From Malus domestica (Eukaryota; Streptophyta; Magnoliopsida; Rosales; Rosaceae), in assembly GCF_042453785.1 (NCBI RefSeq), contig NC_091671.1:11664001-11728000 (forward strand): a DNA stretch of 64,000 bases, read 5' to 3'. Made by a program: the position numbers and the translations under genes. Below the pieces are notes generated by a model. That model saw only the letters and a program-made list of their open reading frames with translations, ran no database searches and had not been told where the DNA came from. Of this stretch, positions 1 through 64,000 are shown piece after piece. Numbering within the stretch: the first letter of the stretch is position 1; every line of letters begins with the position of its first letter.

Positions 1-57
1 TTATGACATTTGTTATCTTCTGTTTTTTTGGCTTAATTGTTTTTTATGTTTATTCAG

Positions 58-3000
58 GTTTTGGGTAACGATTCAACATCCTTTACAGCCTGTTAAGTTG
101 CATGTTACAAATATTCCAGCTGATGGGTGAGTGGACCGTGTTTAATTTTTTATAGTTATTTCTCATGAATGTACTATGCGCACATGCTCTGAGCAATAAC
201 TTTCTAATTCCAGCAACAATTAAGTTCGTTCTGAAGATGACATTGCATTGTGTATGATACCTAGCCATCATAAATATGATCCATAACTGTGCGTGCACTG
301 TTATTTCACTCGAATTTCATAATACCATTATGAATCAGCATATTCAAAAGAGTAAACATCCTGTTGCCTGAGAGTAGTTTTCTTTTGATTTAATATGAAG
401 ACTTCGAAGGTTTCTTTAACAGGTAGAATGAACGTTATGAGTGTCAAGTATCTATGTACACTCTCACATATAGACAAGCAAACCCCTTTTGATAATATTT
501 GCACATTTATCCATGTTTTGATGTTTTACTTTGCATCTGATATTTGTTCCCCATCCCCTTGCCAATTGTCCAGTTCGAATCCAGTGCAAAGTGTGGAGAA
601 AACGTTTCAACTCACAAGGGCAGACAAGGACCTGATGTCTAAACAAGAATATGATGTTCAGGTTGGTTAGTGTATTGTTTGAAGATTGGTGAATCATTGG
701 TTTTATATTAGTACTAAATCATTTATTGGTCATTTGACATCATTATGCAGGTTTGGTGTATGCTTTTAAATGACAAAGTTGCATTCAGGATGCAATGGCC
801 GCAATATGCAGATCTACAGGTCAATGGTATGGTTATTTTGAAATTTTTACATAGATTGATGAGTTTTATCTTAAATTAAAATCTTGACTCTTGTCTTTAA
901 AGATGCTGCTTTGGAATTTTTTTTTCAGTGTATATCCACTTGAATGTGCTGTGTATTATTGGAGATTGTTCTGTATAATTTGCAGGTATGCCTGTTCGTG
1001 CAATCAATAGACCTGGCTCGCAACTTCTTGGAGCTAATGGTCGTGATGATGGTCCAATTGTGAGTTTTTTCCTATGCAATTATAAGCTTTTAGTTGTCTG
1101 TTTTTGTTCTGTGTGTTGGACCCTTTCTTTCTATTTTAGATGAGATTACTTGCCTTGTTACTGCAGGGCCTTTTCTGATTGCTCTGTAATTCAAAACACT
1201 TAAAATAAGTTGTTTGTGTTAGTATCTTAGTGTACTTCATGTTGTTTTGTCAGATCACACCATATACGAAAGACGGATTTAATAAGATTTCCTTAACAGG
1301 ATGCGATGCCCGCATTTTCTGCTTAGGGGTTCGTATTGTGAAGAGACGCACAGTGCAACAGGTAGTGCTGATGTTTTATACATTGATTTTGTTTCTTTGG
1401 GTGGTTGAGCTTGCATTATGCTCTTGTAGTTTCCTTAGCATATACTTGTCGTCGTAAAGGTCGTACCCAGTGCACAAGGCTCCCGCTTTACGCAGGGTCT
1501 GGGAGAGGTGAATGTCGGCGAGCCTTACCCCCATTTATGGAGAGGCTGCTCCCAAGTCCTTAGCATATACTTGTAACCGGAAAAAAACTCTTCTGGAAGA
1601 AGATTGTTGGTGAGGGGGAAGTCAAATCCATAATGTCAAATTATGCTGTTGTTGAATTGCCAACAATCTTCTCAATATATAAAAACACAACAAATATCTT
1701 CTTGATTGAATGTCCTGAAGCAGCAATTTATACATGATTAACTTTTTGAGTTCAATCTTGTAATTTACTGGACTATTATTGTTGTCGTAGAGTTGATCAT
1801 TTTATATTATTCCAGTACCGGTTGATATTTAAGTATAATTTTCGTATGCTTTCTGTTATTGGTTTTCCATGGCGTTTATTACATTAGCGGGTCTTTTAAA
1901 TTTTACTTTTTCTAGATTCTCAACCTGATTCCCAAGGAGTCTGATGGTGAGGGTTTTGAAGATGCGCTTGCTCGTGTGTGTCGATGTGTTGGTGGTGGGA
2001 CTGCTACGGATAATGATGATAGTGACAGTGATTTGGAAGTTGTTGCAGATTCTTTTACTGTCAATCTACGTTGTCCGGTAAGTTGTCATCCGAACTTACC
2101 TTTTGTGCGATGAAATGCTCACTTCTATGTTAGGAGTTTTAAGTACAATTGGGAAATATGACTCACTTATCTGATGCATTATGGAATACTTCAATGAATT
2201 TTATTTTTTGTGTATGAGCTTAATGTGCAATTAATATCTCATGGGTTCAAGAATGCTTAGTTTCCAAGCATATGAATAACCAAGGGATTCTGCTAACTTC
2301 TTCAGATTCTTGTAATTTCGATATCAGGAGTGCATCTTTATGTTGCATGTTAGGCTAATTGTTTAAAGTGCTTTCCAAGTTCCCATGTGGTGCAACAGAG
2401 AATAGCACCCCTACTGGTGATGGGACGATCTTTTATTTGTTGGAACATGCTGACACTAATTCTTCCAACTCAAACACATATCTTCTATATGTTGCAATTT
2501 TATTTTTTTGATATTGTAGGAATTCTTGTTGATTTTTTTTTTGTAGTACATGAAATGAGTAGTCCGGAGATGAATTATTTTTGTACAGGAAATGAATAGT
2601 CCAGAGACAAGTTTTCTTATGTCAACTAACACATTTCATGCCTTGTTTTTAACGGCTAATTGTTCTTGGAACTGAATTGGTATTTTTCTGCATGTATTTT
2701 ATAGATGAGTGGTTCAAGAATGAAGGTTGCTGGGAGATTCAAGCCCTGCCCTCACATGGGCTGTTTTGATCTTGACGTTTTTGTGGAAATGAATCAACGT
2801 TCAAGGAAGGTAAGCCTCTATGCAAAATGAAAGATGTAGTTTGTTTGTCCTTGTTTTTAATTCTGTTTGTTTAGCACGCCTTGGTTTGTGATTGCAGTGG
2901 CAATGCCCCATTTGTCTCAAGAACTATGCGCTGGAGAATATCATTATCGACCCTTATTTCAACCGTATCACTTCAAAGGTAATGCCTTTTTATGCACTAC

Positions 3001-6000
3001 ATAATACTGTGGTTCTAAAGTATCACTTAACTGATTTATCCTCTTTTTTTTTTTTTCGTTTTCTCATTTTGTTTCGTGGGGTTGTTACAGATGAGGTATT
3101 GTGGAGAGGATGTAGCAGAGATTGAGGTGAAGCCTGATGGGTCTTGGCGAGTTAAGACTAAAAGTGAAAGTGATCGCAGGGAGCTTGGGGAACTTGGTCA
3201 GTGGCACCTGCCTGATGGTACACTTAGTGTCCCGACAGAAGGAGAAAGTATCCCAAAAACGGAAGTGTTGAAGCAGGTCAAACAGGAAGGTGTTTCAGAA
3301 GCTCATACTGGATTGAAACTTGGAATCAGGAAGAATCGCAATGGCTTTTGGGAAGTCAGCAAACCTGAAGATATGAACACTTCTTCTGGTAATAGATTAC
3401 AAGAGCAGTTTGCAGACCATGAGCTAAAAGTTATCCCAATGAGTAGCAGTGCCACTGGAAGTGGTAGGGATGGCGAAGATGCAAGTGTTAATCAGGATGG
3501 TGGTGGAAACTTTGATTTCTCAACTAACAATGGAATTGAGATGGATTCTCTTTCTCTGAATGTTGATTCAGCATATGGATTTTCAGGACAAAATCCTTCT
3601 GCACCAGTAGGAGACGCAGAAGTTATTGTACTAAGTGATTCTGATGATGATATAATGCCCTCTGGAACCATCTATATGAATGACAGAACTGATGCTGCTG
3701 GGCTTGGTTTTCCTGTGGCGCCTTCTGGAATTGCTGATTCATATGGTGAAGATCACACGCTTGGAACTGGTGGGAACTCATGCTTGGGTCTTTTTGGCAA
3801 CGAAGATGAATTTATTCCACTCTGGCCATTAGCTCCTGGAACTCAATCTGGTGCCGGGTTCCAGTTATTTACTTCTGAGGCAGATGTACCAGATACCCTA
3901 GGTGGTCTGCAGCATAGTTCCATCAATTGTTCCACATCCATGAATGGATACACTTTGGCTCCAGAAACTACCATGGGATCTGCTGCCCTAGGACTTGATT
4001 CTTCTGTTGCACGTTCAGATGTTGACATGAATGGTGGCTTAGTTGATAACCCAATGGCATTTCCTGGTGATGACCCTTCTCTTCAAATATTTCTTCCCAC
4101 AAGACCATCTGATGCATCAGTTCATTCTGATTTGAGAGATCAAGCTGATATGTCAAATGGTGTCCACACTGATGATTGGATATCTCTTAGGCTTGGGGGT
4201 GACGCCAGTGGCATCAATGGGGCGCCTGCAAGTCCAAACGGTTTGAATTCTAGAATGCAAATGCCATCCAGAGAAGGTGCCATGGATTCTTTGGCTGATA
4301 CAGGTTTGTTCTCTTTTGATAGATTTGTTGCAAATGACTTTTAGATTGTTCATGATTAGCATCAGAGTTGCAACACATTCACTATATATAGTTCAGGCAG
4401 GTGCTAATTTTGCATCCTTGTATTGCTTCTTGAATGAGGTTATTGACTTTTAACTATATCTCAAGTCTTAAAAGAACAGCTAAAATATTTAGTCAGTTTA
4501 ATTCTACTCTTAGCAAAAGTTGAATTTAAACTTTTGACTCTGCATATGGAATTTGCTTCCACCTATTTCCTTACCTCAATGTGGCTAAGATTTTGGGCTG
4601 TTTAATTAGTACCAATAATACTCTTTTAGATATAGTTTTGTTACGTAGCCTTGTATTGCACTTTCAAATACCCTTTTATCAGCAAAAGTTAGTTTCTTAC
4701 TTTTTTATTCTTTTGCAACTATTGATGCTCAGAGTCTCTTAGAAGCAAAAAACTAGATTACAAAGAAAACTAATTTTTATTGTTAAACAAATGATAAAGG
4801 ATTACAAGTACCTGAAAATATATCCAAGCCATTTGTTATATATATATTTTGATTTGGTTGATTTGGGTGGCCTCGCTAAAATTGTTTTATATATTTGGGT
4901 CCTGTTAATGAAGTTTTAATTCTCTAAATTCCTATGCTAATAGTCGAAGGTTTTAAGTCAATCCGAGTCTTAGAGGTCCCACCTTATTCTAGTGGTTGAA
5001 AGTTCGACTGACTTCTTCCTTTGCATAGTACATTCATGTAATTTGATGTGAACCAGCTCATCTCAATCCAGTGAAACAGTATCAAACACCTTAATCTTGT
5101 CGTTAAGCATGTGCGGAGTTCATTTTCTGTCTCTACTTAAGTCTTTAGATTTTGGTGGTTCTTTCAAATTGATTTTGGTTTTGCTTACAACTGTGTAAAA
5201 AACCAGAAAGAACTGAATATACATATTATAAACATGCTTAGAATGTGGATACAGTCACATCTAGTTTCATTGAGCATTGTGTGTTTTAAATAAATAACGT
5301 GTTATCACAGGTTCTAAAAATCTCTTTTTTTGTCTTTTTAAGTTTCACTGATATATGCTGAGTGCTATCTCAGAAGATACATGCATGAGTTTGAGTAATG
5401 AAATGGGTCTATTGAGCTTCTTCAAGCTAAACCATGTGTGGAATCACATGTTCAAGTTCACGAACACCATGGAACTAAAATCTGCAATTCAGATAGGACC
5501 TAACTTTTCCAAGGTTGTTGCTTACTCTGTCTGCATCCTTCACTCTTAAGCTTTGAAAAGCGTGAAGTTCATAATGTTCACTAAGGCAAGTTGAATTGAT
5601 AGAGACTCTGTGATACAATCGCATCAGAGACTAATCACATTTAATTTTCGTCGCACATCTCTGTTAACATTTTCAGAGTCCATAATTGGTGGTTAACAGA
5701 GACCATAGGGATCCTTGCGTGTACAATCAACTTTATTTTGTCTTCATTTGAAATATTGCTATCTTTCTCTTAGGAAACCCGCAGAGGGAGTTGTAAAGTC
5801 GATAACCTTATTAAAGAGACTGGGTATAGCAATATAGGTGTGTGGAAATTGTCCCGCCCTTTGTCTTGTCGTCATTCCCTTATTTGGCATTCTTTGCAGT
5901 TCAATCAAAAAGATTATTGGCTCACTGTTGTACCCTTTGCAGCTTCTTTGCTTCTCGGTATGAATGACGGTAGCAGATCTGACAGGACAAGTAGGCAAAG

Positions 6001-6085
6001 ATCAAACAGTCCTTTCTCATTTCCTCGCCAAAAACGTTCTGTGAGACCGCGATTATATCTTTCTATTGACTCGGACTCTGAATAG
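58..6085 (+). CDS. SIZ1: E3 SUMO-protein ligase SIZ1, 3' part (10 exons, 5' end outside window)
   Basis: SIZ1 is the plant PIAS-type E3 that transfers SUMO to nuclear proteins (phosphate, cold, heat and ABA responses in Arabidopsis). I read exons at 58-126, 574-661, 751-826, 986-1059, 1254-1361, 1916-2077, 2705-2809, 2898-2978, 3091-4303 and 5943-6085. All introns are GT-AG and the phases join. The PINIT region runs over exons 2-5 ([34 protein letters not shown]). The SP-RING follows over exons 6-9, with its zinc ligands in LRCP, PHMGC and CPIC. A SUMO-interacting motif [10 protein letters not shown] lies in the long ninth exon, and the C terminus [13 protein letters not shown] is the typical SIZ1 tail. 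SAP and PHD domains should lie left of the window. The ninth exon could be read on to a stop at 4344, but splicing at 4303 restores the conserved end. Nothing looks broken. Confidence 0.95.
1450..1556 (-). mobile_element. Au-like SINE, 5'-truncated, in a SIZ1 intron
   Basis: A 107-bp insert is flanked by an 18-bp direct repeat, TCCTTAGCATATACTTGT, at 1432-1449 and 1557-1574. Read on the minus strand it carries the 3' region known from Au SINEs (GGGTAAGGCT, CAGACCCTGCG, CTTGTGCACTGGG). The upstream tRNA-like A and B boxes are absent, so it is a dead truncated copy. A relative with the same core lies at 10830-10922. The family name comes from remembered motif similarity; the target duplication is seen directly. 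Confidence 0.75.
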
Positions 6086-7795
6086 AGGAACTGGAGCTTG
6101 TTTTGAGAACAAGGTTATTGGATTTTTTTTTTTTTTAATTTTAATTTTTTAATTTTAATCTCCCTGGGATTGGAAGCTGATCCTGGAGTAATCTCTTATG
6201 ATTGAGCCAGAGAATCTAGTTTTGGGTTTAATTGGAAGAACGCTGACAGACATTTGGTTCCTGACGAGATGAAGCGTTAGATGTTGCACTGGGCATCCGA
6301 GGTAGAAGAAAGCGATACAAATATACAAGGCATCCAAATCGACCGCATTGTTACAAAACTTGCGATGGCACCAGGATTCTTCGTGTTCCTCCCGTTAACA
6401 ATCTGCAGGTCCGATGCTGGTATTGTACAGGAGATTGTGATTTGAATCCGAAAAATTGGGACGTGTCGGAGGAAACCCTGTCAAAGAAATAAAACATGGC
6501 TGCCTCGGCTCGGTTTTATAGTGACAAGCAATAGCCTGTAAATATTCACTCCGGCTTCAGTTTTTTTAAATAGATGGTCATTTTTTCGAAAATTGATAAT
6601 ACTGACTTTTTATTGGTGTGTCCATTACTGTTGGGGCATGACATTTGTATTAACTTATAGAGATCCATTTAAAGTACAGGGGATCGGCACTTTGTGCGTC
6701 GCGTCGCTCCGATGGCCGACGTTTTAAAGTCATGGTTGCTGCGAGATCATAGTAGAACGCTGACTTCTGGTGAGGCAACAGAGAAATTATACCAAAAAAA
6801 CTTTTATTATATGTTTTATTGTATTTGGAATGCAATTGAGTTTCATGTTCGGTTATTCCAACTTTATGCAATGTCATCGGATTTCATTTTGTTGTGTAAA
6901 AATCCGAGGGCTTTATGATATCCCCACAATTGGATGGAAATTCAAGGGTTTCAAGCTTGCGGCGCAAGTGATTCAGTCTAGCAGTATTGTTCTTCATTTG
7001 TAAGTAATAATTATAAGTTTGACAACTTAGACGGCTGGTTTGATCCCTAACTTATCTCCTTGGGATAATTTTTAGGCCCCCTAGGTCCAGCTAATTTTGA
7101 CTCCAGTTTTGGACGCAATGATATTTGCGGGGTGGATGGGCCGTCAGTAATTAGATATCAAACTCGCCATTTATAGGAGTTGGACTTACAAGTGGAGAAT
7201 AATACGAGTAGAGCGTTGTGCGAATTTGACTTGAGACCAAGAGAAAAATTTTCTTCTAAATAAATTTCTAGAAATTATGTGTGAGTTTTGTCAAATGTTA
7301 TAAATAAAATTTTCTTCTAAATGAACTCTAATATAGCAACGAACTAATGATTCAATTATATTTCCCTTCAATTTGTAGGATGGTTCTAATTCTAAATTTG
7401 GCTTTCTCCTCTTGACTGTAATTGTTTTTAATTTATCTGCATTTTGGAGTGAGCCTGGTAATTAGAAATATTTTTTCAATGTTTCAACTTATTGTTGTTA
7501 TCGTGGAACTAAAAGGATGTCGACAAAACCAAATAATGGTTTAACGATGTTCCTTTTCACTTGTTAGGTTTGATTTTCATAAAAGACGAATTTGAACTAT
7601 ATTATTGGTAGTTTATTTTGAAGTTTACCCTTTTTTTATGGTAGATAATAACGTTCGTTAAAAAAGATAACAAAAAATAGATGGAACTTGTAACAGAGAT
7701 AAGTCGGAATTTAGGGACGAACACACAATTCTTTTGAAGGAAGCAAACTATAAGGAAAAACAAAATCTTACTCAGCACTCGCTACCTCACTGAAG
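6086..7795. other. SIZ1 3' flank and AT-rich intergenic DNA
   Basis: The first few hundred bases after the SIZ1 stop are probably 3' UTR, including a T-rich run near 6121-6160. No conserved ORF, clear repeat boundary or RNA gene is visible. The segment just before 7796 is the 5' flank of PPR gene A; no convincing TATA box was picked out. Confidence 0.5.
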
Positions 7796-9616
7796 ATGAT
7801 GATGCTGGCAACAACGGCTGCTTCTTCCTCTTCTTTGCAGGTTGGTTGTGGCAGCAGCATCAGCAGCAGACTCAGACTTAGAGGTATGCTGCCTTGTCTT
7901 GTTCAATCTTCTTCTTCTTCTGTTGTTTTCGTAAGTAATTACTTGGCTTTGTTTCACTCTCGAGCTTCTAAATCGACCGAATCTAGAAACACCCAACAAC
8001 ACCAGTTTGTTAAAATCACTAATCTCGAGGATGCCCTTAATGTGTTCGACGAAATGCTTCAAAGGCGTCCTCTGCCTTCCGTCGTCCCTCTCAACCAAAT
8101 CTTGATTCAAGTTGCCAAGTTGAAACAGTATTCGGCAGTCATCTCCTTGAATAACCAAATGGTTGTGTCCGGAATTCGTCCTGATGTTTATACTCTAAAC
8201 ATTCTCATTAATTGCTTCTGCCATTTGCACCAAATCGGGTTCAGTTTATCTGTCTTCGGAAAATTCTTCAAATTGGGTTTTGCACCGGATGTCACGACCT
8301 ACAGCACTCTAATCAATGGCTTTGTTTGTGAGGGTAGAGAGGCTGAGGCAGCAGCACTTTTCAACGAAATGATGGAGGGAGGTAATTGCCAGCCGAATGT
8401 GGTTACTTTCAACACACTAGTAAAGGGCCATTGCTTGAAAGGTAACAACATTGAAGCTATCCAATTTCTTAAGAAGATGGAAGAAGGAGATTGCAAGCCT
8501 GACGTAGTTGCCTATAACACGGTCATTGACAGTCTTTGCAAGGATACTCTAGTTGTTGATGCACTGAAGCTCTTCTCAGAAATGACGAGTAAGGGTATTG
8601 CCCCAAATGTCATGACCTATACCTCTTTGATTCATGGAGTTTGCAAATTAGGGAAGTGGAAAGAAGCTACGAGATTGTTGAATGAAATGGTGGAGAAACA
8701 TATCTTTCCAAATGTGCGCACATTCAGTGTCTTGGTTGATACATTATGCAAAGAGGGGATGGTCCATGAAGCAAGGAGTGTGGTTGAAATGATGATCCAA
8801 AGAGATATTGAACCTAATATGGTTACTTACAACTCGCTTATGGATGGTTATTGTTTGCGAGGCGAAATGGACGAGGCGAAAAAAGTCTTTGATCTAATGC
8901 TTCACCTAGGCTGCATGGTTGATGCTCATAGTTATAGCATATTGATAAACGGCTATTGTAAGCTTAAAAGGATAGATGATGCCCAAATGCTTTTCCTGGA
9001 AATGTCTCATAAGGGCGTTGTTCAAGATACAGTTACTTATGGCACTCTTATGAATGGGTTTTGCAAGATGGGGAGAACACAAGATGCACAGAACTTGTTC
9101 TCTCAAATGCAAGCTAGTGGCCAACTTCCAAATGTTCAGATTTATAACATTTTGCTGGATGGCCTCTGTAAAAACCAACAATTTTCCAAGGCAGTTGAAT
9201 TGTTGGAAGAGATGGAGGAAAAGAAGTTGGATTTTAACATTGTAACTTATAATATTCTTATTGCAGGTTTGTGTAGAGCTGAAAAAGTTGAATACGTAAG
9301 GGATCTCTTTCTTAGTTTATCATCAAAGGGAATTCAACCTAATGCCAGGACGTATAATACAATGATTAGTGGATTTTGTAGTGGGGAGCTAACAAGTGAA
9401 GCAGAAAACTTGCTTAGAGAAATGGAAGAGAAAGGCTGTTCTCCAGATGGTTGCACGTACAACACAATTATCCGAGGGTTTATCAACGACAACGAGACAT
9501 CAAATGCAGTGAGGGTTATTCAAGAAATGGTGGAGAGGGGTTTTTCTGCAGATGCATCAACTACGGAGTTGATCGTTAATTCACCCGCTTTGTTGGCATT
9601 GATACAAAGATTGTGA
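7796..9616 (+). CDS. P-class PPR protein, restorer-of-fertility-like (copy A), intact
   Basis: Single-exon 606-residue ORF. The first ~70 residues are Ser/Ala/Arg-rich and acid-poor, like a mitochondrial targeting peptide, and include LALFHSRASKST. About 14 tandem 35-residue PPR motifs follow, plus a degenerate last one (motif starts such as PDVYTLN, PNVVTFN, PDVVAYN, PNVMTYT, PNMVTYN, PNARTYN, PDGCTYN). P-class PPRs bind organellar RNA, one repeat per base. This tandem intronless arrangement is typical of the Rf-like clade that processes mitochondrial transcripts. ATG at 7796 is the first of three in-frame ATGs and matches the start region of copies B and C. Copies B (15574) and C (23247) are close relatives. 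The organelle and RNA target are inferred. Confidence 0.93.
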   Translation: MMMLATTAASSSSLQVGCGSSISSRLRLRGMLPCLVQSSSSSVVFVSNYLALFHSRASKSTESRNTQQHQFVKITNLEDALNVFDEMLQRRPLPSVVPLNQILIQVAKLKQYSAVISLNNQMVVSGIRPDVYTLNILINCFCHLHQIGFSLSVFGKFFKLGFAPDVTTYSTLINGFVCEGREAEAAALFNEMMEGGNCQPNVVTFNTLVKGHCLKGNNIEAIQFLKKMEEGDCKPDVVAYNTVIDSLCKDTLVVDALKLFSEMTSKGIAPNVMTYTSLIHGVCKLGKWKEATRLLNEMVEKHIFPNVRTFSVLVDTLCKEGMVHEARSVVEMMIQRDIEPNMVTYNSLMDGYCLRGEMDEAKKVFDLMLHLGCMVDAHSYSILINGYCKLKRIDDAQMLFLEMSHKGVVQDTVTYGTLMNGFCKMGRTQDAQNLFSQMQASGQLPNVQIYNILLDGLCKNQQFSKAVELLEEMEEKKLDFNIVTYNILIAGLCRAEKVEYVRDLFLSLSSKGIQPNARTYNTMISGFCSGELTSEAENLLREMEEKGCSPDGCTYNTIIRGFINDNETSNAVRVIQEMVERGFSADASTTELIVNSPALLALIQRL

Positions 9617-10050
9617 TGAAATTGATTTGCATCTTTGCAGTTTTTGACTAGTTTCGGTGCATCCTTCCCTTGAGTGCTGCATTGGAGGGAGTTGTTCCAC
9701 TGGTTCCAGTTCAGGTAGCCATTCATTCATGCATTGCTTAGTGACGAATGATATGTGTTATTAATTTAATCTATTAAGTGATAGAGCAACTTTTATGTTA
9801 TTCTTCAATGATGATGAAATTCGTAGACATATTTACGGCCCTGTTTAACTTAATAGGACAGGTCTATCCAATTACATGTTAGCACTAACAACTCTCCAAC
9901 TCGAAACAAGGGGAATAATGAAGAAATTCCTCTGTTTCTTAAACAATCGAGATGGCAATAAATTTCGAAACTCAGATTCATGGTTGTACTGCGAACACTA
10001 TTGTTTTTTTCTATTGCAACGTTTGGTGAAGGCATCCCAGACTTCCAAAA
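9617..10050. other. PPR-A 3' flank, shared with copy C
   Basis: Holds the PPR 3' UTR and spacer. From about 9775 it closely matches 25300-25585 downstream of PPR copy C, showing that the duplication extended past the PPR gene. No gene seen. Confidence 0.6.
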
Positions 10051-10258
10051 GCCCTCTGCCGCTCTTTGTGGGAACCCCATCTTTACCAAATTAGCAATTG
10101 CAAATTCTGCTCTGGCTGGAGGAGGAGGTGCATGTTCCAATATTAACTCTTTTAAGTGCGCCTACACAAAGCAGAAAACATATCAGAAACAATGTTATAA
10201 AAACGAACTTTGTAGGTTAAGACTTAATAGTAATAATAACTGTGGATGAAAATCTTAA

Positions 10259-10602
10259 GGGCTGGTTTGGTATTGCTGTGCTTTGAAAAAAAACTGTTTT
10301 TGCTGTGATGTGAGAATAAGCGGCTGTGAAATAAAGCTGTAGAGTGTTTGGTAAACTTTTTTGTAAAAATGCTTTTTAAAAAAAAAAACATTATTATAGT
10401 GTTTGGTAAACTTTTATGTCAAACATATGTGAAAAAAAACCGGTTTTTCAAAGTTGGGTTTTGCAGCTTCTTGTTTTTGGCTTTTTATTCAACCCAAAAC
10501 TATGAAAAAAAGCTGAAGCTGAATGTTTACCAAACACAAAAAAACTCACAGCTTTTTTTGATACAGCTTTTTTCAGAATCACCTCAGTATCAAACTAGGC
10601 CT
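10259..10602. mobile_element. hAT-like MITE (about 344 bp)
   Basis: Absent from the matching place in copy C (after GAAAATCTTAA, ~27220), so it inserted after the duplication or was never in C. Ends are imperfect inverted repeats (GGGCTGGTTTGGTATTG against the reverse complement of ATACTCAAACTAGGCC-type sequence). The flanks AAATCTTA and AAATCTTT resemble an 8-bp target duplication. The interior is A/T-run rich with repeated TTTGGTAAAC and AGCT motifs and no coding capacity. hAT assignment rests on the 8-bp flank and is tentative. Confidence 0.65.
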
Positions 10603-10829
10603 AAATCTTTTAAGTGAAAAACAAAAGACCACTTTCTGGTGCTCAAATGCATTAGAAACCCAAAATTCAGGTTTAGGGTTACCTAGATGAACTCACCTCA
10701 TCCAATGCAATATAGTATAAGCCACCGGTTTCTTGGCATAGATGTTTGCTTGCATATGAAAATTTCTGCCGAGAGACCAATGACTGAGCACCTAATTTTT
10801 TATTTCTTACACTTCTGGATAGTTTCCAG

Positions 10830-10922
10830 CCTCTCCATAAATGGGGGTAAGGCTAGCCGACATTCACCTCTCCCAGACCCTGCTTAAAGTGGGGACCTTG
10901 TGCACTGGGTACGATCTTTTTT
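10830..10922 (+). mobile_element. Au-like SINE inserted in the p44 pseudogene exon
   Basis: A 93-bp insert has a perfect 19-bp target duplication, ACTTCTGGATAGTTTCCAG, at 10811-10829 and 10923-10941. The empty site is preserved in copy C near 27415-27435. The element ends in CTTGTGCACTGGGTACGATC followed by a T run, as Au SINEs do, and is 5'-truncated like the SIZ1-intron copy. Confidence 0.85.
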
Positions 10923-11293
10923 ACTTCTGGATAGTTTCCAGTATATCTCCTGGATCACAGTTACTGAGAGCTGGATACAAGATCAACACTTCTCTATGAC
11001 CATACGATGGAATCTGATTCAGATACCCATGCACAAGATCCAATGCATTCTGCAGGGAGGAGTCGCCAGAGCATTCCAGTTTACCCATCAACGCTTTAAC
11101 ATGAGACTCGGGACTGCCACCAAGATCCGTTAAACAATGAGCAACACCATCTTATTTGTTTTTTCGAATTATGAGGTGGTTTCCATATTGTTTCTCTTCT
11201 CTTTCAAATAATGAAGATTTAGATTTGAGAATCCATCGTCAAGGCAAAAAGAATTTGAGAGCCCATCACGTTGTAGCAAAAAGAGATCTATAA

Positions 11294-11622
11294 GGGTGCG
11301 TTTGGTACGCAGACGGGACGGAACGGGACAGGACGGGACGGGACGGAACGGGACGGGACGGGACGGAACGAAGGTGTAATTTTTGAAAAAGGCATGGGGT
11401 ATATTTGTCTTAAAATGGTAAAACATTGTGTTCCACAGACGTGGAACAAACCCGTTCCACAGACGTGGAACAAACCCGTTCCAGGGGGTGGAGGTGGGAC
11501 GCAAAAACACCCAAAATCTGTCCCGTGGAACAGCCCGTTCCACCCATTTTTGGCGCACCAAACGCGGGACGGAACGCCTCGTCCCGTTCCGTCCCGTCCC
11601 GTCCCACGTACCAAACGCACCC
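11294..11622. mobile_element. Harbinger/Tourist-like GC-rich MITE
   Basis: A 329-bp element bounded by TAA at 11291-11293 and 11623-11625. It has terminal inverted repeats GGGTGCGTTTGGTACG and CGTACCAAACGCACCC. Inside each end is a run of GGGAC/GGAAC pentamers. The centre has two direct copies of a unit built on TTCCACAGACGTGGAACAAA. TIR type and 3-bp TWA target site fit PIF/Harbinger MITEs. ORFs here are repeat artefacts. Confidence 0.85.
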
Positions 11623-11924
11623 TAAATGCATTGCATAATTGGCTATGCATTAACTTCATAAATATAATTTTTGGGTTGCTTCATACTTTCCCAAAAGTTA
11701 GCCTACTCTTTGATATTAGTTTTATTGCTGAAAATTTAAACAAATATGATTTAATAGTATTTTTTTTCATTTGTAAGTGAGAAGCTTTAGACTCGATTAT
11801 AGCTAAAGGTAAATTTGAACTATATTATTAGTAGCCCAAAATGATGTTATCTTCACTAAAGTGAGGAGGGAGTGGAGTTAGCCTTACAATGGAATAACAA
11901 TAATGTAATTCAAATTCGTCTTTG
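11623..11924. other. AT-rich spacer before an LTR element
   Basis: About 300 bp with no recognisable gene or repeat. It ends with the CTTTG target site (11920-11924) of the LTR retrotransposon. Confidence 0.5.
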
Positions 11925-12129
11925 TGTTAGGATGCTACATGGCATCATCTGGCATCAATTGTGATTGACAAGTGTACGGTAGATATTAGCTAGTTAGAGC
12001 TGTTAGAAGTGGGAGGTTAGTACTAATAGAAGCTTGTAAAGGAAGATAAGGAAGTTAAATGAAATGATATTGTTGTTCTGTTACTATCTCTCTGTGCAAT
12101 TGTAGAAGATGTGGAGCTAGGTTCTAACA
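11925..12129 (+). repeat. 5' LTR of the IDH-carrying element
   Basis: 205-bp direct repeat of 14443-14646, differing by a few substitutions and one base of length. It begins TGTTAG and ends AACA. Confidence 0.92.
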
Positions 12130-12301
12130 TTGGTATCACAGCCAAACTCAATCCTTCGACGTTGTATGTCGCGGCAAGCTTCGCGGAAGAATATGGAGTC
12201 TCGAGTTTCGAGTCTGGAGACGAGGATTGAAGAAGTCCAGCAATCGCAAGAGAAGGTTCAGGCAAATTTAGAGCTGATTATGGGGGCAATTACAAGCTCT
12301 G

Positions 12302-13588
12302 ATGGCAAGGGGTAATGGTGGATTTTTGGGGAATTCTGCAGCTACACCGACGCATCAGCCGTTCATCAAATCGACATCTCCTCTCTCTCGTGTGAAATCG
12401 AATGAAATTGTTCTCAAGCTTCAATTCTTCCACAAGGAAAAGGTTCAAGCCCGAGAGAAAAGAGATGAATTCTGGTCTCAATTTCGTCCAAGATACAAGC
12501 CCAAGACTCGTCCTGGTCTACGACCCATATTGAAGAAATTCAAGAAGGTGCATGACTACGACAAATACCACGAAGATGATTCTGCAAAGTTTCGTTCCAG
12601 TTCCAAATTTCAAGCAATTTTTGGGTTTTTTCGAAGTGAATTGGCTGGGAAGAATGAAAAGGTTTTCGATTTACTCAACAAGAAAGTTGAAGACACTGTG
12701 AAAAGTCCTCCATTTCTTGATTCTGATTGCATGAAATCCAAGATTCAAGCTTGCGTTCTGAGTTCTTCATCTCCTAACGAATTGGTTGCTGCGTTTAGCG
12801 ATAAATTCAATCAATTCAGGACGTCGCCTTCGTCTCATCGGGAATCTAACTGCAAGAACGACTTGGCCCAAGAATTCATTTTCATAATTTCCGTATCTGA
12901 TGATGGGTTCGTGAAAATTGATTCACTTGCACTCCAAGTGTTTGATGAAAGGTCACACTCAGCAGATTGTGATTTTCAGTTGGGCTATCACATGCCGATT
13001 TCTGACACCGGAGGTACACTTCGTAGGTTCTTTACTTCGAATGTTCAAATTAAAGATGCTCATAGTTCTAAATTTCTTGTTTGTAATGGTGAAGTCATGA
13101 AAAATGGTACTATTGTGCATTTGAAGCTTGGTTTCCATGAGTTAATTTGTGACAAGGGTGGGACAATTAGCCAGAGGCTCTTTAATTCAAAGTCCAAGAA
13201 TACAGATTGTGCTCGAGGTTTTGATTGTTCCAAGGTGGTCAAATGTGAGGTAAGTTTTGATTATTCCATGATCATTGATGGGGAGTATGCTGGTATTTTG
13301 GGATTGCATCATTTAGTAGCTTGTATGGACAAGAATAGAAAACATGAAAGAAAGTTCACTCTCTCCAGATTTGGAAATGGTTGCTGTATTGTTTGCTGTG
13401 TTGTTTGCTATGTTATTCTCGATCATGACTACTGCAAGGGCATTCGGGATAAGGGTGGTGGCTCAAAATTCAGGTATAATGTAGCAAATGGTACTGTTTT
13501 TTGGAGAACCTATTATCTGCAGAAATGTTTTCCGTCTTGTTCCAGATTGGACAATGCCAATATGTATTGGGGAACATGTTTTTGGTGA
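12302..13588 (+). CDS. Unrecognised 428-residue ORF inside the LTR element
   Basis: ATG-started ORF in the gag position. Just upstream in another frame (12150-12315) is a coiled-coil piece with SSLETRIEEVQQSQEK, which resembles the N terminus of Ty3/gypsy gag proteins. The ORF protein is Lys/Arg-rich early (FRPRYKPKTRPG), then Cys-bearing. It contains two similar segments (LGYHMPISDTGGTLRRFF and LGFHELICDKGGTISQRLF), suggesting an internal duplication. I recognise no family. The last ~35 codons run out of frame into the isocitrate dehydrogenase insert. Whether it is expressed is unknown. Confidence 0.45.
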   Translation: MARGNGGFLGNSAATPTHQPFIKSTSPLSRVKSNEIVLKLQFFHKEKVQAREKRDEFWSQFRPRYKPKTRPGLRPILKKFKKVHDYDKYHEDDSAKFRSSSKFQAIFGFFRSELAGKNEKVFDLLNKKVEDTVKSPPFLDSDCMKSKIQACVLSSSSPNELVAAFSDKFNQFRTSPSSHRESNCKNDLAQEFIFIISVSDDGFVKIDSLALQVFDERSHSADCDFQLGYHMPISDTGGTLRRFFTSNVQIKDAHSSKFLVCNGEVMKNGTIVHLKLGFHELICDKGGTISQRLFNSKSKNTDCARGFDCSKVVKCEVSFDYSMIIDGEYAGILGLHHLVACMDKNRKHERKFTLSRFGNGCCIVCCVVCYVILDHDYCKGIRDKGGGSKFRYNVANGTVFWRTYYLQKCFPSCSRLDNANMYWGTCFW

Positions 13589-14045
13589 TCAGTACCGAGC
13601 AACTGATGCAATCATAGAAGGACCTGGAAAACTTAAATTGGTTTTTGTAACTGATGGGCCAACGAGATGGCAGAGTGGGAGGTTTACAAATTTATTGGTG
13701 CTGGAGGCACAGCATTGTCCATGTATAACATGGATGAGTCTATCCGTGCTTTTGCTGAGGCTTCCATGAACACTGCCTACCAGAAACGTGCTTTTGCTGA
13801 GGCTTCCATGAACACTGCCTACCAGAAACGTGCTTTTGCTGAGGCTTCCATGAACACTGCCTACCAGAAAAAGTGGCCATTTTATCTTAGCACTAAAAAT
13901 ACTATTTCTGAAGAAATATGATGGAAGGTTCAAGGACATCTTCCAGGAAGTTTATGAAGCTCATTGGAGATCAAGATATGAGCATCGTCTTATTGACGAC
14001 ATGGTTGTTTATGCTCTCAAAAGTGCAGGAGGTTATGTGGTACTC
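13475..14045 (+). pseudogene. Captured NADP-isocitrate dehydrogenase cDNA fragment
   Basis: Across three frames the sequence encodes the middle of plant NADP-dependent isocitrate dehydrogenase: [71 protein letters not shown] and [20 protein letters not shown]. At least three frameshifts and a deletion before YEHRLIDD kill it. No introns interrupt the ~570 bp, so the source was spliced RNA. A 42-bp unit is triplicated inside (13745-13870). It lies between the LTRs in sense, so it was picked up by the element rather than landing beside it. Confidence 0.88.
13745..13870 (+). repeat. 42-bp in-frame triplication in the captured IDH
   Basis: Three back-to-back identical 42-bp units, each encoding [14 protein letters not shown]. 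Normal isocitrate dehydrogenase has one. Confidence 0.95.
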
Positions 14046-14442
14046 TGCTACTCTGCTACTGCTAAGCTTTGTGTGAACTTTGATGTTGCATTCATTGGTA
14101 CAAAGTACATGCTAAAGCTGGAAAATGGGTGTAGTGTTTCAATGGCAAATGATTGGGTCAATACCATTACTCATCTTTTTGGGAGGGTGTAATGTGGAGT
14201 CAAATTTTAGGCAGTGAGCTACTTTGCTAATTTTAGGCAGTGAGCTATTTTGCTACTCTAGAGAAGCAATGCTGTTGCGACTGAAGTGAGTTCAATGACA
14301 GAACAGTTCAGGGGTGATGTTACTGAGGAGTGGTATCATGATTTGAAGCTCCAGTTTTCATAACTTGTTGATCTTTGAGTTGTTTTGTTTAATTGTAGTT
14401 CTGCACTTTGTTTCCGTAAGTTTTGTTTTAAGGGGGAGGTAT

Positions 14443-14646
14443 TGTTAGGATGCTACATGGCATCATCTGGCATCATCTGTGATTGACAAGTGTACGGTAG
14501 ATATTAGCTAGTTAGAGCTGTTAGAAGTGGGAGGTTAGTACTAATAGAAGCTTGTAAAGGAAGATAAGGAAGTTAATGAAATGATGTTGTTGTTCTGTTA
14601 CTATCTCTCTGTGCAATTGTAGAAGATGTGGAGCTAGGTTCTAACA
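14443..14646 (+). repeat. 3' LTR of the IDH-carrying element
   Basis: Direct repeat of 11925-12129, preceded by the purine tract and followed by the CTTTG target copy. Confidence 0.92.
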
Positions 14647-14651
14647 CTTTG

Positions 14652-14963
14652 ACAAAGATCGAACTTAAAATCTCTCATTTACAAGGAGAGATGAATATTA
14701 TTAAGTGATAAGAGATTTCCACTGTACTAAGTCCCAATTTCGTGAGATTAACAATAGGTAATTAGTTACCAAACAAAATTTCAAGAAAAACGTTCAGATT
14801 TTGAAAAAGTCAAAAAAAAAAAAAAAAAAAATCTCTATGTTCCTTGAAAAAATTCAAAAAAAAACATTTCAAGAAAAACATTCAGATTTAGAAAAAATTC
14901 AATTTAGAATATCAATTTTATACAAAAAAAATAAAAGGGGATGATAAATGATAATATTTGAAA
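14652..14963. other. AT-rich spacer with an A run
   Basis: No gene. Contains an A run of about 20 at 14812-14831 and short repeats of an AAAAATTCAA-like motif. Ends with the 9-bp target copy TATTTGAAA (14955-14963) of the next MITE. Confidence 0.55.
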
Positions 14964-15459
14964 GAGTAAACTATCGATTTGCCCCCTGAACTATCACCCA
15001 ACTTTCGATTTGCCCCCTGAACTTTTTAATTGGAAAATTAAGGACTTAAACTAATTTTTTTGGCCGATTTGCCCCATGCTGTTAATTTTTCATTCATTCC
15101 ATCCAAATTTCTGTTAAATGGAAGCATATGCACAACATGTGTGGGTAGTTCGGTCACTTCATTCTTTAAAATAATTGAAAACCTTAGATTTCTAAAATAT
15201 AAACCTATGCAAATATGTGTGATTCTATAGCTTTTCTGTCTGAAGGTCTAGTGAAATGACGCTTTTGTCCACAAATGAGAGTTACGTGGTTTGCACATGA
15301 TAAGAGTTAACGTTAATTTGGATGAAATTTATGAAAAACTAACGTTGATTTTCAGTTGGCCAAAAAAATTAGTTTAAGTCCTTAATTTTCCAATTAAAAA
15401 GTTCAGGGGGCAAATCGAAAGTTGGGTGATAGTTCAGGGGGCAAATCGACAGTTTACTC
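14964..15459. mobile_element. Mutator-like MITE with ~100-bp inverted repeats
   Basis: A 496-bp element between 9-bp target duplications TATTTGAAA (14955-14963, 15460-15468). The ends are nearly perfect inverted repeats of about 100 bp, starting GAGTAAACTATCGATTTGCC and containing two GATTTGCCCCCTGAAC motifs per arm. The interior is non-coding. The 9-bp duplication and long TIRs fit Mutator-like elements. It ends about 115 bp upstream of PPR-B and so forms part of its promoter region. Confidence 0.88.
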
Positions 15460-15573
15460 TATTTGAAATCCCTATGTTCCTTGAAATTATATGTGAGTTT
15501 TCCTTCGTATATCATCCTCAGCAAAAGTTTTCCGAAAGGAGGATTTACGCACGGCCTCACTGACTCACTAAAG

Positions 15574-17379
15574 ATGATGCGGGCAACAACAGCTGCTGCT
15601 GCTTCTTTTTCGAAGGTTGGTTATGGCAGCAGCAGCAGCAGCACCAGAGGTATGCCTCCTTGTCTTCTTCAAGCTTCTTCTGTTGTTATTTTCTTCAACA
15701 ATTACTTGGCTTTGTTTCACTCTCGACCTTCTAAATCGACCGAATCTAAAAACACCCAACACCACCAGCTTTTGAAAATCAATAATGTTGAGGATGCTCT
15801 CAATGTGTTCGACGAAATGCTTCAAAGGCGTCCTCGGCCTTCCGTTGTCCCTTTCAACCAAGTCTTGACTCAACTTGCCAAGTTGAAACATTACTCGGCA
15901 GTCATCTCCTTGAATAACCAAATGGTTATGTCCGGAATTCGTCCTGATGTTTATACTTTAAACATTATCATTAATTGCTTTTGCCATTTGCACCAAATGG
16001 GGTTTGGTTTGTCAGTCTTGGGAAACTTCTTCAAATTGGGTTTTGAACCAGATGTCACGACCTGCAACACTCTAATCAACGGCTTTCTTCTTGAGGATAG
16101 AGAGGCTAAGGCAGCAGCACTTTTCAACAAAATGATGGAGGGAGGTAATTGCAAGCCGAATCTGTTTACTTTCAACACACTACTTAAGGGCCATTGCTTG
16201 AAAGGTAACAACATTGGAGCTATCCAATTGCTTAAGAAGATGGAAGAAGGAGATTGCAAGCCTGACATAGTTGCCTATAGCACGGTCATTGACAGTCTTT
16301 GCAAGGATACTCTACTTGTTGATGCACTGAAGCTCTTCTCAGAAATGACGAGTAAGGGTATTGCCCCAGATGTCATGACCTATACCTCTTTGATTCATGG
16401 AGTTTGCAAATTAGGGAATTGGAAAGAAGCTACAAGATTGCTGAATGAAATGGTGAGTAAACATATCTTTCCAAATGTGTGCACCTTCAGTGTTTTGGTT
16501 GATACATATTGTAAAGAGGGGATGGTCCAGGAAGCAAGGAGCTTGGTCAAAATGATGACGCAAGGGGATATAGCACCCGATACAATTACGTACAATTCGC
16601 TTATAGATGGTTACTGTTTGCGAGGAGAAATGGATGAGGCGAAAAAGGTTTTCGAAATAATGCTTAGCAAAGGCTGCATGGTTGATGCTCGTACTTACAA
16701 CATATTGATAAATGGCTATTGTAAGCGTAAAAGGATAGATGATGCTCGGATGACTTTTCTAGAAATGTCTCGTCAGGGAGTTGTTCCAAATACGGTTACT
16801 TATAGCACTCTTATTGATGCGTTTTGCAAGATGGGGAGAACACAAGATGCACAAAACTTGTTCTCTCAAATGCAAGCTTGTGGCCAACTTCCAAACATTC
16901 AAACGTATAATATTTTATTGGATGGCCTTTGTAAAAACCAACAATTTCCCAAGGCAGTTGAATTGTTGGAAGAGATGGAGGGAAAGAAGTTGGATTTTAA
17001 TATTGTAACTTACAATGTTCTTATTGAAGGTTTGTGCAGAGCTGAAAAAATTGAATGTGCATGGGATCTCTTTCGTAGTTTATCATCAAAAGGAATTCAA
17101 CCTAATGTCAGGACATATAATGTAATGATCAGTGGACTTTGCAATGGGGGACTTACATGTGAAGCAGCAAACTTGCTTAGAGAAATGGAAAGGAGAGATT
17201 GTTCTCCAGATGGTTGCACGTACAACACAATTATCCGTGGGTTATTCAATAACAACGAGACATCAAGGGTTATGAGACTTATTCAAGAAATGGTGGAGAG
17301 GGGTTTTTCTGCAGATGCATCAACTGTGGAGTTGGTCGTTAATTCACCCGTAATGTTGGCATTGATAGAAAAATCATGA
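15574..17379 (+). CDS. P-class PPR protein, restorer-of-fertility-like (copy B), intact
   Basis: Single-exon 601-residue ORF closely related to copy A, with the same targeting-type N terminus (LALFHSRPSKSTESK) and the same 14 PPR motifs plus a partial one. The frame stays open upstream to 15463, but that codon is TTG within the MITE target flank; ATG at 15574 aligns with the start of copies A and C. Differences from A sit partly at PPR code positions (for example PDTITYN against PNMVTYN), so RNA preference may differ. It has no p44 piece downstream. Probable role: mitochondrial RNA binding or processing, inferred from the family. Confidence 0.92.
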   Translation: MMRATTAAAASFSKVGYGSSSSSTRGMPPCLLQASSVVIFFNNYLALFHSRPSKSTESKNTQHHQLLKINNVEDALNVFDEMLQRRPRPSVVPFNQVLTQLAKLKHYSAVISLNNQMVMSGIRPDVYTLNIIINCFCHLHQMGFGLSVLGNFFKLGFEPDVTTCNTLINGFLLEDREAKAAALFNKMMEGGNCKPNLFTFNTLLKGHCLKGNNIGAIQLLKKMEEGDCKPDIVAYSTVIDSLCKDTLLVDALKLFSEMTSKGIAPDVMTYTSLIHGVCKLGNWKEATRLLNEMVSKHIFPNVCTFSVLVDTYCKEGMVQEARSLVKMMTQGDIAPDTITYNSLIDGYCLRGEMDEAKKVFEIMLSKGCMVDARTYNILINGYCKRKRIDDARMTFLEMSRQGVVPNTVTYSTLIDAFCKMGRTQDAQNLFSQMQACGQLPNIQTYNILLDGLCKNQQFPKAVELLEEMEGKKLDFNIVTYNVLIEGLCRAEKIECAWDLFRSLSSKGIQPNVRTYNVMISGLCNGGLTCEAANLLREMERRDCSPDGCTYNTIIRGLFNNNETSRVMRLIQEMVERGFSADASTVELVVNSPVMLALIEKS

Positions 17380-17862
17380 TGAATTTGATTTGCATCTTTG
17401 TATTGCCTAGTGACGTATGATATGTTTTATTAATTTAATATATCAAGTGATTGAGCAACTATGTTACTCTTCTTTTAAGATTATGAAATCTGTTGGAGAA
17501 GCCGAGTATCTGGACTGATGATATTTGTAGGGTCATTCTATAAGTAATGTCCTTCCATTCGCTTGGGTTGAAACAACGCATTTATTTAGGAGAAATGGAA
17601 TTAAAATTGACTCGTTCAATCTCATCATTTCAGTTTCGAAAATATTACGTTCCTTATAATAATACTATGTGAAATCCATATAAAATACATTGAATAGTTT
17701 TTCTTGTTAATCTAATCTATTCATTTTGTCAAATCCAAATCATTTCTTAATTATCTCATCCAAACAGAATCCAACTTGTGACTATGGAAGTGCCGGATTG
17801 CAGGTATCAAACTCAATCATCTGCCGACTGAAAGAGGTGGAATAATCTCCAAACAACGCAAG
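17380..17862. other. PPR-B 3' flank
   Basis: Probable 3' UTR and AT-rich spacer. The first ~75 bp resemble the flank of copy A, then the similarity ends. No gene seen. Confidence 0.5.
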
Positions 17863-18162
17863 TCAATCATCTGCAGAATCGTCCAACATCAGAACAACAT
17901 TAAATAAGCTTCGAACAGTCCTCTCTGGCAAGTTCACCATTGAAACAAATGCCTTGAGTTGTTGATGCGCAGGTTCACTAGTCATGTTGGTAATGTATGC
18001 AAGAAGAAGGCAATTGCAAGTAAAGTTTGGCTCCGCTGGTCTTCCATTTCTGAATCTATCAGGGAGGATGCTCAGGGGTGAAGAACTATGATGCATGCCC
18101 CGGATGATCCCCCCATATTCAACCGTGATCCCGTGGCACAGAAGCAATATGGAATCCCACAA
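17863..18162 (-). pseudogene. Fragment of an unrecognised conserved-looking plant protein
   Basis: A 99-codon open stretch with ordinary protein composition (LLCHGITVEYGGIIRGMHH, NCLLLAYITNMTSEPAHQQL, LPERTVRSLFNVVLML). It looks like one exon of a helical-repeat protein, but I cannot name the family. It lacks a clear start and adjoining exons and abuts a broken Copia element, so it is probably a gene fragment. Confidence 0.35.
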
Positions 18163-18276
18163 TGGCGTCCTTCACTGAAACAAAGATCAGTAAAACACTA
18201 CAGTTGTGCCTTCTCCCAACTGATGATGTTTCTCCCAACTGATGATGTTTAATTAAGTACCAACCTGAAGAGAAAG

Positions 18277-21200
18277 TTGGATTTCTTATCCCAATACAAG
18301 GGCAAAAACTGGCAGTCTTTGCCTTCCAACTGCGAGTACACAAGCTCCCGGGAGAAGAGCAGAAGGGACACCAGACGGTTTGGTCGTGACAATGGAAAAT
18401 TAAAGTCTATTCAGTTGTGGCATTGTCGGCTAGGTCATGCCTGCTTTGGTTATTTGCGAAAATTACTTCTATCATTATTTAATAATATTCCGGAGTCCTC
18501 GTTGAAATGTGATGTTTGCACATCAGCTAAAAGTCATCGAGCTTCTTATTCTCCAAGTTTGTATCAAAGAACAATTCCGTTTGAGTTAATTCATTCTGAT
18601 GTGTGGGGGCCATCTCTGGTTACTACTTAGCATGGTGTTTGTAACATTTGTTGATGATTGCACTAGGATGACTTGGTTGTACCTCATGAAAAATAAAAGT
18701 GATGTGGGTGGCATCTTCAAAGCCTTTTATCACATGGTTTATACTCAGTATTCACTCCCTGTTAAAGTGCTTCGGTTAGACAATGGTGGTGAGTATCTTA
18801 ATTAGGATATTTCTTAGTTTTTTTTACGAAAAAGGGCATTCTTCATGAAACTACATGTCCTCAGACCCCACAACAAAATGGAGTTGCCGAACGAAAAAAT
18901 CGGCACATGCTTGGGATTACTCGTGCCCTTCTTATTGGTAGTTCTACACCCAATACATATTGGGCTGATGCAGTCACTTATGCTATTTATATCATGAACC
19001 GAATGCCATCGCGTGTTCTCTCTTTTAGAATTTCCTTATCCGTGCTTGCTGATCATGTTTTGCTCCCTTCCACTCTTCATCTTGAACCCTGGGTTTTTGG
19101 TTGTGTGGCATATGTTCATCTTCACAAAAATCAAAGAAGCAAGCTTGATCCATGTGTAGTGCGGTGTGTGTTCCTTGACTTTAATCCTTCACAAAAAGGC
19201 TATAGATGTTATCATCCATCTATTCGACATATGTACGTCACCATGGATGTTACCTTCTCTGAAGACGAATTATTTTTTCCTCCCAGCCATATTCCTAAGG
19301 GGAGACAAACTCAGGTGAAGATTATGGTTGGTTTGATATTATGCCTACTGTTTCTGTAAATAGTCCAAATGGGCTTTTAGACCAAATCGGCCTAGATGCT
19401 ACTCACCAAATTGGCCCAGATGAAGCTAACCATGACTGCCCTGATGGGTGTGCTGACCATGGTAGAAGGAATGGCCTAGAACCGTGTGATGCTTGCCTAA
19501 GTGGGCCGCATATTGTACACATGAGAATAATGATGGGTCGCATGCTAACGCTGTTGTTGTTTGTCCATCTGCAGCTGCCAGCCAAAGTGGGCCAAATAGA
19601 AATTGTGATGTTGGTCCGAGTAGGCCTTCAAGGGTGATAACTGCCTCAAATTCGAGTAATAGTTCCAGTGAGTTAGAAGACAATAACAAACTCCCTCATA
19701 ACATAACAAATATTCCCGAGGTAAGTACGCACTTGGAAATTATTGAACAATCTTATATGTTGCCTCCTCGACAAAATCGAGGAAAACCACCAGACAGGTA
19801 CTCTCCATAAGGAAAGGTGTGGTATTCCATTTCAAACTATGTCTCTACTCATTGACTTTCACCGAAATATGGTGCATTTGTTTAGAAAATGGAAACCATC
19901 AAAATACCCACCAGAGTGGAGGAAGCTTTAAAAGATTCCAAATGGAGAGAAGTAATGCAAGTTGAAATGGAAGCACTACAAAAGAATAATACATCGAGTG
20001 TGGTCCCACTTCCCAAAGGAAAGAAATCAGTGGGGTGCAAGTGGGTGTTCACTATTAAACATAAAGCAGATGGAACAATTGATAGATACAAGATGAGGCT
20101 AGTGGCCAAAGGTTTTACCCAAACCTTTGGGGTTGATTATCAGGAGACTTTTGCTCATGTTGCAAAGATGAATACCATTAGAGTTTTCTTATCTTCTTGC
20201 TGCGAACCATGAATGGCCTCTGAGACAGTTTGACGTTAAAAATGCTTTTCTACATGGTGATTTAGAGGTGTACATGGGTATTCCACCAGGTTATGGCGCT
20301 GCGAACTCCAGTGGGAAAGTGTGTAGACTTCGGAAGTCATTGTATGGCCTTAAATAGTCACCCAGAGCGTGGTTTGGGCGGTTCCCCCAGGCGATGAAGA
20401 AGTATGGGTATCGACAGGGAAACGCAGACCATACGTTGTTTATCAAACGCAAGGATGGCAAGATAACTCTTCTTATCATATATGTAGATGATATGATTGT
20501 CATAGGTGATGATACAATGGAAATCAAACGTCTGCAAGGGCATTTGTCTTTTGAGTTTGAGGTGAAAGATCTTGGAGGACTAAAATACTTATTGGGAATT
20601 GAAGTGGCTAGGTCTTAGGAAGGAATATACTTATCTCAGAGTAAGTATGTATTGGATCTTTTGTCTGAAACTAGTATGTTAGGGTGTAAACCAGTGGATA
20701 CACCTATTGTGCAAAATCATCATCTAGCAATTTATCAGGATCAAGTCCTAGTGAATAATGAAAGGTATCAAAGATTGGTAGGACAATTGATTTATTTGTT
20801 GCTTACAAGGCTAGATATTGCTTACACAGTAAGTGTGGTGAGTCAATTTATGCATGCTCCTAGTGAGGATCATATGGCAGTAGTAATGCGGATTTTGAGT
20901 TACTTAAAAGGAGCTCCAGGAAAAAGATTGATGTATAGAAAGCATGGGCATATGGAGGTGAAGGGGTGTACCGATGTAGATTGGGCTGGAAATATCACCG
21001 ATCAGTGGTCTACGCCGGGATACTTCACATTTATAGCTGGTAATCTTGTGACATGGAGAAGTAAGAAGCAAAATGTGGTGGCAAGGTCTTTGGCCGAGGC
21101 TGAGTACAGAGGAATGACACATGGTATTTATGAGCTTTTATGGCTTCAAATTCTACTCACTGAGATAGGGTTTAAACCAAAAGGTTCTATGTTGTTGTAC

Positions 21201-21437
21201 TGTGATAATCAAGCAGCACGGGAACTAGCTAACAATCTGGTGCAGCATGATAGGACTAAACATGTTGAGGTGGATATACATTGTATCAAAGAAAAGTTGG
21301 ATGTTAAGTTGGTTGACATTCCGTTCGTGAAGACAAAAGAACAGTTAGCAGATATTCTAACTCATGCAGTTTCTGCAAGAAGGTTTCAAGACTCACTGGA
21401 CAAGTTGGGCTTAGGTGATATCTATGCACCAACTTGA
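18277..21437 (+). pseudogene. Degenerate Ty1/Copia polyprotein
   Basis: Order of domains fits Copia: GAG-pre-integrase (LWHCRLGH..C..C, 18414-18540), integrase core (FELIHSDVWGP at ~18580, VLRLDNGGEYLN, QQNGVAERKNRHML), reverse transcriptase ([18 protein letters not shown] at ~20040, [10 protein letters not shown], catalytic YVDDMIVIGDD at ~20480), and RNase H (GCTDVDWAGN, ~20970; LYCDNQAARELANN, ~21195). Many stops and frameshifts (18628, 18803, 20210, 20356, 20616) make it inactive. gag and the 5' LTR are not found. Confidence 0.9.
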
Positions 21438-21444
21438 GGGGGAA

Positions 21445-21640
21445 TGTTGACGTGAGTCAACAATAATAGAATAGAAATGTAATTGTGTTTCCTAGTTTAG
21501 GTATAACTCTCCTTTTATGTCTTTAATATTCCTTGTAGTACAAGGATTGAGTATGTATATATATGGGTTGCCTCCTATGAGATAAGAATATAGAGAAATA
21601 TATTGAAACCCTAAAAAGTAGTTTTATCCCTTTCCCCTCC
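21445..21640 (+). repeat. Copia 3' LTR, right end uncertain
   Basis: Directly after the polypurine tract GAGGGGGAA the sequence TGTTGACGTGAGTC starts, a typical Copia LTR beginning, with a TATATATAT stretch further in. It runs into LINE-derived sequence near 21640-21650, so its 3' end is probably truncated. Confidence 0.65.
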
Positions 21641-21649
21641 CAAACCAAC

Positions 21650-22081
21650 TTATTGCGCTCCGTCCAAAGCGTCCAAAGCAGCATCAATACTACATCAAAG
21701 TCTACCCCTTTGCTTTCCACAATGCTATGCAACCAATCCTTCATGAACGCACCACGGATGTCCCCCCTACCCACACCCAATGGCGATGCAAACCACACAG
21801 CATGGGCAAAGTGACACTCCCGCAACGCATGTTGAGCAGTCTCAAAAGAGGCCGCACACCTAGGGCAGGATCCATCAATCCTCACATTTTTTGGGTCAGA
21901 TTAATCCTAGTTGGGAGAATACCGGAGCACACTCGCCAACCACAAACCTTAACCTTTGGAGGTACATTCGCCCGCCTAATAGCTTGCCATAAACCTCGAT
22001 AAGCACTACCCGCGTTTGACGAAGTACTTCGGTTTTAAGATCCGAGACACTAAACGAGTCTGGCTTTGATGTATACGCCAA
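21650..22081 (-). pseudogene. LINE reverse-transcriptase C-terminal (zf-RVT) fragment
   Basis: Minus-strand frames encode the Cys/His motif region of plant L1-type LINEs: CPRCAASFETAQHALRECHF, then WTLWTERNKLVWEGK. A frameshift separates an upstream piece. No endonuclease or catalytic RT region is present. Confidence 0.8.
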
Positions 22082-22108
22082 CCTTGTTTCGCTAAGAGTG
22101 CGAGATTA

Positions 22109-22959
22109 TGGGAATGTAATCAATTTGGATTGAAGAGGATTTTAATGGATTTTTTTATTGACAGATTTCAAAGGATTTTAATATACTTTATAGTTATATA
22201 TGGATTTTAGTTGATTTATATTGATTTTTGTGGATTTGTATGGATTTCTTCCATAAATTTCTTAGGATTTTGAAAAAATTGAAAATCACATGTAGAGCCG
22301 GATCATTTTTATTGAAATCATGCAGCTGTGACTCAAACAACTCTAATATTCCATTGTGTGTTCAGTTATGGGTCTCCCCTGCCTAACCTTCATTCAGTCT
22401 AGCAGACTGACCACAAGCCGCAAGCATTTTCCTAAACTTCAATGCACATTCTGGCTTCCTGCCCTTCCAGTACCCACCACGCATAACATTAGAAACCACA
22501 TTTCATTAATTTCTGGCAAGCTTCACTTCCCAACAACAACAATACATATTGAACCATCGGGTCTCAAGTAGTGGAAAAAATGGAGGAAGACTATTCGTCT
22601 TCTGAGAGACCAGAGAATTTTTGAGAAATTTGGATAAATAACCAAAATTTGTTGGGTTTGATGAGACTGGAACTTGGAGACTAGTATGAACTTGGTTTTG
22701 AGTTTGAAGCACCTACTGTCTTTTTGGATCTTCTGGAAACGTTATTTTCAGGGTATATTAGTATTTTTACTACATGTAGACATGTGTGGACATTTTTTAA
22801 ATCTTAATCGACTACTCTTGAATTTGAATGTATTTTTAAAATCCTCTCAAATCTTAATTTGACTACACCATGATTTTAAAATCATTTAAAATCCTAATTA
22901 ACTACCCTTAAATTTTAAAGTACATTAAAATCCTATCAAATTCTAATTCGACTGCACCC
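22109..22959. mobile_element. Candidate MITE with degenerate inverted ends
   Basis: Left end GGGAATGTAATCAATTTGG then AGGATTTTAAT is similar to the reverse complement of the right end (GGGTGCAGTCGAATTAG, then AGGATTTTAAT). The subterminal parts are rich in GGATTTTA-type motifs. No clean target duplication was found and the middle is non-coding, so the boundaries are approximate. Confidence 0.4.
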
Positions 22960-23246
22960 TCCTACATACGTAAAGTTCACGGTAGCCCAAACCACCTTCC
23001 TCCTTCGGTCTCAATTTTAGCTCATTGGAGTTTTGTTCCCTGAGCGGCTTAATGGAATTGAAATGCTAAATTCAATTAAAAAATAAATAAATCCTTTTGT
23101 GTAATCTAAAATAAAACCTGATATGGAAACCGAAAGCAAAGGGTCCCGACTAGAACAAAACATGAAATACATGCTCTTCAACTCTCACAAACACAGCCCT
23201 ACAACAACTCTTTGTTTTCTGTGAATCTCAACTCTCTGCCTCAGAG
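22960..23246. other. Upstream flank of PPR copy C
   Basis: Probable former promoter and 5' UTR of the PPR-C pseudogene. No other feature seen. Confidence 0.45.
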
Positions 23247-25297
23247 ATGCAGAAGATGATGCAGGCAACGATTGCTGCTTCTTCTTCTTCTTCTTTGAAG
23301 GTTGGTTATGGCAGCAGCAGCACCACCGGCACACTCAGACCCAGAGTTATGCTGCCTTGTCTTGTTCAATCTTCTTCTGTTGTTGTTTTCTTCAACAATT
23401 ACTTGGCTTTGTTTCACTTTCGAGCTTCTAAATTGACTGAATCTAGAAGCACCTAACAACACCAGCTTGTGAAAATCACTAATGTGGAGGATGCTCTCAG
23501 TGTGTTCGACGAATGCTTCAAAGGCGTCATCTGCCTTCCGTTGTCCTTTTCACTCAAAATTTTGGGTCAGCTTGCCAAGTTGAAGCATTACTCGACAGTC
23601 ATCTCCTTGAATAACCAAATGGTTGTGTTAGGATGAATGTTGTGTCAGGAATTCGTCCCAATGTTTATACTCTAAACATTATCATTCATTACTTTTGCCA
23701 TATGCACCAAATGGGGTTTAGCTTGTCTATATTGGGAGAATTCTTCAAATTGGGTTTTGAACCTGATGTCACAACCTTCAACACTCTAATCAACAACTTT
23801 CTTCTTGAGGATAAAGAGGCTGAGGCAGCAGCACTTTTCAACAAATGGGGGGAGGTGATTGCAAGCCGAATCTGTTTACTTTCAACACACTACTTAAGGG
23901 CCATTGCTTGTGTTGATGCACAAAATCAGTGAGGACTTTGGTACAACAGAAATGTTAAGTTTTTGACCTTCACTAGATTGTTTCGGTCACTAGTATGAAT
24001 AAGTATGTAAATGGATAGGGACAGGGAAGCAAACACAAGATGTATGTGGTTCACCCAGATTGGCTACGTCCACGGAGTAGAGGAGTTCTCATTAATTGTG
24101 AAGGGTTTACACAAGTACATAGGTTCAAGCTCTCCTTTAGTGAGTACTAGTGAATTATTTAGTACAAATGACATTAGAAAATATTGTGAAAGAATGATAT
24201 CTATTTATAGAAGAGAGTTTTTAGTTTCATTCTGACATTGACACGTGTCGTGTTGTGATTAGCTTCTGATGTTGACACATGTCGCGCTATGATTTGCTTC
24301 TGACGTTGACACGTGTTGCGCAGTGATTGGCCTCCTGGTTAGAGGGAAACTCTTCTGGGTCTTTGATAGTATAACGTTGACCGGTGCTCAGTAGTTTCAT
24401 GATTGGTCAAGTATGGTGCAAACATCTTGAAAGGTAACAACATTGGAGCTATCCAATTGCTTAAGAAGATAGAAGAAGGAGATTGCAAGCCTGACGTAGT
24501 TGCCTATAGCACGGTCATTGACAGTCTTTGCAAGGTTACTCTAGTTGTTGATGCATTGAAGCTCTTCTCAGAAATGACGAGTAAGGGTATTGCCCCAGAT
24601 GTCTTGACCTAATCAAAGAGTTTGCAAATTAGGGAATTGGAAAGAAGCTACAAGATTGTTGAATGAAATGGTGAGTAAACATATCTTTCCAGATGTGTGC
24701 ACCTTCAGTGTTTTGGTTGATACATATTGTAAAGAGGGGATGGTCCAGGAAGCAAGGAGCGTGGTTGAAATGATGACGCAAGGGAATATAGCACCCAATA
24801 CAATTACGTACACTTCACTTATAGATGGTTACTGTTTGCGAGGAGAAATGGACGAGGCTAAAAGGGTTTTTGAAGTAATGCTTAGCAAGGGCAGCATCGT
24901 TGGTGATTGTAGCTATTACGTATTGATAAACGGCTATTGTAAGCGTCAAAGGATAGATGATGCTCAGATGATTATTTTGGAAATGTCTTATAAGGGGGTT
25001 GTTCCGGATACAGTTACTAATAGTACTCTTATTGATGGGTTTTGCAAGATGGGGAGAACACAAGATGCACAAAACTTGTTCTATAAAATGCAAGCTTGTG
25101 GCCAACTTCCAGACATTCAAACTTATTCTATTTTATTGCATGGCATGTGTGCAAACCAACAATTTTCCAAGGCAGTTGAATTGTTGGAAGAGATGGAGGG
25201 AAAGAAGTTGGATTTTGGTATTGTAATTTACAATATTCTTATTGAAGGTTTGTGCAAAGCTGAAAAGGTTGAATATGCATGGGACTGTTTAACTTAA
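23247..25297 (+). pseudogene. PPR gene copy C, broken
   Basis: Collinear with copies A and B but disabled in several independent ways: a TAA at 23454-23456 after LTESRST, frameshifts near 23510 and 23560, a stop and small duplication near 23634, a frameshift near 23850, a solo LTR at 23911-24424, a stop with a deletion at 24610, and a 3' deletion that ends the frame at 25297 inside the twelfth repeat. Intact stretches encode PPR motifs such as PDVTTFN, PDVVAYS, PDVCTFS and PNTITYT. The downstream sequence joins spacer that in copy A lies ~460 bp further on. It cannot make a full PPR protein. Confidence 0.93.
23911..24424 (-). mobile_element. Solo LTR of the Tat-like family inside PPR copy C
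   Basis: 514 bp that is a reverse-complement relative of the 521-bp LTRs at 31100-31620 and 39495-40015. It begins TGTTGATGCACAAAATCAG and ends TTGGTCAAGTATGGTGCAAA then CA. Flanks GCTTG and TCTTG are a 5-bp target duplication with one difference, and the PPR reading resumes right after. It shares the repeated ACACGTGTC-type motifs and a CTATTTATAG box. It is clearly older than the intact element, judging by its many differences. Confidence 0.9.
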
Positions 25298-25720
25298 GTG
25301 ATAGAGCAAATTTTATGTTACTCTTCAATGATGATGAAATTCGTAGACATATTTATGGCTCTGTTTAACTTAATAGGACAGGTCTATCCAATTACATACC
25401 TCTCTATGAAGTTAGCACTAACAACTCTCCAACCCGAAACAAGGGGAATAATGAAGAAATTCCTCTGTTTCTTAAACTATCGAGATGGCAATAAATTTCA
25501 AAACTCAGATTCATGGTTGTACTGCAAACACTATTGTTTTTTCTATTGCAACGTTTGATGAAGGCATCCCAGACTTCCAAAAGCCACCACGGTAGCTGTA
25601 GTGTAGATGATTGTTCCAAAAACAAGTACCTGTGACAGTAGCCAGGTCATACATTTGGGTGAGAGTCGTGAGAGACCACCGCAGATTTGGAGGCAGCATC
25701 ATATTAAAATCAGCTGCACT
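25298..25720. other. PPR-C/p44 spacer
   Basis: Matches the flank of copy A up to about 25585, then continues into sequence that copy A has deleted. No gene. Confidence 0.55.
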
Positions 25721-26770
25721 TCATCCTTCGTTTATATTCGGGATCTTGGAGTGCCTAGTGCTCTCACAACCAGGGCAGTTATGCAAGCTTTCATGAATAT
25801 ACATGTCGCATTCAAGGCAGAAGTGTTGTTTGCATTTTGGGCAAGCGACCCGAAGACCGGGCTTGTTTCCTGTGTCATAAACAGTGAAAACAAATATAAG
25901 ATAGGGAGGCGATGCTGCCTACACAAGCAAGGTTTTTATATGACATCAATGAATAACTTAAATATACATTTGAGAGGGAAGGTTTTCCCTGTGATTTGAA
26001 CAAGTGATATTTCCGGGTTCTTCTAATTTTCCCTCTCCCCTCTTATATTACCTAATTTTTTGGAGCTTTTCCTATTTGGACTCATTGTCTCTTTAAGCAT
26101 ATTATTTTTAAAGTAAAAAAGCAGCTTCAAACTGCTGCTTCCTAAGGGAGCGTCTGCTAAAACGTTGCATTAAAACAAAGAAACACTACACTCCCCAGCT
26201 TCCTTATCAGACCTGCATAACTTCTGTCAGACCATAAGGCCAACGTTTAATAGAATTGAACCATGCAATTCATATCAAGAATATTTCCTGGTTTGTAGAT
26301 ATCATCCCTGAAGGAAAATACGTTGAAGCCAAATATGTCCAATCTTATTACAACTATAGCTAAAGCTGTTACATTGTGAACGTAGTCTTTCTATCAATTT
26401 TATTGCAAAAGCTCCAAAATATATATTTCATGTACAGAAACACTTACCGGGATTGAGAAGACTTTGTTGGCAGCCGAAACAAGATCTAGGAAACTTGTTT
26501 TGTTGATCAATTAGTAGTGAGAGGTACATCTCGTAAAAAGGTACAATGGGAAAGAGATGATGATAAGACCTTGCCAAATGAGGGGATGAAATGAGTGTCA
26601 ACCCACAAATGCGACATTCCGTAGGTAGCTCACATACGCGAGCCTTGCACCTAGGACAAGTGTATCCAGCTCCTACCTTTGCCTCCTTGTGACATGAACA
26701 GATGGCCACAGAGCCCTCTGCCGCTCTTTGTGGGAACCCTATCTTTATCAAATTAGCAATTGCAAATTCT

Positions 26771-27071
26771 GCTATTTATTGGAAGAAAGAATGGCAACTA
26801 GGGTTAGGTTAGGTTGCATGTTCACTGCACAAAGGATTTTAGGGTGATAGATAGTGTTGTCAATTCCCTTAATTCAAGGGATGTGTCTTATTTGTCTTGT
26901 TGTCAATTCCCTTAATTCAAGGGATGTGTCTTATTTGTTCTTTTTTTGTTAGCTTTAGACGTCAATCAAGGAGGGATAGGTAGTCTTATTTTCTTCCCTC
27001 TAGCACATATATATTTGCTATCTCTTGTACCTGATTGTCTCATGATGAATATACCATTCACAAAATTCAAT
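26771..27071. other. Insertion inside a p44 exon of copy C
   Basis: These ~300 bp are absent from copy A, where the two exon halves are joined. They contain a ~42-bp direct duplication (about 26850-26937) built on CAATTCCCTTAATTCAAGGG. I could not find terminal repeats that identify a transposon. Confidence 0.55.
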
Positions 27072-28100
27072 ACTATTGTAGGAGGAGGAGGCGCATGTTC
27101 CAATATTAACTCTTTTAAGTGCGGCTACACAAAGCAGAAAACATATCAAAATCAATGTTCTAAAAACAAACTTTGTAGGTTAAAACTTAATAGTAATAAT
27201 AACCGTGGATGAAAATCTTAAATCGTGAAAAACAAGACTACTTTCTCGTGCTCAAATGCATTATAAACCCAAAATTCAGGTTTAGGGTTACCTAGATGAA
27301 CTCACCTCATCCAAAGGAATATAGTATAAGCCACCGGTTTCTTGGCATAGATTCTTGCATATGGAATTTTCTGCCGAGAGACCAATGACTGAGCACCTAA
27401 TTTTTGATTTCTTACACTTCTGGATAGTTTCCAGTATATCTCCTGGATCACAGGTACTGAGAGCTGAATATAAGATCAGCATTTCTCTATGACCATACGA
27501 TGGAATCTGATTCAGATACCCATGTACAAGATCCAATGCATTCTGCAGGGACGAGTCACCAGAGCATTCCAGTTTACCCATCAACGCTTTAACATGAGAC
27601 TGGGGGCTGCCACCAAGATCCGTTAAACAATGAGCAACACCATCTTTTACAGTCACCAGGCCAACTTGACTAAACGGATTCTGGTAGAAAAACTCTCTTA
27701 TGAAGGCCTCAACATGTTTTGCAACTACCCCCCGTTCTGCTTGGTCGAAAATCCATTTCCGCAGCTGCCTTCACAACTTAACATCACACTTTAAGTACAT
27801 ACATATCACAAGTACTGTCAAAAAAGAAAAACTCTTGCATCCATGCATCTTACTTTAACATTTTCATCATTGACAGAAGATGATGTAAACCAAACTCCTT
27901 GGCTGCCCAAGCTAATGTTATTCTATGTTGCATATGCCTTCTCTGCTCTAAGCACTAGTCGAACCGAAAATCGCAGTACAAAATATTGTCAATGTACTTG
28001 AAACAAATTTAAAGCTTCAAACTTTACTAAACAAAGGTTCCAGAAAAAATCAAATTGTAGCAGATCAAACCAAAAACAAAAGAGAGTAGAAATAAGCTAA

Positions 28101-28167
28101 AAGCTCTCTCTCTCTCTCTCTCTCTCCCTCTCTCTCTCCCTCCCTCCCTCCCTCCCTCCCTCCCTCC
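28101..28167. repeat. (CT)n/(CCCT)n microsatellite in p44 exon 1
   Basis: About 67 bp of CT followed by CCCT units directly after the MNNGEQRRLNG coding piece. The Arg/Glu/Gly-rich ORFs across it are artefacts. Confidence 0.95.
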
Positions 28168-28310
28168 GTTTAGGCGCCTTTGTTCGCCGTTGTTCATGGT
28201 TCGATTGACCGCGATTTGCTGTGGCTCTTGCCTCTTGGAGTGATGAGACCCAGAGCACCGAGGCACAGACGCCCACCAGTTCATAATTTTGCACCCAACT
28301 TTTAATTTAT

Positions 28311-29257
28311 GAGGTATTCATCAATTTCCTCTCTGAATTTGTGACTATTGGCCAATTTCCCCCCTCAACTTTAATTTTGGCCAATTTCCCCCCTTAACTC
28401 TCATAATTAGTCAATTTCCCCCCTCAACTTTAATTTGGCCAATTTCCCCCCTCAACTCTCATAATTTGTCAATTTGTACCCTACTATTAATTTTTTAATT
28501 TGATCATAATTAAACAAGTGTGTGTAAGAAACTAAATAAGATGTATGTTAATCATTTTCCTATGTCTTTATCCTATTACAAATAGATTAAAATTTAGAAT
28601 TTTACAATTTATCATAGATAGTATTATTAGTCATAATAAATCAGTATGGAGTAATTTTATTTGATTTTTTACTATACAAAATTGATAAAAAAAATGATTG
28701 ATGTGTACATTTTTGTATGTGAATACAATTTTCTTTATAAAAGTGAAAGCTAAGTTCAAGTAAATTGCGGAGAATCGAGCTTTAGTGCAAAAATGGCTAG
28801 TCAATTCATAATTTTCGACTCCTTATTAAGAATAACCCATTTTATTGAAATAGGTCTGATCCATGAGTTTAGGATTATTATTTCTTCTTCTACATGCTTT
28901 AAACCCGATTCATAACTTTTTCTTATAATCAACCCATATCACATACTAATTGTATTATGTTTTTGTACATTTTACCCTATATTATGCAGGTGAGTTTATG
29001 TTAATTTTAGTACTTTGTTGGAAGTTATTAGAAAGATTGAAAGAAAAAAAAAAAGAATAGATGGAAAATTAAAAAAATTTAACAGAAGGGGGCAAATTGA
29101 CTAATTATGAGAGTTGAGGGGGGAAATTGGCCAAATTAAAGTTAAGGGGGAAATTGACTAATTATGAGAGTTAAGGGGGGAAATTGGCCAAAATTAAAGT
29201 TGAGGGGGGAAATTGGCCAATGTTCACAAGTTTAGGGGGGGAATTGATGAATACCTC
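28311..29257. mobile_element. Mutator-like MITE with tandem-repeat arms
   Basis: A 947-bp element flanked by 9-bp target duplications TTAATTTAT (28302-28310, 29258-29266). Ends are GAGGTATTCATCAATT and its inverse. Each ~170-bp arm contains several tandem units built on CAATTTCCCCCCTCAACT, so the arms are long inverted repeats. The core is AT-rich and non-coding. It inserted ~110 bp upstream of the p44 copy C start codon. Confidence 0.88.
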
Positions 29258-29266
29258 TTAATTTAT

Positions 29267-29719
29267 TTTAACTAAATAATAAATATTATTTTTCTCCAAA
29301 AGAAAACGTTATTTCTTTCAATTTATTTTAAATGTTTTTCTATTTTTTTAATTCATCGATATTTTTACACTAGAAGAGGAAAAGTTCGGCGAAGGCACAC
29401 AATGAACAACCTAATTTAGTATCGAATTCGCTATTTACGATATTCAAACTAAGCCCTTTCACTTTCAAATGAAAATGAATACAAAAAAACTGTAGTACCA
29501 AAAAACAAAACATTTTTCTTTTCATAATCACTACAATTTAGTAGCATTCTCTTCACCTGGGATGCTTTTGATTTGACCTCTTTTCTTTTTCTTTTTTTTT
29601 GATTTGACCTTTTTAAATGGAGAGTTTGATATTAAATTATGGCTAGTATATTGTGTAACTTAATGAAATCTCCCGCTCTCATACAATTGTATAAAAGTTT
29701 TATAAAAAATTATGAGGAA
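29267..29719. other. AT-rich spacer
   Basis: No gene or clear repeat boundary. Possible polypyrimidine-rich stretch near 29575-29600. Confidence 0.45.
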
Positions 29720-31099
29720 AAAATTATAGCAATGGTTATTAACTTTAACCTAATGAAGTTATGGTATCTCAACTAAAAATTTGTGACCATTGATCTCTTA
29801 TGTGAAATCCCGTCCCTGAAATTTCACTATTAAGTATGTATCTCGTAATTTAAGTTCGTATTTCACGTTTACGTCATTTTTATTACTTAATTTCAATTCC
29901 GTTTATTGGGTTTGAATTTTCGTAATCAATCTTTATCTTTCGTTGACTTTTTGAAGTTTTAACTAGTGTTTTTAAATAGATCTCGAACCCACGAATGCAT
30001 AGGCAAAAGCCGTTTGCGAGTCTGAGTTATAACGGTATAGTTACGGACGTTTGAAGTTGTGAACTATAGATTGTGGGAATTATTTAATTCCTACATGTGG
30101 GTTAAATGTTAAGTTAGTTTAAAAAGGGGAAGGTTTCTGATAAAAAAAAAAAAAAAAGGGAGAAAAGGAGAGGGTCTTATTCTAACCCGTTTTGGGGGTG
30201 AATTGGACCCGTTAACCCACAAACTTGATCCGCTTGTATCTCCTCCATTCAAGCTCCGTTTTGAGTGATCTTGGTATCCATGGAAAGCTCTTGACGAGCC
30301 CTACAACTCTGTAGTGATAGATTTCCCATTTTATTTTCCATATTTGCAGTTCGAAGCCACAAACCACGACTTTTCTGGCGGTTTATCATTTTTCCGGTGA
30401 TTCTGGCAACCATTTCCTTCGAACGAGGTATGAAACTTCATTTACTCTTCATAATCTTCAAGGTGGTATGCTTGGTTCGTGTTTTCGTATTCATTTTAGA
30501 GTTGGGTGTTTAGAACCCTAGAAATTCGATTTTCTCCGGTGAATTTGGACGGTTTCCGATTAGAATTTATCGTCGGCCTAGTTGTGAAAAGTATTTTCCT
30601 TATTGAGCTCTAGCTACCACTTAAATTTGAGCTCATTTAGTTAATATTGAAAATATGATGATCATTACATCATACTATATGTGGCTCTTACTATTGGGAG
30701 ATAGTCTCTTTGGTTTTGTTTGATGAACACCTATAACTCTATTGCTTTGGTGTGTCTTTTCTCAGTTGTTACCTAACATCCCAGGCTAGTAGACAACCAT
30801 GATGACGGTTGACACTATGTATGTATAGTCTTATTTGAAAATTACCCATTTATCATGTTGCAATTGTTGCTCTTTAAAGTTAGTGAATGCATTAATGTAA
30901 TGTTGATGATGGGGAATCGACATTTATATTGTCTCATAATGTGAAATTGTTTCTCATTATATTTAGTACAATGTTGCTAGAGTTATTTGTATACATTTAG
31001 TCAAACGTGGTCCATATTTTGTCTTTGTGATGATAGTGAATAGCCATGGCTTTTATATGAATGACAGTGAATAGCCATTGTTGATAAACATATTAATTC

Positions 31100-31620
31100 T
31101 GTTTGTACCATACTTGACCAATCCCGAAACTACCGAGCACCGGCCAACGCTATACTGTCAAGGACCCAGAAGAGTTCCCCTCCGACCAGGAGGCCAATCA
31201 CTACTCGACACGTGTCAAGATTAGAAGCCAATCAGAGCGCAGCACGTGTCAACATCAAGAACCAATCATAACATGACACATGTCAATGTGACAAAGCTAC
31301 AAGTTTTTCTATAAATAGGGGTCATTCCCCCACAATATTGCCTAATGCCATTTTGTGTTAAATCATTCACAAGAACTCACTAAATTGAGAGCTTGATCCT
31401 TTGTACTTGTGTAAGCCCTTCACTACTAATAAGAACTCCTCTACTCCGTGGACGTAGCCAATCTGGGTGAACCACGTACATCCTGTGTTTGCTTCTCTGT
31501 CTCTATTCATTTACGTACTTATCCTCACTAGTGACTGAAGCAACCAAGCAACCAAGCGAAGGTCACAAAACCTGACACTTTCTGTTGTACCAAAGTCTTC
31601 GCTGATTTTGTGCATCAACA
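31100..31620 (+). repeat. 5' LTR of the Tat-like element
   Basis: 521 bp, begins TGTTTGTACCATACTTGACC and ends GTGCATCAACA. Identical by eye to 39495-40015. Confidence 0.95.
31205..31320 (+). promoter_or_regulatory. LTR promoter: repeated G-box-like motifs and TATA box
   Basis: The U3 part contains three spaced units of CCAATCA followed by an ACACGTGTCA-type palindrome: GACACGTGTC at 31207-31216, GCACGTGTC at 31242-31250 and GACACATGTC at 31275-31284. A strong TATA box CTATAAATAG follows at 31310-31319. CACGTG is the plant G-box/ABRE core bound by bZIP and bHLH factors. The same layout is in the 3' LTR (TATA 39704-39713) and, diverged, in the solo LTR at 23911. Stress or ABA responsiveness is inference. 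Confidence 0.75.
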
Positions 31621-31727
31621 TTTGGCGCCGTCTGTGGGAAACGACACTTATTCCTACTCTCTTCAGCTGTGTCAAGCTGGTTTCTATCATTCGTACACTT
31701 TCTTTTGATCAAGCATCCCTCTCCAAC

Positions 31728-33422
31728 ATGGGAAGCGAAGGAAGCCACAGCACACAGAATGACACCCCCCTTGCACATAGTGCGAAACAACGAAAGAAGG
31801 AAGGAAAACGAGTTCTTCTTCAAGCTAAAGTCGATGAGTTGGAAGCTCAGAACAACAAGATAGCAATGAGGAATGAGGTCCTCCAGGAGCAATATGAGAA
31901 GCTCTTCGAGACACTCCACGAAGCTAGGCAAGCTCAGACACGCGAGCTTGTTGCCCCCGTGGAAGTCAACCATCAACTGGGTGCCCTCCAACATGGAGGG
32001 TCACATGCATTCGACATAGATATCCCTGATAGGGAACAGATTACCCCTCGACTTGATAATCAACATGAGGCTTCTCTTAACCTAGTTGCTTCGACCCGAA
32101 CCATGAGAAGTGGAGAGAGACACCTCTTTGCTGAAGGGGCAGAAAGATTGAAAGCCGTCTTTCGCGATTGTCGGGATTTCCTGAAGCAACGTCGAGAGAA
32201 TTCCATCCATATAAGCTCAAAGATTAATGACCCAAGGATTTCTGAGAGACTCGGTCCCCTGCCACGGCCCAAGCCGGCCACCAATTTGGGGAAGGGGCAA
32301 CAAGTCCCAGAGAGACATGAGGGTACAGGGGACTCAGAGGTGTTCCGACAGACATACCCTGGAAGCCAGTACAGCGAGTCCAGGGAAAAATCACATGCCC
32401 TTGATCAAACCTTCCTAATTCCAATAGAAGATGGAGATTTACGAAAGAAAGCTCCAGTGACACATAACTCCACTCAGGACCCCCTTGTCCTACAACTTCT
32501 TGAGGAAGTAAACAAGTTGAAGGCTGAACGTCAGGCTGAAATACCTGACTGGAACCAACCCAGGCCTGGCCCTCTTACAAGGAGGATCCTCAACACCCCC
32601 CTTCAAGCAAAGACAAAGCAAAAGCTTGGCTTGCAACTTTATACTGGAAAAGAGGACCCGATTGAGCACCTTAACCTCTTTGAATCCACCATGGCATACC
32701 GGATGCACACCGACGAAGAGCGATGTCTTCTCTTCCCCTCCACCCTCTCTAGTGGAGCTCTAAATTGGTATTGTCGTCTTACACCTGAGACGATAGACTC
32801 ATTTGAGGAATTGAGGAAACTATTTGTTTCCCAACACATTTTCCAAACCGATCGCTTGCACTCTACAGATGACTTGTACACTATCCGCCAGAAGCCAGAC
32901 GAGTCATTAAGTATGTATGTTGGCCGCTTCAGCCATGAATACTCCCGGTGTGCCGAGGCAGACGACAAGACTGCCCTCAAAGCCTTCACGGCAGGCCTAC
33001 GTGATTGTTTCTTTAAATACATGATCAATGCCAATACTTGGAAGACTTACTCTGAGGTGATGGCGCAGGCTTATAACCATGCCTCCGCCGAGGCAAAGAC
33101 ATATCAGGAGAAACCCCCTACAACCATCCTTTATCAACAAGTGAGAGGTGGAAGCCAGACTCACCTAAATGAGAAGACCTCGACTTTCCAAACAGCAGTG
33201 GCACCTCCCCATGCCTTGCATAATGCTTCACCGAATCAACAGACATATCAATTTCAAGGCAAGAGGAAGGATTTCCATCCTCACCACTCTCCTTTCAGTA
33301 AAAAGAGTAAGGGACACTATCCCGATAACCAAGGGTATCGCCACAATAGCGCTCGCCCCCAGGCAGTCAATGCAGTGGGTCAAACCCGCGTCAAGGGTAT
33401 CGCCACAATAGCGAGGTTTTAG
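31728..33422 (+). CDS. Tat-like gag protein
   Basis: 564 residues from ATG at 31728 (the frame is open earlier from the LTR end but lacks an ATG there). N-terminal Lys/Glu-rich coiled coil (KVDELEAQNNKIAMRNEVLQ). Retrotransposon gag domain in the middle to C-terminal half: LGLQLYTGKEDPIEHLNLFE, SSGALNWYCRLTP, FEELRKLFVSQHI, QKPDESLSMYVGRFSHEY. Gag packages element RNA into particles. No CCHC zinc knuckle is visible before the stop. The C-terminal end crosses the deletion junction that removed protease and RT, marked by a 21-bp direct repeat (33331-33351 and 33393-33413). Confidence 0.88.
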   Translation: MGSEGSHSTQNDTPLAHSAKQRKKEGKRVLLQAKVDELEAQNNKIAMRNEVLQEQYEKLFETLHEARQAQTRELVAPVEVNHQLGALQHGGSHAFDIDIPDREQITPRLDNQHEASLNLVASTRTMRSGERHLFAEGAERLKAVFRDCRDFLKQRRENSIHISSKINDPRISERLGPLPRPKPATNLGKGQQVPERHEGTGDSEVFRQTYPGSQYSESREKSHALDQTFLIPIEDGDLRKKAPVTHNSTQDPLVLQLLEEVNKLKAERQAEIPDWNQPRPGPLTRRILNTPLQAKTKQKLGLQLYTGKEDPIEHLNLFESTMAYRMHTDEERCLLFPSTLSSGALNWYCRLTPETIDSFEELRKLFVSQHIFQTDRLHSTDDLYTIRQKPDESLSMYVGRFSHEYSRCAEADDKTALKAFTAGLRDCFFKYMINANTWKTYSEVMAQAYNHASAEAKTYQEKPPTTILYQQVRGGSQTHLNEKTSTFQTAVAPPHALHNASPNQQTYQFQGKRKDFHPHHSPFSKKSKGHYPDNQGYRHNSARPQAVNAVGQTRVKGIATIARF

Positions 33423-33423
33423 C

Positions 33424-34527
33424 CTGCCATACTTAAGGTGTCTTACGCCTGCCGAGGCGGAAATCGTCCTTCGGGAAATACATGAGGGAGTCTGTGGAGA
33501 TCATGCTGGATCTCGGTCCCTAGCACACAAGACTTTTCGCCAAGGATATTACTGGCCAACACTCCACCAGGATGCCATCAAAGTATCCCGCTCATGTGAC
33601 AAATGTCAACGATATGCGGCTATTCCTCATTCCCCTCCAGAGCCTCTTACTCCTATGATCAGCCCTTGGCCCTTCGCCCAGTGGGGACTTGATTTGATCG
33701 GCCCAATGCCGGCAGGGAAGGGCAAAGTCTGTTACGCAGTCGTTGCAATGGACTACTTCACAAAGTGGGCCGAAGTAGAACCCTTGGCAACCATTACTGA
33801 GGCAAAGATAGAAGACTTCGTGTGGAAGAACATCCTTTGTAGATTCGGCATTCCCAATGCGATAGTCACTGACAATGGGCGACAGTTTGACAACAAGAAG
33901 TTCAGGTTGTTCTGCTCTAAGTTCAACATCAACTTATGCTTTGCCTCTCCAGCTCATCCCCAGTCTAATGGACAAGTTGAGGCCATCAACAAAATAATCA
34001 AGCGCACTTTGAAAACCAGCTTGGACAAAGCTAAAGGCTGTTGGCCAGAATTTGTACCCCAAGTTATTTGGTCATATCGCACTTCATATCGGACTTCAAC
34101 AGAAGAAACTCCATTCTCACTTGCCTTTGGCACAGAGGCGGTTGTCCCTGTTGAGCTCGAGCAAGCAACATTCCGAGTCCAGAACTACATTCAAAGTGAA
34201 AATGACAAACAACTCACCCTCAACTTGGATTTAGTCGAGGAACACAGAAACCAAGCTCACTTGAGGAATGTCGCCTACAAGCAGCGCATCTCCAACTATT
34301 ATGACTCTAGGGTCAAGCCTCGTTCTTTCAAAATAGGAGACTGGGTCTTAAAGAAAAGATTACTCTGCGACAGAGTCCCGAGTGAAGGCACACTTAATCC
34401 AAACTGGGATGGACCGTATGAAGTCATTGGCATCAGTCGCCCTGGCTCTTACACACTTAGAAGCTCCGATGGCAAGACCCTTGGCCTTCCATGGAACGCT
34501 GATCACTTGAAGTACTACTACAAATAG
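33424..34527 (+). CDS. Tat-like integrase (remnant of pol)
   Basis: Open frame, +1 relative to gag, starting at the deletion junction. The HHCC zinc domain is intact (IHEGVCGDHAG then SCDKCQRYA). The catalytic core shows WGLDLIGPMP, IVTDNGRQFD and HPQSNGQVEAINKIIK, supplying the DDE residues. A GPYEVIGISRPGSYTL-type C-terminal segment follows and the ORF ends LKYYYK. Integrase inserts element DNA into chromosomes. There is no start codon of its own near the zinc domain (first ATG at 33655), so production would need frameshifting from gag. All three catalytic residues are present. Confidence 0.85.
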   Translation: MPYLRCLTPAEAEIVLREIHEGVCGDHAGSRSLAHKTFRQGYYWPTLHQDAIKVSRSCDKCQRYAAIPHSPPEPLTPMISPWPFAQWGLDLIGPMPAGKGKVCYAVVAMDYFTKWAEVEPLATITEAKIEDFVWKNILCRFGIPNAIVTDNGRQFDNKKFRLFCSKFNINLCFASPAHPQSNGQVEAINKIIKRTLKTSLDKAKGCWPEFVPQVIWSYRTSYRTSTEETPFSLAFGTEAVVPVELEQATFRVQNYIQSENDKQLTLNLDLVEEHRNQAHLRNVAYKQRISNYYDSRVKPRSFKIGDWVLKKRLLCDRVPSEGTLNPNWDGPYEVIGISRPGSYTLRSSDGKTLGLPWNADHLKYYYK

Positions 34528-34738
34528 ACTCACGATGTACAAGTGTTGAGCTATAACCGTTCGGCATCCTATGTAATGAAGGCCATTTGGCAATGAATTC
34601 AATAAAGAGGTAATTTAGCCAACTCAGCCCTCACTCTTTTACATTCATAGCAAGCGATGCCGGAACCCTTCTCAATCAGAAAGCAATCCGTCTTCCACAG
34701 TCACTACAAAACAAGCAAATGAAGACCGTGTCAAGCGC

Positions 34739-34740
<2 letters not shown>

Positions 34741-34782
<42 letters not shown>

Positions 34783-35170
34783 AACTTCATCCAAAAAGCT
34801 TCACCCGAAAAGCTTCACCTCCAAAGCTTCACCCACAAAGCTTCACCTAAAAAGCTTCACCCAAAAAGCTTCACCATCAAAGCTTCACCTAAAAAGCTTC
34901 ACCCAAAAAGCTTCACCTAAAAAGCTTCACCCACAAAGCTTCACCATCAAAGCTTCACCTAAAAAAGCTTCACCCAAAAAGCTTCACCTGAAAAGCTTCA
35001 CCTAAAAAGCTTCACCCAAAAAGCTTCACCCGAAAAGCTTCACCTAAAAAGCTTCACCCACAAAGCTTCACCTAAAAAAGCTTCACCCAACAAGCTTCAC
35101 CCGAAAAGCTTCACCTCCAAAGCTTCACCCACAAAGCTTCAACACCAAAGCTTCACCTACAAAGCTTCAA
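34741..35170 (+). repeat. A40 run and AAGCTTCACC tandem array
   Basis: An uninterrupted run of about 40 A at 34741-34781 is followed by about 25 imperfect units of 13-16 bp with the core AAAGCTTCACC. Non-coding; each unit carries an AAGCTT. Confidence 0.95.
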
Positions 35171-36037
35171 CACAAAACCTTGCTCCAAATAAACAAATTT
35201 TGTTCACAAAACCCAAGATGCCCTTGAACTTGTACAAAAACACTTGGGTAAACATAAACATTTTTTGTTTTACACCCACAAGGGCCCAAAATTTTCCTTC
35301 TTATTTATTCACTTATATATGTTCCCAAACATATTATAATAGATCCAACAACAAGCCAAAGTCCCAAATTTCATAATGGACAAAAGTACAAGCAATTCAT
35401 CAATAATGAAGGTGCTACAAAAATTGGAATCTGCCCCAAAATAGAAATCCAACCCAAGAGACTTTTTCTCTCTCTCCCTCTTCCGCCTCCTTTCATCTAT
35501 CAAATTTCTGCAACCTCTGCTCTTCTCCAATGGAGCTGAATTTTGGACACCCTATATTTCTTGAGCATATGAACAACTTTCAAGAAGGAACCATTTCTGT
35601 TTGAGCGACGGAAATTAAAGTGTTGAAGCTCCAAACATGATAGTCGGCTTCTTGCAGATTTCGAAGCTGTTGTGATGTTTCGAAGATCTGGAAATATTTA
35701 ACCGTTAGTTCATCCTGCATTTTTGATATGTTATGAAAGAGTCGATGAGGAACAACTTCAATGAAGAAAGCATACCGATCTGAACAAGAGAAAATGGAGT
35801 TTCGAAGCTCACAACAAATCTGACGGGTTGACAGACAAATAATAACCAGTCACTCATCATACCTGGATTTCTGGAGTTGTACTGCTCCGATGGCTCTCCA
35901 ATTTGGATATGTTGTAGTTAAGGAATTAACGAACAACTTTCATGAAGACAACTTTGTGATTCGACCTACAGATGATGGTGTTATGTTGAAAAACAATTCC
36001 GGTTGTTAGGGGAAATGAAAAACAATTCCACCAAAGA

Positions 36038-36135
36038 AACATCATTATGATGTTTCATCATTATGGTGTTTTCATCATTATGATGCTTTCATCATTGTGA
36101 TGCTTCCATCATTGTGATGCTTCCATTATGATGTT
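36038..36135 (+). repeat. TCATCATTATGATGTTT minisatellite
   Basis: Five to six copies of a 17-18-bp unit with internal dyad ATCATTATGAT. No coding role apparent. Confidence 0.85.
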
Positions 36136-36645
36136 AATGCACCAACGGTTACACCTTCTGCAATTCCACTTATTCGGGCCTAGCAACCTTCATCAACAAA
36201 ATCTATGAAGAAAAAGTCCGGGGCTACCACTTAGAAAACAAAAGAATGAAGTTTTGGTACTTACGACATGGACTATTAGCAAGACACCTCATTCGTCAAC
36301 TCCCTCGACTAGAGACTTGGGGGACTCCCACCATATGCTACTACGCCTTGGTACTCAAAAGTTCGTGACTACTCAGTGACTTGGATTTTTCAAGTCTCCA
36401 ACCGAGAAGTTTTCCTCACTCGGGAAATTAAGGGAACACTACCTCAAACTACATGTTTCACTCACAAAGCTTCAACAATACAGGTTTCAACAAAAGCAAA
36501 AATTCAAAGAACTTTATGAAGAAGGCTTTGGTGTATTTAACACAATATGTAGAAATGAAGCAAAGCTTATTTATTAATATTTTCGATAAGCCACAAATAT
36601 GTACATATACATGAGTCAAAATAAACAAACAAAAGGGAGCCTTCA

Positions 36646-37317
36646 CAAAGGTTGCTTAGGGGAAGTCTCAGCAGTCGGTAGAGCCCCAGAAAGAGAAAGC
36701 ACCGGAGGGTGGTTATCCGGAGCCTCAGTACTTGACAAAACCCCAGAAGGAGGAGGCATTGGAGGTTCATCATTTGAAGCTTCATTACCAGGTACAGCCC
36801 CAGAGGACGAAGGCAATAAATGCCTTTGGAACAAACCCACAAACCGCTGATGATCAAGTAAAACCTTACCATCAGATTCCTTCATCTGGTCAAGCTTCCT
36901 CTTCATGTTTGTAGCATATTCATGGGCGAGCCGGTGCAACTGCTTATTCTCATGCTTGAGCCCTCTAATCTCCTGTTTGAGACTCATCACTTCAGCAGCC
37001 AATGATTCAACTTGGCGGGTTCTAGCAAATAGGCGTTGGGCCATATTAGACACAGAACCTGCACACTGAACACTAAGAGCCAGAGAGTCCTTAACAGCCA
37101 ACTCATCAGACCGTTTGGAAAGTAGTCTGTTATCTTTGGGAGTGAGAAGGTTCCTGGCCACCACTGCAGCGGTCATATCATTCTTCATCATAGAATCCCC
37201 AACGGTAAGAGGACCAGTAGGGGATATGAAGGATGGGCGCCATATGTTGTCTGGAGAAGGCGTGGCTGTCTCTTCTCCAAGGTTCAAGTCAAAACGACGG
37301 TCGGAGGGTCCAGACAT
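36646..37317 (-). CDS. Antisense coiled-coil ORF of the Tat-like element (copy 1)
   Basis: 223-224 residues from ATG at 37317, opposite in direction to gag and integrase. N-terminal part SGPSDRRFDLNLGEE; SLALSVQCAGSVSNMAQRLF; a strong coiled coil (VESLAAEVMSLKQEIRGLKH and ENKQLHRLAHEYATNMKRKL, about residues 100-150); then a Pro/Ser-rich tail. A near-identical ORF of the same length is at 59933-60607. Antisense ORFs are described for plant Tat-lineage elements (Grande, Retand), but I do not recognise this protein's family. Function unknown. Confidence 0.7.
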
Positions 37318-37465
37318 TTTCAAATGTGTTGAAGAATGAAGAGGTCAGACAAATCAAGATCTTAGAAGTGCAAGAAATGAGCTTCTACTGGTAGAGATTC
37401 AAGTGTGCTGTGGAACTTAATGCCAGCCTCTATAAAAATCTGCACTCGACGGAGCTTCAGAAATC

Positions 37466-37605
37466 GAAGAGGCGTTTGCTTTCTCAAAAGCTGGGCTGCT
37501 CAGAGACCACGAGGGCCGATCTCAGAAATCGAAGAGGCGAATGCTTTCTCAAAAGCTGGGCTGCTCAGAGACCACGAGGGCCGATCTCAGAAATCGAAGA
37601 AGCAC
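37466..37605. repeat. 65-bp minisatellite, two-plus units
   Basis: Two near-identical 65-bp units starting CAGAAATCGAAGAGGCG and ending GAGGGCCGATCT, plus a partial third. It lies upstream of the antisense ORF. The related fragment at 59563-59790 has three-plus units. Confidence 0.9.
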
Positions 37606-37699
37606 CTGCTTTTGCAGCCTCGCCAGCACCTGTCACATGCACAATCAGCTTTGCGGAAATTACGGGCAATCTGTCGAAGATTTCTGGTGAAGTAGAAAG

Positions 37700-39494
37700 C
37701 ACGTGAATCTTACTGATCAATCACCGCTCTCCATATGCACCATCAACTCCTCGGGTACCACATATAACTTTGTCAAAGATCTCTGACAAAGTTTAGGCAC
37801 GAGAATTTCGAAGTGCCAGCTACCCTACTATTACCCATAAGGGTAAAGGAACAGCACCACTGCTTGACAACTGGAAAGTCCCTATGTGTGTCGACCTCCG
37901 TGTTTTGTGGCAAGACAGGTTGGCAAGAACGACCAACCTTTACTCACATTCGAGAAAAGACTCCCAACATAATTACTTTCTCAAAAACCGGAGTAGCACC
38001 GCTTTCCGAATCTTGAGAGTCAGATCCTCGACGGGATTGCTTGTTCGAAAACCGAAGAGGCACAACTCTCAGAACTTCGAGAGCCAGATTTCCTTAGATA
38101 AAGCTTGTCTGTAATCTCCACACGTAATATCAGCTTTCCAGATACCACATACCACTTTTTCAAAGTGCTCTGACAAAATTAAAACACGTGAAGCTGGCAG
38201 CTCCCACTACATTGCTGTGACCAAGAAGGGTAAAGGAATAGCATTACTACTTGTTATTGGGAAATCCCTATATACATTGACCTCCCTCCTCAACGGACAG
38301 GCAAACCTGCAAAAATGCTCAACCCTTTCTCACATTCGAAAAGGCACCCTCAACATAACCTCTCGAAATACTCAGCTTTATTTCCCCCCCGATAATACCT
38401 CAGCAAATAAGCCACACCAAGAACAAGAGTATCTCATATCATCAGGGTCGAAAGCAAGAGTATCCCATATCATGCTTTCTCCCTGTCTTTGTCTTTGTCC
38501 TTGTCCACACCTGCAGGACAAGGAGAAAGAGAGCAGTCAGTCGGAACCTGAAATCAAACCTCAAATTTGGAACTGACTGCCTGGAGCCTTTGCCTGGTTG
38601 CTTACTTAGCATTGCTCTCGAGTACTCATCCTCAACTGCTGTCAAGGTCACGAATTCCACCGGCAAATACCTCATGACAGTTGATCAGATATTGGCTCTT
38701 TACACTGAAGCTGCCAAGCGTGGATGAGTCACTATGAAGGAATGTTCTGAAGGACCATTTAAATGCAAAGGTTGCACACCACTTCTGCCATGCAAAAGAT
38801 TGAAGCAGAAGGTTCAACGGTGAGCTGAAACAGATCACTACAGCACGACACCTTTCCATACCACATTCATTATTCCGTCAACAGCAAAAGTATCCCATAT
38901 CATCAAGGTCGAACGTACTCTAGATTTGATGGACTTGTTTTGACCCTCAAATTTTTGAGTCGGCCTTATACTCTGAAGGGCACCAGAAAACCCTCCAGCA
39001 CAGTTCAAGAATAAGCCTGTGGAAAGTTACTTCTTCAAAAGCAAAAGTATCTCATATCATCTCTTATCCATTTGCTTCTCCTTATCCTGGCAGTTGAATG
39101 AGAGACAAGGAGAATGAGAACAATCAACCGGAAGCCGACGTCAAACCTCTGATCCTGGGTTGCTTACTTGGAAGTTTGACTGCTTACCTTGTCTGTCACC
39201 TCTTTCGGCAGATCTCCTAGCTCGGCGACTTGGGGGACTCCTACTATAGGGTTTGTATCACACTTGACTAAGCCCGAAACTACAACTAAGCTTCAAGTGA
39301 AATTGATACATTACCTTGTGCGTCAACATCAGCTAAGTACACCATTCCAGGATGGAGGAAAGGTACTTCCAGAGAAGGGCAGATGAAGATCAGACCACAC
39401 TTCGGTACTTAGAAGTTTCGTGATTACTCAAGGGATTGGATCTTGCAAGTCCCCAACCGAGGAGTTTCCCTCACTCGGGAACTTAGGGGAGCAC
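37700..39494 (+). other. Non-coding 3' internal region of the Tat-like element
   Basis: No conserved ORF. Four dispersed copies of an AAAGTATCCCATATCATC motif (38428, 38456, 38886, 39044). The last ~250 bp (CTTGGGGGACTCC through CACTCGGGAACTTAGGGG) are closely similar to 36305-36435, so the antisense-ORF segment lies between two related pre-LTR blocks. Confidence 0.7.
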
Positions 39495-40015
39495 TGTTTG
39501 TACCATACTTGACCAATCCCGAAACTACCGAGCACCGGCCAACGCTATACTGTCAAGGACCCAGAAGAGTTCCCCTCCGACCAGGAGGCCAATCACTACT
39601 CGACACGTGTCAAGATTAGAAGCCAATCAGAGCGCAGCACGTGTCAACATCAAGAACCAATCATAACATGACACATGTCAATGTGACAAAGCTACAAGTT
39701 TTTCTATAAATAGGGGTCATTCCCCCACAATATTGCCTAATGCCATTTTGTGTTAAATCATTCACAAGAACTCACTAAATTGAGAGCTTGATCCTTTGTA
39801 CTTGTGTAAGCCCTTCACTACTAATAAGAACTCCTCTACTCCGTGGACGTAGCCAATCTGGGTGAACCACGTACATCCTGTGTTTGCTTCTCTGTCTCTA
39901 TTCATTTACGTACTTATCCTCACTAGTGACTGAAGCAACCAAGCAACCAAGCGAAGGTCACAAAACCTGACACTTTCTGTTGTACCAAAGTCTTCGCTGA
40001 TTTTGTGCATCAACA
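39495..40015 (+). repeat. 3' LTR of the Tat-like element
   Basis: 521-bp direct repeat of 31100-31620, followed by target copy AATTC (40016-40020). Confidence 0.95.
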
Positions 40016-40589
40016 AATTCCATCTCATTGGTTTAACATTATCAAACCTTTTTGCATGTCTGAAGTAGAACGAATCCTTATATGTATGTATAAAATAATG
40101 AAAGGATGAAATGGTTTTCTCATTTACCGTATACATATGTCTATGTATGCATATTCAAAGGAACTTACTTATATCCCTGGAAATATATATGCACCACCTG
40201 CCAAGGCTTATATATACATGCACTTCTATATTTGTAAATAGCATCTTTACTTATTTTCTATTAGTGTTTCATTCAAATGTTATATTTATTTTGATCATGC
40301 TAATGCAAGTTAACCAAAATAGTACTTAGATCTCATAGTGTTATTAGTAGTCCCAAGTAATCTAATTAAGACTAGAGTCGAAAATGATGCATTTAGTAAT
40401 TGCATATACTTGAGAATAAGAGTTGATCGAGGTGGTGGATGCTTGTAGTAATAATTCGAAACAATGCTTTGGAATCTAGATGGGAAATACAGAAATGGAT
40501 GGTGTATGTGCTCATGTTGTAAATCATAAGTGTGAAGGTAGGAGGTAGGTTGTGTGTTGGTTTGATTGCACCATGTAGCATTGGTACAT

Positions 40590-40960
40590 GGATGGTCCTG
40601 CTTGGTATATCTGCAATGGGGGACCATACGCATTCTAGGAGTGATCATGCTTGGTATATCCGCGATAGGTGATCACTACCTAGAGCTACAAAATACAGTC
40701 CTGCTTGGTATATCCGTGATGGGGGACTGTTAGGGGTGATCATGCTTGGTATATCCACGATAGGTGATCATTGCCTATGTTATTCGATTATGCATATGGT
40801 TCTACTTGGTATATCCGTGATGGGGAACCATATGTATTCAGGGGTGATCATGCTTGGTATATCCGCGATAGGTAATCATTGTCTGCACGATAAGATTATG
40901 CCTATGGTTTTGCTTGGTATATCCGCGATGGGGAACCATACGCATTTTAGAGATGATGAT
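40590..40960 (+). repeat. TGCTTGGTATATCCGCGAT repeat block in the solo LTR
   Basis: Eight imperfect copies of TGCTTGGTATATCCGCGAT spaced ~40-65 bp. Each is bracketed by short inverse words (GTGATCA...TGATCA, GGTTC...GAACC), giving hairpin-like dyads. Confidence 0.85.
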
Positions 40961-41009
40961 TATTAGTTGTACTTGGGACATTTCGATAGGCGATCATAAT
41001 TTGGTTTAG

Positions 41010-41440
41010 ATTCCGTTGAGTGATGGTCTGAAATCGTATCCTGGTTTGGATTCCGTTGAGTGATGGTCCGAAATCCCTTCTACTCTGCAATTCCGTTGAG
41101 TGATGGTTCAGAATCATATCCTGGTTTAGATTTCGTTGAGCAATGGTCTGGAATCGTATCCACTCGGATTCCGTTGAGAGATGGTCCGGAATCCCTCATA
41201 CTCCACGATTCTGTTGAGTGATGGTCCGAAATTGTATCCAGCCTGGTTTCATTTAGTGGTTGTTATGCATTGTACTTCGCGATTCCGGAGCGATTCTGTT
41301 CAATGATGGTCCGTAATCATATCTACTCGTATTCCGTTGAGAGATGGTCCGGAATCCCTCTTACTACGCGATTCCATTGAGTGATGGTCCATAATCGTAT
41401 CCTGATTTGGATTCCGTTAAGTGGTTCGGAATCCCTACTC
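41010..41440 (+). repeat. ATTCCGTTGAGTGATGGTCC repeat block in the solo LTR
   Basis: About ten imperfect copies of ATTCCGTTGAGTGATGGTCC followed by GGAAT(C), a dyad with the unit start. Spacing alternates around 35-60 bp. Confidence 0.85.
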
Positions 41441-42604
41441 TTGCTCATTTCCATAAGTTAGACTTGTTCCCTGGATTCGAGTGAATGTGATTTACCCATA
41501 ATAGATCTTGTGAATATAAATTAGAATTATCAAGTTATTACTTGAAATCCAGGCAGGGAATTATGTAGAAGTCATTTATTAATTTTGTGCATTAAGGTGT
41601 GGTCTGATTGACTGATTAACATAATTAAATGTTAATATCGTGCCTCCTTGATATCATGGAATGGGTTACTTGAGATGATTGTGGAAGGATGTTGAATATG
41701 ATTGTTATTAATATGATTAGAGCAGTGATCAATGCGACTAAAGGATACTATTGTGTTGTGTTGATTCTTTGATATATTACATGATATGAATAGCGATTTT
41801 ATGTTGAAACATAATGATTTATATGATGGATGAAATAGAAACCTTGATTGTCATGCGGGTTGTTATGTAGTTTGAATCGAATAATTCATGCTTGTCAAGT
41901 CCAAATGTTTGATTGAGGAATGTTATGCATTTTGGCTTGAACAGACTGTGTTATATGTCGAGTTATAGTGAAGTTGAACTACGAATGGCTTAATCCCTAT
42001 TGAGGGTACGTAGGTAGTCTAACAAGGAGGTTAGATGCAGCCATAAAATGTACAAAAAATTATTATGCATCTAGATCTTGAATTGTACTTTGTACATATT
42101 CCGGAGGCAGGGTATGTTGAGTTACAGATATTTGGTGATGTCACGTGTCGATCCTGGAAGTATGTCGAGATCAGGGCGTGACATCTTAACTCATCAAAAC
42201 GTGCAGTTATAGTTCTTTTTGTCAACTTCGTTAGAACTTTCATTAAAATAAGTTACGTGCTACAGAGACTGAATCAAGGGGCAATTATAGAAAACCAAAT
42301 GAAAAAATTGTAGCAGTGGTCCCTCAATTTTAATCCAATTAGAGAAATAGTTCCTCAACTTTAACTCAATTGGGGCATTGATCCCTCAACTTTAACTCAA
42401 TTGGAGCAATGATCCCTCAACTTTAATCCAATTATAGTAATGATTATTCCAACATAACTTATTTTGACGAAATTGATGAAAGTGAACATAGTTGCACGTT
42501 TTGATGAATTAAAGGACCAATGATTATGAATTTTTAATTAAGGGACCAATGATTATGAATTTTTAATTAAGGGACCATTACTCCAATTAGGTTGAAGTTG
42601 ATAG

Positions 42605-42800
42605 TTCATTTCCACAAATTTCTCAATCCTTAGTTATTTAACCAATTTGATAAGTAAGATTATGAAAAATCATACCTGCCCGGCTGCCCCACCCCTGATT
42701 TTCATTTCCACAAATTTCTCAATCCTTAGTTATTTAACCAATTTGATAAGTAAGATTATGAAAAATCATACCTGCCCGGCTGCCCCACCCCTGATTTTCA
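42605..42800. repeat. 96-bp tandem duplication
   Basis: The 96 bp starting TTCATTTCCACAAATTTCTC at 42605 recur at 42701 nearly unchanged. No gene. Confidence 0.92.
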
Positions 42801-43533
42801 AACCCGCTGGAGCCCACCCGCTTTGGCCTTAGTCTTCGGCCTTAGCCGTGGTTTAGATTCTTAAGAATAATACTTAGTTACTCAAAAGATGAGTAAGAGT
42901 TTCTACTCAAAACTAGAATTAAGCTGTACCGGCTTGGCTTGAACTAAACAGAATAAAAATAGTGAAGTGTTCCGTGCACTATCGGACTAAGTTATAGACT
43001 AAAATAATTTTTTAAACCCTAAATTATTATCTTTATCATTTTTAATTTTGCCATTTCTTCAATTCTTCTCTTACTGTCCGCAAAACAAAACAAAAAATAA
43101 GAACTCACAAATTGCTCTGTTTCAATACCCTCACCCTTTTAACCAAAAACCCATAACAAATGAGGATGTGTGGATATATAAAATTGAAGAAACATGAAAT
43201 GATTTCACAAGTCTAGTTCAATGCCCACTCAACAAGTGCGGAGATCAATTAAAATTTCATTTTTCTTGAAAGCTTTCAAGGGAAATAGGTTTTATGAAAT
43301 AAACTGAACTTTTTTGGGGACTAAGTGAGCAAAAATCGTTATCAAAAGAAGACTTGTCAATCTATGAAGTTACCTCATCTGAAGATTCCATTTCTGACTC
43401 TTTACTCGATAAATTAGTTAAGCGAGGCTTTTCAGCTAGAAGTGGGGAAGGAGGTGGAAGTGGGCCAAGTGGCACAGGTACTGAGGGTGGCAGTGGTGGA
43501 GAGGGAAGCGCCATACGAAATGGAGCTGGTATA
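42801..43533. other. Spacer
   Basis: No recognised gene. A short Gly/Ser-rich open stretch (43354-43539) has no family match that I can see and is cut by the next LTR element, whose target copy GTATA is at 43529-43533. Confidence 0.45.
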
Positions 43534-44115
43534 TATTAGAGTATGAGTGTGATTCTCACAGTTTAGTAATAATCATTGTTATTTCAGATTGGTATAAAGA
43601 GGTCTTAATGTGTTTATAAGAGTTAATTCGACTTTGGTTTGGATTGAAACTCTACTGTTGGCTTGAGAATAGAACTCATACTTGTACAAGGATTTGGTCT
43701 TGTATTCCTTGTAGGATTATTATAGGGTAATCCAGATTTTGTAGTATAAAAACCACAAGCCCCTGCTCTCACAAAAGCGCGCTCTTATTGTTCCAATTAC
43801 CTATAACTTGGAGAGCATGGAGTTTTGCAGAGAGGAGAAGGTTGTGTGTAGAAGGTGTCTTGGTATGCGTCAATGTGACAGTTGAAGAAGATGGAGAAGT
43901 CGGATTGCACACGCAGTGCCACGGCTTGGTGCTTTACGTGTCCTGTTGTATTCTTGAACCCAGTTCCTCCTTGAAACCCTAGCAGTCATGGCTTCTTCTT
44001 CCTCCGCTTTGGAAGATAAGTTTATTTCCCTTTAATTGTGTGATTGGTTTATTGTAGTTATATTTGTTATATTTGTGATCCTAGTAACTTGTTGATTTTC
44101 AAATTAAATCTTACA
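43534..44115 (+). repeat. 5' LTR of the Copia-like element
   Basis: 582-bp direct repeat of 46428-47008, with roughly a dozen substitutions by eye. Confidence 0.9.
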
Positions 44116-44194
44116 TGTGGTATTAGAGACTCTCAACTCGTCTAGGATTCAGAATTTCGATCATCTTGTATTATTTTTGTTTGCAGATACAAAT

Positions 44195-44375
44195 CTGCTA
44201 GGGAATTTGCAAAGCTTGGGGTTCGGATTAAAGAACTTGATGAGATAATGAAGCAAGGGTTTATTTCGAAACGGCATCTCAGTGCTTCAAGAAGGCACTA
44301 AATGAGGAGCCGGGAAATGATATGTATCGCAAGTCTTTCGAAGTGGCTGCTAAGGTGCACTGCTCTCTAACTTGA
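44195..44375 (+). pseudogene. Possible TOM20-like gene fragment inside the LTR element
   Basis: The frame FKKALNEEPGNDMYRKSFEV (44287-44346, continuing AAKVH) resembles the region near the end of the TPR-like domain of plant TOM20, the mitochondrial import receptor. The ~90 bp before it (YKSAREFAKLGVRIKELDEI) look coding but I cannot assign them. A frame change separates the two. Similarity is from memory and short. Confidence 0.4.
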
Positions 44376-46427
44376 CCTCCTGGTAATGCTTGGTTTTGTT
44401 GCTGAAATTTTGTGTTGGCATCCATTTTGCGGTAGCAAGACGTGTAATTATTTTTATAATTACTTTTCTGGCTTCATGGTTCTCATGTAATTATTAAAAA
44501 TGGTTTTGTTTTGCTTTCATGGGAAAACATGAAGATAAGTTTTCCTAGCCATGTCGTGATAATGATTAATTGAGAAGCAACAAAAATAAATGCATATATA
44601 AAGCGACAAAAATAAATGCATATATATAGTGGATGCCAATTGCTTTGTGATTTTGTACATAATAGCATATTTGAATGAAATCTATATATATATAGAGATA
44701 GCATTTGTGCATAGACGTTGTAATTATGGGCATGCGGCTTTATCTATATCAAATAGAACTTGCATAAGTTTCTCTGAATATCGATGCATGCATGCATACA
44801 AGAAAATATATGAACATATGAATATATAAGGTAGATGTTTTATTGACCGCCTATAATGAGTCCTGTGACAATAAACTTTTAGCCATTTACAAAATATATA
44901 TTCTATGATGAATCAGAAAGCAAATAATTATTTTGTCATCTTATTGAAAATTCATAAGATTAATGATATGCAAATATCATTATTTTCTCCAAGGACTTGC
45001 TTACGAATCTGTATATAATTGATGATGGTGTTGACAATGAATTAAAGGCATGAAGATTTTTAATTTAGATTATTGTCGACTAATCTTATCATGTATATAT
45101 CAATGCATGCTTATTGTACATGTATATTTGTGATTTCATGATGCATGCTTCCGCTATTATATTTTGGTTGAAATCACAAATAGGGAGGAAGATGAACATC
45201 GAGTTCTCCAGAAGAAATAGTGGTCTTGATTATCTCGTTTTAATCAAGATATATTGTTGTGATATATATCCAAACATTATCAAATTTTGGTTGATCTTGC
45301 TCAATGGATATTGAACTAGATATTGAACTAGTTAAGATCAAATTGAATGCAAAAATATTGTGCTTGCTATTCTGATTTTGATCATTGTTGAAACTGGTGA
45401 TTTTGGGTTTATGTGAGATAAGTTTTTCCGAATGGATTGTGACTATCTTTTGATACATAGACTGTTTTGCATAATGGTTTAGATGTATATGACTAAACTG
45501 AGATTATGCAATAGGTAAGGAATCGGGAACCAATTGGTTCATATCTCCGGTTTCTTTATCGGTTGTGCAGTATATTCTGCTTATGCTTAAGTGGGAGAAT
45601 CATATGTTCGAATGTAAGCATAAGGCTAAGAGTATTTAGGCCGGCCATTATAATTCATATAGATACTTAAAAACCAGTTTATGGTTTTATTGAAGCAATT
45701 GGTTGAATTATTTGTGTTACTTAATTTGTTTAAGTAATGAGAAGGATCCTATTATGTTAGCATTCAAAAGGAAACGAATTTGGTTTCCATATGGATTCTG
45801 ATTAGTCATTCATTATATTGGAATGATTTTTAGTTAATATAGTTGCTATTAACTTGTACTTAACTTGGTTGTGTTGAGTATGGCCTTGATAAGTGGGAGC
45901 AAATTGGTTTGGTTTTGCTATAATAGTTCACTTAATTACAAAGTGCAAATTAAGTATGTTGTAACTTTTGAGTTAATTCTACGATGTAACAGAAAAGATT
46001 CTTAAGTTTAACACTTTAAAATGCATAGGTAAGTTGTATGTGAGGTTAAGCTTTTGTTATCCAAAAGATTTGGTGATATGATAAAGCTGTTGATTGATAT
46101 AACTGTGCTGTTCATACAATTATGAATAATTTTAAGAGCCTACTGTCAAGAATGTGTGGTATTTTTTAGTTTGGGCTGTATGAGTGGGAGTAGACGTCTT
46201 GTTTACTCTTGAGCTTAGATACATTGACATGAATATGAATTGGACATTGTGATTTATAAGTTAAATCTGTATTTTGTGTTGCAGAGGCAATTATAAATTC
46301 ATTGTTTTGGTTTATGTAAGCTGGTTGTATCTTTGTACTAGTGTGTTGATGAATAACTTATGTGATCACCTTTATATTGAATTTGAGATGATTATTTACT
46401 GTTGTGAATCATACTCAAGTGGGAGAA

Positions 46428-47008
46428 TATTAGAGTATGAATGTGATTCTCACAGTTTAGTAATAATCATTGTTATTTCAGATTGGTATAAAGAGGTCTT
46501 AATGTGTTTATAAGAGTTAATTCAACTTTGGTTTGGATTGAAACTCTACTGTTGGCTTGAGAATAGAACTCATACTTGTACAAGGATTGGTCTTGTATTC
46601 CTTGTAGGATTATTATAGGGTAATCCAGATTTTGTAGTATAAAAACCACAAGCCCCTGCTCTTACAAAAGCGCGCTCTTATTGTACCAATTACCTATAAC
46701 TTGGAGAGCATTGAGTTTTGTAGAGAGGAGAAGGTTGTGTGTAAAGGGTGTCTTGGTATGCGTCAATGTGACAGTTGAAGAAGATGGAGAAGTCGGATTG
46801 CACATGCAATGCCATGGCTTGGTGCTTTACGTGTCCTGCTGTATTCTTGAACCCAGTTCCTCCTTGAAACCCTAGCAGTCATGGCTTATTCTTCCTCCGC
46901 TTTGGAAGATAAGTTTATTTCCCTTTAATTGTTTGATTGGTTTATTGTAATTATATTTGTTATATCTGTGATCCTAGTAACTTGTTGATTTTCAGATTAA
47001 ATCTTACA
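46428..47008 (+). repeat. 3' LTR of the Copia-like element
   Basis: Direct repeat of the 5' LTR, followed by the GTATA target copy. Confidence 0.9.
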
Positions 47009-47013
47009 GTATA

Positions 47014-47593
47014 TTCATTTTGTTCATCAAGTGCAAAACCTACAATTCAGGGTGCAAGTCTTAGATAATATGGTCCAAAATATGTTTCCCTGACTAGATC
47101 AAAACAAAGCACATATTCAAATTAGTATACAGTTCCATGAGTTTTGCATGAGATTAGAGAGAACATGTGTATAATAGTGAGGTACAACTATAAGAGCATT
47201 TACAATGTTGGTTAGAATATTTCCATCTGGTGGCGGGTAAGCGTACCTATGATGTGTAAAATCAAAGCATTTTAAAATAAACCTATTGGAGGGTACAACA
47301 TAATTTTCTCAAATACAGGACGACCCTCATAATTTTCAACTAACGATCAAAACCCATTTGGCAATTAACACAAAGAACTTGCTTCTCAAAACCCTTCACC
47401 ACCATGATTGCCAAAAAAAAAATCAAATTTAGCCCCAAATTACTTTAGTCTAAAGTAGGAGGGGAAATTGCACTATTCATATGAACAGTGACTTGGGATG
47501 GATTTTGAGTTATTTACAAATTTGCCATCGCCTTTTCCTTCCGTTTCCATCCCCTTTTCATTCCCTCTTTTTCTCTCCCGATTATCTCTGTGT
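47014..47593. other. Spacer before the hAT transposon
   Basis: No gene recognised. The last bases are the 8-bp hAT target copy CTCTGTGT (47586-47593). Confidence 0.5.
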
Positions 47594-48044
47594 CATGGAA
47601 GAAAATGCCGATAATATCGGCGAAATATCGCCGATATTATCGGTTTTTCGGGATGGCGATATTAAAAGTGGTATCCGAAGGCTTTTCGGCCAAATATCGC
47701 GATATTATCGATAATATCGATAATATCGCGATATTTTGGAAATATCGGCGAAATATCCATGGACGGTGGAATCGGAATCCGAGGCGACGTCGGAGAAGAA
47801 CGCCGGAGACGGTGGGGCGATTCCCAGGCCGGTTTCATCCCAAAAACCTTGCAAAAACACGAATCTTAACATCAATTTCACATATATACATCAGATTTCA
47901 CGCATGCATAAACGATTCAAGGCAGGGTGAAGTCGGTTTAGGGTTTAGGGTTTCATGGAATCTCACCTGACGAAGACGAAGACGAACGATCCTTGCTCAG
48001 CGGCGCACCTCTGACTTCGCCTGAGCCACGATCAACGGCGAAGG

Positions 48045-48480
48045 GAGAAGAGAGATCGAGAGATCTCTGTGTGTGTGTGTGTGTTTGGGAGAAGAGAGAT
48101 CGGAGATCTCTCTTTGTATGTGGGTGTTTGGGAAAAGAGAGATCGGAGAAGGGAGAAGAGAGATCGGAGAATGGAGAAGAGAGATCGAGAGATCTCTGTG
48201 TGCGTGTGTGTGTTTGGCAGAAGAGAGATCGGAGATCTCTGTGAGTCCGATCTCTGTGTGTGCGTGTGTTGGACTTGGATCCGATGTCAACCTGTGGAGC
48301 TCTCTGTGTGAGTGTGTGTGTGGGAGAAGAGAAGGGAGAAGAGAGATCGAGAAGGATGATCGAGAGAGAGAGAGACTGAGGAGCTCTCTGTGTGAGTGTG
48401 TGTGTGGAAGAAGAGAAGGGAGAAGAGAGAACGAGAAGGATCGAGAGAGAGAGAGACTGAGGTTGTCTGCGTGCGTGCGT
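48045..48480 (+). repeat. GAGAGATCGGAGATCTCTGTGTG satellite-like block
   Basis: Imperfect tandem units mixing GGGAGAAGAGAGATCG, GAGATCTC palindromes and (TG)n. Long ORFs on both strands here are low-complexity artefacts. Confidence 0.9.
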
Positions 48481-48504
48481 TGTGTGTGCGTGCGATGTGT
48501 CTTT

Positions 48505-48775
48505 TGAGTGTGTGGGTTCCTCCTGTCAGGAGGATACAACTCACTCAATAATCCCTGACAAGTTTTACAATTATTTGGACATGAGACAATTATAATTTGT
48601 ATTCTTTTCAGACCATGAATGGTGGTCATTTGTGTGTGTGTGTGTGGGTTCCTCCTGTCAGGAGGACACATGACTCACTCCATATTCTCGACAACACGAA
48701 CAATTATTTGGACAATTTCATGCAGCTTTTACCATTATAATTTGTAGTCTTTTCAAACCATGGACGGTGGTTTCA
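48505..48775 (+). repeat. ~135-bp imperfect duplication
   Basis: GTGGGTTCCTCCTGTCAGGA through CAGACCATGAATGGTGGT (48511-48624) recurs diverged at 48646-48772. Contains the dyad TCCTCCTGTCAGGAGGA. Confidence 0.8.
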
Positions 48776-48889
48776 TTCAAAACCGTGTGCCAATATTGTT
48801 TTAAAAGGTGGAGTTTCAGAGTTATTGTGTTATTCTTTCAAAGTTGTCATTGTGAAAAAATTTCAAGAGGTGGAGTATCAGTATCAGAG

Positions 48890-49780
48890 GAGCCTTTTCG
48901 ATTATTTTATTTCCCTTACCCCTTTCAAAGTCATTCCAGATCCAGAGCTTAAACACAAAGGGTTCCATATTTAAAGTAAGTTTACAAACTTATATTTATA
49001 TTCTTATAATTTATACAACAACAAAAAAATTTGTGTGAACTCGTATGTTAATTTTTTAAGTAATTAATACTTGCATGTTAGTTTTTGTAAGTAATTAAGT
49101 AATGTTAACAATTGCATGTTAATTTTTTTAAGTAATTAAGTAATGTTAATACTTGCATGTTAGTTTTTGTAAGTAATTAAGTAATGTTAACAATTACATG
49201 TTAATTTTTTTTAAGTAATTAATACTTGCATGTTAGTTTTTGTAAGTAATTAAGTAATGTTAATACTTGCATGTTAGTTTTTGTAAGTAATTAAGTAATG
49301 TTAACAATTGCATGTTAATTTTTTTAAGTAATTAAGTAATGTTAATACTTGCATGTTAGTTTTTGTAAGTAATTAAGTATTGTTAATAATTACATGTTAA
49401 TTTTTTTTAAGTAATTAAGTAATGTTGTATAATTATTCCCTAGGATAATTTTAATATGTTTAATGTTATTTATTATTTTATTTCCCTTACCATTTTCAAA
49501 GTCATTCCAGATCCATTCCAAAGCTTGAACACAAAGGGTTCCATATTTAAGGTAAGTTTACAAACTTATATTTATATTATTGTAATTTATACAACAACAA
49601 ATAAATTTGTGTGGACTCGTATGTTAATTTTTTTAAGTAATTAATACTTGCATGTTAATTTTTGTAAGTAGTTAAGTAATGTTAACAATTGCTTGTTAAT
49701 TTTTTGTAAGTAATTAAGTAATGTTGTATAATTATTCCCTACGATAATTTTAATATGTTTAATGTTATTTATTATTTTAT
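48890..49780 (+). repeat. Nested tandem repeats with AAGTAATTAAGTAATGTTAA
   Basis: A ~45-bp unit (TTGCATGTTAATTTTTTTAAG, then the titled motif) repeats about ten times at 49030-49440. The block with its preceding ATTTCCCTTACC...GGGTTCCATATTTAA segment (48900-48975) is duplicated at 49480-49560. Non-coding. Confidence 0.85.
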
Positions 49781-49809
49781 TAATATTAGGTTTTATTATC
49801 AAATAGGAT

Positions 49810-50851
49810 TATTATTCATTAATATTTGGTTTTTTATTATCAAATTGGATTATTATTCATTAAATTAGATTATTATAAAATTGGATTATTATTCATTAAA
49901 TTGGATTATTCATTAAATTGGCTTATTATCAAATTGGACTATTCATTAAAGCCCACTCAATGTAGTCTCCAAACTTGACCTTAGGCCCAAATCTCAAACA
50001 TAACCACACTTGGGTTGGGTTGGGTTGAACCAAAAGGTCCAAAACTTAGGGAAAAAAAAAACGAATTATTCATTTTTATTCATTAATATTAGGTTTTTTT
50101 TATTATCAAATTGGATTATTCATTAAATTGAATTATTATTAAAGTGGATTATTATTAAATTGGATTATTATCAAAAAGGAATATTATTCTTCACTATGTT
50201 TTATATTAGGATTATTTTCATGAAACATAATTATCATCATTTATAGTAGGATTATTTATATTAGGATTATTATCAAAAAGGAATATTATTCATCATTTAT
50301 ATTAGGATTATTTTTTTATCAAATTGGATTATTATTCATTAATATTAGGTTTTGTTATTATCAAATTGGATTATTATTCATTAAATTAGATTATTATAAA
50401 ATTGGATTATTATTCATTAAATTGGATTATTCATTAAATTGGCTTATTATCAAATTGGACTATTCATTAAAGCCCACTTAATGTAGTCTCCAAACTTGAC
50501 CTTAAGCCAAAATCTCAAATATAACCAAACTTGGGTTGGGTTGGGTTGAACCAAAAGGTTCAAAACTTAGGAAAAAAAAAACGAATTATTCATTTTTATT
50601 CATTAATATTAGGTTTTTTTTATTATCAAATTGGATTATTCATTAAATTGGATTATTATTAAAGTGGATTATTATTAAATTGGATTATTATCAAAAAGGA
50701 ATATTATTCTTCACTATGTTTTATATTAGGATTATTTTCATAAAACATAATTATCATCATTTATAGTAGGATTATTTATATTAGGATTATTATCAAAAAG
50801 GAATATTATTCATCATTTATATTAGGATTATTTTTTTATCAAATTGGATTA
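49810..50851 (+). repeat. 521-bp tandem duplication in the hAT left arm
   Basis: Two highly similar copies of ~521 bp, shown for example by GCCCACTCAATGTAGTCTCC at 49951 and GCCCACTTAATGTAGTCTCC at 50472. Both contain many TTGGATTATTATT words and GGGTTGGGTTGGGTTG. It lies upstream of the transposase start. Confidence 0.9.
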
Positions 50852-51040
50852 TTATTCATTAATATTAGGTTTTATTATTCCATATTATTTTTTTAATTAC
50901 TTAAATTTTTACAATCATTTTCTTTACTTCATATTGTATTCTTCTGTAGAATAACTTTATTATTTAGGTTCTGTAGAATAACTTTATTATGTAATTCTTT
51001 TGTCTAATTTTCATGAAAAATAAATGTAGGTACGTTTAAG

Positions 51041-54000
51041 ATGTCTAGTGGAGCTAGTAAACGTGATCCAGCTTGGGAACATGGCTACCCAATAGACGGA
51101 AACAAACATGGCACAATTTGCAAATATTGTGGTCGGGTAATGAAGAGTGGTGGAGTGACACGACTTAAGTACCATCTTAGTGGATTAGATCCAGCAAAAA
51201 ATGTCCAACGATGCGATAATGTCCCCCCAGAAGTGAAGGCATTCATCAGCACATTATTAAAAAATAAAAAACAGCAGAAGGAAAAGATGACACAAGGAAT
51301 GGAAAATATTCGAGCTGGGCTACGGGGAGAAGTCTATGGCCAAGCGGTTGACAGTGATGATGATGACGATGAGGACGAATGTGATGATGACATGGGACCT
51401 GAAGAACGACGCAGTTTGAAACAAGCATTACGTGCCTCCAAACAGTCAGCATGGGAAAGAGAACACCTTCATAAAATTCCTAATAGGGGACAAGGTTCCG
51501 GGACAAGTGGTGGTGCACAAATGAGACGGGGTGGCAGTCTTAGAGAATCACAACCAACACCACCAATAGCCCCAAGTTTATATAAGTCATCCAACGCACG
51601 TCAAAATAGTGTTTGGAGTTATTTCAAGGGAGGTAATGTGAAGGAGGGAATGGGGCGTCTAATTAGCAAGTTCTTTATCTATGAAAATGTCTCTGCTGCG
51701 AAGGCATCATCACATCATTTCAAAAATATGGTAGTGGGATGTCAACAGGCCGGTGTTGGAGTACAACCTCCCACTCCCTATGAGATAAGAAACAAATATT
51801 TGGATATGGAGTATTTTGACATTGGCGAGTATGTTAACAAGTTGAGGTCAAAGTGGGAAACTAATGGTTGCACAATCATGTGTGACGGATGGACCGGCCC
51901 GACCAGATTATCTATCATCAACTTCATGGTATACTCCAAGGGAAAGACAATTTTTTTGAAGTCTGTTGATGCTTCAGACCATATAAAGAATTACAAGTAT
52001 ATTTACAAATTATTGAGGGATGTAATCATGGAGGTGGGAGAGCATAATGTTGTCCAAGTCGTGACCGACAACGGTTCTGCATTTGTCAAAGCTGGAAAAA
52101 AGTTAATGAAGCATCATAATGTGTTTTGGACATCATGTGCAGCACATTGTATTGATCTTATGTTTGAGGCAATGGGGAAGAGAGAGAATGTTGCTACTGT
52201 GGTCAAAAGAGCTAGAACGATCACAAATTATATTTACAATCACGGTTGGTTGTTGGCAAAGATGCGTGAATTTTGCAGAGGAGAAATTATTCGTCCAGCT
52301 ACCACTCGATTCGCCACCAACTATATTGCATTAAACAGCCTACTCAAGAAGAAAGCAGGGTTGAAGCAACTATTCACTAGTGACGATTGGGCCAACCACA
52401 ATTTCAGCCGCTCAAATACAGGTCGTATGGTGGAAAGTATAGTGCTTGATCATGCTTTTTGGAGTCAAACAGAACATGTGTGTCAAGTGTTTGAACCTCT
52501 TTACAAAGTTTTACGGATCGTTGACACAGAAGTGTATCCTACTATGGGGGCAGTATATGAGTTGATGCGTGTAGTGAAGGATGAATTGGAAAGAAAACAT
52601 GGTGCAAGGTGGGTCGTAAAAATAATTGAAGACCGATGGTATAAAACATTATACCACGATTTGCATGCAGCAGGTATAAATTATGTCATAATTTGCAATT
52701 CATTTCTTTAGTTGCATAAGTATTATTTATCTTATTAGAGTATGTGTTTCTTTGAACAGCATATTATTTGAATCCCCGATACCAATACAGACCCGGTGTT
52801 GGAGATGATGGTAACCTTATACGTGCTGTACATAATGTATACTCTAAATTAGACCCTGCATCACCAGCAGTTGGCCAATTTGGAAATGAGGTACACAATT
52901 ACTTAAATTATAATAATTACTTTGTTGGATTAAACTAACACAATTTATTGTATTCAGCTAACATGGTTTAAAGATGCAAGAAGAACATTTGGAGAACCAA
53001 CATCAGTTGCTACTCGAACAAATATGTCTCCTAGTGAGTATAAACATATTTCACTATAAGTTTATAATAGAATTTGTTGGAGTTATTAGGCTTATCAACA
53101 TTATTTTTCATTGTAGCTGAATGGTGGATCATGTATGGGACCGATGCACCAACTGTGAGAAAGTTAGCAATAAAAGTATTATCACAAACAGCTTCCTCAT
53201 CTGCTTGTGAAAGAAATTGGAGCACATTTGCACTCATACACACAAAGCAAAGAAATAAGTTGGCTCATAGTAGCTTGGAAAAATTAGTTTATTGCTACTA
53301 CAACATGAAGCTTCAAATTCGAGATAAGGAAGCAGAAATCGATCATGTCGACCGTGGTGACCCACTAGATGTGTTTGATATTGTTGGTGAAGATGATGAT
53401 ACGGAGGGTAACCAACTTTTTCAATGGATTAGACCTCTTCATTTAGATGATGATGAAGGCAACCCAGCTCCCAGAGTTGCTGAAGAAGCACGTAATGAAG
53501 GGATAAATGTAGAAAGAGTATTAGAGGAGGAGGTGGAATCTAGCAGCGCTGACTCTTTCGAAGAACTTTTGCACCCAACACCAAGCAACACTGGAATTCC
53601 ACATTTTTCCAATCCTACACAACCACAACATCGTGCTGATACTAATGATAGCTCTAGTACAAGATCAGGAGACTCACCTACCACCGGAGGTGGGAATGAT
53701 GAAGGACATAGTGGAGCTGGAGGTAGTGGAGCTGGAGGTAGTGGTGGTGGATATGGAAACTATTATGGACCACCACCTCCCGGATATATGAGCCCCTTCA
53801 CTGGTGAGGCAAACTTCACGCATGCAACATAGAATGATGACCATGGCAGTAGGCGGGCAGGACCAGGAATTGGTGCCATAGGGAAGGACTATACTCGCAG
53901 AGAAAGAGGCAAAGGGATTTTGTCAAGTCAAGAAGATGACTCGTTATCTAGAACTTCAGACTTTGTTGGATTGGGAAGTAGTAACTATGGTTATACTCAT

Positions 54001-54276
54001 AACCAACCATTTCCCTACCCTTCATATCCCATTCCTGTTGGGATGGAATCGAGCGACTCATGGAATCAATCCCAGCCTCAATCTTCAAATGATTTTTCTT
54101 ATGGACAACCTCAACCAATCTCGGATCCATATGGGTGACATATTAACAATTACATGCAAAACTATTTTGGGGATTTATCATTTGATAACTACTCTTCACA
54201 ATACACTCATTCTACACATAGAGATGATGAAGATAATGACAAATTTGAACCTCATAGGAACTCTATGTTGTACTAA
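51041..54276 (+). pseudogene. BED zinc finger/hAT-family transposase with two in-frame stops
   Basis: Exons 51041-52673, 52760-52890, 52958-53033 and 53117-54276, GT-AG throughout with matching phases. The N-terminal BED finger reads CKYCGRVMKSGGVTRLKYHL. The RNase H-like core follows with CDGWTGPTRLSIINFMVYSK and VVTDNGSAF (catalytic acidic residues), and WTSCAAHCIDLMFE. The hAT dimerisation domain SSSACERNWSTFALIHTKQR is near 53200. A Gly-rich and then Tyr/Gln/Asn-rich tail ends HRNSMLY. TAG at 53830-53832 and TGA at 54136-54138 interrupt this tail, yet the same frame stays open between and after them. A truncated protein with all core domains (to 53829) might still be functional. Confidence 0.9.
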
Positions 54277-54643
54277 AGTGTAAAATATTGTACTAATTCA
54301 TTATATATAAATGATTATGGTGTGTTTAGACTTCTTTCATTAATTACTACATATTTTCTACACTCATAATGTTTGTCAGATCACTATATAATCAACTTGA
54401 TAATGTTAAATCCATCATGCAATGCATTTCTTTCCAATTTTTTGTGATAAACTAATATATAATTGACTAAATAAACATCCTACAAAGTTTCAATAAAAAT
54501 TTCCAAGTTTTTCTTACAATTTCCGTGGTTTCCATGTAATTTTTATCGATATCGATATTTTACCGATATTTCCATCGATATTTCCGTGTTTTCAGACTAC
54601 CGATATTTCCGATATCACCGATATTTTCTTCCTTGCTCTGTGT

Positions 54644-54854
54644 AACCATCTATCGAATCCCCCATCCCTCCCTTTTCTCACTCTGTAATTTCCCTCAAAT
54701 CCCTCGCCGATTCTCTCTCGCCATTCTCAGTCTACCCTTTCTCAGCTTGCAGCTCCATGCTCCACCTCCAGATTATAGCATCGGGTGTAAGGTTTTCCTT
54801 TTCTGTTTTCTTTTTCCCGATTTGTTGAATTTGTATTTTATTGTTTTCCTATCA
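54644..54854. other. Possible 5' UTR of the SDR fragment
   Basis: Pyrimidine-rich leader-like sequence continuing the host sequence across the hAT target site. No ORF is assigned. Confidence 0.4.
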
Positions 54855-54950
54855 CCCTTTGACGACAAGGTAGCAATTGTGACGGCTTCCACTCAAGGCA
54901 TTGGCTCTTGAAGGCGCCTCCGTCGTCATCTCCTCCCGCAAGCGGGTCAC
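54855..54950 (+). pseudogene. Short-chain dehydrogenase/reductase N-terminal scrap
   Basis: DDKVAIVTASTQGIG is the Rossmann TGxxxGIG-type cofactor loop of DHRS4-like plant SDRs. After a deletion the frame resumes with LEGASVVISSRKR, the next strand of the fold. The normal residues between (about eight) are missing and the rest of the enzyme is absent, so it is a first-exon fragment only. Confidence 0.8.
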
Positions 54951-55797
54951 TCTCCGACACTCCGGAGGCGGTACAGTAGCGAGGAGGATTCGGATCCGGA
55001 GTACGGAGACAGGAGGCGGAAAACGATGAGGAGGAGGAAGAAAGATGATGATAGAGAAAATAAGAGGAGGAAGAGAGATAAGGAGAGGAAGAGAAGGAGG
55101 AGAGAGAGATGAAGAAGAAGGAGAGAGGAAAGGTAGGAGCGGTGATGAATTCATGGGGGAAGTATGGGATCATCAGAGAAACTGATATGTGGTATGTTTG
55201 CTGAATTTTCTACTGTTTTAGGGTTTTAAAGTTTCTGTTTGGCTGATGAGGAAACGTAGGAAAAAGAGATTTACTTCTCCCACTTGAATTTGATTGTTTT
55301 GTATAGGAACAAACGACCAGAGTTCACAGCATGGTTACTGGAAGTAAAACAGGTAATTCATTTTCCAACTATTTTACTACCACACGAAACCATTAACTTG
55401 CAGAGGGGTTTATCTTATTAATAAAGTTTCTAAGGTTGTAGAGTTTACTTTTTGATTTGTATGTGTTTCGAAGCCTGTGTTGATCCGTTTCGGAATTGCA
55501 GTCGTTGATAAGATAGTTCTAATGGTAATTGTTTTATCTTTCATTAGGTGAACTTGGAACATCTGGCAAATTGGGAAGAGAAACAGATGTTCAAACAGTA
55601 AGTGGGTGTGTGTGTTTACAGATGTGTGGATGCATTTAGTTTATCTTCTCCAAAAGCATCTTTATAATGAAGATAACATGAATTTGCTAGGGTTTTTTTT
55701 TATATTTTGTTTCTTACAATTTGAGTAGAAATTTGTTTCCATTTTATTAGGTTCATGGAAGATCACAGTACAGCTAGCTTCCCGTTGAAAAGTAAGC
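54951..55797 (+). pseudogene. Exons of a conserved lysine/arginine-rich plant protein (GKYGIIRETDMW type)
   Basis: A first piece encodes RYSSEEDSDPEYGDRRRK and an Arg/Lys/Glu-rich stretch. The next, in another frame, encodes MNSWGKYGIIRETDMW. Three small spliced exons follow: NKRPEFTAWLLEVKQ (55307-55351), VNLEHLANWEEKQMFKQ (~55547-55598) and FMEDHSTASFP (~55751-55785). I remember this as a conserved nuclear-type protein of unknown function in plants, but not its name. The frame break and the missing C terminus argue for a fragment fused to the SDR scrap. A gene with an internal ATG start cannot be fully excluded. Confidence 0.65.
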
Positions 55798-56707
55798 TTC
55801 TATTGTATTAGCTTGGGGCAGTTTAATTTACTTGCCAGAAAAGAAAAAGTTATAAAGCTTTGTTCCTGCTGTTGTGTTCTCTCCTTTTAGGTAGAAATTA
55901 TATCTTAATGTGCTTAAGCACCTGAATTTAGGCTAGGTCTAATGAAATGATATGCCATATTTTATAGATCAGTCACAATATTTTTGAACCCGAGGTTGTG
56001 GTGTTCACACTTTTTCTCTTAGGATTTAGAGGGCGATACAATGTGTGTATGATCTAATTTGAGTGAAATATCCTTCTTGATTTGCCTAATTCTTTCAAGT
56101 GTTATCATAACTTTGTGTGTGATTGATCATTGTGTATAACCAATATACCAGACAACATAACTGAAGGCCATGCCTGCAGAGACTGAACCATAACCGAAGC
56201 CCATGCCTGCATCAATTGATTGAAAAGGTAAAAATCATTTCCAAATCTTTTGTGCAATGCGGTTAGGTTTGCACGGCCTATTTATTTGTTGCATTTTATT
56301 TTTGGCCTGAAATTATGCTGATATTTTCTAGGTTGTGTGAAATTTCACTAAATCAAATATGAAATCGTCTTAATTTTCACGGCATTATCGATATCGGCCC
56401 CGATTATTTTTCTGTGAATGAAGCTTGGAAATTGGAATAGATGGCCCTGGTTGTGTGAAATGTTTGGATGGGATTTTGTATTATTCCATTAAACAAAATT
56501 AATTCTCTATGCGAAGCCAAATATTTGATTTTTCACTGTGGTTTGTTACTTTGATGGTTGATCACAAATGTAATTTCTTTCTTTTTTTCTTATGCGTTCT
56601 TTGTAGCACCCTCCCCTCACTTTCTCAATTATTGGTTGGGAATGCAAAAATGGATGAGCTGAGAAAAGGAGAGATGTTAGTTTTCTACATTTGACTAGAA
56701 CCATACA
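55798..56707. other. Spacer or decayed introns of the preceding fragment
   Basis: No further exon of the preceding gene is recognised. A short near-duplication lies at 56160-56215 (GGCCATGCCTGCA and GCCCATGCCTGCA). Confidence 0.4.
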
Positions 56708-57334
56708 ACAACAACAACAACAACAACAAAGCCTTTTCCCACTAAGTGGGGTCGGCTATATGAATCCTAGAACGCCATTGCGCTCGGTTTTGTGTCATGT
56801 CCTCCGTTAGAACCAAGTACTCTAAGTCTTTTCTTAGAGTCTCTTCCAAAGTTTTCCTAGGTCTTCCTCTACCCCTTTGGCCCTGAACCTCTGTCCCGTA
56901 GTCACATCTTCGAACCGGAGCGTCAGTAGGCCTTCTTTGCACATGTCCAAATCACCGGAACCGATTTTCTCTCATCTTTCCTTCAATTTCGGCCACTCCT
57001 ACTTTACCTCGAATATCCTCATTTCCAATCTTATCATTTCTTGTGTGCCCACACAACCCACGAAGCATCCTCGTCTCCGCCACACCCATTTTGTGTACGT
57101 GTTGATGCTTCACCGCCCAACATTCTGTGTCATACAACATCGCTGGCCTTATTGTCGTCCTATAAAATTTTCCCTTGAGCTTCAGTGGCCTACGACGGTC
57201 ACACAACCCGCCGGATGCACACTTACACTTCATCTATCCAACTTCTATTCTATGGTTGAGATCTCTCTCTAATTCTCCGTTCTCTTGCACGATATATCCT
57301 AGGTAGCGAAAACGGTCGCTTTTTGTGATCTTCG
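56708..57334 (-). mobile_element. 5'-truncated RTE-type LINE copy
   Basis: Encodes, with small frame breaks, the C-terminal part of the LINE protein seen intact at 60854-64000 ([46 protein letters not shown]). The 3' tail is a (TTG)n repeat (seen as CAACAA units at 56706-56729), which is typical of RTE LINEs. The 5' end is cut at a junction with Tat-like LTR sequence. Confidence 0.88.
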
Positions 57335-58825
57335 CTAGATTGCTCCGATCATTAGTGTGGATAAGTATATAAATGGATATAGATAGGAAAGCAAACACAA
57401 GATGTACGTGGTTCACCCAGATTGGCTACGTCCACGGAATAGAGGAGTTCTCATTAATTGTGAAGGGTTTACACAAGTACATAGGTTCAAGCTTTCCTTT
57501 AGTGAGTACAGGTGAATGATTTAGTACAAATGACATTAGGAAATATTGTGGGAGAATGATCTCGTAATCACGAAACTTCTAAGTATCGGAATGTGGTATC
57601 GTCTTGACTTGCCTTATCTGTCTCATAGGTAGATGTGGCATCTTCTCTGGAAGTACTCTTCCTCCATCCAGGGGTGGTATCTTTAACTGGTGGAGATGCA
57701 CAAGGTAATGTATCAATTTCACTTGAAGCTTACTTGTAGTTTCAGGCTTGGTCAAGCGCGATACAAACCATGTAGTAGGAGTCCCTCAAGTTGCCGAGCT
57801 AGGGGATTTGCTGAAAGAGGTGACAGACAAGGTAAGCAATCAGAGCTCCGGCTGATTGTTCACATTCTCCCTATCTTGCAGGCAGCATGAAGGATAAAGA
57901 GAAGAAAAATGAGAAGAGATGATATGGGATACTTTTGCTTTTGAAGAAGTAACTTTCCACAGGCTTATTCTTGAACTGAGCTGGAGGGTTTTCTGGTTTC
58001 CTCCAGAGTATAAGGCCGACTGAAGAATTTGAGGGTCAAAACAAGTCCATCAAATCTAGAGTACGTTCGACCCTACTGATATGGGATACTTTTGCTTTGA
58101 CAGAGTAATGGATGTATCGGCACGTGTGCTGTTACGCTTGTCTCCACATGCTTCCTTGTATCCTTCTCACTTGCCCTATCTGTTCCTCAGGCAGATGCGG
58201 TATCTTCCCTGGAAGCATAAGATGTTGAAGATGAGTACTCGAGAGCAATGCCAGGTAAGTAAGTTCCAGGTAGTCAGTTCCTGGCTGGAAGCTTGATTCC
58301 AAGTGCTGACTGATTGCTCTCTTTCTCCTTGTCTTGCAGGTAAGAACAAGGCCAAAGGAAAAGACAGGGAAAAAGCATGATATGGGATACTCTTGCTTTT
58401 AACCCTGATGATATGAGATATTCTTGCTCTAGTATAACTTGTTTGCAGAGGTATTATCGGGGGGAAAGAAAGCTGAATATTTCGAAAGGCTTCGTTGAGA
58501 GTGCCCTCTCATATATGAGGAAGGGTTGAGCATTTTTGCAGGTCTGTCTGTCCGTTGGGGATGGAGGTTGACATATATAGGAGTCTCCTTAACAACAAGT
58601 AGTAATGCTATTCCTTTACCCTGTCAGAGCACTTTGAAAAAGTGGTCTGTGGTATGTGGAAAGCTGATGTTGCGTGTGAAGATTACAGACAGCTTTATCC
58701 AATGAGATCCGGCTCTTGTAGTTGGGAAAGTGTTGCCTCTTCGGTTTTCGAACAAGCAATCCTATCAGGGATCTGGCTCTCGAGATTCGGAGAACGATGT
58801 CTCTTCGATTTTTGAGAAAGTAATC

Positions 58826-59261
58826 ATGTTGGGAGTCTGGCTCTCGAGATTCGGAGGGCGGTGCCTCTTCGATTTTGGAGCAAGCAATCTTGTTGGGAGT
58901 GTTTTCTCGAATGTGAGTAAAGGTTGGGCATGTTTGCTAGTCTACCTTGCCACGAAGCACAGAGGTTGACACACAGGGACTTTCCAATTATCCAGCAATG
59001 GTACTGTTTCTTTACCCTCTCTTCGATTTTTGAGAAAGTAGTCATGTTGGGAGTCTGGCTCTCGAGATTCGGAGGACGGTGCCTCTTCGATTTTGGAGCA
59101 AGCAATCTTGTTGGGAGTGTTTTCTCGAATGTGAGTAAAGGTTGGGCATGTTTGCTAGTCTACCTTGCCACGAAGCACAGAGGTTGACACACAAGGACTT
59201 TCCTATTATCCAGCAGTGATACTGTTCCTTTACCCTTGTGGGTAATAATATGGGGTAGCTA
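58826..59261. repeat. 218-bp tandem duplication
   Basis: ATGTTGGGAGTCTGGCTCTC starts at 58826 and again at 59044, followed by ~218 bp of near-identical sequence. Both units read MLGVWLSRFGGRCLFDFGAS, which is probably coincidental. Confidence 0.9.
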
Positions 59262-59562
59262 GACCTTCAAAATTTATGTGTCTAAACTTTGTTAGTGCTG
59301 TTTCTTTGCTATTCTTTTACCCGTCTTGGTCAGAGCGATGTAGTGGAAGCTGCAAGCTTCACGTGCTCAACTTTGGCAGAGAACTTTGGCAGAGTTATCT
59401 GTGATACACATGAACTACTATTGCGTGTGGGAAGTGGGTGATTGAACAGTAAGACTCATGTGCTTTCTACTTCACCAGAAGTCTTCGACAGAATGCCCAT
59501 AATTTCCGCAAAGCTGAGTGTGCGTGTGACAGGTGCTGCCAAGGCTGGAAAAGTAGGTGCCT

Positions 59563-59790
59563 CTTCGATTTTTGAGATCGGCCCTCGTGGTCTCTGAGCA
59601 GCCCAACTTTTGAGAAAGCAAGCGCCTCTTCGATTTCTGAGATCGGCCTTCGTGGTCTTTGAGCAGCCCAACTTTTGAGAAAGCAGACGCCTCTTCGATT
59701 TCTGAGATCGACCCTCGTGGTCTCTGAGCAGCCCAGCTTTTGAGAAAGCAAACGCCTCTTCGATTTCTGAGCAGGCGCCTCTTCGATTTC
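59563..59790. repeat. 65-bp minisatellite, three-plus units
   Basis: Inverse of the units at 37466-37605 (GCCTCTTCGATTTCTGAGAT start, AACTTTTGAGAAAGCA end). Three full copies and a partial one. Confidence 0.9.
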
Positions 59791-59932
59791 TGAAGCTCCG
59801 TCGAGTGCAGATTTTTATAGGGGCTGGCATTAAGTTCCAAAGCACACTTGAATCTCCACCAGTACAAGCTCCATTCTTACACTTCTAAGATCTTGATTTG
59901 TTCGACCTCTTCTCTCTTCAACACCTTTGAAA

Positions 59933-60607
59933 ATGTCTGGCCCCTCCGACCGTCGTTTTGACTTGAACCTTGTTGAAGAGGCAGCCCCGCCTTCTCCAGA
60001 CAACATATGGCGCCCATCCTTCGTCTCCCCTACTGGTCCTCTTACCGTTGGGGATTCCGTTATGAAGAATGATATGACCGCTGCGGTGGTGGCCAGGAAC
60101 CTTCTCACTCCCAAAGATAACAGACTACTTTCCAAACGATCTGATGAGTTAGCTGTTAAGGATTCTCTGGCTCTCAGTGTTCAGTGTGCAGGTTCTGTGT
60201 CTAATATGGCCCAACGCCTATTTGCTCGAACCCGCCAAGTTGAATCATTGGCGGCTGAAGTGATGAGTCTCAAACAGGAGATTAGAGGGCTCAAGCATGA
60301 GAATAAACAGTTGCACCGTCTCGCACATGACTATGCTACAAACATGAAGAGGAAGCTGGACCAGATGAAGGAATCTGATGGTCAGGTTTTACTTGATCAT
60401 CAGAGATTTGTGGGTTTGTTCCAAAGGCATTTATTGCCTTCGTCTTCTGGGGCTGTACCGCGTAATGAAGCTCCAAATGATCAACCTCTGATGCCTCCTC
60501 CTTCTAGGGTTCTGTCCAGTACTGAGGCTCCGAATGATCCCCCTCCGGTGCCTTCTCTTTCTGGGGCTCTACCGACTGCTGCGACTTCTCCTAAGCAACC
60601 TTTGTGA
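59933..60607 (+). CDS. Coiled-coil ORF of the Tat-like family (copy 2)
   Basis: 224 residues from ATG at 59933. The protein is collinear with 36646-37317, with no indels and roughly 15-20 substitutions. The coiled coil is kept (VESLAAEVMSLKQEIRGLKH, ENKQLHRLAHDYATNMKRKL), as is the Pro/Ser-rich tail ending TSPKQPL. Being open in two diverged copies suggests the ORF is maintained in the family. Its promoter would be internal, because the LTR U3 is absent here. Function unknown. Confidence 0.7.
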   Translation: MSGPSDRRFDLNLVEEAAPPSPDNIWRPSFVSPTGPLTVGDSVMKNDMTAAVVARNLLTPKDNRLLSKRSDELAVKDSLALSVQCAGSVSNMAQRLFARTRQVESLAAEVMSLKQEIRGLKHENKQLHRLAHDYATNMKRKLDQMKESDGQVLLDHQRFVGLFQRHLLPSSSGAVPRNEAPNDQPLMPPPSRVLSSTEAPNDPPPVPSLSGALPTAATSPKQPL

Positions 60608-60853
60608 AGGCTCTCTCTTGTTTGTTTATTTTGACTCATGTATATGTACATATTTGTAGCTTATCGGGGATATCAATAAATAAGTTTTCCTTCATTTTAA
60701 CGTATTGTGTTAAATACACCAAAGCCTTCTTCGCTAAGTTCTTTGAATTTTCTTTTGTTGGAGCTTTGTGAGTGGAGCATGTAGGTTGAGGTAGTGTTCC
60801 CTTAATTTCCTGAGTGAGGAAAACTTCTCGGTTGGAGACTTGGAAAATCCAAG

Positions 60854-63800
60854 TCACTGAGTGGGATCGGCTACATGAATCTTAGAACGCCATTGTGCTC
60901 GGTCCTGTGTCATGTCCTTCGTTAGATCCAAGTACTCTAAGTCTTTTCTTAGAGTCTCTTCCAAAGTTTTCCTAGGTCTTCCTCTACCCCTTCGGCCCTG
61001 AACCTCTGTCCCATAGTCGCATCTTCTAATCGGAGCGTCAGTAGGCCTTCTTTGCACATGTCCAAACCACCGTAACCGATTTTCTCTCATCTTTCCTTCA
61101 ATTTCGGCTACTCCTACTTTACCCCGGATATCCTCATTCCTAATCTTATCCTTTCTCGTGTGCCCACACATCCAACGAAGCATCCTCATCTCCGCTACAC
61201 CCATTTTGTGTACGTGTTGATGCTTCACCGCCCAACATTCTGTGCCATACAGCATCGCCGGCCTTATTGCCGTCCTATAAAATTTTCCCTTGAGCTTCAG
61301 TGGCATACGGCGGTCACACAACACGCCGGATGCACTCTTCCACTTCATCCATCCAGCTTGTATTCTATGGTTGAGATCTCCATCTAATTCTCCGTTCTTT
61401 TGCAAGATAGATCCTAGGTAACGAAAACGATCGCTCTTTGGTATTTCTTGATCACCGATCCTCACCCCTAACTCGTTTTGGCCTCCATTTGCACTGAACT
61501 TGCACTCCATATATTCTGTCTTTGATCGGCTTAGGCGAAGACCTTTAGATTCCAACACTTCTTTCCAAAGGTTAAGCTTTGCATTTACCCCTTCCTGAGT
61601 TTCATCTATCAACACTATATCGTCTGCGAAAAGCATACACCAAGGAATATCATCTTGAATATGTCCTGTTAACTCATCCATTACCAACGCAAAAAGGTAA
61701 GGACTTAAGGATGAGCCTTGATGTAATCCTACAGTTATGGGAAAGCTTTCAGTTTGTCCTTCATGAGTTCTTACGGCAGTCTTTGCTCCTTCATACATAT
61801 CCTTTATAGCTTGGATATATGCTACTCGTACTCCTTTCTTCTCTAAAATCCTCCAAAGAATGTCTCTTGGGACCCTATCGTACGCTTTCTCCAAATCTAT
61901 AAAGACCATGTGTAAATCCTTTTTCCCATCTCTATATCTTTCCATCAATCTTCGTAAGAGATAGATTGCCTCCATGGTTGAGCGCCCTGGCATGAACCCG
62001 AATTGGTTGTCCGAAACCCGTGTCTCTTGCCTCAATCTATGCTCAATGACTCTCTCCCAGAGCTTCATTGTATGACTCATTAGCTTAATACCCCTATAGT
62101 TCATGCAATTTTGTACGTCGCCCTTATTCTTGTAGATAGGCACTAAAGTGCTCGTTCGCCACTCATTTGGCATCTTCTTCGTTTTCAAAATCCTATTGAA
62201 AAGGTCAGTGAGCCATGTTATACCTGTCTCTCCCAAAACTTTCCACACTTCGATTGGTATCTCGTCTGGGCCTATTGCTTTTCTTTGCTTCATCTTCTTC
62301 AAAGCTACAACCACTTCTTCCTTCCGGATTCGACGATAAAAAGAGTAGTTTCTACACTCTTCTGAGTTACTCAACTCCCCTAAAGAAGCACTCCTTTCAT
62401 GTCCTTCATTGAAAAGATTATGAAAATAACCTCTCCATCTGTCTTTAACCGCATTCTCTGTAGCAAGAACTTTTCCATCCTCATCCTTGATGCACCTCAC
62501 TTGGTTTAGGTCCCTTGTCTTCTTTTCCCTTGCTCTAGCTAGTTTATAGATATCCAACTCTCCTTCTTTGGTATCTAGTCGTTTATACATATCGTCGTAA
62601 GCCGCTAACTTAGCTTCTCTCACAGCTTTCTTCGCCTCTTGCTTCGCTTTTCTATACCTTTCACCATTTTCATCAGTCCTATCCTTGTATAAGGCTTTAC
62701 AACATTCCTTCTTAGCCTTCACCTTTGTTTGTACCTCCTCATTCCACCACCAAGATTCCTTTTGGTGTGGGGCAAAGCCCTTGGACTCTCCTAATACCTC
62801 TTTTGCTACTTTTCGGATACAACTAGCCATGGAATCCCACATTTGGCTAGCTTCCCCCTCTCTATCCCACACACACTGGGTGATTACTTTCTCTTTGAAA
62901 ATGGCTTGTTTTTCTTCTTTTAGATTCCACCATCTAGTCCTTGGGCACTTCCAAGTCTTGTTCTTTTGTCTCACTCTTTTGATATGTACATCCATCACCA
63001 ACAAGCGATGTTGATTAGCCACGCTCTCTCCTGGTATAACTTTGCAATCCTTACAAGTTATACGATCCCCTTTCCTCATTAGAAGAAAATCTATTTGTGT
63101 TTTTGACGACCCACTCTTGTAGGTGATCACATGTTCTTCTCTCTTCTTAAAGAAGGTGTTGGCTAAGAAGAGATCAAATGCCATTGCAAAATCCAAGATA
63201 GCTTCCCCATCATCGTTTCTCTCCCCAAAACCATGGCCACCATGAAAACCTCCATAGTTGCCTGTCTCCTTGCCCACGTGTCCATTTAAATCTCCTCCTA
63301 TAAATAACTTCTCCGTCTGAGCAATTCCTTGCACCAAGTCTCCAAGATCTTCCCAAAATTTCTCCTTCGACCTCGTATCCAACCCTACTTGAGGTGCGTA
63401 CGCACTAATCACATTGATAAGTTCTTGTCCTATTACAATCTTGATTGCCATGATTCTATCTCCTACCCTCTTGACATCTACAACATCTTGTACCAAGGTC
63501 TTGTCCACGATGATGCCAACACCGTTTCTCGTTCTATGTGTGCCCGAATACCAAAGTTTAAACCCTGAGTTTTCTAGATCCTTTGCCTTACTACCAACCC
63601 ACTTAGTTTCTTGTAGGCACATAATATTTATCCTTCTCCTCACCATAACTTCCACTACTTCCATAGATTTTCCCGTTAAGGTTCCTATATTCCACGTTCC
63701 TAAACGCATTTTGCTCTCTTGAACTCTACTCTTCTGTCCTAGCTTTTTCACCCTCCCCCGTCTAATAGGATCAAAGTACTTCTTTTGTGTGTCCCGGGTA

Positions 63801-64000
63801 AAGTTGATAGGAGCATATGCTCCCAAACAACTTTGAGTGGAGTCGTTCGAAAAGAAGTTTCTATGGCCCCCTTGCTCATTTAACACTGCATCCGGATGCC
63901 GATGGAGATACAGCGACCCTTGCTCACTTATCACTGTGCTCGGGCCGCACAGCGCGCCACTTACGGGTGACGCCCTAGCTTTAGCGCTATTTTGTTCTGG
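60854..64000 (-). CDS. RTE-type LINE endonuclease/reverse transcriptase, open to the right window edge
   Basis: More than 1,040 codons without a stop. The codon at 63934 is GTG, and the frame continues upstream for 22 more codons to the edge, so the start is outside. From the right: AP-endonuclease ([59 protein letters not shown]), then reverse transcriptase ([61 protein letters not shown], catalytic [13 protein letters not shown]), then a basic C-terminal region ([18 protein letters not shown]). The last codons, ACT CAG TGA, replace the ACT TAG of the copy at 56745, because the element is joined to Tat-like sequence at about 60868. It could be a recently active source. Confidence 0.92.

Follow-up and report, generated by a model that had tools for sequence, protein, structure and literature searches.

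The locus at positions 11925-14646 of the window (the whole 64,000-nucleotide stretch of Malus domestica DNA that was analysed) raises the question of how an intron-free piece of an isocitrate dehydrogenase (ICDH) gene came to lie between two long terminal repeats (LTRs). The element opens with a 5′ LTR of 205 bp with TG...CA ends (11925-12129) and closes with a 3′ LTR of 204 bp (14443-14646); both were delimited by LTR comparison and lie, as do all internal features given below, on the plus strand. The two repeats differ by 3 mismatches over 204 aligned positions and by 1 gap column; the sequence-only reading had called them exact, which they are not, but they are nearly identical. The further landmarks named in that reading were all recovered: perfect 5-bp target copies CTTTG, read in the sequence on both sides (11920-11924 and 14647-14651), a primer binding site-like TGGTATCACAGCC (12131-12143), which we take to be a match to initiator-Met tRNA, and a polypurine tract (14430-14438), the latter two located by reading and adjoining the LTRs.

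The internal region of 2.3 kb starts with a remnant of a gag 5′ end (12193-12340), recognised through similarity to the gag-pol element L021. ORF reading reveals an open frame of 436 codons (12278-13588), which covers a family-specific region without any Pfam match and runs into the ICDH slice. A Pfam run on the three sense frames of the internal region (E up to 1) found no protease, reverse transcriptase or integrase, and returned one weak ICDH match and one match at chance level. Having LTRs with target copies, a primer site and a purine tract, and no pol domains, the window element is a non-autonomous LTR retrotransposon. The TRIM class, in which a non-coding internal domain spans roughly 100-300 bp, does not fit the 2.3-kb internal region with its 436-codon frame. 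Helitrons and Pack-MULEs, expected to retain host introns and to have DNA-transposon ends, do not agree with the absence of introns and with LTR ends that have a target site duplication. L021 is about 80% identical to element positions 1-417 (from the LTR to about the gag remnant) and encodes Retrotrans_gag, RVT_1, RNase H, rve and Chromo domains in separate open pieces. The LTR and gag start of the window element, which itself lacks these domains, thus appear to derive from the Ty3/gypsy chromovirus lineage, and L021 probably supplied the family with its LTR and supplies packaging and enzymes. A search of a plasmid collection with the element gave no similar DNA.

ICDH homology extends over positions 13474-14038 in sense orientation, from an apparent host exon start, as determined by alignment to the two host genes from which the exon map was made, L019 (C5) and L020 (C10). 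Against L020 the slice crosses six exon junctions without any intron, and L019 agrees; the claim of about 570 bp of intron-free sense ICDH is hereby borne out. In L020 an AG precedes all eight placed exons and a GT follows seven of them. The same gene (C10:33.70 Mb) has one exon without a following GT and another whose length differs from that in the element, and it may be degenerating. The window slice is without about 98 bp in the first two placed exons and a further 22 bp beyond, carries three tandem copies (13745-13870) of a 42-bp unit present once in the host gene, and does not keep a constant reading frame throughout.

Copies with and without ICDH are present elsewhere in the genome (651 Mb searched in 19 contigs, all copy counts being lower bounds). 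Three further loci, L009, L010 and L015, are complete elements with LTRs and target site duplications and hold ICDH at the same joint as the window copy. Their duplications are TGCGT, TGGAT and CTATC, their LTR mismatches 0/161, 0/161 and 1/161, and their element frames remain open into ICDH for 541, 526 and 564 codons, respectively; Pfam Iso_dh scores for the first two (22.8 and 23.0 bits) lie below the curated cut-off of 27. These three retain ICDH parts absent from the window copy and are without parts that it retains, so that a single, longer capture is the probable ancestor of all four. Since the four stand at four different target sites, transposition continued after the capture. A rate of 1.3e-8 per site and year would put the age of the window insertion at about 0.6 My, with the other three being more recent. 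The assignment of the whole slot tail of L009 and L010 to ICDH was rejected, as most of it is family sequence and little of the terminal ICDH exon remains. That a spliced ICDH message was transduced, as proposed from the sequence alone, is strongly supported by an intron-free insert, bounded by LTRs and target copies, in four elements at four target sites. What that proposal had held to speak against it, namely host introns, an insert outside the LTR unit or a lack of similar copies, was not seen; the comparisons it had suggested, with host exon boundaries and with the rest of the genome, gave the exon start and the three additional elements.

The joint itself is shared far beyond ICDH. In the alignment of copies the family sequence stops at ...GGCTCAAAATTC(A/T)G, and different sequences follow; in the window, the conserved linker end GGGCATTCGGGATAAGGGTGGTGGCTCAAAATTC (13438-13471), found by the genome pattern search, is followed by an AG (13472-13473, from the alignment of copies) immediately 5′ of the joint. 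A slightly degenerate form of GGGCATTCGGGATAAGGGTGGTGGCTCAAAATTC, searched with up to 3 mismatches, occurs at 27 places in the genome, and its reversed control at none. Host-gene-like sequence of eight kinds follows the linker at 20 of the 27: IST1-like (5), ICDH (4), myosin-like (3), CBBY-like (2), ARID (2), EPSP-synthase-like (2), receptor kinase (1) and MAP3K-like (1). Family sequence follows in six uncaptured copies (L036, L037, L039, L043, L045 and L046), and one copy (L038) has a deletion. Pfam E-values of captured pieces reach 2.6e-30 for the kinase, 4.2e-15 for ARID, 7.9e-29 for EPSP synthase and 2.8e-41 for Ist1. Ist1 was found by Pfam in L049 only, its four IST1-like companions being identified by eye; the myosin-like label depends on matches below the cut-off in L055 and L047, with none in L048; and the names CBBY-like and MAP3K-like, for which Pfam gave no match, are tentative. 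All eight kinds among the 27 have the host frame in continuation of the element frame, judged for the myosin-like pieces from a weak Pfam match and for the CBBY-like and MAP3K-like ones from the presumed protein. Outside the 27, L014 carries PPR repeats behind the linker (1.1e-35), in a frame other than that of the linker. A NUP98-like sequence was seen by eye 5′ of the linker; Pfam found nothing in ten stretches upstream of the linker.

Linkers differ between subfamilies while the position of the joint is constant. The AG before the joint is absent in the five IST1-like copies, and TG takes its place in three ICDH copies and in one CBBY-like copy. Target site duplications were tested in ten elements, among them the four ICDH and two ARID ones, and each has a perfect 5-bp copy pair; the test covered loci at which both ends could be placed, with L022, which has an LTR pair, outside it, and L011, L014, L056 and L059 among the loci with one end or none in the examined DNA. 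The gene-bearing elements measured are 2.4-4.0 kb long.

The host side of the joints was compared in six donors, namely ICDH, ARID, CBBY-like, EPSP-like, MAP3K-like and receptor kinase, with the IST1-like, myosin-like and L060-mosaic donors outside the comparison. Five of the six captures start at what appears to be an exon boundary of the host, called from an AG and the edge of homology. The ICDH donor reads ...TTATCGTAG/GTACAATG (the slash marks the joint), the window copy TTCAG/GTATAATG and the other three copies TTCTG/GTACAATG. The ARID donor ...TTTGTGTAG/GATTCCTACTG corresponds to TTCAG/GATTCCTACTG in L034, and the CBBY-like donor ...AATCTTTCAG/GAAGAGTGC to TTCAG/GAAGAGCGC in L042, with L033 reading TTCTG. 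The EPSP-like donor ...GCAATATACAG/GGATGGG is matched by the capture TTCAG/GGATGAA, and the MAP3K-like donor ...CCTATGGCAG/GGAACC by TTCAG/GGAACC. An exact exon start would be hit by chance about once in 80 for each donor (mean length 81.5 nt over the eight placed ICDH exons). Beyond ICDH, the donors match in separate exon blocks (ARID 4, CBBY-like 7, EPSP-like 3, MAP3K-like 5). The receptor-kinase capture was rejected as an exon-exact joint, the host sequence placing its start within an exon, after TTCTTCTGCTGCTAG; a cryptic acceptor or a short shared sequence could account for it. The CBBY-like host genes form a tandem cluster at C10:35.36-35.42 Mb, with the donors of one capture. Away from the linker matches, a CBBY-like piece at L066 (C13:13.88 Mb) crosses an exon junction without an intron and is perhaps another retrocopy.

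Copies without a captured gene display what the joint looks like when empty. Four of the six (L036, L037, L039 and L045) read CAG/GTATAT, which matches a 5′ splice site, and the remaining two read CAA/GTATAT (L046) and CTA/GTATAC (L043); the site is not unusually strong, as 6 of 201 GT sites in L036 match equally well. From the GT at the joint, L036 contains a GT...AG segment of 393 bp that ends in a pyrimidine-rich ...TTATTCTTTACCATCTTAG. L012 (target site duplication CTAAT) and L038 are without this segment at those boundaries. Such an absence is what intron loss by way of an RNA intermediate would leave behind, and it could also be a deletion between two AG dinucleotides; the two copies look like one subfamily and may represent one event.

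On the right-hand side, a return to L036-like sequence, or its persistence, is visible in 9 of the 13 copies compared. Counted in L036 positions, the right joints fall at 19 (L033 and L042, CBBY-like), at 167 (L030) and 188 (L029 and L032) for ICDH, at 316 (L034, ARID), at 401 (L041, ARID and kinase) and at 417 (L031, the window copy). L039 keeps the first 77 bases of L036-like sequence and resumes late; in L035, L040, L050 and L053 no return was found within the 1.5 kb examined. Separately, L039 (C9:26.35 Mb) has a glycosyltransferase-like piece joined further downstream, away from the fixed joint. In the window, family sequence 3′ of the slot with 91% identity to L036 (14075-14160) lies just beyond the candidate 3′ splice site of L036. 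The elements thus have a fixed joint on the left and a variable one on the right. Of the six resumption points, four fall within the 393-bp segment, which an unspliced RNA would retain, and two just beyond it.

Taken as a whole, these joints make it likely that a non-autonomous, Ty3/gypsy-derived family repeatedly gains spliced host messages at one fixed place, through splicing combined with template switching. The linker end AAATTCAG/GT would act as the 5′ splice site: a transcript starting in the 5′ LTR would be spliced from the linker end onto the 3′ splice site of a host gene, the host exon being reached by read-through in cis or possibly in trans, and in the resulting RNA AAATTCAG would be followed directly by a host exon or by TAAAAATGATG. 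The chimaeric RNA would then be packaged together with ordinary element RNA, and reverse transcriptase, having started on the ordinary RNA in its 3′ part, would switch to the chimaeric one at little or no homology. In the product the left joint would be precise and the right joint random, host introns would be absent, and the new element could multiply and capture again. Retroviruses are thought to transduce genes by this route. The standing evidence for it here consists of DNA joints, from which we infer splicing of the element RNA. No element pieces were seen in the 7 kb examined around each of the two ICDH donor genes, and the cis read-through step is without a fossil near either. Less easily fitted to the splice model are the receptor-kinase start inside an exon, the copies that have no AG at the joint and the two empty joints that do not read CAG/GT.

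Part of the evidence speaks for template switching alone, in which a strong pause or structure at the linker end would make reverse transcriptase leave the element RNA and copy any co-packaged host mRNA, with no splicing of the element RNA. At the right joint of ICDH the terminal ICDH exon has the motif GGGAAGA, noticed by reading, in common with the family sequence; short shared sequence within exons also seems to lie at the kinase start and at the boundary between ARID and kinase, and the captures examined are in sense. A pause, however, sets the element side of the joint and not the host side, where five of the six donors start at an apparent exon boundary, and a spliced mRNA would presumably offer the polymerase no obvious mark there. 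Switching alone is thus judged distinctly unlikely, and splicing followed by switching is preferred.

Kinase sequence lies directly behind the linker in L035, and it also follows ARID in L041 and the MAP3K-like piece in L050. This shows that elements with one gene received or kept another, and that some fusions arose otherwise than by new capture at the linker. The linker is moreover present in at least two LTR families. At L060, the locus of L049 (3490-7472; C10:8.47 Mb), it lies within different LTRs (286 bp compared, 10 mismatches) with the duplication GGGTT, and is followed by one frame of 500 codons, stops read as X, in which Ist1, Kinesin and ARMT1-like score above the curated Pfam cut-off, and ECH_2 and RsmB-F below. 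At L047 (locus of L061) the linker lies inside an open frame of 725 codons, with SHMT above the cut-off and myosin SH3 and Sec7-like below; no LTR pair was found at L061 in the 9.9 kb examined. The recurring kinase, the linker in the second LTR family and the middle part of L015, which is unlike that of L009 and L010, could all stem from a few early fusions later swapped by recombination in the linker, the joint being only the edge of homology. Swapping moves fused genes, but it does not make several fusions at the same base with exon starts, nor does it explain why subfamily linkers differ at an unchanged joint position, and much shuffling after few captures is considered rather unlikely as the main account. 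The multi-gene content of L049/L060 and L047/L061 also resembles that of elements which capture genes at the DNA level, as Helitrons or Pack-MULEs would. Such a capture, or an unrelated insertion into the window element alone, is nevertheless highly improbable: the six junctions of the window slice are free of introns, other donors match exon by exon, the ends are LTRs with 5-bp duplications, and the ICDH insertion is common to four elements.

Beyond repeated capture by splicing and switching, it is possible, though doubtful, that the lineage evolved a working exon trap, with a 5′ splice site of fixed phase at the end of a conserved linker, a frame that tends to stay open, exons added repeatedly in frame and several genes strung together; the IST1, kinesin and ARMT1-like matches of L049/L060, in one frame with stops, would be an example, and the chimaeric proteins or RNAs may benefit the element. 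Pairwise dN/dS of the element frame lies between 0.23 and 0.89 (54 of the 55 pairs gave a value; L029/L030 0.59, the window against L009 0.89), which is no demonstration of present function. In a rough neutral simulation, with branch lengths chosen by hand and for copies picked for being open, a length of 0.035 gave a mean of 1.5 stops with 68 of 300 runs stop-free, 0.13 gave 5.1-5.5 stops with 2 to 4 of 300 and 0.25 gave 8.4-8.6 with 0 of 300; what this says of the open frames is only suggestive.

Plant LTR elements can transduce host mRNA, with maize Bs1 as the classic case. The parallel to Bs1 drawn by the sequence-only reading is fair in kind and too small in scale, as eight kinds of host gene stand at the same joint. 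A review describes Bs1 as an LTR element with segments of three host genes that gave a chimaeric gene (PMC13317346). Intron-free host sequence inside LTRs, in sense, is found here too, whereas the present case involves many elements, one splice-site-like joint, eight host-gene kinds and a linker that occurs in at least two LTR families. Soybean TRIMs (GmaRetroS15 and others), as far as the accessible text goes, hold exons only, with fragments of up to three genes per element, and several post-capture copies have LTRs and 5-bp duplications; they measure 1,172-1,449 bp, against 2.4-4.0 kb for the gene-bearing elements here, and the accessible account makes no mention of a shared joint, an exon-exact start or an in-frame fusion (PMC4717578). 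One survey shows gene capture by LTR elements to be frequent, with figures of 672 and 1,343 genes; its available text describes no family-level capture site or splice mechanism and uses “intron” 0 times and “exon” once (PMC3726574).

A literature search over titles and the starts of abstracts, with most subscription journals outside it, returned no report of this family or of a shared capture joint; exon capture by LTR elements is known already, and a shared capture joint with many genes would be the new part. In the retroviral model, oncogene transduction proceeds through read-through, splicing and recombination and leaves a precise 5′ joint, a free 3′ joint and no introns. The joints here match this expected signature, with apparent host exon starts in five of six donors; unlike the retroviral case, a plant LTR family is involved and one joint is reused by standing copies. 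Host-gene pick-up by LTR elements has so far been argued mostly from single cases, and many fusions at one base, with donors in the same genome, make the mechanism readable from exon starts on the left and from the spread of the right-hand joints. Should the splice-site model be true, plants have a standing source of RNA-made in-frame exon fusions comparable to retroviral transduction, and with it a natural experiment on which messages get caught and how often, and on translation of fused frames or small RNAs against the donors.

The window element sits within a cluster of PPR genes, perhaps restorer-of-fertility-like; three PPR frames surround it at 7754-9613, 15433-17376 and 24608-25294, with 13, 13 and 5 PPR_2 stretches, respectively. 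Elsewhere in the window, gag and integrase frames from another LTR element occupy positions 31539-34524, and pieces of a hAT-type transposase (DUF659, BED finger and dimerisation domain) lie at 51017-53829.
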